Of a stretch of DNA of 56,602 nucleotides, positions 1 to 56,602 are shown in pieces; the stretch's first letter is position 1, and the number at the start of each line of letters is the position of its first letter. This stretch comes from an uncultured Alphaproteobacteria bacterium. Its GTDB lineage: Bacteria; Pseudomonadota; Alphaproteobacteria; HIMB59; GCA-002718135. Below the pieces are notes generated by a model. It searched no databases, was not told where the DNA came from, and worked only from the letters and a program-made list of their open reading frames with translations. The DNA lies in contig CACJEE010000006.1 of the NCBI GenBank assembly GCA_902592345.1, forward strand, positions 1 through 56,602, read 5' to 3'. Position numbers and translations under genes: made by a program.

Positions 1-155
1 TTTTTAAATTTTTCTTTTGCAAATGAGAATTGTTTTTCTTTTATATCAATTAATCCTAAATTTAATATTGCTTGATAATTGTTAGGGTCGTTCTTTAAAA
101 CATTTAAATAAAATTTTTTATCATCCATAATGGCATTTTTAAATTTTTCACTCAT
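1..155 (-). CDS. TPR-like protein, N-terminal part (continues off the left edge)
   Basis: Reverse-strand reading from ATG at 155: MSEKFKNAIMDDKKFYLNVLKNDPNNYQAILNLGLIDIKEKQFSFAKEKFK..., TPR-like helix pattern; truncated by window edge. Confidence 0.5.
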   Translation of the reverse strand, partial: MSEKFKNAIMDDKKFYLNVLKNDPNNYQAILNLGLIDIKEKQFSFAKEKFK

Positions 156-258
156 CAAAATGACTATTTAAATTAAAAAAAGCATTTTAAAACAACATAA
201 TTTTATCATAGATCAAAATTAACTTTTCAGGCTATAGTTTTTGCTTTATTTAAGGTTT

Positions 259-861
259 ATGCATCTTTTTTTTTCAACACCTGTGTGGATTGATGAAATA
301 AATAATTTTGAAAGTATAAATTCAGAATTAAAAAATTATATTCATAAAGAAAAAGAAAAAAATCCAGAAGGTACAAAAAAAAGTAATGTTAATGGCTGGC
401 ACTCAGAAGAATTTGATTTAAAAAATGAAAAATTGAAAAATTTTATTGCTGAAATTTCTAAAAATATTGGGAACGCTATAAATGATATGGGCTGGGATTT
501 GGAAACTCAGTTAGCAAAAATAACAAGCATGTGGTCAATTATAAATACTAAAGATGCTTTTAATGAAAAACACCATCATGGAAACAGTGCCCTTAGTGCT
601 GCCTATTACGTTAAAGCTGAGAAAAATGCAGGTGATATTGTTTTTTTTGACCCAAGACAGGCTAATGTTTTTCACCACCCAATTTCTAAAAAAGCAAATA
701 ATATAAATGCTCAAGTTCAATCAGTAACACCTAAAGCAGGTACCTTGGTTTTATTTCCAAGCTATGTTGAGCATAAAGTGAATCCTAATCTTTCCAACGA
801 GGAAAGAATTGTAATCAGTTTTAATGTTTCATTGATTAAAAAGAAAGACCTTTTGAAATAA
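259..861 (+). CDS. putative 2OG-Fe(II) oxygenase (TIGR02466-like)
   Basis: ORF 241..861; likely start ATG 259 (MHLFFSTPVWIDEI); HHHGNSALSAAYYVKAEKNAGDIVFFDPR and PSYVEHKV motifs. Confidence 0.75.
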   Translation: MHLFFSTPVWIDEINNFESINSELKNYIHKEKEKNPEGTKKSNVNGWHSEEFDLKNEKLKNFIAEISKNIGNAINDMGWDLETQLAKITSMWSIINTKDAFNEKHHHGNSALSAAYYVKAEKNAGDIVFFDPRQANVFHHPISKKANNINAQVQSVTPKAGTLVLFPSYVEHKVNPNLSNEERIVISFNVSLIKKKDLLK

Positions 862-899
862 TAAAATTTTTTTATATACTAAATAAAATAAAATAATTG

Positions 900-1829
900 A
901 TGAAAAAAGAAACATTACCAACTCTATTATATAAGACCAAAAGTGACTCTCAAAAATTTGGAGGTCACTGGTTCAGAGGAAAAAATTGTAACTTTATTCC
1001 ATCAAAAAAACACTTCAACGATAAAGATTTTTTTGAAAAATATATATTAGAGGGTCTAAAACCAGAAAAACCGTTTATTAGCAAAAAACATAATATACTT
1101 GCTTTTGGAAGTTGCTTTGCTTCTGAGGTTTCAACATATCTTGCAGACAAAAATTATTCTATTTTTAACAAAAAGTATTCAACTGATGCCCATATTATAC
1201 GTTACGGAGAAGGTATGGCAAATACATTTACAGTTTTAGAACAGTTGCTTTGGGCTTTTGAAAATAAAAATATTGAAAAAAATACTTGGTATTATTCCCC
1301 TAACGAACAAGAAAGAAATGATCAAGACATAAGAATGCAAACATTAAACTTGTTAAATCAAATTGATGTTTTTATTGTTACTGTTGGACTGTCTGAGGTT
1401 TGGTATAACAAAAAAAACAATCAAGTATTTTGGAAAGCAATACCTGCTAATCAGTTTGAAGAAGATAAACACGGTTTTAGATTATCTTCGGTTGAAGAAA
1501 ATTCAAAAAATCTAGATGGTATTTGTTCTGTTATCAAAAAACACAAACCTGATGCATCAATTATCTTTACTCTTTCTCCCATACCCTTAATGGCTACATT
1601 TAGACCACAATCCTGCATAACGGCAAACTCTATTTCAAAATCTATTCTTAGAGTGTCACTTGACAACGTAATGACAAATTCCAAAAAAAATAAAAATATT
1701 TATTATTTTCCATCTTATGAAATCACAAAAGATTATTTTGCCGATCCATTTATGGATGATAACAGACACTTGAAGAAAGATTGCATTCTGGAGATAATGA
1801 AAGTTTTTGAGGACAGCTACTGTTGCTAA
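900..1829 (+). CDS. GSCFA domain protein
   Basis: ILAFGSCFASEVSTYL signature; ATG at 900. Confidence 0.85.
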   Translation: MKKETLPTLLYKTKSDSQKFGGHWFRGKNCNFIPSKKHFNDKDFFEKYILEGLKPEKPFISKKHNILAFGSCFASEVSTYLADKNYSIFNKKYSTDAHIIRYGEGMANTFTVLEQLLWAFENKNIEKNTWYYSPNEQERNDQDIRMQTLNLLNQIDVFIVTVGLSEVWYNKKNNQVFWKAIPANQFEEDKHGFRLSSVEENSKNLDGICSVIKKHKPDASIIFTLSPIPLMATFRPQSCITANSISKSILRVSLDNVMTNSKKNKNIYYFPSYEITKDYFADPFMDDNRHLKKDCILEIMKVFEDSYCC

Positions 1830-1871
1830 AATTTGTTTGTTAAATATTATTATTAATTATATAAAATAATT

Positions 1872-2519
1872 ATGGGAAATGCCGTCTATCCAGTTTTTGT
1901 AAATAAAAAAAATAATAAAAAGTTAGCCTTTTATCCAGTTAAAAAAAATGCAAACACCTCTTCTAAGTTATTTTTTGCCAGCCATTTAGGAATTGAAGAT
2001 AAATTTTTTTATTTAGAAGACGAAATTCCAAGATTTAAACAAACTCAAAAAATGCATGATAATTTTAAAAATAAGTCTAACCTTGTAAATTTATATCAAG
2101 GCAAACATGCGTTTCAAAAAATAAATGTAGAATACAAATCTTGCATTGTGCGAGATCCACTAGAAAGGTTTTTGTCAGCATATAAAAATAGAATTCTTTT
2201 TCATAAAGATGAAGAGTTTAATAATCATACTGTAAATGAGGTAATAGAAAAGTTAGAAAGTGGTGCTATAGAAAATAGGCACTTTCTTCCACAAAAATAT
2301 TTTTTAGGAAATGATTTGGGCTATTTTAACATAGTCGGTTCTTTATCCAATATTAAGGCCTTTGAAGAAAAAATTAATAATTTTTTTGAACAAAAGAGAA
2401 AATTTCCCAAACTTCAAATAGGTGGGAAGGACTATCAAATAAATTTAAACATAGATCAAAAAAATAAAATAAAAAAAATTTATAGTGATGACTATAATTT
2501 AGTTGAAAAGTATCTTTAA
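1872..2519 (+). CDS. sulfotransferase family protein
   Basis: CIVRDPLERFLSAYKNRI resembles the 3'-phosphate binding motif of Sulfotransfer_2-type enzymes. Confidence 0.7.
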   Translation: MGNAVYPVFVNKKNNKKLAFYPVKKNANTSSKLFFASHLGIEDKFFYLEDEIPRFKQTQKMHDNFKNKSNLVNLYQGKHAFQKINVEYKSCIVRDPLERFLSAYKNRILFHKDEEFNNHTVNEVIEKLESGAIENRHFLPQKYFLGNDLGYFNIVGSLSNIKAFEEKINNFFEQKRKFPKLQIGGKDYQINLNIDQKNKIKKIYSDDYNLVEKYL

Positions 2520-2601
2520 AAATTTTTTATAATTTAATAATATTAAGGCATTCCTAAAGTGTCACTTAAATTAATTGTAACTATAAAAATTATTTGATTT
2601 A

Positions 2602-2651
2602 TGAAGATAGCGAAGGAATTCGGATCATCGAATTCAACTCTAGCAAGGATG
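2602..2651 (-). repeat. degenerate partial tRNA-Gly copy (att-like direct repeat)
   Basis: Ungapped alignment to 3687..3736 of the tRNA-Gly gene, same orientation; 33/42 identical over 2610..2651, about 37/50 including the acceptor/CCA end. Confidence 0.65.
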
Positions 2652-2667
2652 TTGAGTGTAAATTTAT

Positions 2668-3660
2668 CTAATTTTCTAACAAAAAAATTGAATAGTATTT
2701 ATTTTTATCTGTCCAGTATTTTTTTACTTTCCACCCAGCTGAATTTGCCAAAATTTTAAAACTATTTAACGTAAATTTTTTTGATGTTTCAGTTTGTATT
2801 TTTTCATTTTTTTTAACAAAAAATTTTTTATTATCAATAATAAATTTTTGATCTTTTTTACTAATTAAAAAACTTTCTACAGAATTGTTTTTTTCATTAA
2901 AATGAGAAAAATATTTAAAATCTTTTTGTTTTAACTTTGTTTTAAAAACCTTATTAATTCTGCTCAATAAGTTAAAATTAAATTTTGCAGTAGTTCCCTT
3001 AGAGTCATTATAAGCTTTCTCGATAATTTTTTTATTTTTAATTAAGTCTACACCTACAAACAAACAACCGTTTTTACCTAAAGTTGTTTTTGCATTTTGG
3101 AGAAAAATTTTTTCTTTTTTTTCATAAAAATTCCCTATCGACGAGCCTAAAAAAAAACCAATTCTTTTTTTTGAAATTTGGTTAGGTAATTTGAATTTAT
3201 TTATATAATCACCATAAGCGGGCATAATAATTAGATTGGGGAAAGATTTTGCCAGCTTAATTGATGATTTTAGCAAAAAATCATAAGAAATATCTAATGG
3301 CATAAAAAATTTTACTTGATTATTAATTAAAATACCAATTTTATCTGTTGCTCCACTTCCGAATTCAAGGAATGTTAAGTTGTTGTCAAAAATGTTTTTC
3401 ATTTCCTTTGATATTTGTTTTAAAATTTTTTTTTCAGTTCTTGTAGCGTAATATTCTTTTAGTTTAGTAATTTTTTCAAAATATTTACTTCCATTTAAAT
3501 CGTATTTAAATTTAGAGGGAATTCTTTTATTTTTTTTTGATAATTCTGTTTTTAATTCTTTGCTAAAAGCAATATTATCTATTTTGTCAAATTTTTTATA
3601 GTTTTGTATATAATCTGTATTTAAGTTTGATAATGATTTGCCCATTTTTTTAATTATCAT
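2668..3660 (-). CDS. egtD: L-histidine N(alpha)-methyltransferase (EgtD family)
   Basis: Full-length similarity to EgtD: KFKYDLNGSKYFEKITKLKEYYATRTE, LEFGSGATDK, FFLGSSIGN, DLIKN, ETSKKF; known histidine-binding residues (Tyr, Asn, Tyr, Glu, Ser) appear conserved. Confidence 0.88.
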   Translation of the reverse strand: MIIKKMGKSLSNLNTDYIQNYKKFDKIDNIAFSKELKTELSKKNKRIPSKFKYDLNGSKYFEKITKLKEYYATRTEKKILKQISKEMKNIFDNNLTFLEFGSGATDKIGILINNQVKFFMPLDISYDFLLKSSIKLAKSFPNLIIMPAYGDYINKFKLPNQISKKRIGFFLGSSIGNFYEKKEKIFLQNAKTTLGKNGCLFVGVDLIKNKKIIEKAYNDSKGTTAKFNFNLLSRINKVFKTKLKQKDFKYFSHFNEKNNSVESFLISKKDQKFIIDNKKFFVKKNEKIQTETSKKFTLNSFKILANSAGWKVKKYWTDKNKYYSIFLLEN

Positions 3661-3686
3661 TTTTTTAATAATATAGATAATAGTTT

Positions 3687-3761
3687 TGGAGCGGGCGAAG
3701 GGATTCGAACCCTCGACTTCAACCTTGGCAAGGTTGCGCTCTACCCCTGAGCTACGCCCGC
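3687..3761 (-). tRNA. tRNA-Gly(GCC)
   Basis: Reverse complement GCGGGCGTAGCTCAGGGGTAGAGCGCAACCTTGCCAAGGTTGAAGTCGAGGGTTCGAATCCCTTCGCCCGCTCCA folds as a cloverleaf, anticodon GCC, encoded CCA. Confidence 0.97.
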
Positions 3762-3819
3762 AATGAATTTTTCTACTATCATGATAGTTTCATAAAGTAT
3801 AATAAAAAGATGTTGATTT

Positions 3820-4335
3820 ATGTTAAGTTCAAAAGAATTTATAAAATTATTTACTGACAAAGGCTATGACTATGATCTTCATGAGCATCAAGCACTTTTT
3901 ACTGTAGAAGACTCAAATAAATTCAGGGGAAAAATAAAAGGATTGCATAGTAAAAATTTATTTTTAAAAAATAAAAAAAATAAATTTTATTTAATTTCTT
4001 GTGAAGAATTTACAGATATAAATCTTAAAAAGATTTCAAAATTTTTAAATTTAGGAAACGTTTCTTTTGCAAAGGAAGAATATTTAACAAATTTACTAGG
4101 GGTAAAACCTGGTTCAGTTACACCTTTTGCTTTATTAAATGACAGCGAAAACAGAATAGATTTTTATCTTGAAGAAAAACTTTACAATTCAAATTTTATT
4201 AATTTTCACCCGCTAACAAATACAGCAACTATTACAATGAAATGCAGCACATTTATTGAGTTTATGATTGAAAATAATAAAAAAATACATATCTTTTCAA
4301 CAGTAGAAGGAGTGATTATCAAAACATATGGATAG
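3820..4335 (+). CDS. YbaK/ProX-type prolyl-tRNA deacylase
   Basis: HEHQALFTVEDSNKFRGKIKGLHSKNLFLKNKKNKFYLI and GVKPGSVTPFALLND motifs. Confidence 0.85.
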   Translation: MLSSKEFIKLFTDKGYDYDLHEHQALFTVEDSNKFRGKIKGLHSKNLFLKNKKNKFYLISCEEFTDINLKKISKFLNLGNVSFAKEEYLTNLLGVKPGSVTPFALLNDSENRIDFYLEEKLYNSNFINFHPLTNTATITMKCSTFIEFMIENNKKIHIFSTVEGVIIKTYG

Positions 4336-5191
4336 TAGCAATATAATTGATGTTAGTGAAAATGATTTTGAAAACCTAGTCATAAACTCAAGTGATAATA
4401 AGTTAGTTATTGTTGATTTCTGGGCACCTTGGTGTGGGCCTTGTAAACAACTAACGCCAATTATGGAAAAAGTTGCAAAAGAAAATCCAGATAGTTTTGA
4501 TTTGGTTAAAATTAATATAGACGATAATAAACAAATAGCTGCTCAGCTTAGAATTCAATCAATTCCTGCAGTCTTTGCCTTTAAGGATAAGAAAGTTATC
4601 AACGCTTTTCAAGGAGTAATTTCTGAAAAAGAATTTGTTGATTTTATTGAAAAATCAATAGGTAAAAAACTGACAGAGGATTTCAGTAATTTTTATAATG
4701 AAATAAAAAGTCTTATTGATGATAAAAAATTTATTGAAGCCAAAGACAAGCTATTAGTTTTTTTTACTGAAAATACTGGTGAGCCAATAGCTGTAAGTTT
4801 GTATCTTGAATGTTTGTTGGCCCAAAAGGAATTCAAGGAAATAGATGATTTTGTTTCCTCTCTTGATGAAGAGATGAAAAAAAATCAAGAAATAAATAAA
4901 ATTATTAAAAAAATAAAAATAGTAAAAGATTCAAAGGACTCTGATTCTATAGAAATACTGCTTGAAAAACATGACAATGATCCAAAGAATGTTAAAATAT
5001 TGCTAAACGTAGCTGAATACTATTTTTCATCTGGAGAATATGAAAAAGCTTTTCCTTTTTTATTAAATAATTATTCTATAGATAAAGAAAGAGTTAAAAA
5101 AAAATTAGTTTATTTTTTTGAAGCCCTGGGAAATGATCATCAGGCGACAAAAACTTATAGAAAGCAACTTTCAAGTTTGTTGTTTAGTTAA
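4328..5191 (+). CDS. thioredoxin-fold protein with TPR-like tail (CnoX/YbbN-like)
   Basis: DFWAPWCGPCKQLTPIMEKVA active site plus helical C-terminal half. Confidence 0.88.
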   Translation: MDSSNIIDVSENDFENLVINSSDNKLVIVDFWAPWCGPCKQLTPIMEKVAKENPDSFDLVKINIDDNKQIAAQLRIQSIPAVFAFKDKKVINAFQGVISEKEFVDFIEKSIGKKLTEDFSNFYNEIKSLIDDKKFIEAKDKLLVFFTENTGEPIAVSLYLECLLAQKEFKEIDDFVSSLDEEMKKNQEINKIIKKIKIVKDSKDSDSIEILLEKHDNDPKNVKILLNVAEYYFSSGEYEKAFPFLLNNYSIDKERVKKKLVYFFEALGNDHQATKTYRKQLSSLLFS

Positions 5192-5782
5192 ATGAAAATA
5201 CCTATTTTTCCACTGAATGGAGCTATACTATTTCCAAAAACAAACTTGCCTCTAAATATTTTTGAAGAAAGATATATTGACATGGTGGATTATTCTTTAT
5301 CAAAAAATAGATTTATTGGAATGGTTCAGCAGAAAGAAAACAACAGCCTGTATAATGTTGGGTGTTATGGAAAAATTACTGTCTTTAATGAAACACCCGA
5401 TAAAAGATACTTAATAAATCTTGAGGGTATAAGTTGTTTTAATATTGTTAAAGAAATTGACACTGGTTGTAAATTCAGAATTTGTGAAATTGAAATTTTT
5501 GATAACTTCAATGGCCCTAACCTACAAGATGGGCTAAAATCAACAATACTTGATAGTTTTGAAAAATATAAAAAAGTAAAAAACATAAATGTAAACCTTG
5601 ATGATATTTCTCAATTAAATGTAGTTGATTTACTTAAGCTTATAATAATGGTTTCACCTTTCGATGTTAGTGTTAAACAAATGTTTTTAGAACTAAAATC
5701 AAACAAAGAGCTATATGAAAATATTTTATCTACACTAGAAATAGAATTAGCTGCAAATCAAGAATCAGTTTCGATTAACTAA
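5192..5782 (+). CDS. LON N-terminal substrate-binding domain protein
   Basis: IPIFPLNGAILFPKTNLPLNIFEERYIDMV. Confidence 0.88.
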   Translation: MKIPIFPLNGAILFPKTNLPLNIFEERYIDMVDYSLSKNRFIGMVQQKENNSLYNVGCYGKITVFNETPDKRYLINLEGISCFNIVKEIDTGCKFRICEIEIFDNFNGPNLQDGLKSTILDSFEKYKKVKNINVNLDDISQLNVVDLLKLIIMVSPFDVSVKQMFLELKSNKELYENILSTLEIELAANQESVSIN

Positions 5783-6969
5783 AATCCCATAGCAAATTTA
5801 ACAATTTTTTCTTTAAAAATTCTGTTTTTATTTATTATATTAAAACCAGCCTTTTTTAAAAATTTAAAATAAGATTGATCTTTTTTAAATATCCAGTCTA
5901 GCTTATCAGTTATTTCGAAAAGCCTATATGCATCATAATAACATTTATCATTATACATTTTGCAAAAACTTTTTGTGCCTATTGTTGAGTTTCTCTCTTT
6001 GGTTTCTCTAAGCAACTTTGTTATTGACTTAACGTCTCTAAGTCCCAAATTCCATCCTTGCCCAGCTATAGGGTGGATAGAATGGGCAGCATCCCCTACA
6101 TAAATAGTTTTGTTATCATAAAATTTCTCATTAATATGCGCAGATAGTGGGAAAGATTGTAGTGAGTTAATATTTGTAACATTTCCTAATTGCTGATAAA
6201 TTTTTTCATTAATAATTTCTTTTACATATTTTATATTTAAGTCTGAAGAAGCAATCTTATCAACTATTTCTGGTTTGTTTGACCATATTAAAGCGCTTTG
6301 ATTTCTGTTGCTCTCTTTTTGCATTGGAAGAATAGCTAATGGTCCGGATTTTAAAAAAAACTCATAAGCAATATTATTATGAGGTCTTTCATGAAAAAAA
6401 CTTATTACAAGAGCTTTTTCTTTATATTTTTTTTTGAAAAAATTAGTCCCCAATATTTTTCTAACAGTGCTATTCTTTCCATCAGCAGCGATTATTAGTT
6501 TTGATTTTATTTTTTTATCATTCGAAAAGCTAATAATTTTTGAATTACTGTAAGTAATTGAAGTAAGGCTTGATCCTGTTATAAAATTTACATTATTCTT
6601 TTTTTTTAGCTCGTTAATTAAGACACTAATCAATTTTGAGTTTTTTACTATATAGCCAAGATTAGATTTATTTATAGGATTGTTGAAATCTAAATTAGAA
6701 TTAGCCGTTTCATCAATAACTTTAATATTTTTTATTGGTTCTGCAAATCCTTTGATAAATTTCCATAATCCTTGAGATTCTAAAAAAACCTTTGAGCCCT
6801 CAGCTATTGCGGTTGTTCTTGTGTCTGTTGTTGTTTTTTTATTATCAAGCGTAATATTTTTTCTTTCAGAAAGAACAATCTTATATCCTAAACTTGATGC
6901 ACAATATGCCGTTAAAAGACCTGTTAGCGCCCCTCCAACAATGTGTAAATCACAACTCAATTCTTTCAT
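5779..6969 (-). CDS. UbiH/UbiF-family FAD-dependent ubiquinone hydroxylase
   Basis: DLHIVGGALTGLLTAYCA dinucleotide-binding motif, IIAADGKNSTVR, YVGDAAHSIHPIAGQGWNLGLRD. Confidence 0.88.
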   Translation of the reverse strand: MKELSCDLHIVGGALTGLLTAYCASSLGYKIVLSERKNITLDNKKTTTDTRTTAIAEGSKVFLESQGLWKFIKGFAEPIKNIKVIDETANSNLDFNNPINKSNLGYIVKNSKLISVLINELKKKNNVNFITGSSLTSITYSNSKIISFSNDKKIKSKLIIAADGKNSTVRKILGTNFFKKKYKEKALVISFFHERPHNNIAYEFFLKSGPLAILPMQKESNRNQSALIWSNKPEIVDKIASSDLNIKYVKEIINEKIYQQLGNVTNINSLQSFPLSAHINEKFYDNKTIYVGDAAHSIHPIAGQGWNLGLRDVKSITKLLRETKERNSTIGTKSFCKMYNDKCYYDAYRLFEITDKLDWIFKKDQSYFKFLKKAGFNIINKNRIFKEKIVKFAMGF

Positions 6970-7017
6970 AATTTTTCTTCGAATTACCTTATTCTAAAGG
7001 TATTAAAAACAATTAAT

Positions 7018-9270
7018 ATGTTTAAATATGGCGGATTTAAGTTATTTCTAATTAAAGCATTGTTAGGCTTGTTGTTGGCGGGTTCTGGTTTTGTTGTTCT
7101 TATTAGTTTAGCAACGCATAACTCAGAAGATCCAGGTCTTGGAAAGTTCCAATCATTTGGTGACATAACAAATTTTTTTGGATATTTTGGCGCTCTTACA
7201 TCAAGCACGTTCTTGTTTTTATTTGGCGTATACTCTTATGTAATTGGTTTTTTTATTTTATTTATTGGGATAAAATTGCTGTTTGGGCTCTTGGTTAAAA
7301 ATTTTTTTTTAAAATTCTTTTTAATACTTTTTTCGTCAATTTTGTTTAATCATTTATTTGCTGAAGCTAATTTTTATTACGTAAGTTCGGGCATAATATA
7401 CAAAACAGTTGCCAATGTTTTAGAGGGTTTTTTAAGTAATTATAATTTGTTTTTTGTAGAGGGTTATCTTTTTAATTTAGTGGTAAGTTTGTTGTCTTTG
7501 TTTTTCTTAATTGTCATATCGTTCTATGCTTTTAATATAAAATTTAGGTACTTTAAAAAATTTAAATTTTTAGAAACAATAATTACATTTTTTTATAAAA
7601 AGATATTTGGAATAATTGCTTTTGGTTTCTTAAAGTTAAATAAAAAAAATCAGAACAGGAGTATTTCTTCAAAGAGTTATAAAAACGAACCAGTTTTACA
7701 CAAACACAGATCTGGTGTTATTAAAAAAGTTAGTGCTACACAAAAAAAACAGGATTCAGAATTTGATAATTATTTTTATCAATTACCAAGCATAGAATTA
7801 TTCTCCAGATCTTCTTTAAAATACAGCCAAACAAAAGAAGTGCAAAAACTAAATCAACAGCTTTCTTTAAAATTAGAAAATACTTTGCTTGAATATGGGG
7901 TAGAAGGAGAAATTGTAAACTTTAAATCGGGCCCGATAGTTACACTATTTGAGTTTATTCCAAAGGCAGGAATTAAAGCCAGTAAGGTCGTGGGATTGTC
8001 GGAAGACATAGCTAGAGCTATGTCGTCTCTTTCCGCTAGAATTTCTTCACAGCCAGGAAAAACAAGCCTAGGTATAGAAATACCAAACACAAAAAGAGAA
8101 GATGTTTTTTTTGGTGATCTGATAAATGATAATGTTTTTTTAGATAATAATAGCTCATTAAGATTGGCGCTAGGTAAAAATATTTCTGGAGAAAACATTT
8201 ATACAGACTTAGAAAAAATGCCCCACCTTCTAATTGCTGGCACAACAGGGTCAGGTAAATCTGTTGGAATTAATTCTATGATTATGAGTTTAATAATTAA
8301 ATTTAAACCAAATGAATGTAAACTGATTTTAATAGACCCAAAAATGCTCGAGTTAAGTATTTATGAGGACATCCCTCACTTATTAACTCCAGTTGTTACT
8401 AATCCAAACAAAGCAGTGTATGCATTGAAGTGGGTTGTAAGAGAAATGGAAAATAGATACAAATTGATGAGCTCCTTAAATGTAAAAAATATTAAGACCT
8501 TTAATGACAAAATAAATAAGTTTCAAAAAACAGGAAAAAAGATGTTTAGGGAGGTGCAAACAGGAATTGACAAAGATACAAGAAAACCAATTATTGAAAA
8601 AAGAGAAATTCCCACAGAGGAAATGCCCTTTATAGTTGTTGTTATAGATGAGATGGCTGATCTAATGATGGTTGCGGGTAAGGAGGTTGAAAGCCTTGTT
8701 CAAAGACTGGCACAAATGGCAAGAGCTTCTGGAATTCACCTAATTACAGCAACCCAAAGACCAAGTGTTGATGTTATAACGGGCACAATTAAAGCAAATT
8801 TTCCAAGTAGAATTAGTTATAAAGTTGCGAGCAAGTTTGATAGCAGAACCATTATTAATGAAATGGGCGCTGAACAATTATTGGGGAGCGGAGATATGCT
8901 TTTTTTAGAAAACGGTGCTAATTTACAAAGATTGCACGGAGGATTTCTTAGTGAGATAGAAATTGAAAAGGTGGTTAATTTTATTAAAAAGCAAAGCATA
9001 TTTGATTTTAAAAATGAAATTTCTTTAGATGAAGATAGTGTGGATAGTTCGCTGTCATTAAATTTTGACAATGGTGATATTGATGAGCTTTATTCTAAAG
9101 CGGTCAATATTGTTGTTAGTCAACAAAAAGTATCAACTAGCTTTATTCAGAGATACTTACAAATAGGTTATAATAGAGCAGCAAGAATTGTTGAAAAAAT
9201 GGAAGACGATGGAATCGTATCAGAGGCAAATAATGCAGGAAAAAGACAGGTTCTTAAAAAAGCAAATTAA
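7018..9270 (+). CDS. ftsK: DNA translocase FtsK
   Basis: N-terminal TM segments, HLLIAGTTGSGKSVGINSMI Walker A, gamma winged-helix C-terminus. Confidence 0.96.
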   Translation: MFKYGGFKLFLIKALLGLLLAGSGFVVLISLATHNSEDPGLGKFQSFGDITNFFGYFGALTSSTFLFLFGVYSYVIGFFILFIGIKLLFGLLVKNFFLKFFLILFSSILFNHLFAEANFYYVSSGIIYKTVANVLEGFLSNYNLFFVEGYLFNLVVSLLSLFFLIVISFYAFNIKFRYFKKFKFLETIITFFYKKIFGIIAFGFLKLNKKNQNRSISSKSYKNEPVLHKHRSGVIKKVSATQKKQDSEFDNYFYQLPSIELFSRSSLKYSQTKEVQKLNQQLSLKLENTLLEYGVEGEIVNFKSGPIVTLFEFIPKAGIKASKVVGLSEDIARAMSSLSARISSQPGKTSLGIEIPNTKREDVFFGDLINDNVFLDNNSSLRLALGKNISGENIYTDLEKMPHLLIAGTTGSGKSVGINSMIMSLIIKFKPNECKLILIDPKMLELSIYEDIPHLLTPVVTNPNKAVYALKWVVREMENRYKLMSSLNVKNIKTFNDKINKFQKTGKKMFREVQTGIDKDTRKPIIEKREIPTEEMPFIVVVIDEMADLMMVAGKEVESLVQRLAQMARASGIHLITATQRPSVDVITGTIKANFPSRISYKVASKFDSRTIINEMGAEQLLGSGDMLFLENGANLQRLHGGFLSEIEIEKVVNFIKKQSIFDFKNEISLDEDSVDSSLSLNFDNGDIDELYSKAVNIVVSQQKVSTSFIQRYLQIGYNRAARIVEKMEDDGIVSEANNAGKRQVLKKAN

Positions 9271-9835
9271 TTTATTTTTTTTTTCAATCTTATTTTTTAT
9301 AATTTTGTATTGCAAAAACACAACTGGAGATGAAATAAGCTCTAAAGTTGGAAGCTATATAAAAGATTTAAATTTTTTTTCATCCAAATTTATTCAATCA
9401 AATGGAAACTCATTAGAGGAGGGTTATATTTATATTAAAGATACTAAAATTAGATTAGATTATTTTTCCCCAGACAGAACTTTGATAATAAGCAAAAAAA
9501 AGGGCGTATACATAAATCATGAATTAAAAGAAGAGGAATTTTTTTCAACCGAGAAAAATATTGTTAGAATATTTTATGATATCTTTATTGACGATGGTTT
9601 TTTTTCCACATTAAAATTTGCAGAAAATAAAAAGGAGATTATTTTTGAGAAAAAAATTACAATAGATTCAAACAAAACTGATATAAAAATTTTTTTTGAA
9701 AATAAGCCTCTTTTGTTAAGAAAAATAATTGCAGAAACTGAGGATGAGATTATTTCAATAAGTTTCAATGAACATAGCTATAACAACGTTTTTGATGAAA
9801 AATTGTTTTCTTTTGTGCCTATGTATCCTGATTAA
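9233..9835 (+). CDS. lolA: LolA-like outer membrane lipoprotein carrier
   Basis: Signal peptide, FSSKFIQSNGNSLEEGYIYIKDTKIRLDYFSPDRTLII; located after ftsK; likely ATG 9233. Confidence 0.75.
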   Translation: MQEKDRFLKKQINLFFFSILFFIILYCKNTTGDEISSKVGSYIKDLNFFSSKFIQSNGNSLEEGYIYIKDTKIRLDYFSPDRTLIISKKKGVYINHELKEEEFFSTEKNIVRIFYDIFIDDGFFSTLKFAENKKEIIFEKKITIDSNKTDIKIFFENKPLLLRKIIAETEDEIISISFNEHSYNNVFDEKLFSFVPMYPD

Positions 9836-10445
9836 TAAGTTCTAAAAAAACATTTTTTTCTTTACTAGATATAGTAAAGTCAGAGCTGATTTTTTTTAAT
9901 TTTTTTCTAATCCTATTTAGGTGACTCTCTATTGAAGAAGTGTTTAAATCCTGTTTTATTTGAAGAGCGTCTCTCTCAAGCGTTCTTTTTTTAACATTTT
10001 TTTCTTTAAATAATTTTAAAAGAATATGATTTTCTGCTTCTGTTAAATCAATTGTTTGATTCGTTTTAGTGTTGGTTACTAAATTATTATTAAGCTCGAT
10101 ATTTGTAAAGGTATGTTTTGTTGTGTTAATAAAATTGTTAATCGTGTCTATAAATTTATTTATAGAAAAGGGTGAAATGAGAGTGTTTTTTTTATTAAGT
10201 GAAAATTTTTGAAAAACAGAAAAGTCTTTAGACACAAAGATAAAGTTTTCGTTTTTGTATATTTTTTTTATAGTTTTTTCAGAAACAGCTTTGTCGTTAT
10301 CTAAAAAAACTATTGATAAATTTTTTTTATCTTGAGTTGTATTTAGCTCCTCAAAACTCTTAACACTTAAATCAAAAAATTCATTTAGATTTTTAAAAAA
10401 ATTTTTTAACTCTTCTGTTGAAAAAATTTCTATTTTCGTTTTCAT
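9819..10445 (-). CDS. OmpR-type winged-helix regulator with divergent receiver-like N-terminus
   Basis: C-terminal LTEAENHILLKLF...SSIESHLNRIRKKLKKI; N-terminus lacks the usual acidic pocket. Confidence 0.6.
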   Translation of the reverse strand: MKTKIEIFSTEELKNFFKNLNEFFDLSVKSFEELNTTQDKKNLSIVFLDNDKAVSEKTIKKIYKNENFIFVSKDFSVFQKFSLNKKNTLISPFSINKFIDTINNFINTTKHTFTNIELNNNLVTNTKTNQTIDLTEAENHILLKLFKEKNVKKRTLERDALQIKQDLNTSSIESHLNRIRKKLKKISSDFTISSKEKNVFLELINQDT

Positions 10446-11080
10446 TTTTGCCTTTTTCCAAAAAGTGATGTGCCTATACGGATATAAGTAGCATTGTGCT
10501 TAATTGCCTCAATATAATCGTCACTCATTCCCATGCTTAAGTGTGAGAGATTATGTTTTTGAGCCTGTTTCTCTAATAAAGAAAAATGATCTTGTGGGGT
10601 ATCATTGATAGGCGGAATACACATTAGGCCAATAATATTAAGGATAAGATCATTTCTGCAAAACCTGATGAACTCATCTAGCTGTTCAAGATAGATGCCG
10701 CTTTTGCTTTCTTCTCTTCCTGTATTAACCTGAATAAAAAATTTTTTATTCTTGAGATTTCCTTGCTTTACAAATTCTTTAGCTAGTTTTTCTCTATCAA
10801 GAGTATGGAATACATCAAAAAGCTTAATAGCCTCTTTGGTTTTGTTTGTTTGTAGGGGGCCTGTTAAATGTAGCTCTAGGTCAGGGTGTTTCACCTTAAG
10901 GTCTTCAAATTTTATTTTAGCTTCTTGAACCTTATTTTCACCAAATATTCTAACCCCGTGTTTTAGGGCATCTTCCACAAGTTCCCTGGGGTGATTTTTA
11001 GAAACAGCAATAATTTGGGTTTTTTTGCCTAAATCCCTAGTTTCTTTTATGATTTCCTTATATTTGTTAATTTTGAACAT
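10442..11080 (-). CDS. YggS-family pyridoxal phosphate-binding protein
   Basis: IIAVSKNHPRELVEDALKHGVRIFGENKVQEA, LHLTGPLQTNK, LSMGMSDDYIEAIKHNATYIRIGTSLFG. Confidence 0.93.
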   Translation of the reverse strand: MFKINKYKEIIKETRDLGKKTQIIAVSKNHPRELVEDALKHGVRIFGENKVQEAKIKFEDLKVKHPDLELHLTGPLQTNKTKEAIKLFDVFHTLDREKLAKEFVKQGNLKNKKFFIQVNTGREESKSGIYLEQLDEFIRFCRNDLILNIIGLMCIPPINDTPQDHFSLLEKQAQKHNLSHLSMGMSDDYIEAIKHNATYIRIGTSLFGKRQK

Positions 11081-11199
11081 TTCTAATTGTTGTAAAAAAA
11101 CAACACAACCTAACTAATTTCCTCATTTTTATGCTTTTTTTAGTTTTTTAGCAATTTTTTTATTAATAACTGGGTCAATATAAGAGTAGTTTCTTATAT

Positions 11200-11217
11200 T
11201 TAATGAATATTCATTAA
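11200..11217. promoter_or_regulatory. 18-bp perfect palindrome upstream of the porin gene
   Basis: TTAATGAATATTCATTAA, 19 bp before the start codon. Confidence 0.45.
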
Positions 11218-11235
11218 CTCAATAAGGAGTATATT

Positions 11236-12291
11236 ATGAAAAAAGAACTATTAATTGCATCAGCATTAGTATCAACTTTAGGCGCTGCCTCAGTTGCTAA
11301 CGCTGTAACTGCAACTACTTCTGGTAGTCATCATACTGGTTTAAGAGGTACTGACCTTGATTCTGGTTCTACTGATACTATCGCTCAAGTTGTAGCATCT
11401 AGCTTCTCAGTTTCTCTTTCAGAGACTACTGATGGTGGCATAGGTATTGCTTCAAGCTTTATGCTAGCAAACGAAGGTACTACTGGTACTCAGTCTGCTG
11501 GTTTAACACTAACTTTTACTGATGGATCAAAACTAGACGTGATTAATGCTGGTAACGCAGCTAAATCTCACGACATTTCTGTTCCTGGTGGAGCTGGTGA
11601 AGCTTCTATCACAGTAACTACTAACAACAACGCGCAAACTGGCCTAGACTTCTTTGGCGCTGGTACTGCAATCGGTGTAGAGTGGCATTCAGCTGCTGAT
11701 TTTATGGCTGATGGTCTTAAAATTGGTGCTTCATTCTCAGTTGACGATGGTGTTGCTGCTGATGCTTCAGCTGCTGTTGAAAGCTCATGGGGACTTGGTG
11801 CTACTTACGTAACAAGTGCTGGTGATACAGCTGTAACTATTGGTGCTGGTCTTTCTGAATCTGATTGGAAAGATACTGATACTGCTGCGCCAACAGGTGA
11901 TAACGGATTCCATGTTGGTTTCAGTGCTGTAACAGGTAACTTAACTGTTGCTGCTGGTTATGCTAACGGTGATAAAGTTATTGATAACTCAACTAGTGAT
12001 GAAAGAGAAATCGTTGATAACTCAGTAACAAAAATTGGTGTTAAATATGTTTCTGGCGATGTTACTCTAAGCGTTGGTATGACTTCTGCTGCAGGTAATG
12101 ACTCAGCTACTCTTGGTACTGCTGGTACTAAAGAAGATGCTGTTGACACTACTGATGCTGGTATCGCTTACGCAGTAGCGTCAGGTGTAACTGCTAACCT
12201 TGGTTGGAAGAATGTTGACTCTACAGAGAACAGTGATTCTGAAACATCAGGTGGTACTTCATGGTACATCGGTGCTAACATGGCATTTTAA
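11236..12291 (+). CDS. outer membrane porin
   Basis: Signal peptide ending ANA, Gly/Ser/Thr/Asp-rich beta-barrel pattern, C-terminal aromatic (GANMAF), strong AAGGAG SD. Confidence 0.85.
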   Translation: MKKELLIASALVSTLGAASVANAVTATTSGSHHTGLRGTDLDSGSTDTIAQVVASSFSVSLSETTDGGIGIASSFMLANEGTTGTQSAGLTLTFTDGSKLDVINAGNAAKSHDISVPGGAGEASITVTTNNNAQTGLDFFGAGTAIGVEWHSAADFMADGLKIGASFSVDDGVAADASAAVESSWGLGATYVTSAGDTAVTIGAGLSESDWKDTDTAAPTGDNGFHVGFSAVTGNLTVAAGYANGDKVIDNSTSDEREIVDNSVTKIGVKYVSGDVTLSVGMTSAAGNDSATLGTAGTKEDAVDTTDAGIAYAVASGVTANLGWKNVDSTENSDSETSGGTSWYIGANMAF

Positions 12292-12308
12292 TTAATATAA
12301 ATTTTACT

Positions 12309-12342
12309 AAAACGGCACTTTTTTAAAGTGCCGTTTTTTTTT
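12309..12342 (+). terminator. Rho-independent terminator after the porin gene
   Basis: AAAACGGCACTTT TTT AAAGTGCCGTTTTTTTTT hairpin plus T tract. Confidence 0.92.
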
Positions 12343-12381
12343 ATAATTTACTTTTTTAAAGCAATAGAATAGTTAGAGAAT

Positions 12382-12984
12382 ATGTCTCTTTTTAAAATCC
12401 TTACACTGATATTATTAATATTTCTTTTTTCTTGTAACAAAAACTTAACTGATGAAGAGAGGGAAGAGTTGTGGTCAAAAGCACAAACTACAGGCGAAAT
12501 AATAAGTAGATCGGGAACAAAGGTTAACTCCGCAAACAACAAAGAGCTCGCAATGAGAGAGGCCGAAACAAGAAATAGTACTGGTGGAGGTTTATTTGGA
12601 AAAGATGGAATTGATATATTTAGTACAGATAAAAATAAAGAACAAAAGGGTGGGTTTGCCACAATTGGCATGCCAATCAATCCTTATTTATGGTCAGCTA
12701 GCTTAGAAACATTGAGCTTTATTCCGTTAAGCTCAGCAGATCCTTTTGGGGGGACTATATTTACTGACTGGTACAGCACACAAGCTAATGAAAATGAAAG
12801 GTGTAAAATAAACGTGTTTATTAGTGGGGCAGAGTTAAAAACACAAAACTTAAGGGTCTCGTCTTTTTGTGAGGTGTTTAAAAAAAATAAATGGGTTGGT
12901 GTTACAACAAATAACCGAGATAATATAGATCTAGAAAACGCTATATTAAATAAGGCAAAAAAACTAAAACTTAAAAACAGCTAA
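12382..12984 (+). CDS. DUF3576-type lipoprotein
   Basis: Lipobox [41 protein letters not shown]. Confidence 0.8.
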
Positions 12985-12985
12985 A

Positions 12986-15505
12986 GTGTCGGACAGATAC
13001 AATCACAAGGTAGCCGAGCCAAAATGGCAAAAAAAATGGCGGGACGCCAATATATTTAAAGTAGAAAAAAAAGATAATAAAAAAAAATATTATGTGCTTG
13101 AGATGTTTCCTTATCCCTCTGGAAAAATCCATATGGGACATGTAAGAAACTATACACTTGGTGATGTTGTTGCTCGTTACAAAAAAATGATGGGCTTTAA
13201 TGTTTTCCACCCTATGGGTTGGGATGCTTTCGGGCTGCCTGCAGAAAACGCTGCTATGACAGAAAAAAAGAATCCTGCAGATTGGACCTATACCAATATA
13301 AGTTACATGCGAAACCAGCTTAAATCTATGGGCTTTTCTATTGATTGGGATAGAGAATTGGCAACTTGTCACCCTGGTTATTACAAACATGAGCAGCTCT
13401 TTTTTTTAGAAATGTATAAAAATGGTTTAGCTTATAAAAAAATGTCAGAGGTTAATTGGGACCCAGTAGATAAAACAGTTTTGGCAAACGAACAAGTTAT
13501 TGATGGAAGAGGTTGGCGCTCTGGTGCTCTGGTTGAGAAAAAAAATCTTTCGCAATGGTTTTTAAAAACAAGCAACTACTCGGAAGAGCTATTAGATGAT
13601 TTGAGCTCACTGGATATGTGGCCAAATAAAGTTAAAGTGATGCAATCTAACTGGATTGGTAAATCAGAAGGTGCAGAAATAGTTTTTTCTTTAGTTAAGA
13701 ATGATTTTTTAGACGATAAGCATCTTACGGTTTATACTACAAGGCCTGATACAATTTTTGGTGCAACATTTATTGCTATTTCAGCCAATCATGATTTTGC
13801 AAAAAAAATATTGAAAAAAGATAACAATGCTAAAAAATTCAATAAGGAAATTAAAGTTATAGACTCTGAAAAAACAAAAGTGGGATACAACACAAACATT
13901 TTTATCAAACACCCTTTTTTGGATAAAAAGATACCACTATTTATCGCAAATTTTGTTCTAATGGATTATGGCCTAGGGGCTATATTTGGCTGTCCTGCCC
14001 ATGATCAAAGAGATTTAGATTTCGCACTAAAGTATAACTTAGAGGTTATTCAGGTTGTAGAGCCCATAAAATCAAAACAACACTCTAATGGTATCAAAAA
14101 TACTGCAATATTAGAAAGTGGTTTGATGATCAATTCTGGTTTTCTAGATGGAATGGATAATGAAAAAGCAAAAAAAGAAGTTGTGAAAAGATTAGAAAAA
14201 GAGGGGATTGGTAATAAAAAAATAAATTATAAATTAAGAGATTGGGGTATTTCTAGACAGCGTTATTGGGGGTGTCCAATTCCAATATTATATAGAGAAG
14301 ATGGCTCGGTTATTCCTGTTGAAGAAAAAGAACTGCCAGTTTTACTACCTGTACTAAGCCAAAACAATCCAAGCCCAACAAAAGAAGAGGTTGATGAGTG
14401 GAAAAATACCAGCTGCCCTATAACTGGCATGAAGGCGATTAGAGAAACAGATACTTTTGATACTTTTTTTGAGTCTTCCTGGTATTTTTTGCGTTATTGT
14501 AACCCGCGTTTAAACAACAAGCCTTTTTTAAAAGAAGATGTAAATTATTGGCTTCCTGTTGATCAATATATAGGCGGTATTGAACATGCAATTCTTCACC
14601 TTTTGTATTCTAGGTTTTTTACAAAAGCTCTAAGAGACTTAAAGTTTGTGGATATTAACGAGCCCTTCAGAGGTCTTTTTACACAAGGCATGGTTACACA
14701 TAAAACATTTAAAGACAAAATGGGTAATTGGGTTGAGCCTAACAAGATTGTGGAAAGTAAGGGAAATTATTTTGATAATAATAATGAGCAGGTTTTGGTT
14801 GGTAAAATTGAAAAAATGAGTAAGTCCAAAAAAAATGTAGTGAACCCCTCCTCTATAATTGAAAATTATGGCGCTGACACAGCACGGTGGTTTATGTTGT
14901 CTGACTCTCCTCCAGAAAGAGACTTAGAGTGGACAGATGTTGGTGTAGCCTCTTCATACAAGTTTATTAATAAAATTTGGGAAACCTGTATAAGAGCTAA
15001 GAATTACAAAGCATCAGACGATTTGCTAAAAACAAATAAATTTAACGCCCTTATACAAAGTGTTTCAGAAAATATTGAAAAATTTCATTTTAATAAATCT
15101 GTTGCAAACATTTATGAATATGTAAATGAGATTAACAAGTTTATGGATAAAAAAACAATTTCAGGAGATAGTTTAAAAGGTGTGGTTAAAAATTTGTGTA
15201 TTATTATACATCCATTCACACCTCATTTAAGTGAAGAAATTTGGGAGCTTCTAGGCCACAAAGGTTTTTGCGCTAATGCAAATTGGCCAGAGTTTAAAAA
15301 AAATGATGTTGTTAATAAAGTTAATCTTCCGATACAGGTTAATGGGAAGTTGAAAGGCCTTATTTCTTCAAAGAAAAACGAGAAAGAAGAGGTTGTTTTA
15401 GAAAAAGCAAAAAAATTACCTAGCTTAAATAGGGTATTGAAAGATAAAATAATTGTAAAAATTATATACATCCCTGGAAAAATATTAAATATAGTTATTA
15501 AATGA
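12986..15505 (+). CDS. leuS: leucyl-tRNA synthetase
   Basis: [22 protein letters not shown] and [10 protein letters not shown] motifs; GTG start. Confidence 0.98.
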
Positions 15506-16002
15506 GGTTGTTGTTTTTAAAAATAATATTTTTCTTTTCACTTGTTTCTTGTTCAAATATTGATTTTTTATTAGAAACAAAAGAAGGCTCAGATTTTTTA
15601 AAAAACAAAACTCTTATTTATGTTGGTGGTTGGGACAATCCAGTTTTAAAAGATGAGTTGTTTTTAAAAATTGGTGAAGCGAAAGAAAATAAATTTATAC
15701 TAAATGCTCAAGTTAATGAAAAACAAACCAAAAAATCTGTTGGTGAAAACCAGGTAGCAATAAAAATTGAATATAAAATTATAGTTGACTATGTTTTGGT
15801 TGACACCACGAACAGGTGTCCAGAAATTAAAAATAGGCAAATATCAAATTTTTCCTTCACCCCAAAATCTTCTGGTTTTAATTTTGCAAGCGATGTTCTT
15901 TTGGGCAGTTTGTATGAAGAGGCCATTTTAAATAATGTAAACAATTTTATATCTTATGCCAATAACACGCTTAAATCTAACCAGTGCTTGGATGAAGGCT
16001 AA
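15502..16002 (+). CDS. lptE: LptE-like LPS-assembly lipoprotein
   Basis: Lipoprotein signal (SLVSCSN) and position between leuS and holA. Confidence 0.65.
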
Positions 16003-16918
16003 TCCAGAAAATTTTGTTGTCAATAGGGGGTTGTGCCTAAATTATAAGAGCTTCTTTATCAGTGGAAATGATGAGGGTTATATTTTTTCACTAACGAACT
16101 TATTAGTAAAAAGTTTTTTAAACAATGGATTTATAAAAAAAACCTTAACAAGCGATGACGGTGTTGCTCCTGATTTGTTTAAGTTAGAAAATAAATATGT
16201 TTATGTTTGTGAAAAATACTTAGACAATAATTCGGTGGAAGAAATAGAAAAAAATGAAGACATATTAATATTTTGTGAGAAATCTTCTGCAAAAAACAAA
16301 TCAATAAAACAGTTTTTTTCAAAATCAAAAGAAAGGGTTTTGCTGGAATGCTATGAGTTGGACCAAGGCAGAAAAAAAATTATATTAGATGGGTTTATTA
16401 AGAATTATGATCTTTTTTTTGAAAAAAATACTTATTGGTTTTTGTTGGGTTTACTTGATAATAGGTATGCTATTTTAGAGAAAGAATTAGAAAAAATACT
16501 TCTGTTGGAAAATAAAAATGACACTGTTGAGCTTGCAAATGTTTTAAATATGAATCAGTTGACTGATGCAAATAAGTTTTTTTTTAAACTTCATTTAAGC
16601 AAAAATGATGTTACATCTTTTTTAAACTCTTCTATAACCTCATTGTCTGATTTTTATGCATATTTTTCCTATTTTAAAATTTATTCTCTATTATTATTTG
16701 AGTCTAGAAACAAAGCAGAGCTCGAAAACAAAATTCCCAGATATCTTTTTAGAGAAAAACAGGGCCTTTTAAATTTGTTTAACTCCCTTGATGAAAATAA
16801 AAAGAATGTTTTATCTTCGTTGATTTTTAAAACAGAAAGACTTGTTAGAAAAAACCCTTCTCTTTTCAAGCCGCTATTTTACAGGTTTGTTTTAAATTAT
16901 AAGAAAATTATTTCTTAA
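15992..16918 (+). CDS. holA: DNA polymerase III delta subunit
   Basis: SGNDEGYIFSLTNLLVKSF and HolA-like length and position; likely start ATG 15992. Confidence 0.7.
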   Translation: MKANPENFVVNRGLCLNYKSFFISGNDEGYIFSLTNLLVKSFLNNGFIKKTLTSDDGVAPDLFKLENKYVYVCEKYLDNNSVEEIEKNEDILIFCEKSSAKNKSIKQFFSKSKERVLLECYELDQGRKKIILDGFIKNYDLFFEKNTYWFLLGLLDNRYAILEKELEKILLLENKNDTVELANVLNMNQLTDANKFFFKLHLSKNDVTSFLNSSITSLSDFYAYFSYFKIYSLLLFESRNKAELENKIPRYLFREKQGLLNLFNSLDENKKNVLSSLIFKTERLVRKNPSLFKPLFYRFVLNYKKIIS

Positions 16919-17741
16919 GTCTTTTCATTATTTCATCTAGTTGGTTTAAGTCTGAGTAAAACAAAGTTAGTGATCCTGAAGAGCCGCTCTCATTAAAATG
17001 AATGGAGGTTTTAAGGCCAATTTTGTCAGATAGCTCTTTTTCAAGATCTAAAATATTTGGGTCTTTTTGCGTTTGTTTTTTTCTAACTTTTTTATATTTT
17101 GATGTAGATTTCTCTACATCTCTGACACTTAGTTTTTTTTCAAAAATTTCTTTTGCTTTGGCTACCGCATCCGGAACCCCGACCAGCGCTCTTGCGTGAC
17201 CCATTGAAATTTTTCCTGAAATAATCATTTGGTGAATCTCTTCATCTAACTCAAGCATTCTTATAAGGTTAGAGATGTGGCTTGGGCTTTTTCCCAACTT
17301 CTTTGATAAATCGTCGGCTTTTAATCCGTTTGTTATAATTATTTTTTTGTATGCTTTGGCCTCTTCTACAACGTTAAGGTTTTCCCTTTGTATGTTTTCA
17401 ATCAAAGCAAGCTCAAAAACCTTATCCTCTGAAGCATCCATTACAACGCAATCTACTGTGTGCACACCCGCCAATTGACAGGCTCTCCAACGTCTTTCGC
17501 CGGCAATTATTTCATAATTATCATCGCCAGCAACCCTAACTATTATTGGTTGAATTAGGCCTTGATTTTTAATTGAGTGTGAAAGCTCTTGAATGTCTTT
17601 GTCTTCAAAGTTTTTTCTAGGCTGATGTTTGTTTGGTGAAATCTTTGATATATCTATTTTGTTAACATTGCTTTTGTTGGTTTTTGCTGAGCTTAAAAGC
17701 GCGCCTAAGCCCATTCCTAATTTTTTGTTTTCTTTTTTCAT
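16908..17741 (-). CDS. parB: chromosome partitioning protein ParB
   Basis: LGMGLGALLS, NKHQPRKNF, YEIIAGERRWRACQLAG, IQRENLNVVEEA. Confidence 0.97.
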   Translation of the reverse strand: MKKENKKLGMGLGALLSSAKTNKSNVNKIDISKISPNKHQPRKNFEDKDIQELSHSIKNQGLIQPIIVRVAGDDNYEIIAGERRWRACQLAGVHTVDCVVMDASEDKVFELALIENIQRENLNVVEEAKAYKKIIITNGLKADDLSKKLGKSPSHISNLIRMLELDEEIHQMIISGKISMGHARALVGVPDAVAKAKEIFEKKLSVRDVEKSTSKYKKVRKKQTQKDPNILDLEKELSDKIGLKTSIHFNESGSSGSLTLFYSDLNQLDEIMKRLKK

Positions 17742-17744
17742 TTG

Positions 17745-18506
17745 TTAATCTTGTTTATTCAATATTTCTCGAGCAAGACCTATATATGCCATAGATCCTG
17801 AACAATTAACATCATATATTATTGCAGGCTTTCCATGGCTTGGAGCCTCTGATATTTTTACATTTCTTGGAATTGTTGTTTTGTAAACAATTTCACCAAA
17901 ATGCTCTCTTACATCCTTTTCAACCAAAGAACTAAGGGTGTTTCTTTTATCAACCATAGTTAAGAGTATTCCCTCAACATTAAGTTTGGGGTTAAAGTTT
18001 TCTTTTATTAGTTGAATGGTGTTAACCAGAGATGACATTCCCTCAAGCGCAAAAAATTCTGACTGTAGGGGAACGATAACTGAGTTTGATGCAACAAGGG
18101 AGTTTATTGTTAAAAGTCCTAGTGCTGGGGGGCAGTCAATTAATATAAAATCATAGGCTTTGGTGTTTAACAAAATATCTTCCAAAACAAATTCTCTTTT
18201 TTCATAATTAGCAAGCTCAACTTCTGCAGCGGCTAGATTTGTATTTGCAGAAATAATGCTTAGGTTGGGAACAATTGTTTTTTTTATTGAGTTTGTGTCA
18301 AGCTCCCTTTTTACGATAAGATCATATAGGCTTGGAAGTCTATCTTTATAAGCTATTCCAATGCCTGTGCTGGCATTTCCTTGCGGGTCCGCATCAACCA
18401 ATAAAACCTTTTTGTTAATGGCAGATAGGGATGTTGCAAGGTTAATTGTTGTTGTTGTTTTTCCAACACCGCCTTTTTGATTGGCTATGGAGATTATTTT
18501 AGTCAT
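17745..18506 (-). CDS. parA: chromosome partitioning ATPase ParA
   Basis: ISIANQKGGVGKTTTTINLATSL, LLVDADPQGNASTG. Confidence 0.97.
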   Translation of the reverse strand: MTKIISIANQKGGVGKTTTTINLATSLSAINKKVLLVDADPQGNASTGIGIAYKDRLPSLYDLIVKRELDTNSIKKTIVPNLSIISANTNLAAAEVELANYEKREFVLEDILLNTKAYDFILIDCPPALGLLTINSLVASNSVIVPLQSEFFALEGMSSLVNTIQLIKENFNPKLNVEGILLTMVDKRNTLSSLVEKDVREHFGEIVYKTTIPRNVKISEAPSHGKPAIIYDVNCSGSMAYIGLAREILNKQD

Positions 18507-19167
18507 CTTTTTTTTTGGTTTTTATGTTTTTTATTTCTAAAACACAGCCCTCTTTTGAGCTTATACTTTTAAAGGTCTGAAAGTTAAAATAAAAATTTTT
18601 TTTTGCCATTTCAATTTCGTTATAAACATTTCTTCCTTTTAAAAAAAGAGATGTTGTGTTTTTATTTGAATGCAAAAGTGAATAAGAAAGTAGTTTGTTT
18701 AGTGGGGCTAAAGCCCTTGAAACTATTAAATCTGCTTTACCTATGTTTAGTTGTTCAATTCTTTTTTTTTGGGTTTTTGCAGATAGTGATAGTAGTTTTA
18801 TAACACCTCTTACAAAATCAATTTTTTTTCCAACAGAATCAACCATGAAAACATTGTCGTACCCAAGTACTGATAATGGGATGCCAGGAAGCCCTCCTCC
18901 TGTGCCTAAATCAAAAATTTTAAATTTTTTTTTGGAAATAAAAAGAGAAAGTTGGAGTGAGTCAGCAATATGTCTCTCCCAAACATTTTCTAAGGTTGAC
19001 CTCCCAACAATGTTTGTGTGTTTATTAAAATTAAACACCTCTAAAACATATCTTTCTATTTTGCTCACCTGTGTTTTTGTTAGCCCAAACTTGCTTACTA
19101 CATCGTCTTTATTCACCTTAGGCGGCTTTTTTGTTTTTGTTTTTTTTGATGTAACGCATAATTGCAA
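18499..19167 (-). CDS. rsmG: 16S rRNA (guanine527-N7)-methyltransferase RsmG
   Basis: [46 protein letters not shown]. Confidence 0.92.
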
Positions 19168-20989
19168 TAATTGCTGCGGGGGTTACACCAGATATCCTTG
19201 ATGCCGCTCCTAAGTTTGGTGGTTTTGTTTTGGTAAGTTTTTCTATTATTTCATTAGAAAGACTTCCGACTTTTTTGTAATCAATAATTTTAGGAATCTT
19301 CAAACCCTCTTCTTTCTTAAAGTCATCAATATCTGCTCTTTGTCTGGAGAGGTAGTTAAAATAAATTGATTCGATTTGTATTTGTTCCTTGGTGTTAAAG
19401 TCTAGGTTTTTTAGCTCTGGTAATATTTTTTCTAATTTTTGAAAGCTAATGTTTTTGTATGAAAGAAGTTCAAAAACTGATCTTTTCTTACCATCTAACT
19501 TTATTTTGATATTCTTTTTTTGAAGTTGATTTGGTGAAAATTTTATATCTTTAACTAGCTTAAATCCATTTTTTATATCAGATATTTTTTTATCAAAAAG
19601 TTTTTGTCTGGTTTTTCCAACACACCCTATCTCAACCCCTAAGCGTGTTAGTCTTTGGTCTGCATTATCAGCTCTCAATAAAAGTCTGTGCTCTGAGCGT
19701 GAAGTAAACATCCTATAAGGTTCTTTTGTGCCTTTTGTGACCAAATCATCTATTAAAACACCAATGTAGCCTTGAGCTCTATCAATTATGAATTCTTTTT
19801 TTGATGTTGTTTTTAGTGCTGCATTTATCCCTGCAACAATCCCTTGTGCAGCAGCTTCTTCATACCCAGTTGTGCCGTTTATTTGTCCAGCAAAATACAG
19901 GTTGTTAATTTTTTTTGTTTCTAAGGTGTGTGATAATTCTCTTGGATCAACATAATCATATTCAATAGCATATGCTGGTTGAGTTATTATGGCTTTTTCA
20001 AGACCTTTGATAGATCTTACAAACATCTCTTGTATGCTCTCTGGCAAGGAAGAAGAGATTCCGTTTGGATAAATTAGATCGCTATCAAGGCCTTCGGGTT
20101 CTAAAAAAATCTGGTGGTTCTTTTTGTTAGGAAACCTAACAACCTTATCCTCAATTGATGGGCAATATCTTGCTCCCATTGATTTTATTACCCCTGAATA
20201 CATCGGTGACATTTCTAAATTGTCTGAAATAATTTTATGAGTTTTCTTGTTTGTGTGGGTTATAAAACAAGATACTTGCGGAGTGTGGATAACGCTGTTG
20301 ATAAAAGAGAATGGTACCGGCTTTTTATCAGGTAACTGTTCATCTAAATTACTGAAATTTATAGATTTTTTTAGTATTCTGGGAGGAGTGCCTGTTTTAA
20401 GCCTACCTATTGAAAACTTTAGTTTTTCAATTTTTTTTGCCAATGAAATTGACGGTTTGTCACCAACCCTTCCTGCATGAGTGCTTTTATCTCCTACCCT
20501 TATCACCCCTCTTAAAAAAGTTCCTGTTGTAAGAACCGCGGAATCACAGCTAATTTTTTGGCCGTTGCTTAGCTCTATTCCCACAACTTGCTTGTTTTCA
20601 ACAATTATATCCTTTACTGAGCCCTCAATAATATCAAGGTTTTGTTGATTTTTAACAATTTCCAATATTGCATTTTTGTATAAAAATCTATCTGCCTGAG
20701 CTCTGGGGCCCCTTACTGCAGCGCCCCTGCTTTCATTAAGCATTCTAAACTGAATTCCACCTTGGTCTATTGCTTGCCCCATAACACCGTCTAGGGCATC
20801 TATCTCTCTAACCAAATGACCTTTTCCCAGCCCCCCTATGGCCGGATTACATGACATTTCTCCAATTTTATCTATTTTGTGAGTTACCAAAGCTACCTTT
20901 GATCCCATTCTGGCAGGGGCGCACGCAGCCTCAACTCCGGCGTGTCCTCCACCAATAACAACCACTGAATATTTTTTGTTTTTTTTCAC
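19118..20989 (-). CDS. mnmG: tRNA U34 carboxymethylaminomethyl modification protein MnmG
   Basis: [48 protein letters not shown] start. Confidence 0.98.
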
Positions 20990-20995
20990 GTGAAA
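20984..20995. promoter_or_regulatory. parS-like site 1
   Basis: TTTCACGTGAAA core; compare the parS consensus TGTTTCACGTGAAACA; at the mnmG/mnmE junction. Confidence 0.65.
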
Positions 20996-22291
20996 TTACT
21001 TTCCAATACAAAAATCTCTAAATATTATATCTAATATTTTTTCTATATCAAATTTTTTGTTTATTTCCAGCGATAAGTCGTGAGCTACTCTTAATTCATA
21101 AGCAGCGATATCTAGATTTTGATTAAACTTTACAGACTTTAATGTTTTTACTACACGTTCCATTATACTTATGTGTCTTTCACGTGAAAGAACGGGCATG
21201 ATTTTTCCTGTTTTTATTGTTTTTTTTGAAACCTCCCTAAGAAGAAGGTCAACACCCTCTCCTGTAATTGATGATATATTGTGGTGGGACGCTTTGCTGA
21301 CTGTTTTTTTTCTTTTGTCTGATTTTGACCTTACAAAAATCTTGTTTTGAACTTTCTTATATTTGTTTTTTTCATTTTTTTCCAGAAAAACAAGGTTGAG
21401 GTCTGATTTTTCAATAATATCTTTTGTTTTTTGAATCCCTATTTTTTCTATCTTGTTCTTGTGTTTTCTTAGGCCAGCAGTATCAATAAACGTAAACTTA
21501 AATCCCCCAATATCAATTGATGAGGTTATTGCATCTGTTGTAGTCCCAGGAATGTTTGTAACAATTGCTACATCTTTTTTTGATATAAAATTAATAAATG
21601 ATGACTTGCCAGTATTTGGCTTTCCAATAATTGCTACACTAACCCCGTTTCTGATGGGCTCTGAAAGCCTTGCGTATCTTAACTCAGTTTCTATTTTTTT
21701 TATTATGTTCTTATTTTGTTCTTTTATCTTTTTTATCATTCCATCAGGAAGGTCTTCGTCAGAGAAATCAATTACCGCCTCTAAATTAGCCAAAACCAAA
21801 ACAAGACTTTTGTTAATCTCCTTTGTAAAATCGCTTAGTCCTCCAGAAAGATTTTTTATTGCAATCTCTCTTTGTTTTTCTGTTTCAGCATTAATGATGT
21901 CTGAAATACTCTCTGTTTTTACAAGATCTATTTTGTTGTTTAAAAGCGCTCTTTTTGTAAATTCACCTGGTTCTGCAAGTCTCAAACCAAGTTTTTCAAA
22001 AGTTGTTGAAATTTTGCTAATTACAGCCTGACCGCCATGACAGTTAATTTCAACAACATCCTCTCCTGTAAAAGACTTTGGCGCCCTATAATACATGGCA
22101 ACAACTTGGTCGATAATGGTTGTTTTGTGTTTTATAAAAAGAAGATTCGCTACGCCTGCTTTTGGTTTTTTTATAGATGATATTTTTTTTAAAGCTTTAA
22201 TGGCGCCCGTTCCTGAAACTCTTATTACAGCAATCGCAGACTTGCCTGGTGGGGTAGAAAGAGCATAAATAGTATCATTATATTTAGACAT
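20996..22291 (-). CDS. mnmE: tRNA modification GTPase MnmE
   Basis: DTIYALSTPPGKSAIAVIRVSG, GKPNTGKSSFIN, DTAGLRKHKNKIEKIGI, C-terminal CIGK. Confidence 0.98.
   Translation of the reverse strand: MSKYNDTIYALSTPPGKSAIAVIRVSGTGAIKALKKISSIKKPKAGVANLLFIKHKTTIIDQVVAMYYRAPKSFTGEDVVEINCHGGQAVISKISTTFEKLGLRLAEPGEFTKRALLNNKIDLVKTESISDIINAETEKQREIAIKNLSGGLSDFTKEINKSLVLVLANLEAVIDFSDEDLPDGMIKKIKEQNKNIIKKIETELRYARLSEPIRNGVSVAIIGKPNTGKSSFINFISKKDVAIVTNIPGTTTDAITSSIDIGGFKFTFIDTAGLRKHKNKIEKIGIQKTKDIIEKSDLNLVFLEKNEKNKYKKVQNKIFVRSKSDKRKKTVSKASHHNISSITGEGVDLLLREVSKKTIKTGKIMPVLSRERHISIMERVVKTLKSVKFNQNLDIAAYELRVAHDLSLEINKKFDIEKILDIIFRDFCIGK
21176..21191. promoter_or_regulatory. parS-like site 2
   Basis: 16-bp perfect palindrome TCTTTCACGTGAAAGA inside mnmE; 2 symmetric differences from parS consensus. 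Confidence 0.7.
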
Positions 22292-22358
22292 TTTTGGCCA
22301 ATAAACATATTGGTCCTTTTAGTCTACAATTTCAATGATTAATTTTTTATATTAATTT

Positions 22359-23621
22359 CTAGGCGCTTTTTGTTCCCATGCTTTGAAAAAAGTCGTTATT
22401 TGTTTTGGTGTCTTTCATTTTTTCAAGCAGAAATTCCATTGCCTCGGTTGACCCCATTGGGGCTAATATTTTTCTTAAAATAAATATTTTTCCTAGTTCG
22501 TCTTTATCTAGTAATAGTTCTTCTTTTCTTGTTCCAGACTTTCCTATATCAAAGGCAGGATAGGTTCTTTTTTGACTCAATTTTCTATCAAGCATCATTT
22601 CGCTGTTTCCCGTTCCTTTAAATTCTTCAAAAATTACCTCGTCCATTCTACTCCCAGTTTCTATCAAGGCTGTTGCAATTATTGTTAAAGAGCCGCCATT
22701 TTCAACATTTCTGGCTGCACCAAAAAATCTTTTAGGTCTTTGTAGTGCGTTAGCATCTACACCACCAGTTAAAACCTTACCACTTGATGGAACTACAGTG
22801 TTATATGCTCTGCCTAATCTGGTAATTGAATCTAAAAGAATAACAACATCGTGTTTATATTCCACTAATCTTTTTGCTTTTTCAATAACCATTTCAGCTA
22901 CTTGAACATGTCTAGAAGCCGGTTCATCAAAGGTTGAACTAATAACCTCACCTTTAACAGATCTTTTCATATCAGTAACTTCCTCAGGTCTTTCATCAAT
23001 TAATAAAACAATAAGTTTTGTTTCGGGGTTATTGGCAGTTATTGCATTTGCAATTTTCTGCATAATTATTGTTTTTCCTGTAAAGGGTTGGGCAACAATA
23101 AGCTGTCTTTGACCTTTACCAAGAGGTGCTATAATATCTATTATTCTCTCTGTTAAGTCTGGCATTGGTTTTTCTTGTTCTAATTGAAACCTAGACTCGG
23201 GGTACAGTGGTGTTAAATCTTCAAAGTTTACCCTATTTTTAACATCATCTGTTTTTTTCCCATTTATTGTATTAATTTTAGTTATTGCAAAATACCTCTC
23301 ACCTTGTTTTGGAGCTCTTATTTCTCCTTCAACACTATCACCTGTTCTAAGGCTAAATTTTTTTATTTGTGTTGGGGAGATGTAAATATCGTCAGGACCT
23401 GGTAAGTAATTTGATTCAGAAGAGCGTAAAAAACCAAACCCATCTTGCATGATTTCAATCACTCCTAGTCCAGTAATTATTTCACCATCAGTTGCTATTT
23501 TTTTTAATATAGCAAACATTAAATCTTGCTTCCTTAGAGATGAAGGATTTTCTATTTCAAGTTTAACTGCTTGTTTTAATAGCTCTTCAGGTTGTTTATT
23601 TTTTAAATCTTGTAAGTTCAT
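22359..23621 (-). CDS. rho: transcription termination factor Rho
   Basis: [53 protein letters not shown]. Confidence 0.98.
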
Positions 23622-24029
23622 TTTTTTTTGTTGGGGGTAATTTAGAAAAGAATATTTTTATTACAAAATATGTGAAGTAATGTCAAAATAATTATATTTA
23701 TATATATTTTATTAGTATTTGTAGTTGTGGTGTTAAAAATCTTAATTCCTTTGTTTTTCTTAACTAATAACAAATTTATACATGAGAATAAGCTTATTCC
23801 CAGAACAAGAATAACCGTGATAAGTATTTAAATTGTTTAAAAAACAACCTCCAAAATATAAAAAAAACGATAATAACATGTTAATTAATTTTTATAAAAA
23901 AAAAACCACAATACAAGCATATCTTTTTTTAAGCCTTATTTGCTGTTAGTTAAATTGAATAAATTTTAATTTTTTTAATTAAAAATTTAAAAAATAATAA
24001 TTATGTTTATAACAGTTGGTGTTGTTAAC
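23622..24029. other. candidate origin-type intergenic region
   Basis: Large AT-rich divergent intergenic between rho and maf; inverted DnaA-box-like pair (TTATTCTCA/TTATTCCCA) around palindrome 23786..23799; parAB/parS nearby. Confidence 0.4.
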
Positions 24030-24626
24030 ATGGCTTTGGGGAAAAAATTTATATTAGCTAGTAATAGTGCTTCGAGATACAGCTTATTAAAAAACGCCGG
24101 ACTTTCTTTTAGTAAAACACCCCCCTTTTGTAATGAAGAAAAAATTAAAAAAAAATTATTGCAAAAAAAAATTAACAAAAAAAATCTTCCCAAACATTTA
24201 GCAAAACAAAAAGCCTTGAGTGTTAGCAGAAAAAACCCAAACAAGCTGGTGGTTGGCTCAGACACTATTATTATTTTTCAAAAAAAAATAATAAACAAAG
24301 CAAAAACCTTAAAAGAGGCCAGGAAAAAACTAAAACAGCTATCAGGAAAAAAACACCAAATTATATCAGGCGCATCAGTGTGTTGTGGAAATAAACAAAT
24401 TTGGTCTATCAAACAACAATCAACAGTTACATTAAAAAAAATAAGCGACAAACAAATTGATGAGTATTTAAATAAAACTGGGAAACAAATACTGTCCTCC
24501 GTTGGCTGTTATCAGGTCGAAAAACTAGGTCCACAAATACTAAAATCTATAAAAGGGGATTTTTTTAACGTTTTAGGTTTTCCGTTATTTCCGTTTTTAT
24601 CTTTTTTGTCTAAAATAAAGAAATGA
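24030..24626 (+). CDS. Maf-like nucleoside triphosphate pyrophosphatase
   Basis: KFILASNSASRYSLLKNAGLSF, VVGSDTIIIF; start ATG 24030 or 24003. Confidence 0.93.
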   Translation: MALGKKFILASNSASRYSLLKNAGLSFSKTPPFCNEEKIKKKLLQKKINKKNLPKHLAKQKALSVSRKNPNKLVVGSDTIIIFQKKIINKAKTLKEARKKLKQLSGKKHQIISGASVCCGNKQIWSIKQQSTVTLKKISDKQIDEYLNKTGKQILSSVGCYQVEKLGPQILKSIKGDFFNVLGFPLFPFLSFLSKIKK

Positions 24627-25408
24627 AAGAGTTTTTTGTAATTGGAAACAAGACATCTAAAAGCCTTTCTCCTTTAATTTTTAATCACTGGTTTAAAAAA
24701 TACAAAATTGATGCAAAATATAAATTTGTCGAAGTTAAAAAAGGTGGTTTTGAAAAGGCTTTAAATAAAAAAATAAAAAACAAAAAAGTTTATGGTTTTA
24801 ACGTTACAGTCCCGTATAAAAAAAAAATAAACAAATACCTTGATATCAAAAATAATCATGCTGAAAACATAGGTGCGGTTAATTGTGTTTCAGTAGGAAA
24901 AAAACTCAAAGGAACCAACACAGACTGGGTGGGCTATTTAAACTCCATTAAAAAAGAAAAAATAAGAAAAAATAAAAAGATCTTGATATTAGGTTATGGT
25001 GGCGCCTCCCAGGCAATTTTCTATGGCCTTGTGTTAAAAGGATATAAAAAAATCATAGTTTTCAACCGTTCTAAAAAATTAATTAAACTAAAAGGTGCTG
25101 CCAAATATACCAAGCCTTACGCCTTAGCAGACAAACACCTTTCTGGGGCGGACTTAATAATAAACACCACCCCAACCAACCCCCTAAACAAAAAACAAAC
25201 AAGGTTAGTAAATAAAAAAGCATTAATCAGCGATATTGTATACACCCCAAAAGAAACAAACTTCTTGCAAAGTTTTAGCAACAACAAAAAAGTCTATGGC
25301 TTTACTATGCTTGTTGAGCAGGCCATACCCTGTTTTCGCCAGTGGTTTGGTTTTAACCCCAAGGTAGACAGGGAATTATTAAATAAAATTAATAACAAAA
25401 TAACATGA
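24623..25408 (+). CDS. aroE: shikimate dehydrogenase
   Basis: VIGNKTSKSLSPLIFNHWF, GFNVTVPYKKKI, GAVNCV, LGYGGASQAIFYGL. Confidence 0.96.
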   Translation: MKEFFVIGNKTSKSLSPLIFNHWFKKYKIDAKYKFVEVKKGGFEKALNKKIKNKKVYGFNVTVPYKKKINKYLDIKNNHAENIGAVNCVSVGKKLKGTNTDWVGYLNSIKKEKIRKNKKILILGYGGASQAIFYGLVLKGYKKIIVFNRSKKLIKLKGAAKYTKPYALADKHLSGADLIINTTPTNPLNKKQTRLVNKKALISDIVYTPKETNFLQSFSNNKKVYGFTMLVEQAIPCFRQWFGFNPKVDRELLNKINNKIT

Positions 25409-26001
25409 CAAAAGTTATTGGAATCACCGGTGGAATTGGGTCTGGAAAAACAACACTTTGTAAACACTTAAAAAAAAAAGGATACCTTGTTCATGATTCT
25501 GACAAGTTTGTTTCTAGTATTTATAAAAAACCAAATAAGCGCTTTTTAAAGTTTCTTAAAAAAAATGTTTCTAAAGAGGTAGTGCAAAAAGATAAAATAA
25601 ATAAAATAAAAGTTTCTAGTATTATTTTTAACAAAGATGAGGTCAGAAAAAAGCTTGAAAAATATATTCACAAAGAGGTTAAAATATCTAGAGAAAGCTT
25701 TATAAAAAAAAACCGAAAAAACAACAAGGGCGCTATTTTTGTAGATATCCCACTTTTGCTTGAAAACAATCTTGAAAAAAACTTTGATATAGTTGTCTGC
25801 GTTCTGTCTAAGAAAAAACTTAGAACAGAAAGGGTTCTGAAAAGTAAAAAATTTACAAAACAAATTTTGAATAAAATTTTTAAATCCCAAACCTCAGACA
25901 GAGATAGGAGGCTAAGGTCGCAAATTATTATTAATAACAACAAAACAAAAAAAGACTTTATTTTTTCAGCAGAAAGAGCTTTAATGGAGTTTTTAAGATG
26001 A
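25405..26001 (+). CDS. coaE: dephospho-CoA kinase
   Basis: VIGITGGIGSGKTTLCKHLKKKGYLVHDSD. Confidence 0.96.
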   Translation: MTKVIGITGGIGSGKTTLCKHLKKKGYLVHDSDKFVSSIYKKPNKRFLKFLKKNVSKEVVQKDKINKIKVSSIIFNKDEVRKKLEKYIHKEVKISRESFIKKNRKNNKGAIFVDIPLLLENNLEKNFDIVVCVLSKKKLRTERVLKSKKFTKQILNKIFKSQTSDRDRRLRSQIIINNNKTKKDFIFSAERALMEFLR

Positions 26002-26678
26002 GAGAAGTTGTAATTGACACAGAAACAACCGGGCTTAGTTATAAAAACGGTGATAGAATTATTGAGGTGGGCTGTGTTGAGCTGATTAATCATGTTGCAA
26101 CTAACAACTTTTTACAATTTTATTGTAAGGTTGATAAAGAAATATCAGAAAGCGCTCAAAAAATTACAGGGATAACAAACCGCTTTTTAAGTGATAAAAA
26201 TAACTTTGGTGATCACCACCAGGAGTTTTTAGGCTTCATAAGCAGCGACCCACTAATTATTCATAATGCTGATTTTGATGTTGGTTTTATTAACAATGAA
26301 CTGTCGCTTATTGGAAAACCCTCTATTAAGAATCCTGTGATCGACACGGTTGCGCTTGCAAGAAAGACTCTCAACACACGAGTAGCAAACCTTGATTATT
26401 TATGCAGAAGATTCAAAGTAGATCTGTCAGAAAGAGATCTTCATGGGGCTTTATTAGACTCAAGATTATTGGCAGAGGTTTATCTAGAGCTTAAGGGAGG
26501 AAAGCAATTTTCAATGAATCTCTCAAAAGATAACAAAACAAAAACAAACCAAACCTCCAAAAAAGAAGCAAACAACAAAAAAATAATAACATTTCAAGCG
26601 CTAGAAGAGGATGTTGCCCTCCACAAAAAAACAGTTGGTGAAATAAAAGAGGCTGTTTGGAAAAAATATAACTATTAA
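25998..26678 (+). CDS. dnaQ: DNA polymerase III epsilon subunit
   Basis: REVVIDTETTGLSYKNGDRIIEVGCVEL, LHGALLDSRLLAEVYLEL. Confidence 0.97.
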   Translation: MREVVIDTETTGLSYKNGDRIIEVGCVELINHVATNNFLQFYCKVDKEISESAQKITGITNRFLSDKNNFGDHHQEFLGFISSDPLIIHNADFDVGFINNELSLIGKPSIKNPVIDTVALARKTLNTRVANLDYLCRRFKVDLSERDLHGALLDSRLLAEVYLELKGGKQFSMNLSKDNKTKTNQTSKKEANNKKIITFQALEEDVALHKKTVGEIKEAVWKKYNY

Positions 26679-26707
26679 AATATAAAAAAGTAATTATATA
26701 TTCAGGT

Positions 26708-27295
26708 GTGGTTTATGGTGATTTGCAGTTTTTTGATTTAATTATATTTGCAGCAATTGCTGTTTTTATTATTTATCGTCTAAGGAGTGTTCTTGGTAAA
26801 AGAACTGGTTTTCAAAAAAACACAAAACAACAAGAGCAGGAATTTATCAAAAAAGAAAATAAACCCCATCAAGACAAAATACCTCAACTTACAGAAAGTG
26901 AAAAAAAATTTGAAATTGTATATAAAAAAGCCAGCTCTTTTGACCACAAAGCTTTTTTAGAAGGTGCAAAAAAAGCATTTGAAATTATAATTACTGCTTT
27001 TAACAAAGGGGATAAAAAAACCTTAAAAAACCTAGTATCAAAAGATGTTTACAGTGCTTTTGAAAAAGCCATTGATTCAGGCTCAAACAACTCAAACTCA
27101 CAATTTTATTCCTTGGTTGTTGATGGAATTGAAGACGCAAAAGTAGAGGGGGGAAAAATTACAATCGCAGTAAATTTTATAAGCGAACAAATACTTGGAG
27201 ACAATGAAGAAAATATTGTAAAAAATAAAGACACGTGGATTTTTGAAAAACCAGAGAACTCAAAAGAGCCTTCTTGGACGCTGGTATCAACTTAA
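26708..27295 (+). CDS. Tim44-domain protein
   Basis: FFDLIIFAAIAVFIIYRLRSVLGKRTG and Tim44-like C-terminal domain. Confidence 0.88.
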   Translation: MVYGDLQFFDLIIFAAIAVFIIYRLRSVLGKRTGFQKNTKQQEQEFIKKENKPHQDKIPQLTESEKKFEIVYKKASSFDHKAFLEGAKKAFEIIITAFNKGDKKTLKNLVSKDVYSAFEKAIDSGSNNSNSQFYSLVVDGIEDAKVEGGKITIAVNFISEQILGDNEENIVKNKDTWIFEKPENSKEPSWTLVST

Positions 27296-27299
27296 TAAT

Positions 27300-27731
27300 T
27301 TGCGCTATTTAAAACTTATAAAAAGAATAAAAAAAAATGAAGGGTTTTCTTCTATACCATATAAAGACCAACTAGGCTTTTTAACAATTGGATATGGGCA
27401 CTTAATATTATTGGAGGAGAAATATTTAATAGAAACCAAACCAACCAAAACTAAATTAGAAAAATTATTTATACAAGATTTTAAAAACGCCGTTAAAGAT
27501 TATAGAAAATATTTAAAAAAAAACACATCCAACAAAAAAGAGGAAGAGCTTTTAATTGAAATGGTTTTTCAAATGGGAATAATCAAGGTTCTTAAGTTTA
27601 AAAGCTTACTGCGCAATATGAAAAAAAAGAATAAACACCTTGTTTGTTTTGAAATGATGAAAAGCCTTTGGTATAATCAAACACCAAAAAGAGTGAAAGA
27701 GCTAATTAAGGTATTTCTAAAAAATGAATAA
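27300..27731 (+). CDS. GH24 (T4-type) lysozyme-like protein
   Basis: KKNEGFSSIPYKDQLGFLTIGYGHLI keeps E-x8-D-x5-T spacing of T4 lysozyme E11/D20/T26; likely TTG start 27300 (ORF opens at 27243). Confidence 0.8.
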   Translation: MRYLKLIKRIKKNEGFSSIPYKDQLGFLTIGYGHLILLEEKYLIETKPTKTKLEKLFIQDFKNAVKDYRKYLKKNTSNKKEEELLIEMVFQMGIIKVLKFKSLLRNMKKKNKHLVCFEMMKSLWYNQTPKRVKELIKVFLKNE

Positions 27732-28272
27732 CGAAGAAAACGATTTATTTTTAAAACAAATGAAGGGGGTTACGCCCATAAAAAAAAACAACAGAACGCC
27801 CAACAAAAAAACAATCAACAAAAACAAATTTATTAAAAAAAAAACCAAACTAACAAATGCTAATAATTTAGAAATTGAAAAAAAAACAGATGCAAAACGC
27901 TCTCATTTTTCCCTTGAAAAAACTAATATTAGGAAAAATATCAAAAAAAATATTTTAAAAATCGATAAAAAAATAGATTTTCATGGAAGGGGTCTTTTAG
28001 AGGCAGAAGAAATTTTTTCATCCACAATTTTAGAGTGTTTTAATAAAAACAAAAGATGCCTTTTGTTTATAACGGGAAAGGGGGTTTTTAAAAAAAAAGA
28101 TTATGATTGCAACAACAAACCCAAACTTTATCATGGTGTTATAAGGGCGGCTTTTTTTAATTGGGTAAAGTCTAAAAATTATTCAAAACACATTCTTGCT
28201 TTTGAGCAAGCTTCAATAGAGCATGGAGGTGACGGCGCCTTTTATGTTTATTTAAGAAAAAATAAAAATTAA
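27724..28272 (+). CDS. Smr-domain protein
   Basis: KIDFHGRGLLEAEEIF, LLFITGKGVF, HGGDGAFYVYLRK. Confidence 0.88.
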   Translation: MNNEENDLFLKQMKGVTPIKKNNRTPNKKTINKNKFIKKKTKLTNANNLEIEKKTDAKRSHFSLEKTNIRKNIKKNILKIDKKIDFHGRGLLEAEEIFSSTILECFNKNKRCLLFITGKGVFKKKDYDCNNKPKLYHGVIRAAFFNWVKSKNYSKHILAFEQASIEHGGDGAFYVYLRKNKN

Positions 28273-28937
28273 TTTTGCTCTAACTTAAAAATCTTTCCAT
28301 CAAAATAGATAAGCATCTTGTGAGGCAAAATCTCTGTAATTTTTTTTTCAAAAATTATTTTTTCAAACTTGTTTCTTTTATGATCTGCCCACAAATTATA
28401 ATAGTTTACAATTTCAATTGTGACTTGGGTGTTATTTTCATCATATCTTGCCATCATAGTGTACAATCTTCTACCATCAACAACTAAGGCGCTTTTTTCG
28501 CCCATCATTATTTTTTGAAAAGCTGTTAGTGGATCGTTTGTATATTGAACATCAAACACGTTGAGTCTTATTGTTTCTTCTTCAACCGGCTCCTGTTTTA
28601 GTGAAATCAACCTATCTCCACCAAATCTTAATTCCATATTTTTAATTGTTTTTTTAGTCTGCCAAAAGTGCTTATATTTTTTTGGTATTAACCCCTTTTT
28701 GTTTATTAAGCCTTCGGAAAAATACTCACCATTAAAACGATATATTGCTGACAAAAAACCTTTGTTTTTTAGGCTGAGCTTGTTTGAATAATCATCACTG
28801 CCTATTTTAATTTCCCAATTTAATTCGCCTATTTTTATGCCCCCAACCTTAACAACATAATCTTTTTTAATTTCTGCCCCAAACACAGGCCAACCAAAAA
28901 GAAACAAAAAAACAAAACTATTTAAAAATAACTTCAT
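28269..28937 (-). CDS. DUF3108-type periplasmic protein
   Basis: Signal peptide; GGIKIGELNWEIK, YTNDPLTAFQKIM, VVDGRRLY. Confidence 0.7.
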   Translation of the reverse strand: MKLFLNSFVFLFLFGWPVFGAEIKKDYVVKVGGIKIGELNWEIKIGSDDYSNKLSLKNKGFLSAIYRFNGEYFSEGLINKKGLIPKKYKHFWQTKKTIKNMELRFGGDRLISLKQEPVEEETIRLNVFDVQYTNDPLTAFQKIMMGEKSALVVDGRRLYTMMARYDENNTQVTIEIVNYYNLWADHKRNKFEKIIFEKKITEILPHKMLIYFDGKIFKLEQN

Positions 28938-30303
28938 AAAATTTTAAATTATTAGAACTAAAAGGAACATCAAATTCTTTTAGCAACTTCATTTGATTTG
29001 CTTTTAACAGATATTTGATGTCGGCATTATTGCCGATTAAATAAAAATCACTCTCTTGTGCTTGGCTTAAAGGAGAGATCATTTGGAAATGATTTGTTAT
29101 TACACCACCACCCTTATAAGGCATATATATCTTATTAGGTCGGTCTCTTATTTCATATGATATGTTAGAAAAAATTATTCGATCACTAATAACTAAGTCC
29201 ATATCCCCTGTTTTTTTCAAAATTTCTTTAACAAAAACATCTATCCCTCTAATTCTATCAAACATTTTACCGTTTGAGGAAATCAAGATAGAGACAAACA
29301 GGAAAACAGCAAAAACATAGTTGATGCCAAAGTTAATTACTATTAAATTTTTCTTTTTTTCTTCTACAAGCCTGAAGAATAAAATAAACAAAGAAATCAA
29401 TGCCGGTGCTGCCCAATTGGCATTAGCCCTTACAAGAAAGCTTTCAAACAAAATGATGATAATAATTGGCAATGAAAAAATTAATAAAAACTTATTTTCA
29501 AAATCCAAACGAAATGACCTAAACACATACAAAAAAGACAAAAACAAAATAGGACCCACCATAAAAATTTGTGAAACCAAGAACTTTAATGGCTCACCAA
29601 AATTAAGATTAAGGTTTTTTAAATTTGCATTACTTGAAGTATGGGCAATTGTTATCCATCCATTAACAATATTCCAATAGATGTTAGGCAACAAAACTAA
29701 CAAAAGAACCAAAACACAAGAGAGCCATCCAAGAGCGCGGCTTTTAAGAGAGGTCAACACTGTTTTGTCTGCAGAAACCAGTATTAAAAAACTTAATAAA
29801 AAATAAACAGCAGCGTATTTGGCCAGAAATGCCAAGCCCAAAAAAACCCCCAATAAAACAAAGTTTATCACTGAGCCGTCTTTTCTTATCTCTAGAAGTT
29901 TTGTCATAGACAGCACCCAAAACAAAAGAAGCAAAAGATCTGTAGAAATCAAAAATGATGAAACGGTTGCAGCTGGAATTAACAAAAAACTAAAAGAGCA
30001 AATAATAGATTTGTTTTTTGACAAACTTAGTTGCAAGCAAAGCCCATAAAAAGAAAAGAATAGTAAAAAATAAATCAGAAGAGGAAACATTTTCAGAGAA
30101 AAAAAAGAATCCCCAAACAATCGAATATATCCTGATAAAAACCAGGCAAGAAGAGGGGGTTTAGAAAAATACCCAAGATCTAAATTTTGAGACCACAACC
30201 AATATTGTGCCTCATCACCATATAATGAAAAACTAGTAAAAAAAGATGCAGAAACTTTAAGGCCAACAATAGCTAAAACCAAACAGGCAAACATCCTATT
30301 CAT
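28918..30303 (-). CDS. GT39/ArnT-like membrane glycosyltransferase
   Basis: SLYGDEAQYWLWSQNLDLGYFSKPPLLAWFLSGYIRLFGDSFFSLK, multi-TM. Confidence 0.88.
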   Translation of the reverse strand: MNRMFACLVLAIVGLKVSASFFTSFSLYGDEAQYWLWSQNLDLGYFSKPPLLAWFLSGYIRLFGDSFFSLKMFPLLIYFLLFFSFYGLCLQLSLSKNKSIICSFSFLLIPAATVSSFLISTDLLLLLFWVLSMTKLLEIRKDGSVINFVLLGVFLGLAFLAKYAAVYFLLSFLILVSADKTVLTSLKSRALGWLSCVLVLLLVLLPNIYWNIVNGWITIAHTSSNANLKNLNLNFGEPLKFLVSQIFMVGPILFLSFLYVFRSFRLDFENKFLLIFSLPIIIIILFESFLVRANANWAAPALISLFILFFRLVEEKKKNLIVINFGINYVFAVFLFVSILISSNGKMFDRIRGIDVFVKEILKKTGDMDLVISDRIIFSNISYEIRDRPNKIYMPYKGGGVITNHFQMISPLSQAQESDFYLIGNNADIKYLLKANQMKLLKEFDVPFSSNNLKFYEVIFK

Positions 30304-31630
30304 TCAAAACCCTTTTATATATAATAAAAGAAGAAAACATTATGCCTGTTACAATAATTTGAGAAAAGACGACATCACTAAAGAAATGCCCTCCCGCAAT
30401 AATTCTAACAAAACCAAGGCTTGTGCCAAACAAAATAGACAAATAAATAAAAATATTTTTTTTTGTTATAAAATAAAAAACTATTAAGGCAAAGCCAACA
30501 GACGCATCACCAGAAACAAAAGAGCAATTTGAAATACATGAATCGCCGAGCTTATACCAAGGAGTAAAAACATCATTACCACCAAATTCTAAAATATCGT
30601 TAGGCCTTGTTCTGCCCCACATATTTTTCAACAAGACATTAACAAACACAATCAAAGTTGCTACTCCCGCTATCCAAACAAAAATTATTTCCTTTGGGTG
30701 AAACTTATATCCAAAATAAATTTTATGAATAGGAATAAAGCTCCCAATTATTGGCAAAACAAAAATATAAAGCACTAAAAAAGGAAGTAAAATGTCTCTA
30801 AAAATTACAGATAAAATATGCTGGCTTTGAAGAAAAAACTGAGTATCCCCGTAATAAAAAAGACTGCTTAGAAAAACATCAAAAACATAACCAACAGTAA
30901 CAAACACACCTATCACTAAAAAAACAACATTAGATTTTAATAACAATGAAGTTTTTTTTATTTTAAAATTTTGAACAGACATTTTTGGGTAGCGCTTTTC
31001 AAGAAACACTAAAAAAACCCTATATAAAATTATAGCAACAAGTCCTCCCGCAACTATATCTGTTGTAAAATGAGCACCCACAACAACCCTGCTAAGCGCA
31101 ACAACAAAACCTAACAACAAAAAAAACATCCTTAACCCTGGAATTAACAAGCTTAATATTATTGCTATTGCAAAGATTGTTGAAGAATGTCCAGAGGGAA
31201 AAGAGTGAAAAGAGGCATCAGTAGAAAAAAAACTAAAACTAGTACCAGTATCAAAATCAACATAGTTTGGTCTTGGTCTTCCAATAATATGTTTTAAGAG
31301 TTGGGTTACCAAACCTACTAAAATTAAATAAAAAAAACTGAAAATACTAAAATTTTTTAAATACAGCCATTTTTTATTTGATATCAATTTTATTTTTTCA
31401 CCTAAAAAAGATAACAAAAAAACAGATATAATAATTATAAAATACCACAAGGAGTCACCTAATTGTGTTATTCTAATAAAAAATTTTTTTAGATAAAGTG
31501 TTTCAAAGTTATAATTTAGATTAAAAAAATAATTGTAAAGAACAACATCAAGTTTGTAGGATAAAAAAATATTTACCACTAAAAAAATTAGTATGGCTAT
31601 CTCAACTTGTATTTTTTTAATCACAATCAA
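30296..31630 (-). CDS. membrane phosphatase with two tandem PAP2 domains
   Basis: Domain 1: KHIIGRPRP / PSGHSS / SRVVVGAHFTTD; domain 2: KNMWGRTRP / SGDAS / VRIIAGGHFFSD. Confidence 0.85.
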   Translation of the reverse strand: MIVIKKIQVEIAILIFLVVNIFLSYKLDVVLYNYFFNLNYNFETLYLKKFFIRITQLGDSLWYFIIIISVFLLSFLGEKIKLISNKKWLYLKNFSIFSFFYLILVGLVTQLLKHIIGRPRPNYVDFDTGTSFSFFSTDASFHSFPSGHSSTIFAIAIILSLLIPGLRMFFLLLGFVVALSRVVVGAHFTTDIVAGGLVAIILYRVFLVFLEKRYPKMSVQNFKIKKTSLLLKSNVVFLVIGVFVTVGYVFDVFLSSLFYYGDTQFFLQSQHILSVIFRDILLPFLVLYIFVLPIIGSFIPIHKIYFGYKFHPKEIIFVWIAGVATLIVFVNVLLKNMWGRTRPNDILEFGGNDVFTPWYKLGDSCISNCSFVSGDASVGFALIVFYFITKKNIFIYLSILFGTSLGFVRIIAGGHFFSDVVFSQIIVTGIMFSSFIIYKRVLNE

Positions 31631-31662
31631 TCGTTAGGTAAGGTTGAGATTAAAATCAATAT

Positions 31663-32976
31663 TTATAGTATAAATTTAGACAGATCCTGACTTTTTATTA
31701 AATCAACAAGGTTGGTTTCAACAAATTTTTTATCTATAATAATGGCTGTTGGGCCAATATCAGAGGCATTAAAACTAACCTCCTCTAGAAGCTTTTCCAT
31801 TATAGTGTGCAGTCTTCTTGCTCCAATATTTTCAACATTTTGGTTTATTTCAGTGGCCAAGGATGCAATTGATTCAATGCCACCTTCATCAAATTCTAAG
31901 CTGACTTTTTCTGTTCCAAGAAGTCCAACATATTGTTTAATAAGGCTGTTTTGTGTTTCTGTTAATATAAGCTTAAAATCATCTTTGGACAAACTTTCTA
32001 ACTCAACACGAATTGGCAATCTACCCTGTAACTCAGGTAACATATCTGAGGGTTTTGAAAGATGAAATGCACCAGAAGCAATAAATAAAACATAATCAGT
32101 TTTGACTACCCCGTGTTTTGTTGACACCGCAGTTCCCTCAATTAGAGGAAGCAAATCCCTTTGAACACCCTCTCTTGACACATCTGCACCAGCTCTTTCA
32201 CTTCTTGATGTAATTTTATCTATTTCGTCAATAAAAACTATTCCGTTTTGCTCAACATCTTCAAGGGCTCTTGTTGTAATTTTATCTTGGTCTAACAACT
32301 TGTCTATTTCTTCTTCCAACAAATATGTATGTGAATCCTTAACTGTCATCTTTTTCATTTTTTTTTGCTTACCAAAATTTTTACCAAAGACATCACCTAA
32401 ATTTATCATCCCCATTTGAGAGCCTGGCATGCCGGGAATATCCATGGTTGGGAGACCCATTGATGGGTTAGCAGATACTGGAATTTCAACTTCTTTTTCA
32501 TTTAGTTCGCCCGTTCTAAGTTTTTGTCTAAAACTTTCCCTTGTAGATTCACTTGATGTTTTTGAAACCAAAATATCTAAGATTTTTTCTTCTGCATTTT
32601 TTTCTGCCTTTGCCTTAACCTCTTGGCCCATCTTTTCTTTGGTTTTGTTAATACTTATTTCTACAAGATCCCTTATAATTTGCTCAACATCTCTTCCAAC
32701 ATATCCAACTTCAGTAAATTTGGTGGCCTCAACTTTAACAAAAGGAGCATCTGCTAACTTTGCTAAACGACGTGATATTTCGGTTTTGCCACAACCTGTT
32801 GGGCCCACCATAAGGATGTTTTTAGGAACTATTTCATCTCTTAGAGTTTTGTCTAGTTGTTTTCTTCTCCACCTATTTCGAAGGGCTACAGCAACCGCCC
32901 TTTTTGCATTTTTTTGACCTATAATAAATTTATCTAACTCTGAAACTGTTTCTCTAGGACTGAAGCTCGACTCCAT
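31663..32976 (-). CDS. hslU: HslU ATPase subunit
   Basis: [76 protein letters not shown]. Confidence 0.98.
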
Positions 32977-33521
32977 TATAATTCTATTGTCTCCGATATA
33001 ATATTATGATTTGTATAAATACAAATATCAGCAGCTATATTTAGAGATTCAATTGCTATCTCTTTTGCATTCAAATTGGTATTTTTAATAAGCGCTTTAG
33101 CAGCACTGTTGGCGTACGGACCCCCAGATCCAATTGCTAATATTCCGTCATCTGATTCAATAACATCTCCCGTTCCAGATAGTAGCAAACTTATATCTTT
33201 GTCCGCGACAATCATCATTGCCTCAAGCCTTCTTAAGTATCTATCGGTTCTCCAGTCTTTGGCCAATTCAACACAAGCTCTTTTGAGTTGATTTTTATAC
33301 TGATCCAGCTTGGACTCTAACCTTTCAAATAATGCAAACGCATCTGCTGTTGAGCCAGCAAAACCAGAAATAACTGAGTTGTCCTGACCTAGTCTTCTTA
33401 TTTTTTTTACATTAGCTTTCATAACAGTGTTACCAAAACTAGCCTGTCCATCGCCCGCAACAACTACCAGGTTGTCTTTTCGTATGCCAATTATTGTTGT
33501 AGATTTAATAACTTCTTTCAT
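32976..33521 (-). CDS. hslV: HslV protease subunit
   Basis: [38 protein letters not shown]. Confidence 0.98.
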
Positions 33522-33534
33522 TTCTAAGAATAAA

Positions 33535-33560
33535 ATGGCTATTTAATTCTTTTAATCAAG
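33535..33560 (-). promoter_or_regulatory. RpoH (sigma32)-like promoter of hslVU
   Basis: Reverse strand CTTG-N18-CCATTTTAT immediately upstream of hslV. Confidence 0.6.
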
Positions 33561-33606
33561 TGATTTGCCTAGAATATTTATTATTTCACTGATATTAGGC
33601 GATTTT

Positions 33607-34194
33607 ATGAGAACTTCATCTGTCGAAAGAAACACAAAAGAAACTAAAATATTTTGTAAAACAAACGTTGACGGCACTGGTGAATCAAAAATTTCTACAG
33701 GAATAGGTTTTTTTGACCACATGCTTGAAATTTTTTCTCATCACAGCTTGATAGATGTTGAGCTTAGTGTAGATGGCGACACACATGTTGATTTTCATCA
33801 CACAGTTGAAGATTCAGCTTACGCTTTGTCAGAAGCGATCAACAAATCTATTGGAAACAAAACAGGAATAAGTAGATATGGTTTTTTTTATATCACTATG
33901 GACGAAAGTTTGTCCCGAACAGTTATTGATTTTTCTGGAAGACCTGAACTTGTTTGGAAGGTTGAGCTTGGTTTAGAAAAAATAGGGGAAATGGACACAG
34001 AGCTTTTTAAAGAGTTTTTTAAAGCATTTGCTAATAATGCGAAATGTAATTTGCACATTGAAAATTTTTATGGAACAAACAACCACCACATAATCGAGTC
34101 ATGCTTTAAGTCTTTTGCAAGAAGCGTTAGATCTGCGCTTACAATTGACAAAAGAACAAAAAACATAATCCCATCTTCAAAAGGCATACTATAA
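33607..34194 (+). CDS. hisB: imidazoleglycerol-phosphate dehydratase
   Basis: STGIGFFDHMLEIFSHHSLID, VDFHHTVEDSAYALSEAI; ATG 33607. Confidence 0.97.
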   Translation: MRTSSVERNTKETKIFCKTNVDGTGESKISTGIGFFDHMLEIFSHHSLIDVELSVDGDTHVDFHHTVEDSAYALSEAINKSIGNKTGISRYGFFYITMDESLSRTVIDFSGRPELVWKVELGLEKIGEMDTELFKEFFKAFANNAKCNLHIENFYGTNNHHIIESCFKSFARSVRSALTIDKRTKNIIPSSKGIL

Positions 34195-34198
34195 TCTG

Positions 34199-34828
34199 AT
34201 GAAAAAAAAAATTACCATAGTCGACTATGGTTCTGGAAACCTATTATCTGCAAAGCAGTCTTTTGTTAAGGTTGTAAATTTAAAAAGCATTAATGCAGAG
34301 ATACAAATATCAAGTGATCCAAGAAGCCTAAGGGAATCCTCGCATGTAGTTTTGCCAGGGCAAGGAGCGTTTAAGACATGCATAGACGGGATACAAAAAA
34401 TTTCAGGCATGCAAGATCAACTTAATGAGTTTGTAACAATCAAAAAAAAACCTTTTTTTGGAATTTGTGTAGGAATGCAGTTACTTGCAGAAATTAGTGA
34501 AGAAAATGGAATACATCAAGGTTTTGGTTGGATTAAGGGTAGAATAAAAAAAATACCAAGTAAAAAAATTAAAATGCCCCACATGGGGTGGAACAAAATA
34601 AAGGTAGTTAACAGCCATCCCTTTATAAAGCCTGAAGAAACAGATTATTATTTTGTTCATAGCTATTATTTTGACTGTCTAAACAAACAAGATATTGTTG
34701 CGGAAACAGAATATGGAATAAATTTTGCTTCAATTGTAAACAAAGAAAATGTATATGGCTGTCAGTTTCACCCTGAAAAAAGCTCTACTCAAGGACTGAA
34801 CATTATAAAAGATTTTATAAATTTATGA
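34199..34828 (+). CDS. hisH: imidazole glycerol phosphate synthase subunit HisH
   Basis: VDYGSGNLLSAKQSF, PFFGICVGMQLL, YGCQFHPEKS. Confidence 0.97.
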   Translation: MKKKITIVDYGSGNLLSAKQSFVKVVNLKSINAEIQISSDPRSLRESSHVVLPGQGAFKTCIDGIQKISGMQDQLNEFVTIKKKPFFGICVGMQLLAEISEENGIHQGFGWIKGRIKKIPSKKIKMPHMGWNKIKVVNSHPFIKPEETDYYFVHSYYFDCLNKQDIVAETEYGINFASIVNKENVYGCQFHPEKSSTQGLNIIKDFINL

Positions 34829-35364
34829 CCGTTTTAGCAAAAGAAAAAAACAACATTAGCGTTAATGCTTTAGAAAAAATATCAAACACTGACCTTGCTG
34901 ACCTTTGTTATAATGCTGAGCAAGCAATTAAAGCAGGCGGAGGCTTTGGATGGATTACCGTTCCACCAAGAGACGTGTTAAAAAGATATTGGAATTCAAT
35001 ACTGCTTGTAAACACAAACACACTAATAGTAGGAAGGTTAAACGGCGATATTGCTGGATCAATGCAGCTTTCTTTTTACCCACCAAACAACGAAGCACAA
35101 AAAACAATTGCAAGGATAAAATCCCACTTTGTTGCGCCTTGGGCAAGAGGATATGGGCTTGCTAAAGCAATGATTGATTATGCAATTGTAAAATCTAAAG
35201 AAAACAACAAAATTAACATTCAGTTAGATATAAGAGAGACACAAACTGCAGCAATACAACTTTTTGAAAGTAAGGGTTTTGTTAGGTGGGGAGAAAACCC
35301 AACATATGCCTTTGTTAATGGAAACCCAATTAAGGGTTATTATTATTATAAAAATATACAGTGA
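34825..35364 (+). CDS. GNAT-family N-acetyltransferase
   Basis: VAPWARGYGLAKAMIDYAIVKSKE (acetyl-CoA motif A), ALQLFESKGFVRWG-like motif B. Confidence 0.83.
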   Translation: MTVLAKEKNNISVNALEKISNTDLADLCYNAEQAIKAGGGFGWITVPPRDVLKRYWNSILLVNTNTLIVGRLNGDIAGSMQLSFYPPNNEAQKTIARIKSHFVAPWARGYGLAKAMIDYAIVKSKENNKINIQLDIRETQTAAIQLFESKGFVRWGENPTYAFVNGNPIKGYYYYKNIQ

Positions 35365-36092
35365 AAGCTTTTCCAGCAATTGATTTAAAAGATAATAAAT
35401 GTGTTAGGTTAACAAAAGGCGTAGACAGCACCAGTCAAATTTTTAACCCAGACCCAGTAGAACAAGCCAAATACTTTGAAGACCAGGGTTGCACAAGGCT
35501 GCACTTGGTTGATCTCGACTCAGCCTTTGGAAGAGATAAGGTTAACACCAAAACAATTCAGCAAATAAGAAAGTCTATATCAATCCCTATACAACTTGGT
35601 GGGGGAATAAGAGATAATAAGATTGCAAAAAAATATTTTGAATTAGGTATAAATTTTTTAATTATAGGATCTTACGCAGTAAAAAATGTTGAAAAAGTAA
35701 CTCAGCTTTCTAAGTCTTTTCAAGACAGCATATATGTTGCGCTTGATATTTTGGACGAAAATATAATGATAAACGGATGGCAACAAAAAAGCTCTTTAAC
35801 ACCTGCCGCAGTTTTTCGGCACTATGATAAAACAAAAATAAGAGGGTATGTGCTTACTGACATAGAAAATGACGGCATGCTATCTGGATTAAATTTAAAT
35901 ATGATTTCTTTAAACCTATCTTTAACTATTAAAAAACTTATTGTCGGAGGAGGGCTAAAAGATATGCAGGACATTAAGGGGTTAAAAAAAATTCAAACAC
36001 CGCAATTAGAAGGGGTTATCGCAGGTAAGGCCTTTTATGTTGGTGATATTGATCTAAAGAAAGCAGATAAACTGCTTGGCGCAAATGCTTAA
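35361..36092 (+). CDS. hisA: phosphoribosylformimino-AICAR ribotide isomerase
   Basis: [41 protein letters not shown] start. Confidence 0.97.
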
Positions 36093-36840
36093 AAAAAGAA
36101 TAATTCCTTGTCTAGATGTAAAAGATGGGCGCGTTGTTAAGGGAATTAACTTTATTGATCTTGTAGATGCGGGAGACCCAGTAGAGCAGGCAAAATTTTA
36201 TTCTGAAAATGGAGCAGATGAAATTTGTTTTTTAGACATTAGTGCTTCTCTTGAAGAAAGAGATACAATGCTTAGCGTGTTGAAAAAAACAGCTGAGGAA
36301 GTTTTTATTCCACTAACTGTTGGTGGAGGAATAAAATCTATTAACAATATAAAAGACTCTCTTATGGCTGGAGCAGATAAAGTATCAATTAACTCTGCTG
36401 CAATTAACAACCCTAACATAATTAAAGAAGCTTCTGACCACTTTGGTAGCCAGTGCATAGTAGTTGCTATTGATGTGAAAAAAATTGGTCCATCCTGGAT
36501 GGTTCACTCACACGGAGGAACAATAAACACTGAAATTGAAGCCTTAAGTTGGTTAGAAAAAACACAAAAATTAGGCGCAGGGGAGGTTTTGTTGACATCG
36601 ATGGATAGGGATGGAACAAAAAGTGGTTTTGATTTAGATCTTTTAAAAGAAGCTAATAAAATACTTCATATTCCTCTTATTGCAAGTGGCGGAGTTGGCA
36701 CAAAAGAGCATTTTTATGAGGGCGCTCAAATTGGTCAAGCTGACGCGTTGCTTGCAGCCTCTGTATTTCATTTTAATGAAATTAGTATATTGGAAGTAAA
36801 ACAATTTTTAAAAAAAAATAATATTGATGTGAGAATATAA
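36085..36840 (+). CDS. hisF: imidazole glycerol phosphate synthase subunit HisF
   Basis: [37 protein letters not shown]. Confidence 0.98.
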
Positions 36841-37128
36841 ATGCCAGATTCATTTTCAGACTTATACAAAACAATAGAGTCAAGGAAGACTTCTAAACTT
36901 AAAAATTCATATACTAAAAAACTCTTCAAAGAAGGCGAAAAAAAAATAGCTCAAAAATTTGGTGAAGAATCTTTTGAGCTAATAATTGATTTTTTAAAAG
37001 GATCTAAAAAAAGAACAATAGAGGAAGCGGTTGATGTAATTTACCATTTATTTGTTTTGCTTTCAGCAAAAAAAATTAAACTCAATGAATTGAATAAAGA
37101 AATTTCAAAAAGAAAAAATGTACGATAA
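36841..37128 (+). CDS. hisE: phosphoribosyl-ATP pyrophosphatase
   Basis: FSDLYKTIESRKTSKLKNSYTKKLFKEGEKKIAQKFGEESFELIIDFL. Confidence 0.93.
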   Translation: MPDSFSDLYKTIESRKTSKLKNSYTKKLFKEGEKKIAQKFGEESFELIIDFLKGSKKRTIEEAVDVIYHLFVLLSAKKIKLNELNKEISKRKNVR

Positions 37129-37471
37129 TAATAATATTTTTGCAAAAATAATTGATGGCAAAATACCATGTAAAAAAATTTATGAAGATAAAGATGTGTT
37201 ATTTTTTGAAGACATAAACCCTGTTTCAAAAATTCATATTCTTGGAATACCTAAAGTAAAGTGCGTTGATTTTTCGGATTTTATTTCAGGCTACCATAAG
37301 GATGTTGTTGCAAATTTTTTTCAAAAAGCTGATGAAGTTATTGAAAAACTAGGCATTAAAGAGAATGGTTACAGAATTATTTCTAATTCAGGCGTTGATG
37401 GCGGCCAAGAAGTTCCACATTTTCATATCCATATATTGGGCGGTGAAAAAATTGGCGCTAAAATAAGATAG
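37118..37471 (+). CDS. HIT-family (HinT-like) protein
   Basis: IFAKIIDGKIPCKKIYEDKDVLFFEDINPVSKIHILGIPK, VPHFHIHILGG. Confidence 0.95.
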   Translation: MYDNNNIFAKIIDGKIPCKKIYEDKDVLFFEDINPVSKIHILGIPKVKCVDFSDFISGYHKDVVANFFQKADEVIEKLGIKENGYRIISNSGVDGGQEVPHFHIHILGGEKIGAKIR

Positions 37472-38056
37472 TTATTTTTCTACAATTATAACGTAATTAA
37501 CAATTTCTTTTACACCTTTAACAGTTTTAACAGCATCAATTAGGGCTTCTAACTGTTCTGGCTTAGATGTAATTCCTGCAATATAAACTTTTCCTTGAAT
37601 CGTTTCAAAATTATAACCAACCACTCTTAAGCCAACCGCTTTTGCAGCAAGACCTTTTGCCTGAGTATTAATCCACAAATCATTAGCATATTCTTTTAAA
37701 CTTTCTCTGTTCCCGACCTGTATTTCATTTATTACCTCTTGAACACCATCAACCTCCCAAACTCTTCTAACAGCATCTATTCTTATTTCTTGATTGTCTA
37801 CTAGTCCGGTTAGCAAAACTCTGCCCTCAAGCACTGTTGTGCTTATATTTACAAATAAATTATCTTCAGAGCTGATAAATTTTGCTGCAATATTAACTTT
37901 AATTGTTGCATCATCAACTACAGATCCCATACTGCGCTCACCTTCTGCAATTACCATGGCGCTCCCACTCCCGGTTGCCAAGATGTTAGCCGGGCTGCAA
38001 GCATGAAGAAACAAAAGAAAAGAAAAATATAATACTAAATTACTTATTTTTTTCAT
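37472..38056 (-). CDS. BON-domain lipoprotein
   Basis: Lipobox LHACS; two BON-like segments (GRVLLTGLVDNQEIRIDAVRRVWEVDGVQEVINEI and GKVYIAGITSKPEQLEALIDAVKTVKGVKEIVNYV). Confidence 0.88.
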   Translation of the reverse strand: MKKISNLVLYFSFLLFLHACSPANILATGSGSAMVIAEGERSMGSVVDDATIKVNIAAKFISSEDNLFVNISTTVLEGRVLLTGLVDNQEIRIDAVRRVWEVDGVQEVINEIQVGNRESLKEYANDLWINTQAKGLAAKAVGLRVVGYNFETIQGKVYIAGITSKPEQLEALIDAVKTVKGVKEIVNYVIIVEK

Positions 38057-38900
38057 TTTTAATATCTAGCGCTTTTTTATATATTTGTTTTTTTTCAATA
38101 TAACTAATTTTATGCACTATTTCTACGCTTTCAGTCAAAGAAAATTTATTTAAAAGCCTCTTAATTATATTTTCAATCTCCGGGCCAATATAATTTTTTT
38201 CAATATTTTCAATATTTTTCTCGGCTCCTATAATAACAACAAACTCTCCCAATGAATACTTCTTGCCAGTACAAATTTTTGCTAGAATATTTTCAGGTAA
38301 TCCATAAAATGTTTTTTCATTCAACTTAGTAATTTCTTTACATAAAGCAATATTTCTATTTGGTAGTATTTCGGTTAATATTTCCAATAGTTGTATAATT
38401 TTATGACTTGAAACGAACAAAATTACAGTTCTTTGCTCTAAAGAAATAGATTTTAAAAAGTTTAACATTTTCTTTTTATTTTTTGGAGCAAAACCAACAA
38501 AAGCAAACTCATTAACTGGCAGTCCTGATAATTGAAGCGCAGAAATAACAGATGATGCCCCTGGGATTGTTGTCATAAAAATATTTTCTTTGATACAATG
38601 CTGCACAAGCTTATATCCTGGGTCAGATATCAAGGGTGAACCAGCATCTGAGATTAAGGCGACTGGTTTTGTTTTTATTTTTTCTATGTAATTTCTAACA
38701 ATTTTTTCTTCATTATGATCGTGTAATGCTACTAACTTCTTTTTAATGCCAAATTTTGACATTATTTTTCTCGAATGATTTGGGTTTTCACAAATAATAA
38801 AATCTACATTTTGAAGAGTCTCTATTGCTCTATTGCTTATGTCTCCCATATTTCCTATAGGGGTTGCCACAATGTATAAACCATTAACCATTCTTTCCAT
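38040..38900 (-). CDS. rsmI: 16S rRNA 2'-O-ribose methyltransferase RsmI
   Basis: GLYIVATPIGNMGDISNRAIETLQNVDFIICE, ALISDAGSPLISDPGYKLV, TIPGASSVISALQLSGLP. Confidence 0.97.
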   Translation of the reverse strand: MERMVNGLYIVATPIGNMGDISNRAIETLQNVDFIICENPNHSRKIMSKFGIKKKLVALHDHNEEKIVRNYIEKIKTKPVALISDAGSPLISDPGYKLVQHCIKENIFMTTIPGASSVISALQLSGLPVNEFAFVGFAPKNKKKMLNFLKSISLEQRTVILFVSSHKIIQLLEILTEILPNRNIALCKEITKLNEKTFYGLPENILAKICTGKKYSLGEFVVIIGAEKNIENIEKNYIGPEIENIIKRLLNKFSLTESVEIVHKISYIEKKQIYKKALDIKNEKNK

Positions 38901-40179
38901 CTTGTTTCTTATTATATTTTTATTTTCTTGTGCTCCAGCAAATTATATTTCAAAGCAAGGCGACTCCAAAGAAGTCATTATTGAAAAACCAATAATTAAT
39001 AATAAAAAAATAACAAAAAAAGAAAAAAATGAATTAAACTCAAAAAAATCCCTAAAAGTTGATGACTATAAATATAAAAATCTCAAAATAGCATTGTCAA
39101 AAAACATTACAGTTTTGATATCAAAAAAGGATGATCCTAAGATTGTTGATCAATTTTTAAATATTATTGAACTAGCAACATATAAAAAAAAAATAAAAAA
39201 TGTTTCATTTAATATTCATGTTTATGAAAACAACGACAGCCTCAATAAATACCTTGAGAAAAATATTGAGCCTGGCAAAATATATTTTGGCCCCATTAGT
39301 GCCGATGACTCATTAGGATTAAATACATATTGTGATAATGGTATTTTGTTCTTTTCCTTTTCTTCTAACAAATCTTTAGCTGATAATTGTGTTTTTCTAT
39401 TAAATTTTTTTCCTTATAATGAAATTGAAACCATCTTTGATTATTTGCCAGAAAATTCAAAGGTTGCAATTGTTTATCCTGAAAATTCATATGGATATAA
39501 AATTAACCAAATTGTTGACAGTGTTTCTGAAAGAAGCAAATCTATCATAATTAACAGAGCCTCTTATAAAGAAAATTTAGAAAATGTTAGAAGCGCTATA
39601 AAAGAACTTGGTAAATATGAGTTAAGAAAGTTTGAGCTTAATAGACAAAAAAAATTACTCTCACTTAACAAAGACGAAAACTCAAAACAAAGATTAAAAA
39701 AGCTTGAGCGATTTACGACAACAAATGACTATGACTTTACTCATGTTTTAATAGCTGATTACGGTGTTAGACTTTTGCAAGTGGCCCCACTCTTAGCCTA
39801 CTATGATATTGATCCTAATATAGTTGGGTTTATTGGAACTGGGGCATGGGACGACGCAATTTTTTTTAATGAACCAACTCTTCAGAATGCAATCTTTCCT
39901 GGAGTTGAGTATAAAAAAAGACAAAAACTTATTGATGAATATGCCGATACTTATGACGAGGGTTTAATGAGAGTTTCAACATTACCATATGATTTAATAG
40001 GTCTATTAACTTATTTAATAAATAATAATTACAACCTAAAAGAATTCTACGAGCTTGTAGATAGTAAAAACTTTATATTTGATGGTGTGGACGGAAATTT
40101 TTATTTTAACAACAATCTTATTGAAAGAGAATTAAAAATTCTTCAAATTAATAACGGAGAAGCTCTTCAGATTAATTAA
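38872..40179 (+). CDS. LppC/LpoA-type penicillin-binding protein activator lipoprotein
   Basis: Lipobox LFSCAP from ATG 38872; periplasmic-binding fold (YFGPISADDS, VAIVYPENSYGYKI, IVGFIGTGAWDD). Confidence 0.8.
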   Translation: MYKPLTILSILFLIIFLFSCAPANYISKQGDSKEVIIEKPIINNKKITKKEKNELNSKKSLKVDDYKYKNLKIALSKNITVLISKKDDPKIVDQFLNIIELATYKKKIKNVSFNIHVYENNDSLNKYLEKNIEPGKIYFGPISADDSLGLNTYCDNGILFFSFSSNKSLADNCVFLLNFFPYNEIETIFDYLPENSKVAIVYPENSYGYKINQIVDSVSERSKSIIINRASYKENLENVRSAIKELGKYELRKFELNRQKKLLSLNKDENSKQRLKKLERFTTTNDYDFTHVLIADYGVRLLQVAPLLAYYDIDPNIVGFIGTGAWDDAIFFNEPTLQNAIFPGVEYKKRQKLIDEYADTYDEGLMRVSTLPYDLIGLLTYLINNNYNLKEFYELVDSKNFIFDGVDGNFYFNNNLIERELKILQINNGEALQIN

Positions 40180-40753
40180 ATAAAAAAGATTCAAGTTTCA
40201 TAAGGGCAATTTTTCTGTGACTGATTGTATTTTTATCTTTAATGCTCATTTCAGCAAATGTTTTTTCATAACCTTGTGGTATAAAAATGGGATCATAACC
40301 AAAACCATTTGAGCCTTTGGGTTTTATGGATATTTTTCCATTAATTTTACCCTCAAAAACAATATGGTGATTATTTGCGATACTCAGACAAATTGCCGTT
40401 TTAAAAAAAGCTTTATTATTTTTAGTTTTAATTACGTTAGATATAATATGCTCAAAAGCACTCTCATTTGATGAAAATTTTTCTAAAAACCTTTTTGATT
40501 TTATGCCCGGTTTATTTTTTAATGCCTCAACACAAATACCTGAATCATCTGCAAAACATGGAATCTCAAAATTTTTTAAACCAAAAGAAGATTTAATTTT
40601 CGCATTTTCTGCAAAGCTTACACCACTTTCATAAGGTTCTTTAATTTTTTTAAAAGATTTTAGATTATGTATTTTAACACCTTTATGATCAAAAATACTT
40701 TCTACTTCCAAAATTTTTTTTTGGTTATTGGAAAAAAATAATAAATTCTTCAA
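40172..40753 (-). CDS. rdgB: RdgB/HAM1 XTP/dITP pyrophosphatase
   Basis: FAENAKIKSSFG, CFADDSGICVEAL, GSNGFGYDPIFIPQGYEKTFAEM. Confidence 0.96.
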   Translation of the reverse strand: MKNLLFFSNNQKKILEVESIFDHKGVKIHNLKSFKKIKEPYESGVSFAENAKIKSSFGLKNFEIPCFADDSGICVEALKNKPGIKSKRFLEKFSSNESAFEHIISNVIKTKNNKAFFKTAICLSIANNHHIVFEGKINGKISIKPKGSNGFGYDPIFIPQGYEKTFAEMSIKDKNTISHRKIALMKLESFLFN

Positions 40754-41466
40754 TTTAAATTCAGTATGTTTTGTTGTTTAGTTATAATTTTTTCAATACT
40801 TAGTTTTGCAAGTTTAAACATTTCTTTATATTGCTCTTCACTAAAACAGTATTCCTCACCCGTTGCTTGAATTTCAGAAATTTTGCCATTATCACATATT
40901 ACAAAATTAGCATCTACTTCTGCCTTAGAATCCTCACTGTAATCTAAATCAACACACACTTTGTTTTCTATTATGCCAACTGATATTGCTGCCACAAAGT
41001 TTTTAATTATTGGTTTTTCAATGTTGTAGTTTTTTTTTAATTTATCAATAGCCAAATATAATGCTACAAAACTTCCACTTATTGCTGCAGTTCTAGTCCC
41101 CCCATCAGCCTGCACAACATCACAATCTATTTTAATTTGTCTTTCACCAAGGTTTTCTAAGTTTACCACAGACCTAAGGCTTCTTCCAATCAACCTCTGA
41201 ATTTCTTGAGTTCTGCCACTTTGTTTTCCTCTTGCTGACTCCCTTTCTATTCTTGTATTTGTTGATCTGGGCAGCATTCCATATTCTGCAGTTACCCAAC
41301 CCTTTCCTGACCCTCTAAGCCAAGGAGGGGTTTTTTCATCAATAGAAGCCGTACAGATTACTTGAGTATTACCAAATTTAACCAAACAAGAACCTTCAGC
41401 ATGTATATTTATATTGGTTTCAAAAACAATTTCTCTAATTTCGTCAAAGTCTCTATCTTTTCTCAT
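40750..41466 (-). CDS. rph: ribonuclease PH
   Basis: AEGSCLVKFGNTQVICTAS, AEYGMLPRSTNTRIERESARGKQSGRTQEIQRLIGRSLR. Confidence 0.98.
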   Translation of the reverse strand: MRKDRDFDEIREIVFETNINIHAEGSCLVKFGNTQVICTASIDEKTPPWLRGSGKGWVTAEYGMLPRSTNTRIERESARGKQSGRTQEIQRLIGRSLRSVVNLENLGERQIKIDCDVVQADGGTRTAAISGSFVALYLAIDKLKKNYNIEKPIIKNFVAAISVGIIENKVCVDLDYSEDSKAEVDANFVICDNGKISEIQATGEEYCFSEEQYKEMFKLAKLSIEKIITKQQNILNLN

Positions 41467-41519
41467 TATAAATATCTATTAATTGAATTTTATAACTATT
41501 GCACCAATATATATTGTTT

Positions 41520-42566
41520 ATGAAAAATAATTTGTACACAGAGCTTACTGAAAGAACTAAGCAAATTTTTAAGAGTTTAGTCGAAGGCTACCTTGAAACA
41601 GGATCGCCATCAGGTTCTGAAACTGTTTTAAAAAGAGCAGGTTTAGACATCTCATCAGCATCAGTTAGAACTATATTATCGAACCTTCAAAAAGAAGGTC
41701 TTTTATTTTCTCCTCACACATCTGCTGGAAGAATTCCAACGGACAAAGGTATGAGATTTTTTGTAGACGGCCTTTTAGAGTTTGGCAGAATCTCTAAATC
41801 AGAAAAAGCAAACATTGAACAATTGAGCTCTTCAAAAAGCAAATCATACCAAGAAGTTCTAGATGAAGCATCGAGAGCAATATCGGGTCTGTCTAATTAT
41901 GCTGGTATTGTAATTGCTCCAAAGTATCAAAAAAACTTAAAACACCTTGAGTTTATAAGACTTAATCAGTCTCAAATTATGTCAATTTTGGCATACGAAA
42001 ATGGTGAAATAGAAAACAGAATAATAGATGATAATGGTAAATTTACAAATTCTGAACTGCTCCAAACATCAAATTATTTAAGCACAAAATTTAAAAATAA
42101 AAACATCAATCAAATAAAAAAAATCATCCAAGATGATATTTCTGTCTCAAGAACGAGCTTAGAAGAAATTTCTAATAATCTTATAAAAAAAGGCATTGTA
42201 GAAATAGATCCTAAACTAAATAATCCGTATATTTTTTTACACGGGCAATCCAAGCTTTTAGAAGATGATATAATTTCTAACGATCTTGATCAAATAAGAG
42301 AGCTCTTTGATGAAATAGAAAAAAAAACTACCTTCATAGATATTCTTGAAAACGCCGGTAATGCAAAAGGGGTTCAAATTTTTATTGGCTCACAAAACTT
42401 TTTATTTAAACACTCTGGCCTTTCTATGGTAATGGCACCATATAAAAACAAGGAACAAGAAATTGTAGGTGCTATTGGAGTAGTTGGACCAACAAGACTA
42501 AACTACTCTAAAATTGTACCATTGGTTGATTATACGTCAAAAATTATTGGAAAGGTTGTTAAGTGA
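41520..42566 (+). CDS. hrcA: heat-inducible transcription repressor HrcA
   Basis: SSASVRTILSNLQKEGLLFSPHTSAGRIPTDKGMRFFVDGLLE; ATG 41520. Confidence 0.96.
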   Translation: MKNNLYTELTERTKQIFKSLVEGYLETGSPSGSETVLKRAGLDISSASVRTILSNLQKEGLLFSPHTSAGRIPTDKGMRFFVDGLLEFGRISKSEKANIEQLSSSKSKSYQEVLDEASRAISGLSNYAGIVIAPKYQKNLKHLEFIRLNQSQIMSILAYENGEIENRIIDDNGKFTNSELLQTSNYLSTKFKNKNINQIKKIIQDDISVSRTSLEEISNNLIKKGIVEIDPKLNNPYIFLHGQSKLLEDDIISNDLDQIRELFDEIEKKTTFIDILENAGNAKGVQIFIGSQNFLFKHSGLSMVMAPYKNKEQEIVGAIGVVGPTRLNYSKIVPLVDYTSKIIGKVVK

Positions 42567-43261
42567 TGGAAAAAGATAAAGATAAAGAAAGTAATAAAGA
42601 TGAAATCAGCGAAACCAATCAGTCTGAAAATTTAGAAGAAATTAGTGAAGAAAATATAAGTGATTCAAAAATTCAAGATGAAGAAGAAAACGAAGATCTT
42701 ATAGAGGAGGATGTTAAAGAGACAGAAGAAGAAAAGCTAAAAGAAGAGATTAAAACATTAAAAGAAGAAAAAATTAGAGTTTTGGCTGAAATGGAAAATC
42801 TTAGAAAAAGATTTGATAGAGAAAAAGTTGATTCAATTAAATACGGTAGTATTAATTTTGCGCGAGATATTTTATCTCCTGGCGATAACTTGGAGAGAGC
42901 TTTATCTGCAATTAACAAAGAAGAGGAGCACCCCCAATCTATAAAAAATTTAATAGAGGGGCTTTTGATGGTAAAAAAAGAACTATCATCTGCCTTAGAA
43001 AAAAATGGCATTACAAAAATTGATACCTTAAATTCAAAATTTGATCCAAACCTCCACCAAGCTATGATGGAAATCGAAAATAATGATCTTGAAGAAGGCG
43101 TTGTAGTTCAAGAAATACAAACTGGATATATGATGTATGATAGATTGCTCAGACCAGCAATGGTTGGGGTATCAAAAAAAACAAAACAAGAAACCGAAAC
43201 CGAGAAAGATCAAGATTTAAAGTCAGATAAGAAAAATATCGAAAAAGATAGCAAAAACTAA
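42563..43261 (+). CDS. grpE: nucleotide exchange factor GrpE
   Basis: EMENLRKRFDREKVDSIKYG, KFDPNLHQAMMEIE, EIQTGYMMYDRLLRPAMVGVSK. Confidence 0.95.
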   Translation: MMEKDKDKESNKDEISETNQSENLEEISEENISDSKIQDEEENEDLIEEDVKETEEEKLKEEIKTLKEEKIRVLAEMENLRKRFDREKVDSIKYGSINFARDILSPGDNLERALSAINKEEEHPQSIKNLIEGLLMVKKELSSALEKNGITKIDTLNSKFDPNLHQAMMEIENNDLEEGVVVQEIQTGYMMYDRLLRPAMVGVSKKTKQETETEKDQDLKSDKKNIEKDSKN

Positions 43262-43296
43262 GAAAAAATTAATAATTCAAATAATTTAGCTAACTT

Positions 43297-43326
43297 CTTG
43301 TATTTTTTAACTTTATTACCATATTG
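43297..43326 (+). promoter_or_regulatory. RpoH (sigma32)-like promoter of dnaK
   Basis: CTTG-N18-CCATATTG about 50 bp upstream of dnaK. Confidence 0.6.
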
Positions 43327-43377
43327 TTTATAGCCGCATATAAGGCAAAAAACTAATCAAGATAGGACTATATTATT

Positions 43378-45297
43378 ATGGCAAAGGTTATTGGAATAGA
43401 TCTCGGTACCACAAATTCTTGTGTAGCTGTGATGGATGGAAAAGAAGCAAAGGTTATTGAAAACTTAGAAGGCGCAAGAACCACCCCTTCAATGGTTGCC
43501 TTTACAGAATCTAAAGAAAAACTTGTAGGTCAATCAGCTAAAAGACAAGCTGTTACTAATCCAGAAAATACACTTTTTGCCATAAAAAGATTAATTGGAA
43601 GAAGCTTTGAAGATAAATTGGTTAAAAATGATAGTGGTCTTGTTCCATATAAAATTGTCAAAGGGGACAACGGTGATGCTTGGGTAGAAGCAAGAAGTGA
43701 AAAATATAGCCCAAGTCAAATTAGTGCTTTTGTTTTACAAAAAATGAAAGAAACTGCTGAAAGTTATCTTGGTGAAAATGTCACACAAGCGGTCATCACT
43801 GTTCCTGCATATTTTAATGATGCTCAAAGACAGGCGACAAAAGATGCTGGAAAAATTGCCGGACTAGAAGTTTTAAGAATTATTAATGAGCCTACAGCTG
43901 CAGCTCTCGCATATGGTCTTGATAAGAAAAAAACAGGAACAGTTGCTGTATATGATTTAGGTGGTGGCACATTTGATATTTCAATTTTAGAAATTGGAGA
44001 CGGTGTCTTTGAAGTAAAGTCCACAAATGGTGATACTCACTTAGGTGGCGAAGATTTTGATTTACAAATAATTGATTATCTTGCTGATGAATTTAAAAAA
44101 GATAATGGTGTCGATTTAAGATCAGACAAATTAGCTCTTCAAAGATTAAAAGAAGCTGCTGAAAAAGCAAAAATAGAATTATCAAGCTCAACTGAGACAG
44201 AAGTAAACTTACCTTTCATTACTGCTGATCAAACTGGACCAAAACATTTAACAATAAAATTATCAAGAGCAAAGCTTGAGGTAATTGTTGGTGAGCTGTT
44301 AACTAAAAGTTTAAAGCCTTGTGAGAAAGCCCTTAAAGATGCTGGATTGCAAGCCGCAGATATTGATGATGTTATTTTAGTCGGTGGTATGACCAGAATG
44401 CCCAAAGTAACAGAATTAGTGAAAAACTTTTTTGGCAAAGAACCTAACAAAGGTGTTAACCCTGATGAAGTTGTTGCTTCTGGCGCCGCTATCCAAGGGG
44501 GTGTTTTACAGGGAGATGTTAAGGATGTGTTACTTTTAGATGTAACCCCCCTATCTCTTGGTATTGAAACATTAGGCGGGGTATTTACTCGATTAATTGA
44601 TAAAAATACAACGATTCCAACTAAGAAAAGCCAGGTTTTCTCAACAGCAGAAGACAATCAAAGCGCTGTAACAATAAGGGTATTCCAGGGCGAAAGAGAA
44701 ATGGCAGGGGATAATAAGCTGCTTGGTCAATTTGATTTAGTGGGCATCCCTCCTGCAGCCAGAGGCACGCCACAAATTGAAGTTACTTTTGATATTGATG
44801 CAAATGGTATTGTTAATGTTTCTGCAAAAGATAAATCTACTGGCAAAGAGCAACAAATTCGTATCCAAGCATCTGGAGGTTTGTCTGAAGACGAAATTGA
44901 AAGAATGGTTAAGGAGGCTGAAGAAAATGCTGAAGAAGACAAGAAAAAAAGAGAGTCAGTAGACACTAAAAACCAAGCTGATAGCTTAATTAATGAAACT
45001 GAGAAAAACTTGAAAGAACATGGGGATAAAGTTCCCGAAGAAGATAAAAATAAAATAAATGCAGACATTGAAGAGTTAAAAAAAGTAAAGGACAGCGAAG
45101 ATATGGATGCGATTAAAGCAAAAACAGAAGCCCTTGTTCAATCTTCTATGAAGCTCGGTGAGGCAATTTACAAACAAGATCCAGCAGCAGGAGCACCTCA
45201 ACCTGACCCCTCCGGTGAAGAGCCATCTTCTGATACAAAAGATGAAAAGGTAGTTGATGCAGAATTTGAAGAAGTGGACGAAGATAAAAAAGATTAA
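43378..45297 (+). CDS. dnaK: chaperone DnaK
   Basis: [19 protein letters not shown] and full Hsp70 family sequence. Confidence 0.99.
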
Positions 45298-45330
45298 CTT
45301 TATCTAAAAATACCTTTTAAAGGGGCGTAA

Positions 45331-46461
45331 ATGGCTGACAAAGATTTTTACGAAATACTTGGTGTTCAAAAAAACGCAAGTGACGATGAAATAAAAAAAT
45401 CTTACCGTAAGCTCGCAATGAAATTTCATCCCGATAGAAATAAAGATGACAAAGAATCTGAGCGTAAATTTAAAGAAGCGACTGCTGCTTACGAAGCACT
45501 AAAAGACCCAGAAAGAAGAGCCGCATATGACCAATATGGTCACGATGCTTTTCGTCAAGGAGGCATGGGCGGCGGTCAAGGTTTTGGTGATTTTGGTGGA
45601 GGTTTCTCAGATATATTTGAAGAGTTTTTTGGAGGTGGTTTTGGAGGATCATCAAGACAAAGTGGGCCACAAAGAGGAAGTGATCTTCGTTACAACATGT
45701 CTATTACTCTGCAAGAGGCATTTAATGGGAAAAAATCTCAAATAAGAATTCCAGGCTATGAAGGTTGTGATTTATGCTCTGCAACCGGAAGCGCTGATAA
45801 GTCTGGACCCAGCACTTGCTCTACATGCGATGGTCAAGGCAAGGTAAGATCAACACAAGGTTTCTTTTCAATAGAGCGCCCTTGCCCAACTTGTGGAGGT
45901 GAGGGATCTTCAATTAAAAACCCATGTTTAAAATGTAGTGGAACAGGTCAAGTTAAAAAACAAAAAACAATATCTGTAACAATCCCGCCTGGTGTTGATA
46001 CAGGGACAAGAATTCGTATATCAGGTGAGGGAGAGCTTGGAAAAAGAGGGGCCGGTAATGGTGATTTATATATTTTTGTTGAAGTACAAAAAGATAGATT
46101 ATTTGAACGCGAAGAATCAAATATTTTCTGCCAAATTCCTATTTCTATTACAACAGCAATCCTTGGCGGTGATGTCGATGTACCTACAATTGAGGGGAAA
46201 AAAGCCAGACTCAATATTCCTCCAGGCACTCAATCAGAAACACAATTTCGTTTAAGAGGCAAAGGTATGAGTATTTTGCGGCAAACAAGGCGCGGAGACA
46301 TGTATGTTGAGACAAACGTAGAAATCCCTGTTAATCTAAATAATAAACAAAAAGCAATATTGCAAGAATTTGAAAAAGAAGGTGGCACATCAAAAAAACA
46401 CAGCCCAAAATCACAGAGTTTTTTCTCTAAATTAAAAGAAGTTTGGGAGGATTTAACTTAA
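45331..46461 (+). CDS. dnaJ: chaperone DnaJ
   Basis: J domain with HPD, G/F region, four CxxC zinc-binding repeats. Confidence 0.99.
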
Positions 46462-46501
46462 TTTCTTTTCATTCAAGTCCACCCAAAGTATAAGCAACTC
46501 T

Positions 46502-47308
46502 ATGGCAAAAATAAAAGTTGGAATAGCAGGTTGCTTAGGGCGTATGGGTCAAGAGCTTACCAAAAGAATATTAGAAGATAAAAATTTTATATTTGTTGGT
46601 GGTTTTGAGCATAAGGCACACAAAAAAATTGGAAAAAAAATTAGTGATGCTACAAACATACAATCGAGAGAAGTTGTAACAAATAATGCCAGCTCTATAT
46701 TTAAAAATGCAGATGTCGTTATCGACTTTACAACTCCTCAATCGACATTATCAAATGTTAAAATTGCCGGCAATACAAAAACAGCTTTAGTTATTGGCAC
46801 AACAGGCATTACTAAAGCGCAAAAAAATAAAATTAAAAGTTTTTCAAAAAAAATCCCCATCCTTATGTCATCCAATATGAGTATCGGAGTAAACCTTTTA
46901 TTTGATTTAGTAAAACAAGCAGCTTCCTCTCTTGGAGGAAATGAATACGATATTGAAATTGCAGAAACACATCATAAACACAAAGTGGATGCCCCTTCAG
47001 GTACAGCACTTTCTTTAGGAGAATATGCTGCAAAGGGTCGTAAAACTTCATTAGACAAATCCAAGGTTCTGGATCGCACTAAAAATCTCAAGAAAAGAAA
47101 AAATGGGGATATTGGTTTTTCTGTTACAAGAGGTGGCGAGATAGCCGGTGAGCATACAGTTAGTTTTATTAGTAAAGATGATAGAGTTGATCTTGTTCAT
47201 AAAGCAAACAACAGATCAATCTTTGTCTCTGGAGCATTAAAAGCAGCGATATTTGTTTCAAAAAGGAAGTCTGGTTATTTTGAAATGAAAGATTTGCTTA
47301 AAATTTAA
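46502..47308 (+). CDS. dapB: 4-hydroxy-tetrahydrodipicolinate reductase
   Basis: KVGIAGCLGRMGQELTKRI, VIGTTGI, EIAETHHKHKVDAPSGTALSLG. Confidence 0.97.
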   Translation: MAKIKVGIAGCLGRMGQELTKRILEDKNFIFVGGFEHKAHKKIGKKISDATNIQSREVVTNNASSIFKNADVVIDFTTPQSTLSNVKIAGNTKTALVIGTTGITKAQKNKIKSFSKKIPILMSSNMSIGVNLLFDLVKQAASSLGGNEYDIEIAETHHKHKVDAPSGTALSLGEYAAKGRKTSLDKSKVLDRTKNLKKRKNGDIGFSVTRGGEIAGEHTVSFISKDDRVDLVHKANNRSIFVSGALKAAIFVSKRKSGYFEMKDLLKI

Positions 47309-47392
47309 AGTATTATAAAAAAATTACTTAAATTTTTTTAAATAAATTATCTTGATTAAATTTTTTGACAGAATAGTTTGTTTTAAATTAGT

Positions 47393-48232
47393 ATGAAAAA
47401 AATTATTTGGATCTCTTCTTATCCTAAAAGTGGAAATACTTGGACAAGATATTTTTTATCAAATTATTTTTTTAATAAGCAAAAAATTAATTCAGATTTT
47501 AATATTCTCAATAAAATTGATAAATTTCCACCATATAAATTTCTTCCACAATTAATAAGCGAGGATGAAATCAAAGAAAGTGCTTATAATATTTCAAAAT
47601 ATTGGACTAAAATTCAATTAGAAATAACAAAAGAAAACGAAGATTTTATTTTTTTAAAAAATCATAACGCCTTAGTTTCTGTTGAAGGAAGAAACTTAAC
47701 CGATGAGAGGTTTTCTCTAGCATTTATTTATTTAGTTAGAGATCCAAGAGATATAGCAGTTTCTTATAGTAATTTTGATAAAACACTAAGCGTCGATAAA
47801 GCCATAGAAAGAATTACATCAGAGAATCTTTATTGTCACGTTACAAAAAAACTTCCCTTAGATGTTGAGGTCCTGGGGTCATGGAAATTTAATTACAATT
47901 CGTGGAAGAGCGGAGTTGCAGAAGTGCCAAGAATTATAATTAAATATGAGGATTTAATAAATAATACTTTTGAAACAAAGCTAAAAATAATTAAGTTTTT
48001 ATCAAACATTCTAAATTTTAAAGTTGATACAAATCAAATAAATTATTCAATTGAACAATCAGATTTTAAAAGACTTCAGGGAATTGAAAACAATCAAAAA
48101 TTTCATGAAAGCACAAATACCTTTTTTAATTCTGGCAAGATTGGTCAGTGGAAGAATATATTGTCTCCCAAACAAATAAGTAGAATAGAGTATTTTTGCA
48201 AAGATGAAATGGAAGAACTAGATTATTTGTAA
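47393..48232 (+). CDS. sulfotransferase domain protein (Sulfotransfer_1 type)
   Basis: IWISSYPKSGNTWTRYFLSNYF (PAPS 5'-sulfate loop) and YLVRDPRDIAVSY (3'-phosphate motif). Confidence 0.92.
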   Translation: MKKIIWISSYPKSGNTWTRYFLSNYFFNKQKINSDFNILNKIDKFPPYKFLPQLISEDEIKESAYNISKYWTKIQLEITKENEDFIFLKNHNALVSVEGRNLTDERFSLAFIYLVRDPRDIAVSYSNFDKTLSVDKAIERITSENLYCHVTKKLPLDVEVLGSWKFNYNSWKSGVAEVPRIIIKYEDLINNTFETKLKIIKFLSNILNFKVDTNQINYSIEQSDFKRLQGIENNQKFHESTNTFFNSGKIGQWKNILSPKQISRIEYFCKDEMEELDYL

Positions 48233-48252
48233 AGTCAACTTTATTAAAACAT

Positions 48253-48906
48253 ATGGATAAAAGCTCAATCAATTCTGTTTATAAAACTCTGGCAAAAAAA
48301 ATAGGGGCACCCAAGACTGAGCTTAATTACCTTAACCCCTATACCTTTTTAATCTCTGTTGTTTTGTCAGCACAAGCCACTGATAAATCAGTGAATGCAG
48401 CAACAAAAGACTTATTCAAAGTTGTTAAAACACCAAAAGACATGGTTGTTTTAGGGGAGAGAAAACTGAAGGGTTATATTAAAACAATTGGTCTTTATAA
48501 CTCCAAAGCAAAGAATGTATTAAATCTCTCAAAAATATTAATCAATGATTATAATAGTAAAGTGCCTTCAGAATTTAAGGATTTAATTAGTTTGCCTGGA
48601 GTTGGCAATAAGACTGCAAGTGTGTATCAAAATGAAATACTAGATATTCCAAGAATTGCAGTTGATACACATGTTTACCGAGTTTCAAACAGAGTTGGTT
48701 TAGCAAAGACAAAAACTGCTGACCAAACGCAAGAAGTTTTAGAACTGATAACCCCAAAAAAATGGTTAAAAACTGCCCACCACTTGCTTATTTTGCACGG
48801 AAGATATACATGCAAATCGCAAAAACCGATTTGTGATGAATGTGTGATTACAAAATATTGCCTGTATTTAAAAAATGAAAAAAATAAAAAAAATATTAGC
48901 AGCTAA
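48253..48906 (+). CDS. nth: endonuclease III
   Basis: VLSAQATDKSVN, LPGVGNKTASV, AVDTHVYRVSNR, C-x6-C-x2-C-x5-C FeS motif. Confidence 0.97.
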   Translation: MDKSSINSVYKTLAKKIGAPKTELNYLNPYTFLISVVLSAQATDKSVNAATKDLFKVVKTPKDMVVLGERKLKGYIKTIGLYNSKAKNVLNLSKILINDYNSKVPSEFKDLISLPGVGNKTASVYQNEILDIPRIAVDTHVYRVSNRVGLAKTKTADQTQEVLELITPKKWLKTAHHLLILHGRYTCKSQKPICDECVITKYCLYLKNEKNKKNISS

Positions 48907-51900
48907 TAGAAGTGAAATAGCTATTAGAATTTTCAGAGCTGCTGAAGAGTCAGGAATACGTACTGCTGCAATTTATTCTAAAGAAGATAGGTTTGCTTTA
49001 CATCGTTTTAAAACAGATGAAAGCTATCTTGTTGGTGAAGGAAAAGGACCGATACAAGCTTATTTAGATATTAACTCCATAATTGATATAGCAAAGAAGG
49101 CTGGCGTTGATGCTATTCACCCAGGTTATGGTTTTTTATCTGAAAATCCTGAGTTTGCTGATTTGTGTGAAAAAAATGAAATAATTTTTATTGGCCCTAG
49201 CAAAGAAATATTAAGCAGACTAGGTAATAAGATTGCAGCAAAGGAGGTTGCTGATGAAGCAGGCGTTAGCACAATCCCCTCAGTGAAAGTTAGTGCAGAC
49301 AACAAACAAAATATTCATAATGAAGTAGATAAAATTGGATACCCGGTAATTGTTAAAGCAAGCTGGGGTGGCGGTGGAAGAGGAATGAGAGTTGTTCGTT
49401 CAGCTGATGAATTATCTGAGCAAATTGAGTTTGCTCAGAGTGAGTCAAAAAAAGCATTTGGTAAAGATGAGGTTTTCATTGAAAAATTTTTAGAAGACGC
49501 TGCACATATAGAAGTTCAAATATTAGGAGACAAGCATGGCAATGTTGTTCACTTATATGAAAGAGATTGTTCACTGCAAAGAAGACACCAAAAAATTATT
49601 GAAAGAGCCCCTGCTCATTTTTTAGAGCAAGTCTCCAGAGACAGTATTTGTTCTTCAGCCGTCAAAATTGCAAAGCACGTTAATTATCATGGAGCTGGAA
49701 CTGTAGAATTTTTATTTGATAAAAAAAATAAACAACATTACTTTATTGAGGTTAATCCAAGAATACAGGTTGAACATACTGTAACTGAAGAAGTAACTGG
49801 GATTGATATTGTTAAGGCTCAAATAAAAATTGCCGAAGGCTTGAAGATTGGAGACCATCCATCACTACCAAGCCAAGAAAATATTAGACTAGATGGATAT
49901 GCAATCCAATGTCGGGTTACGACTGAAGATCCGCTGAACAATTTTATGCCAGATTATGGAAAAATAATGACTTATCGATCAGCCTCCGGATTTGGTGTCA
50001 GGTTAGATGGAGCAACAGCGGCAGCAGGCTCTATTATAACCCCTTATTATGATTCATTGTTAGTTAAAGTAACTACTTGGGCCCAAACAACAGAAGATTG
50101 TATTAGAAGAATGGATAGAGCTCTTCGTGAATTTAGAATTAGAGGGGTGAAAACTAACCTTGTTTTTCTTGAGTCCCTTATAAACAATGATGATTTTAAA
50201 TCTGGAAACTATAATACTAATTTTGTTGATACCAACAAAGATCTTTATAAATTTAAACCTAAAAAAGATCGCGCATCTAAAATTATTTCTTATCTTGGAA
50301 ACATCATTGTTAATGGTCATGTTGATATAAAAGGAAGAACGAATGATTTTAGTTTAGCAGATCCAGTTATTCCTAATTTTGATAAAAATAGGAACGCCAA
50401 TAATTATGTTGAAGAATTAAAAAACTTAGGACCTGATAAATTTATTCAGGAAATACGAAATAAAAAATATACTTTAATAACTGATACAACGATGAGAGAT
50501 GCTCATCAGTCACTTCTTGCAACAAGAATGAGGACTGACGACTTAGTAAATATTGCAGAATTTTATAGTAACAATTTATCTGAGTTGTTTTCAATTGAGT
50601 GTTGGGGAGGTGCAACATTTGATACCTCAATGAGATTTTTAAAAGAAGATCCTTGGGATAGATTGGAAAAAATAAATCAGCAGGCACCAAACATTTTGAA
50701 GCAAATGCTTTTAAGGGGCTCAAATGGAGTTGGTTACAAAAACTACCCTGATAACGTTGTAAAGTTTTTTATAAAAGAGGCAGCAAAAGCAGGAGTTGAT
50801 GTCTTTAGGGTTTTTGATTCTTTAAACTTAATTGATAATATGAGAATTTCCATTGAAGAGATTAGAGCACAAAACAAAATATGTGAAGGAACAATTTGCT
50901 ACACCAATGATGTAACCAACCCACAAGAAAAAAAATATACATTAAAATACTATATTAATCTCGCTAAAGAATTAGAAAAAGCTGGCTCACACATTATTGC
51001 AATAAAAGATATGGCTGGCCTTTGTAAACCAGAAGCTATAAAATTTTTAATTAAAGAGTTAAGAAATGAAATTTCTTTGCCAATTCATTTTCATACTCAT
51101 GATACCTCAGGTACATCTTCTGCAACCGTATTGGCTGCAATTGAGGCGCAGATAGATATTGTTGATCTTGCAATGGATTCAATGAGCGGACTAACATCTC
51201 AACCAGCGCTCGGTTCTCTTGTATCAATTATGAAACAAAATCATAATGATCCAAAATTAGATGAGGGCCACATAAGAGAAGTCTCTTTATATTGGGAGCA
51301 GGTTAGAAAAAATTATAAAGCCTTTGAAACTGATTTTAAGGGAGGTAGTTCTGATGTTTATGTACACCAAATGCCAGGTGGACAATTTACAAACCTAAAA
51401 GAACAGGCTCGATCACTAGGTATTACAACTGATAAATGGGGGCTTGTGGCGAATATGTATGCAGAAGTAAATAAAATGTTTGGCGATATTATCAAGGTTA
51501 CTCCATCCTCAAAAGTTGTGGGTGATATGGCTTTATATATGATAACTAATGATCTAACACCTGAAGATATTTTAGACCCTAATAAAGAGATATCCTTTCC
51601 TTTATCAGTAGTTGAATTTTTTAAAGGTGAAATTGGTATACCTCTTGGGGGCTTTCCTCAAGAATTACAAAAAAAAATACTAGGTAATGAAAAGCCACTT
51701 ACTAAAAGAGCTGGCTCTATTTTACCTAGCATTAATTTAGATGAAGAAAAGGCGAAGTTGGAAAAAAAATATGAAGAAAAAATTTCTGATCAACATCTAG
51801 CTTCTTACTTAATGTATCCAAAAGTTTTTGAAGATTTTATGAATCATCGTCAAAATTTTAGTGATACATCTATTCTCCCAACAGAATTATTTTTTTACGG

Positions 51901-52315
51901 CCCCATTCCAGATAAAGAATATTCTTTACAAATTGATAAAGGAAAAAACCTTATCGTTCGTTATTTAGCAAAAGGTGATCCTAGTGCAAATGGTTCAAAT
52001 TCTGTATTTTTTGAACTAAATGGGCAGCCAAGGACTATTGACATTATAAATAATGAATTTTCCAAAAATGTTTTTATTAATTCTAAAGCGGAAGAAGGAA
52101 ATAAAAATCATGTAGGCTCACCACTTCCCGGGCAGGTTTCCAAAATATTTGTCAGTGAAGGTGAAAAAATACTTAAAGGTGACAGGGTTTTGGTTATTGA
52201 GGCAATGAAAATGGAAACAACTATTTCAGCAGAAAAAAGTGGAACTATTAAAAAAATCCATCTCAAATCAGGAGATAATGTTGAGACTAAGGATTTATTA
52301 ATTGAAATTGATTAA
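48875..52315 (+). CDS. pyc: pyruvate carboxylase
   Basis: Biotin carboxylase, HMGL-like carboxyltransferase (TDTTMRDAHQSLLATRMRT) and biotinyl (IEAMKMETTI) domains in one 1146-aa ORF. Confidence 0.97.
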   Translation: MKKIKKILAANRSEIAIRIFRAAEESGIRTAAIYSKEDRFALHRFKTDESYLVGEGKGPIQAYLDINSIIDIAKKAGVDAIHPGYGFLSENPEFADLCEKNEIIFIGPSKEILSRLGNKIAAKEVADEAGVSTIPSVKVSADNKQNIHNEVDKIGYPVIVKASWGGGGRGMRVVRSADELSEQIEFAQSESKKAFGKDEVFIEKFLEDAAHIEVQILGDKHGNVVHLYERDCSLQRRHQKIIERAPAHFLEQVSRDSICSSAVKIAKHVNYHGAGTVEFLFDKKNKQHYFIEVNPRIQVEHTVTEEVTGIDIVKAQIKIAEGLKIGDHPSLPSQENIRLDGYAIQCRVTTEDPLNNFMPDYGKIMTYRSASGFGVRLDGATAAAGSIITPYYDSLLVKVTTWAQTTEDCIRRMDRALREFRIRGVKTNLVFLESLINNDDFKSGNYNTNFVDTNKDLYKFKPKKDRASKIISYLGNIIVNGHVDIKGRTNDFSLADPVIPNFDKNRNANNYVEELKNLGPDKFIQEIRNKKYTLITDTTMRDAHQSLLATRMRTDDLVNIAEFYSNNLSELFSIECWGGATFDTSMRFLKEDPWDRLEKINQQAPNILKQMLLRGSNGVGYKNYPDNVVKFFIKEAAKAGVDVFRVFDSLNLIDNMRISIEEIRAQNKICEGTICYTNDVTNPQEKKYTLKYYINLAKELEKAGSHIIAIKDMAGLCKPEAIKFLIKELRNEISLPIHFHTHDTSGTSSATVLAAIEAQIDIVDLAMDSMSGLTSQPALGSLVSIMKQNHNDPKLDEGHIREVSLYWEQVRKNYKAFETDFKGGSSDVYVHQMPGGQFTNLKEQARSLGITTDKWGLVANMYAEVNKMFGDIIKVTPSSKVVGDMALYMITNDLTPEDILDPNKEISFPLSVVEFFKGEIGIPLGGFPQELQKKILGNEKPLTKRAGSILPSINLDEEKAKLEKKYEEKISDQHLASYLMYPKVFEDFMNHRQNFSDTSILPTELFFYGPIPDKEYSLQIDKGKNLIVRYLAKGDPSANGSNSVFFELNGQPRTIDIINNEFSKNVFINSKAEEGNKNHVGSPLPGQVSKIFVSEGEKILKGDRVLVIEAMKMETTISAEKSGTIKKIHLKSGDNVETKDLLIEID

Positions 52316-52317
52316 CG

Positions 52318-52839
52318 TTAATTTATCAACTTAAATTCTCGATAACATTGCTCTAAAGCTTGTTTTGAATTTAATAAGTCAGTCTTACTCCCTCTTAATT
52401 CAAAGTATTCAACTCTTTTGTTAGTTGATGACTTATTAAAAAATAAAAATAGCCTGCAGTTCTCACTATCATATCGCAGAGTGTATACAAATCCATCAAC
52501 CCGTGAAAGTTGGGGTTGTCCCAGTAGACTTAAAATTTTGTCTTCTTTTTTTCCAATAAAATTTATCTCTGCTAATTTCTGCTGACTCTCAACTATATTT
52601 TTATTCTCTTCTTTTTTTTCTTGGATGTTTTCTATTTCTTCTTCTATTTTTTTTTCTTCAATTGTCTTGTTTAAAACTATTTGTTCACCAGTTTCTTTTT
52701 GCTGAGCAGACTCTTTGACTTTGTTACCGATGGTGTTAGTTACCTTGATTACTTCTTTGGTAATCTCTATGGTAGAACATCCCCAAATAAATAATAATGG
52801 TAAAAGAAATAAAAATATCCGCATTGCTCTTATGGTCAA
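52318..52839 (-). CDS. lipoprotein, possibly SmpA/BamE-like C-terminal domain
   Basis: Lipobox IWGCS, charged coiled-coil spacer, then INFIGKKEDKILSLLGQPQLSRVDGFVYTLRYDSENCRLFLFF. Confidence 0.55.
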   Translation of the reverse strand: MTIRAMRIFLFLLPLLFIWGCSTIEITKEVIKVTNTIGNKVKESAQQKETGEQIVLNKTIEEKKIEEEIENIQEKKEENKNIVESQQKLAEINFIGKKEDKILSLLGQPQLSRVDGFVYTLRYDSENCRLFLFFNKSSTNKRVEYFELRGSKTDLLNSKQALEQCYREFKLIN

Positions 52840-52899
52840 ATATATATATGTAATATGTTTATGATTACATCTATTAAATCATCTTTCTTAGAATACAAA

Positions 52900-53481
52900 A
52901 TGACTATTTTAAGAAATAAAAAAACTTCTAATTCTTTGTTTAGACAAACAATGAACGAAGTTAGCTATTTAATTGCTGCTGAGGTGCTTAAACATCTGAA
53001 ATATAAAAAAATCACTGTACAAACACCTTTGATTAAAACCAAGGGGGTGGATTTAGCTCAGCAAGTAATTCTTGTTCCAATTTTACGAGCTGGTCTTGGC
53101 CTATTAGAAGGCTTTGTTAAATTTTTGCCTGATGCAGAAAAAGGTCATATTGGTTTGTATCGTAATGAACAAACATATGAGCCCGTTGAGTATTTGTGTA
53201 AACTACCTAAAACAAAAAACAAAAAAGTGTTGGTTCTTGATCCAATGTTAGCAACTGGTAACTCATCGATAGCAGCAATTAATTTAATTTTAAATAAAAA
53301 TGTAAACATAAAAGATATTTTCTTAGTATCCCTACTTGCGGCACCTGAGGGAATTAAAAATTTACAAAAAAAACACAAGTCACTTCATATTTTTACATGC
53401 AAAATTGATGCTAAATTGAATAAAAATAAGTTCATTGTCCCTGGTCTTGGTGACGCAGGGGACAGATATATGGGCACCTAG
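52900..53481 (+). CDS. upp: uracil phosphoribosyltransferase
   Basis: LVPILRAGLGLLEGFVKFLPDAEKGHIGLYRNE, VLVLDPMLATGNSSIAAI, PGLGDAGDRYMGT; start probably ATG 52900. Confidence 0.95.
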   Translation: MTILRNKKTSNSLFRQTMNEVSYLIAAEVLKHLKYKKITVQTPLIKTKGVDLAQQVILVPILRAGLGLLEGFVKFLPDAEKGHIGLYRNEQTYEPVEYLCKLPKTKNKKVLVLDPMLATGNSSIAAINLILNKNVNIKDIFLVSLLAAPEGIKNLQKKHKSLHIFTCKIDAKLNKNKFIVPGLGDAGDRYMGT

Positions 53482-53589
53482 ATTATTTATCCACGATATA
53501 AAATTTTAATTAATTTTAATAATTTTTTTTTAGGATAATAATGATATCAATTAATTATCTATTTCGGAAATAATGAGGAGATATTGACT

Positions 53590-54567
53590 ATGAAAAAAAT
53601 ATTAAATATTTTTGTTGTATCTTTCGCACTTGTATTTTCATCAAATCTTTTTGCAAATAAAATTGGTGTAATTTATGACTCTGGCGGAAAATTCGACAAA
53701 TCTTTTAACGAATTAGCATTTAGAACTGCTGAAAGAGTAAAAAACGAACTTGGTTGGGATATGATCGAGTTTGAAGCTGCTAACAATACGCAGATTGAAC
53801 AAGGTATGAGAAAAGTTGCTGATAGAGGGGCTACTCTAGTTGTAGCAATGGGTTTTGCTCAAGCTGATGCAGTTGCTGCTATTGCACCACAATATCCTGA
53901 TATTAACTTTGTTGCGGTGGATGTATGTTGGGTAGATGATCCTGCAGGTAATATTTATCAAGCTTGTTACTTAGAGCATGAAGGTTCATTTCTGGTTGGG
54001 GTAATTGCTGCTATGGCATCAAAAACTGGAACAATAGGTTTCGTAGGTGGAATGGATATTCCATTAATTCGAAAATTCCAAGGCGGTTATGAACAGGGTG
54101 CTTTACATGCTAATCCTGATATTAAAATATTAGCAAATATGACAGGCACAACTCCTGAAGCTTGGAACAATCCAACTAAAGGTGCAGAGCTAACTAAAGC
54201 ACAAATTGATGGTGGCGCAGATGTTGTTTACCAAGCGGCTGGCGGAACCGGTATTGGTGTTCTTCAAGCTGCGGCAGACGCTGGTATCATGGGAATTGGT
54301 GTTGATACAAACCAAAACTGGATGCATCCAGGAAGCATGTTAACTTCTATGTTAAAGCGTTTGGATTTAACGATCTTTGAACAAGCTGAAAAAACTGCTG
54401 CTGGAACTTTTGAGCCAGGTATTAATATTCTTGGACTTGCTCAAGGTATGGTAGGCTATGCTACTGAAGATGGTATGGTAACTGATGAGATGGCTGCTGC
54501 CGCAGATGCTGCTGCTGCAGGCATTATAGATGGCTCTATATCAGTTGCAGACTGGTCACAAGAGTAG
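53590..54567 (+). CDS. BMP/PnrA-family ABC transporter substrate-binding protein
   Basis: KIGVIYDSGGKFDKSFNELAFRTAERV; signal peptide; strong GAGGAG SD. Confidence 0.93.
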   Translation: MKKILNIFVVSFALVFSSNLFANKIGVIYDSGGKFDKSFNELAFRTAERVKNELGWDMIEFEAANNTQIEQGMRKVADRGATLVVAMGFAQADAVAAIAPQYPDINFVAVDVCWVDDPAGNIYQACYLEHEGSFLVGVIAAMASKTGTIGFVGGMDIPLIRKFQGGYEQGALHANPDIKILANMTGTTPEAWNNPTKGAELTKAQIDGGADVVYQAAGGTGIGVLQAAADAGIMGIGVDTNQNWMHPGSMLTSMLKRLDLTIFEQAEKTAAGTFEPGINILGLAQGMVGYATEDGMVTDEMAAAADAAAAGIIDGSISVADWSQE

Positions 54568-54579
54568 TTTAGAAAAAAC

Positions 54580-54624
54580 TTTTTGGTGAGACCAAAAATT
54601 AAAATATAAATTTATGGTCTCACC
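54580..54624 (+). promoter_or_regulatory. pair of mutually exclusive hairpins at the start codon of the ABC ATPase gene
   Basis: Hairpin A 54580..54587/54591..54598 (TTTTTGGT/ACCAAAAA); hairpin B 54585..54594/54615..54624 (GGTGAGACCA/TGGTCTCACC). Confidence 0.55.
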
Positions 54625-56134
54625 TATTCTTGAATTAAAAAACATTAACAAATCTTTTGGCCATGTTCAGGCCAACAAAAATATTAATCTTACAATTAAA
54701 AAAGGAACTATTCACGGTATTATCGGTGAAAATGGGGCTGGCAAATCAACTCTAATGAGTATTGTATATGGTCTCTATCAAGCTGATACTGGCTCAATAA
54801 ACGTAAGCGGAAAAGAAATTAAACTTAGATCGCCCAGAGATTCTATTGAGAGTGGTATCGGGATGGTTCACCAGCATTTTATGTTGGTAGAAAATTTTAC
54901 CGTTATTGAAAATATTGTTTTGGGATTTGAGGGAGAATTTGTTTTTGGAAAAAAATTAGAAAAAGCAAAAGAGGATTTACAAAAGCTATGTGAGACGTAT
55001 AAATTAAATATAGATTTAGACTCTGTTATTTCTGATTTATCTGTTGGATTTCGCCAACGTGTAGAAATTTTAAAATCCCTATACCGCGGTGCTGAAATAT
55101 TTATTCTTGATGAGCCTACTGGCGTACTAACCCCACAAGAAGTTGATGAATTGTTTAAAATACTCCGATCTTTAAAAGAAGAAGGAAAAACAATTGTTTT
55201 AATTACACATAAACTTAATGAAATTATGGACTTAACAAGTGAGGTGTCAGTCATGCGCCAAGGTGAAGTAGTAGGGCACACTAAAACTACTGATACTAAT
55301 AAAGAAAAGTTAGCTGAAATGATGGTGGGACGAAGTGTTCTTCTTAGACTAAACAAAGCAGAAGCAAAGCTTGGTGATGTTGTTTTTAAGGTTGAAAATC
55401 TTACTGTCAAAGATGATCTTGATGTTACAAGAGTAAAAAATGTAAATTTTGAAATCCACTCTGGAGAAATTTTAGGTTTAGCAGGTGTAACAGGTAATGG
55501 ACAAACAGAATTATTAGAAGCTTTGTCTGGTATTAGAAAAGTTGAATCAGGTGCAATATATTTAAATGATGAAAAAATTTCTGACAAAGATAATCTGCTT
55601 GACCCAAGAGAATTAAAAGAAAAAGGCCTTGCTCACGTGCCGGAAGATCGGCAAAGAATGGGATTGGTTACAGACTTTAAGGCTTATGAAAATTTAATTT
55701 TTGGTTATCATGATCAAGAACCGTACTCAAAATCTTCTATTCTTAAAGATGGTGATATTTTATCTTTTTCAAAAAAAGTAATGGAAGAATATGACGTTAG
55801 ACCAAGATCTCCCCAGCTAATAACTTCTAATTTTTCAGGAGGCAATCAACAAAAAATTATTTTAAGTAGAGAGCTTAATGAAAATCCAAAAATTCTATTA
55901 GTTGGCCAGCCAACAAGAGGTGTTGATATAGGGGCAATTGAATTTATTCATCAAAGATTGATTGATATGCGTGACAAAGGGGCAGCTATTTTATTGGTTT
56001 CTGTTGAGCTTGATGAAGTGCTTTCTCTTTCTGACAGGATACTTGTTATGTTTGATGGCAATATAGTGGGAGAGAGAATTAATAAAGATGTTACTGATAG
56101 AGAGCTTGGATTATTAATGGCAGGGGTTGCATAA
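54614..56134 (+). CDS. ABC transporter ATP-binding protein (two nucleotide-binding domains; nucleoside/sugar type)
   Basis: GENGAGKSTLMSIVYGLYQADTG Walker A; second-half NFSGGNQQKIILSREL signature. Confidence 0.96.
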   Translation: MVSPILELKNINKSFGHVQANKNINLTIKKGTIHGIIGENGAGKSTLMSIVYGLYQADTGSINVSGKEIKLRSPRDSIESGIGMVHQHFMLVENFTVIENIVLGFEGEFVFGKKLEKAKEDLQKLCETYKLNIDLDSVISDLSVGFRQRVEILKSLYRGAEIFILDEPTGVLTPQEVDELFKILRSLKEEGKTIVLITHKLNEIMDLTSEVSVMRQGEVVGHTKTTDTNKEKLAEMMVGRSVLLRLNKAEAKLGDVVFKVENLTVKDDLDVTRVKNVNFEIHSGEILGLAGVTGNGQTELLEALSGIRKVESGAIYLNDEKISDKDNLLDPRELKEKGLAHVPEDRQRMGLVTDFKAYENLIFGYHDQEPYSKSSILKDGDILSFSKKVMEEYDVRPRSPQLITSNFSGGNQQKIILSRELNENPKILLVGQPTRGVDIGAIEFIHQRLIDMRDKGAAILLVSVELDEVLSLSDRILVMFDGNIVGERINKDVTDRELGLLMAGVA

Positions 56135-56602
56135 TGGTTGCAGCTGTAGATAAATCTAGAGTGCCTTGGTGGGTATCAAATTTAATTGTTCCCCTTGTAA
56201 ATTTAATTTTAGCTTTGTTAGTTTCTGCTTTGTTTATATTTATTGCTGGAGAAAATCCAGTTCAGGCAGTTAAATTAATTATATATGGATCATTCGGTTA
56301 CCTTGATGGTTTTGCATACACTCTTTATTATACAACAAACTTTGTTTTTACTGGCCTAGCTTTTGCGGTTGCTTTTCATTGTCGCCTATTTAACATTGGT
56401 GGAGAAGGTCAGGCATATATCGGCGGTCTTGGAGTTTTTCTTGTAGCAATAAATGTTAGTTTTTTACCTGTACCTATTGTCTGGCTTCTAGCAATTGCAG
56501 GAGCCTTTATTTTTGGAGCAGCGTGGGCATTTATACCAGCCTATCTTCAAGCTAAAAGAGGCAGTCATGTTGTTATAACTACAATCATGTTTAACTTTAT
56601 TG
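56134..56602 (+). CDS. ABC transporter permease, N-terminal part (continues off the right edge)
   Basis: Translation from ATG 56134: MVAAVDKSRVPWWVSNLIVPLVNLILALLVSALFIF...FNIGGEGQAYIGGLG..., BPD_transp_2-like. Confidence 0.9.
   Translation, partial: MVAAVDKSRVPWWVSNLIVPLVNLILALLVSALFIFIAGENPVQAVKLIIYGSFGYLDGFAYTLYYTTNFVFTGLAFAVAFHCRLFNIGGEGQAYIGGLGVFLVAINVSFLPVPIVWLLAIAGAFIFGAAWAFIPAYLQAKRGSHVVITTIMFNFI

Follow-up and report, generated by a model that had tools for sequence, protein, structure and literature searches.

A tRNA-Gly gene as a candidate entry site for small gene cassettes in HIMB59 ocean bacteria, and the place of egtD among them

Streamlined ocean bacteria carry few classical mobile elements and have large pangenomes, and the route by which they gain and lose single genes is at issue. 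One locus in an uncultured alphaproteobacterium of the HIMB59 lineage raises this question in a simple form. Within a stretch of 56,602 nucleotides (contig CACJEE010000006.1; hereafter the window), the gene egtD lies between an intact tRNA-Gly(GCC) gene and a decayed direct repeat of the 3′ part of that gene (Table 1), an arrangement typical of islands integrated at tRNA genes. Did egtD arrive by integration at the tRNA and, if so, did it travel as a unit of its own?

A decayed tRNA copy and a variable stretch

The tRNA-Gly gene is the only tRNA gene in the window. When the whole window is searched with it, the second-best match (2610–2651, same orientation, score 24) has the 33 of 42 identical bases given in the initial annotation, and the next match scores 11. 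Extension to sense positions 26–75 of the tRNA gives 37/50 identity, so that the copy covers the 3′ two-thirds of the gene. As a null we used 100 second-order Markov simulations of whole window length and the same triplet composition; their top score was 16 (mean 12.4, s.d. 1.1), which rules out a chance match. The Rfam tRNA model recognises nothing at positions 2560–2700, even at E≤10. This covariance-model check is thus negative for a tRNA, as expected for a decayed fragment, and marks the copy as a dead 3′ piece; a functional second tRNA at this place is ruled out by ARAGORN and Rfam together.

Table 1. Features of the tRNA-Gly locus in the window
Feature	Position	Strand	Identification	Role
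egtD, L-histidine N-alpha-methyltransferase	2668..3660	-	TIGR03438	tRNA-proximal cargo unit
Intact tRNA-Gly(GCC)	3687..3761	-	ARAGORN; Rfam RF00005, 70.9 bits	Proposed integration target
Decayed direct copy, tRNA positions 26-75	2602..2651	-		Distal boundary, putative old attR-like end of egtD unit
2OG-Fe(II) oxygenase (TIGR02466)	241..861	+		Left flank of array in this subclade
Whole variable stretch of array	862..3686	.		Bounded by tRNA and flank conserved in relatives
GSCFA-family gene (PF08885)	897..1829	+	Pfam	Within variable stretch
Sulfotransferase gene (PF03567)	1872..2519	+	Pfam	Within variable stretch
Right flank: tRNA-editing protein, thioredoxin-TPR, LON domain, UbiH	3820..6969	.		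Conserved next to or near tRNA-Gly

Between the tRNA and its partial copy egtD is indeed the only gene, with spacers of 26 bp on the tRNA side and 16 bp on the remnant side in a unit of about 1.1 kb. Its product scores 301 bits against NCBIfam TIGR03438 (cut-off 290.9) and matches a solved EgtD (4pim) with an E-value of 5e-33; an alternative start lies 15 bp downstream, as in relatives.

The annotation had described an islet of about 1 kb, possibly the edge of an accessory cluster at 1..2519, with no integrase in sight. The egtD unit itself stands, but it is one unit of a multi-cassette array. Homologues of the 2OG oxygenase (63–84% identical) recur beyond the cargo in four relatives (G001, G034, G019 and G006), and the variable stretch therefore begins behind this gene instead of spanning 1 kb. 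The sulfotransferase and GSCFA genes do belong to the same stretch as egtD, but the oxygenase is flank and not cargo. What lies between tRNA-Gly and oxygenase differs from genome to genome: G001 has a single FkbM methyltransferase there, G034 some 7.5 kb of DNA, and G019 and G006 other genes. The right flank, including FtsK, is conserved in relatives. A homologue of the sulfotransferase occurs in a unit of G074, between tRNA remnants at 4793–4815 and 5681–5729, and GSCFA and sulfotransferase genes also stand behind egtD in G083, in the opposite order to window positions 897–2519 (L153 and L151 compared). No integrase was found in the variable stretch of the window, as the annotation had said, but integrases are present in the same array of other species.

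The tRNA-Gly array across the genus

A search of 61 genomes of the genus with tRNA-Gly found many partial copies close to the intact gene. A further 44 loci were fetched for holding an intact tRNA-Gly, regardless of repeats, making 45 with the window. At least one partial copy is present in 37 of the 45 (36 of the 44 related loci), with one to six per locus and 77 in total; the other eight have no copy at the threshold. All 77 are direct and lie on the CCA side of the intact gene, and the only inverted self-match, a weak one, overlaps with a direct copy. Most (68) end at the tRNA 3′ end, 29 being exact over 51 bp. Their starts fall into two classes, at or before the anticodon stem (n=50) and at or near the T-loop (n=27), and the repeated core in relatives is accordingly tRNA positions 25–75 or 53–75 (51 or 23 bp). 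These are reportedly two of the usual crossover sublocations of tRNA-specific integrases. Recurrence of the repeats in so many related loci, often with 51 of 51 bases identical, supports the annotation's reading of site-specific integration at the tRNA and its view of the decayed copy as tRNA-derived.

The units between copies have a median length of 1.2 kb, the shortest being 506 bp and the longest 11 kb; 63 of the 77 are no longer than 2 kb, and 46 hold a single gene by ORF count. In every relative other cargo is found between the fixed flanks. In an all-against-all comparison, shared units can hold different places in the arrays of different species, and their ends fall on or close to the repeat edges. 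For instance, the second unit of G013 is the first unit of G022 (3159 bp at 100%), the first unit of G013 is the first of G073 (100%), the first unit of G028 matches the second of G073 (98%), and G003 matches G032 (97%). Some arrays, such as that of G083, have internal deletions across a unit boundary. The comparison revealed neither excised circles nor empty sites.

By Pfam and PADLOC the cargo comprises sulfotransferases, FkbM and other methyltransferases, parts of restriction-modification systems, McrB-like proteins, a LexA-type DNA-binding domain, HNH, MFS and MMPL proteins, an alternative oxidase with flavodoxin and monooxygenase, and many small proteins with signal-like N-termini and no family. 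Families of the last kind occur in cassettes of L137 (G015) and L144 (G018), where related genes are repeated within each array; the few that were scanned have no Pfam match. The alternative oxidase belongs to a three-gene cassette (L137 15393–17119 in G015; also L138 in G063) with a flavodoxin-like protein and an antibiotic-biosynthesis-type monooxygenase, the first two genes of which recur as the second unit in G070. Among the selected cargo scanned with Pfam, no unit showed a trace of transfer genes.

Tyrosine recombinases of the integrase type bind arm sites, direct repeats about one helical turn apart that flank a core. Many units have two short direct repeats right after the CCA end and again right before the distal copy. 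The leader and tail belonging to one unit agree in these repeats far better than mismatched pairs do (mean score 20.5 against 13.2; 0 of 2000 permutations). With runs of at least 7 counted, the period of the best direct repeat is 11 bp in 36 of 48 leaders, 30 of 44 tails and 1 of 19 mid-unit controls. Judged by spacing and pairing, they look like arm sites and may function as such.

Integrases lie inside array elements of G003, G017, G030 and G078, and most units have none. One leader class of eight joins the integrase-bearing elements of G017, G030 and G078 (integrases 76–92% identical to each other) with integrase-less units of G015, G063, G022, G070 and G074. TGTGACA-type arms stand at both ends of most of these eight, the tail of G070 being without them, and the putative attP of G030 and G078 would be core plus TTGTGACA arms. 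The largest leader class has 22 units with differing small genes and no integrase. Its leader pattern occurs in 14 of 102 genomes (0 for the reversed control pattern), and every extra contig checked for it carries tRNA-Gly copies. No integrase matching this class was found, whose CAATATAGTT-type arms would be those of the missing helper itself. A tyrosine recombinase of about 352 aa, present once in most genomes of the genus (L087 1060–2118 and equivalents; G000:C27:10094-10675), was considered as helper and set aside, as nothing ties it to the arms; its scores fall well short of the XerC and XerD cut-offs, and no clear XerC/XerD pair was seen. Integrases on other contigs (L079–L086) have no tRNA-Gly copy nearby. 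Several cassettes open with only the N-terminal part of an integrase, the first 40–110 codons (L140 in G028, 1–200 of the array; L125 in G029, L109 in G066, L115 in G030, L112 in G073), as if whole elements had shrunk by deletion.

Similar arrangements occur beyond this array. In the sister family, partial tRNA-Gly copies lie on the CCA side in G039, G042, G043, G046 and G131 (45 bp) and in G056 (51 bp); two full copies about 6 kb apart are found in G049, G050 and G056, and G037 has a copy of the tRNA 5′ half about 4 kb upstream. Two other tRNA genes may be targets too: a tRNA-Leu(TAA) with a 54-bp partial copy adjoins a 413-aa recombinase (L085 in G069, 1124–2667), and a tRNA-Leu(CAA) adjoins a 332-aa integrase (L080 in G002, 832–1995).

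A patchy gene with a history of its own

The annotation had asked whether egtD stands beside tRNA-Gly in all relatives and follows vertical descent. It does neither. The gene is present in 5 of 102 genomes of the genus, each time within this array, and in none of 24 genomes of the sister family. It stands directly behind tRNA-Gly in the window and in AG-414-A22, in the second unit in AG-435-K07 (G083), behind a truncated remnant in AG-404-D18 (G099) and behind five repeats in AG-447-P14 (G075). In the last of these it directly follows the CCA end of a remnant, and its leader DNA resembles that behind the intact tRNA of the window. In G083 and G099 a remnant likewise follows egtD at the corresponding place, and the remnants are decayed wherever visible; in G075 and G101 no distal repeat was detectable behind the gene. 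Two C-to-T changes in the remnant are common to the window and AG-404-D18, which weakly suggests that the gene moved along with the remnant.

At the sequence level, the window's egtD shares 94% identity with that of AG-404-D18 and 91% with that of AG-435-K07, and the core proteins of the same genomes are far more distant (FtsK 64 and 63%, thioredoxin 49 and 47%; overall range 47–68%). For AG-414-A22 and AG-447-P14 the two kinds of gene agree, with 88 and 87% for egtD and 80–89% for the core proteins. A clade of the window with AG-404-D18 and AG-435-K07 is rejected by the core data (p-AU 3e-5). The egtD data alone weakly disfavour the core grouping, short of firm rejection (p-AU 0.10), and the strongest argument is thus the shallow egtD distance between deeply separated hosts. 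Presence in so few genomes and incongruence with the core genes, both as expected of laterally acquired tRNA-island cargo, together rule out a gene kept vertically in the genus. A dN/dS of 0.08–0.17 indicates that egtD is kept as a protein. No egtB above its family cut-off was found in the five egtD genomes (66–76% complete), and the EgtD product may tentatively be hercynine rather than ergothioneine.

Neither egtD nor the motifs that mark leaders and tails in the largest class of cassettes turned up on phage sequences in IMG/VR, and no phage form was found. The sole viral contig with the exact 50-bp sequence is GC-rich (62%) and prophage-like, has a whole tRNA-Gly and is not a marine relative; phage genome records among the best-ranked matches match through tRNA-Gly genes or unannotated stretches. 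On the GC-rich, prophage-like IMG/VR contig L149, from another bacterium, an integrase-like ORF adjoins a tRNA-Gly(GCC) with an identical 3′ part (4318–5526), which suggests that tRNA-Gly is targeted beyond this lineage.

Probable serial insertion, its alternatives and related systems

We hold it to be very probable that tRNA-Gly(GCC) is a hotspot at which tyrosine recombinases have serially inserted small circles, giving an array of mostly one-gene cassettes. Each circle would carry a core equal to the 3′ part of the tRNA, with arm repeats for an integrase on either side. Its recombination with the chromosomal tRNA would restore an intact tRNA and place the new cargo directly behind the CCA end, the old 3′ part staying behind as a direct repeat at the far end of the inserted unit. 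Repetition would build the array, with the newest unit adjoining the tRNA, and one-gene cassettes that lack an integrase would depend on those of other elements at tRNA-Gly to move them in trans. From the architecture of the arrays we infer the circular intermediates, the mobilisation in trans, the order of events and a carrier between cells. egtD would have entered the array, spread between distant species and then lost its mobility.

The patterns could also have other origins. Homologous recombination between tRNA copies and shared flanks might have done most of the reshuffling, with the partial copies as fossils of a few old islands. Repeats of 51 identical bp are usable homology for it, and a preference for homologous recombination has been reported for other HIMB59 islands (PMC10734472). 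The internal deletions of arrays like that of G083 fit such a process, as does the egtD unit of the window, which has neither arms nor a clean distal copy and yet diverges little between distant hosts. What makes this account unlikely for the array as a whole is that arm-like repeats are matched within units and keep their 11-bp period, that integrases lie inside the array, that units end precisely at the tRNA 3′ end with two crossover classes, and that new DNA enters on the CCA side every time. We regard as extremely improbable the idea that the 50-bp match arose by chance, or from a tRNA-like element unrelated to integration, and that egtD is an ordinary resident gene: the blindness of the Rfam tRNA model to the remnant would suit it, but the simulations, the equivalent repeats in relatives and the remnants behind egtD in G083 and G099 contradict the first part, and the gene's patchy distribution and incongruent history the second.

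A narrower alternative concerns egtD alone, and we give it slightly less than an even chance: integrases built the array, and egtD is a passenger in a larger composite element formed by accretion, rather than a cassette in its own right. Arms are absent around the gene, sulfotransferase and GSCFA genes are its neighbours in both the window and G083, and the remnant that carries the two changes common to the window and G099 was already decayed. It is difficult to reconcile with this that egtD alone shifts position relative to other cassettes between hosts and that in G075 it stands directly behind the CCA end of a remnant. In the window, arm repeats and a clean terminal repeat are both missing from the egtD unit, which has therefore probably lost its mobility and need not have used att sites of its own in its latest transfer. 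Within the model of serial insertion, we think that egtD entered long ago as a circle-type unit or within one; more recently it may have spread as a passenger or through homologous recombination. The window's copy is probably fixed, with selection for EgtD function keeping it in place.

Several known systems resemble this array in part. The ssrA-specific islands of Dehalococcoides are tandem, lie behind a small-RNA gene and have direct repeats of its 3′ end; 31 are described, 16 of them with an integration module, and the rest are suggested to be cis-mobilizable (PMC3146451). They have a 20-bp tmRNA repeat and serine (Ccr-like) recombinases (PMC3146451), whereas the present array has tRNA-Gly, 23- or 51-bp cores, tyrosine recombinases, one-gene units and matched arms at both ends. 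The additive island fGI-2 of Ca. Methylopumilus likewise consists of tandem islands with repeats of small-RNA 3′ ends, with sizes from 330 bp to 42 kb; in our search of that paper we found no description of arm repeats, a helper integrase or moves of single cassettes between positions (PMC10872708). Tycheposons of Prochlorococcus (Hackl et al. 2023, as summarised in PMC10872708 and PMC10187409) share with the present units the tRNA-bordered cargo, the tyrosine recombinases and the ocean hosts, but they are given as 4–200 kb in size and with a recombinase (PMC10872708), while most units here have 0.5–2 kb and none, as does the egtD unit with its roughly 1.1 kb.

CIMEs are att-flanked, integrase-less units stacked at one site and movable with a neighbour, as the present units would be, but they are decayed conjugative elements (PMC5704250). 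Here core and arms are kept in many cassettes of relatives, though not in the egtD unit of the window, and such complete arm pairs suggest mobilisation in trans rather than only in cis. Integrons and CALINs (PMC11389934) are alike in being arrays of mostly single-gene cassettes that extend from a single port and include integrase-less units mobilised in trans. Here, however, a tRNA gene serves as the port, copies of the tRNA 3′ part take the place of attC sites, and phage-type integrases lie inside some of the cassettes: the integron-integrase model gives the array integrase of G078 18.4 bits (cut-off 265), so that it is not an IntI, and that of G003 does not reach E 0.01. In the literature surveyed we found no description of units on the scale of one gene, of matched arm repeats with an 11-bp period that fall into classes, or of arms common to integrase-bearing and integrase-less units.

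A single tRNA gene thus appears to act as a gene-capture port, with units swapped between the stacks of related species. It offers streamlined genomes a concrete route, with visible breakpoints, classes of core and of arm, and integrases that are candidate helpers, and it accounts for the coming and going of an apparently orphan egtD, of defence genes and of an alternative oxidase at one place. Whether the port is a functional analogue of an integron, with non-autonomous attP minicircles, a dedicated integrase acting in trans on each arm class, and exchange between species, seems to us evenly balanced. By its structure we read the array as a tRNA-anchored cassette array, a variant of the tandem tRNA/tmRNA islands and not an integron.
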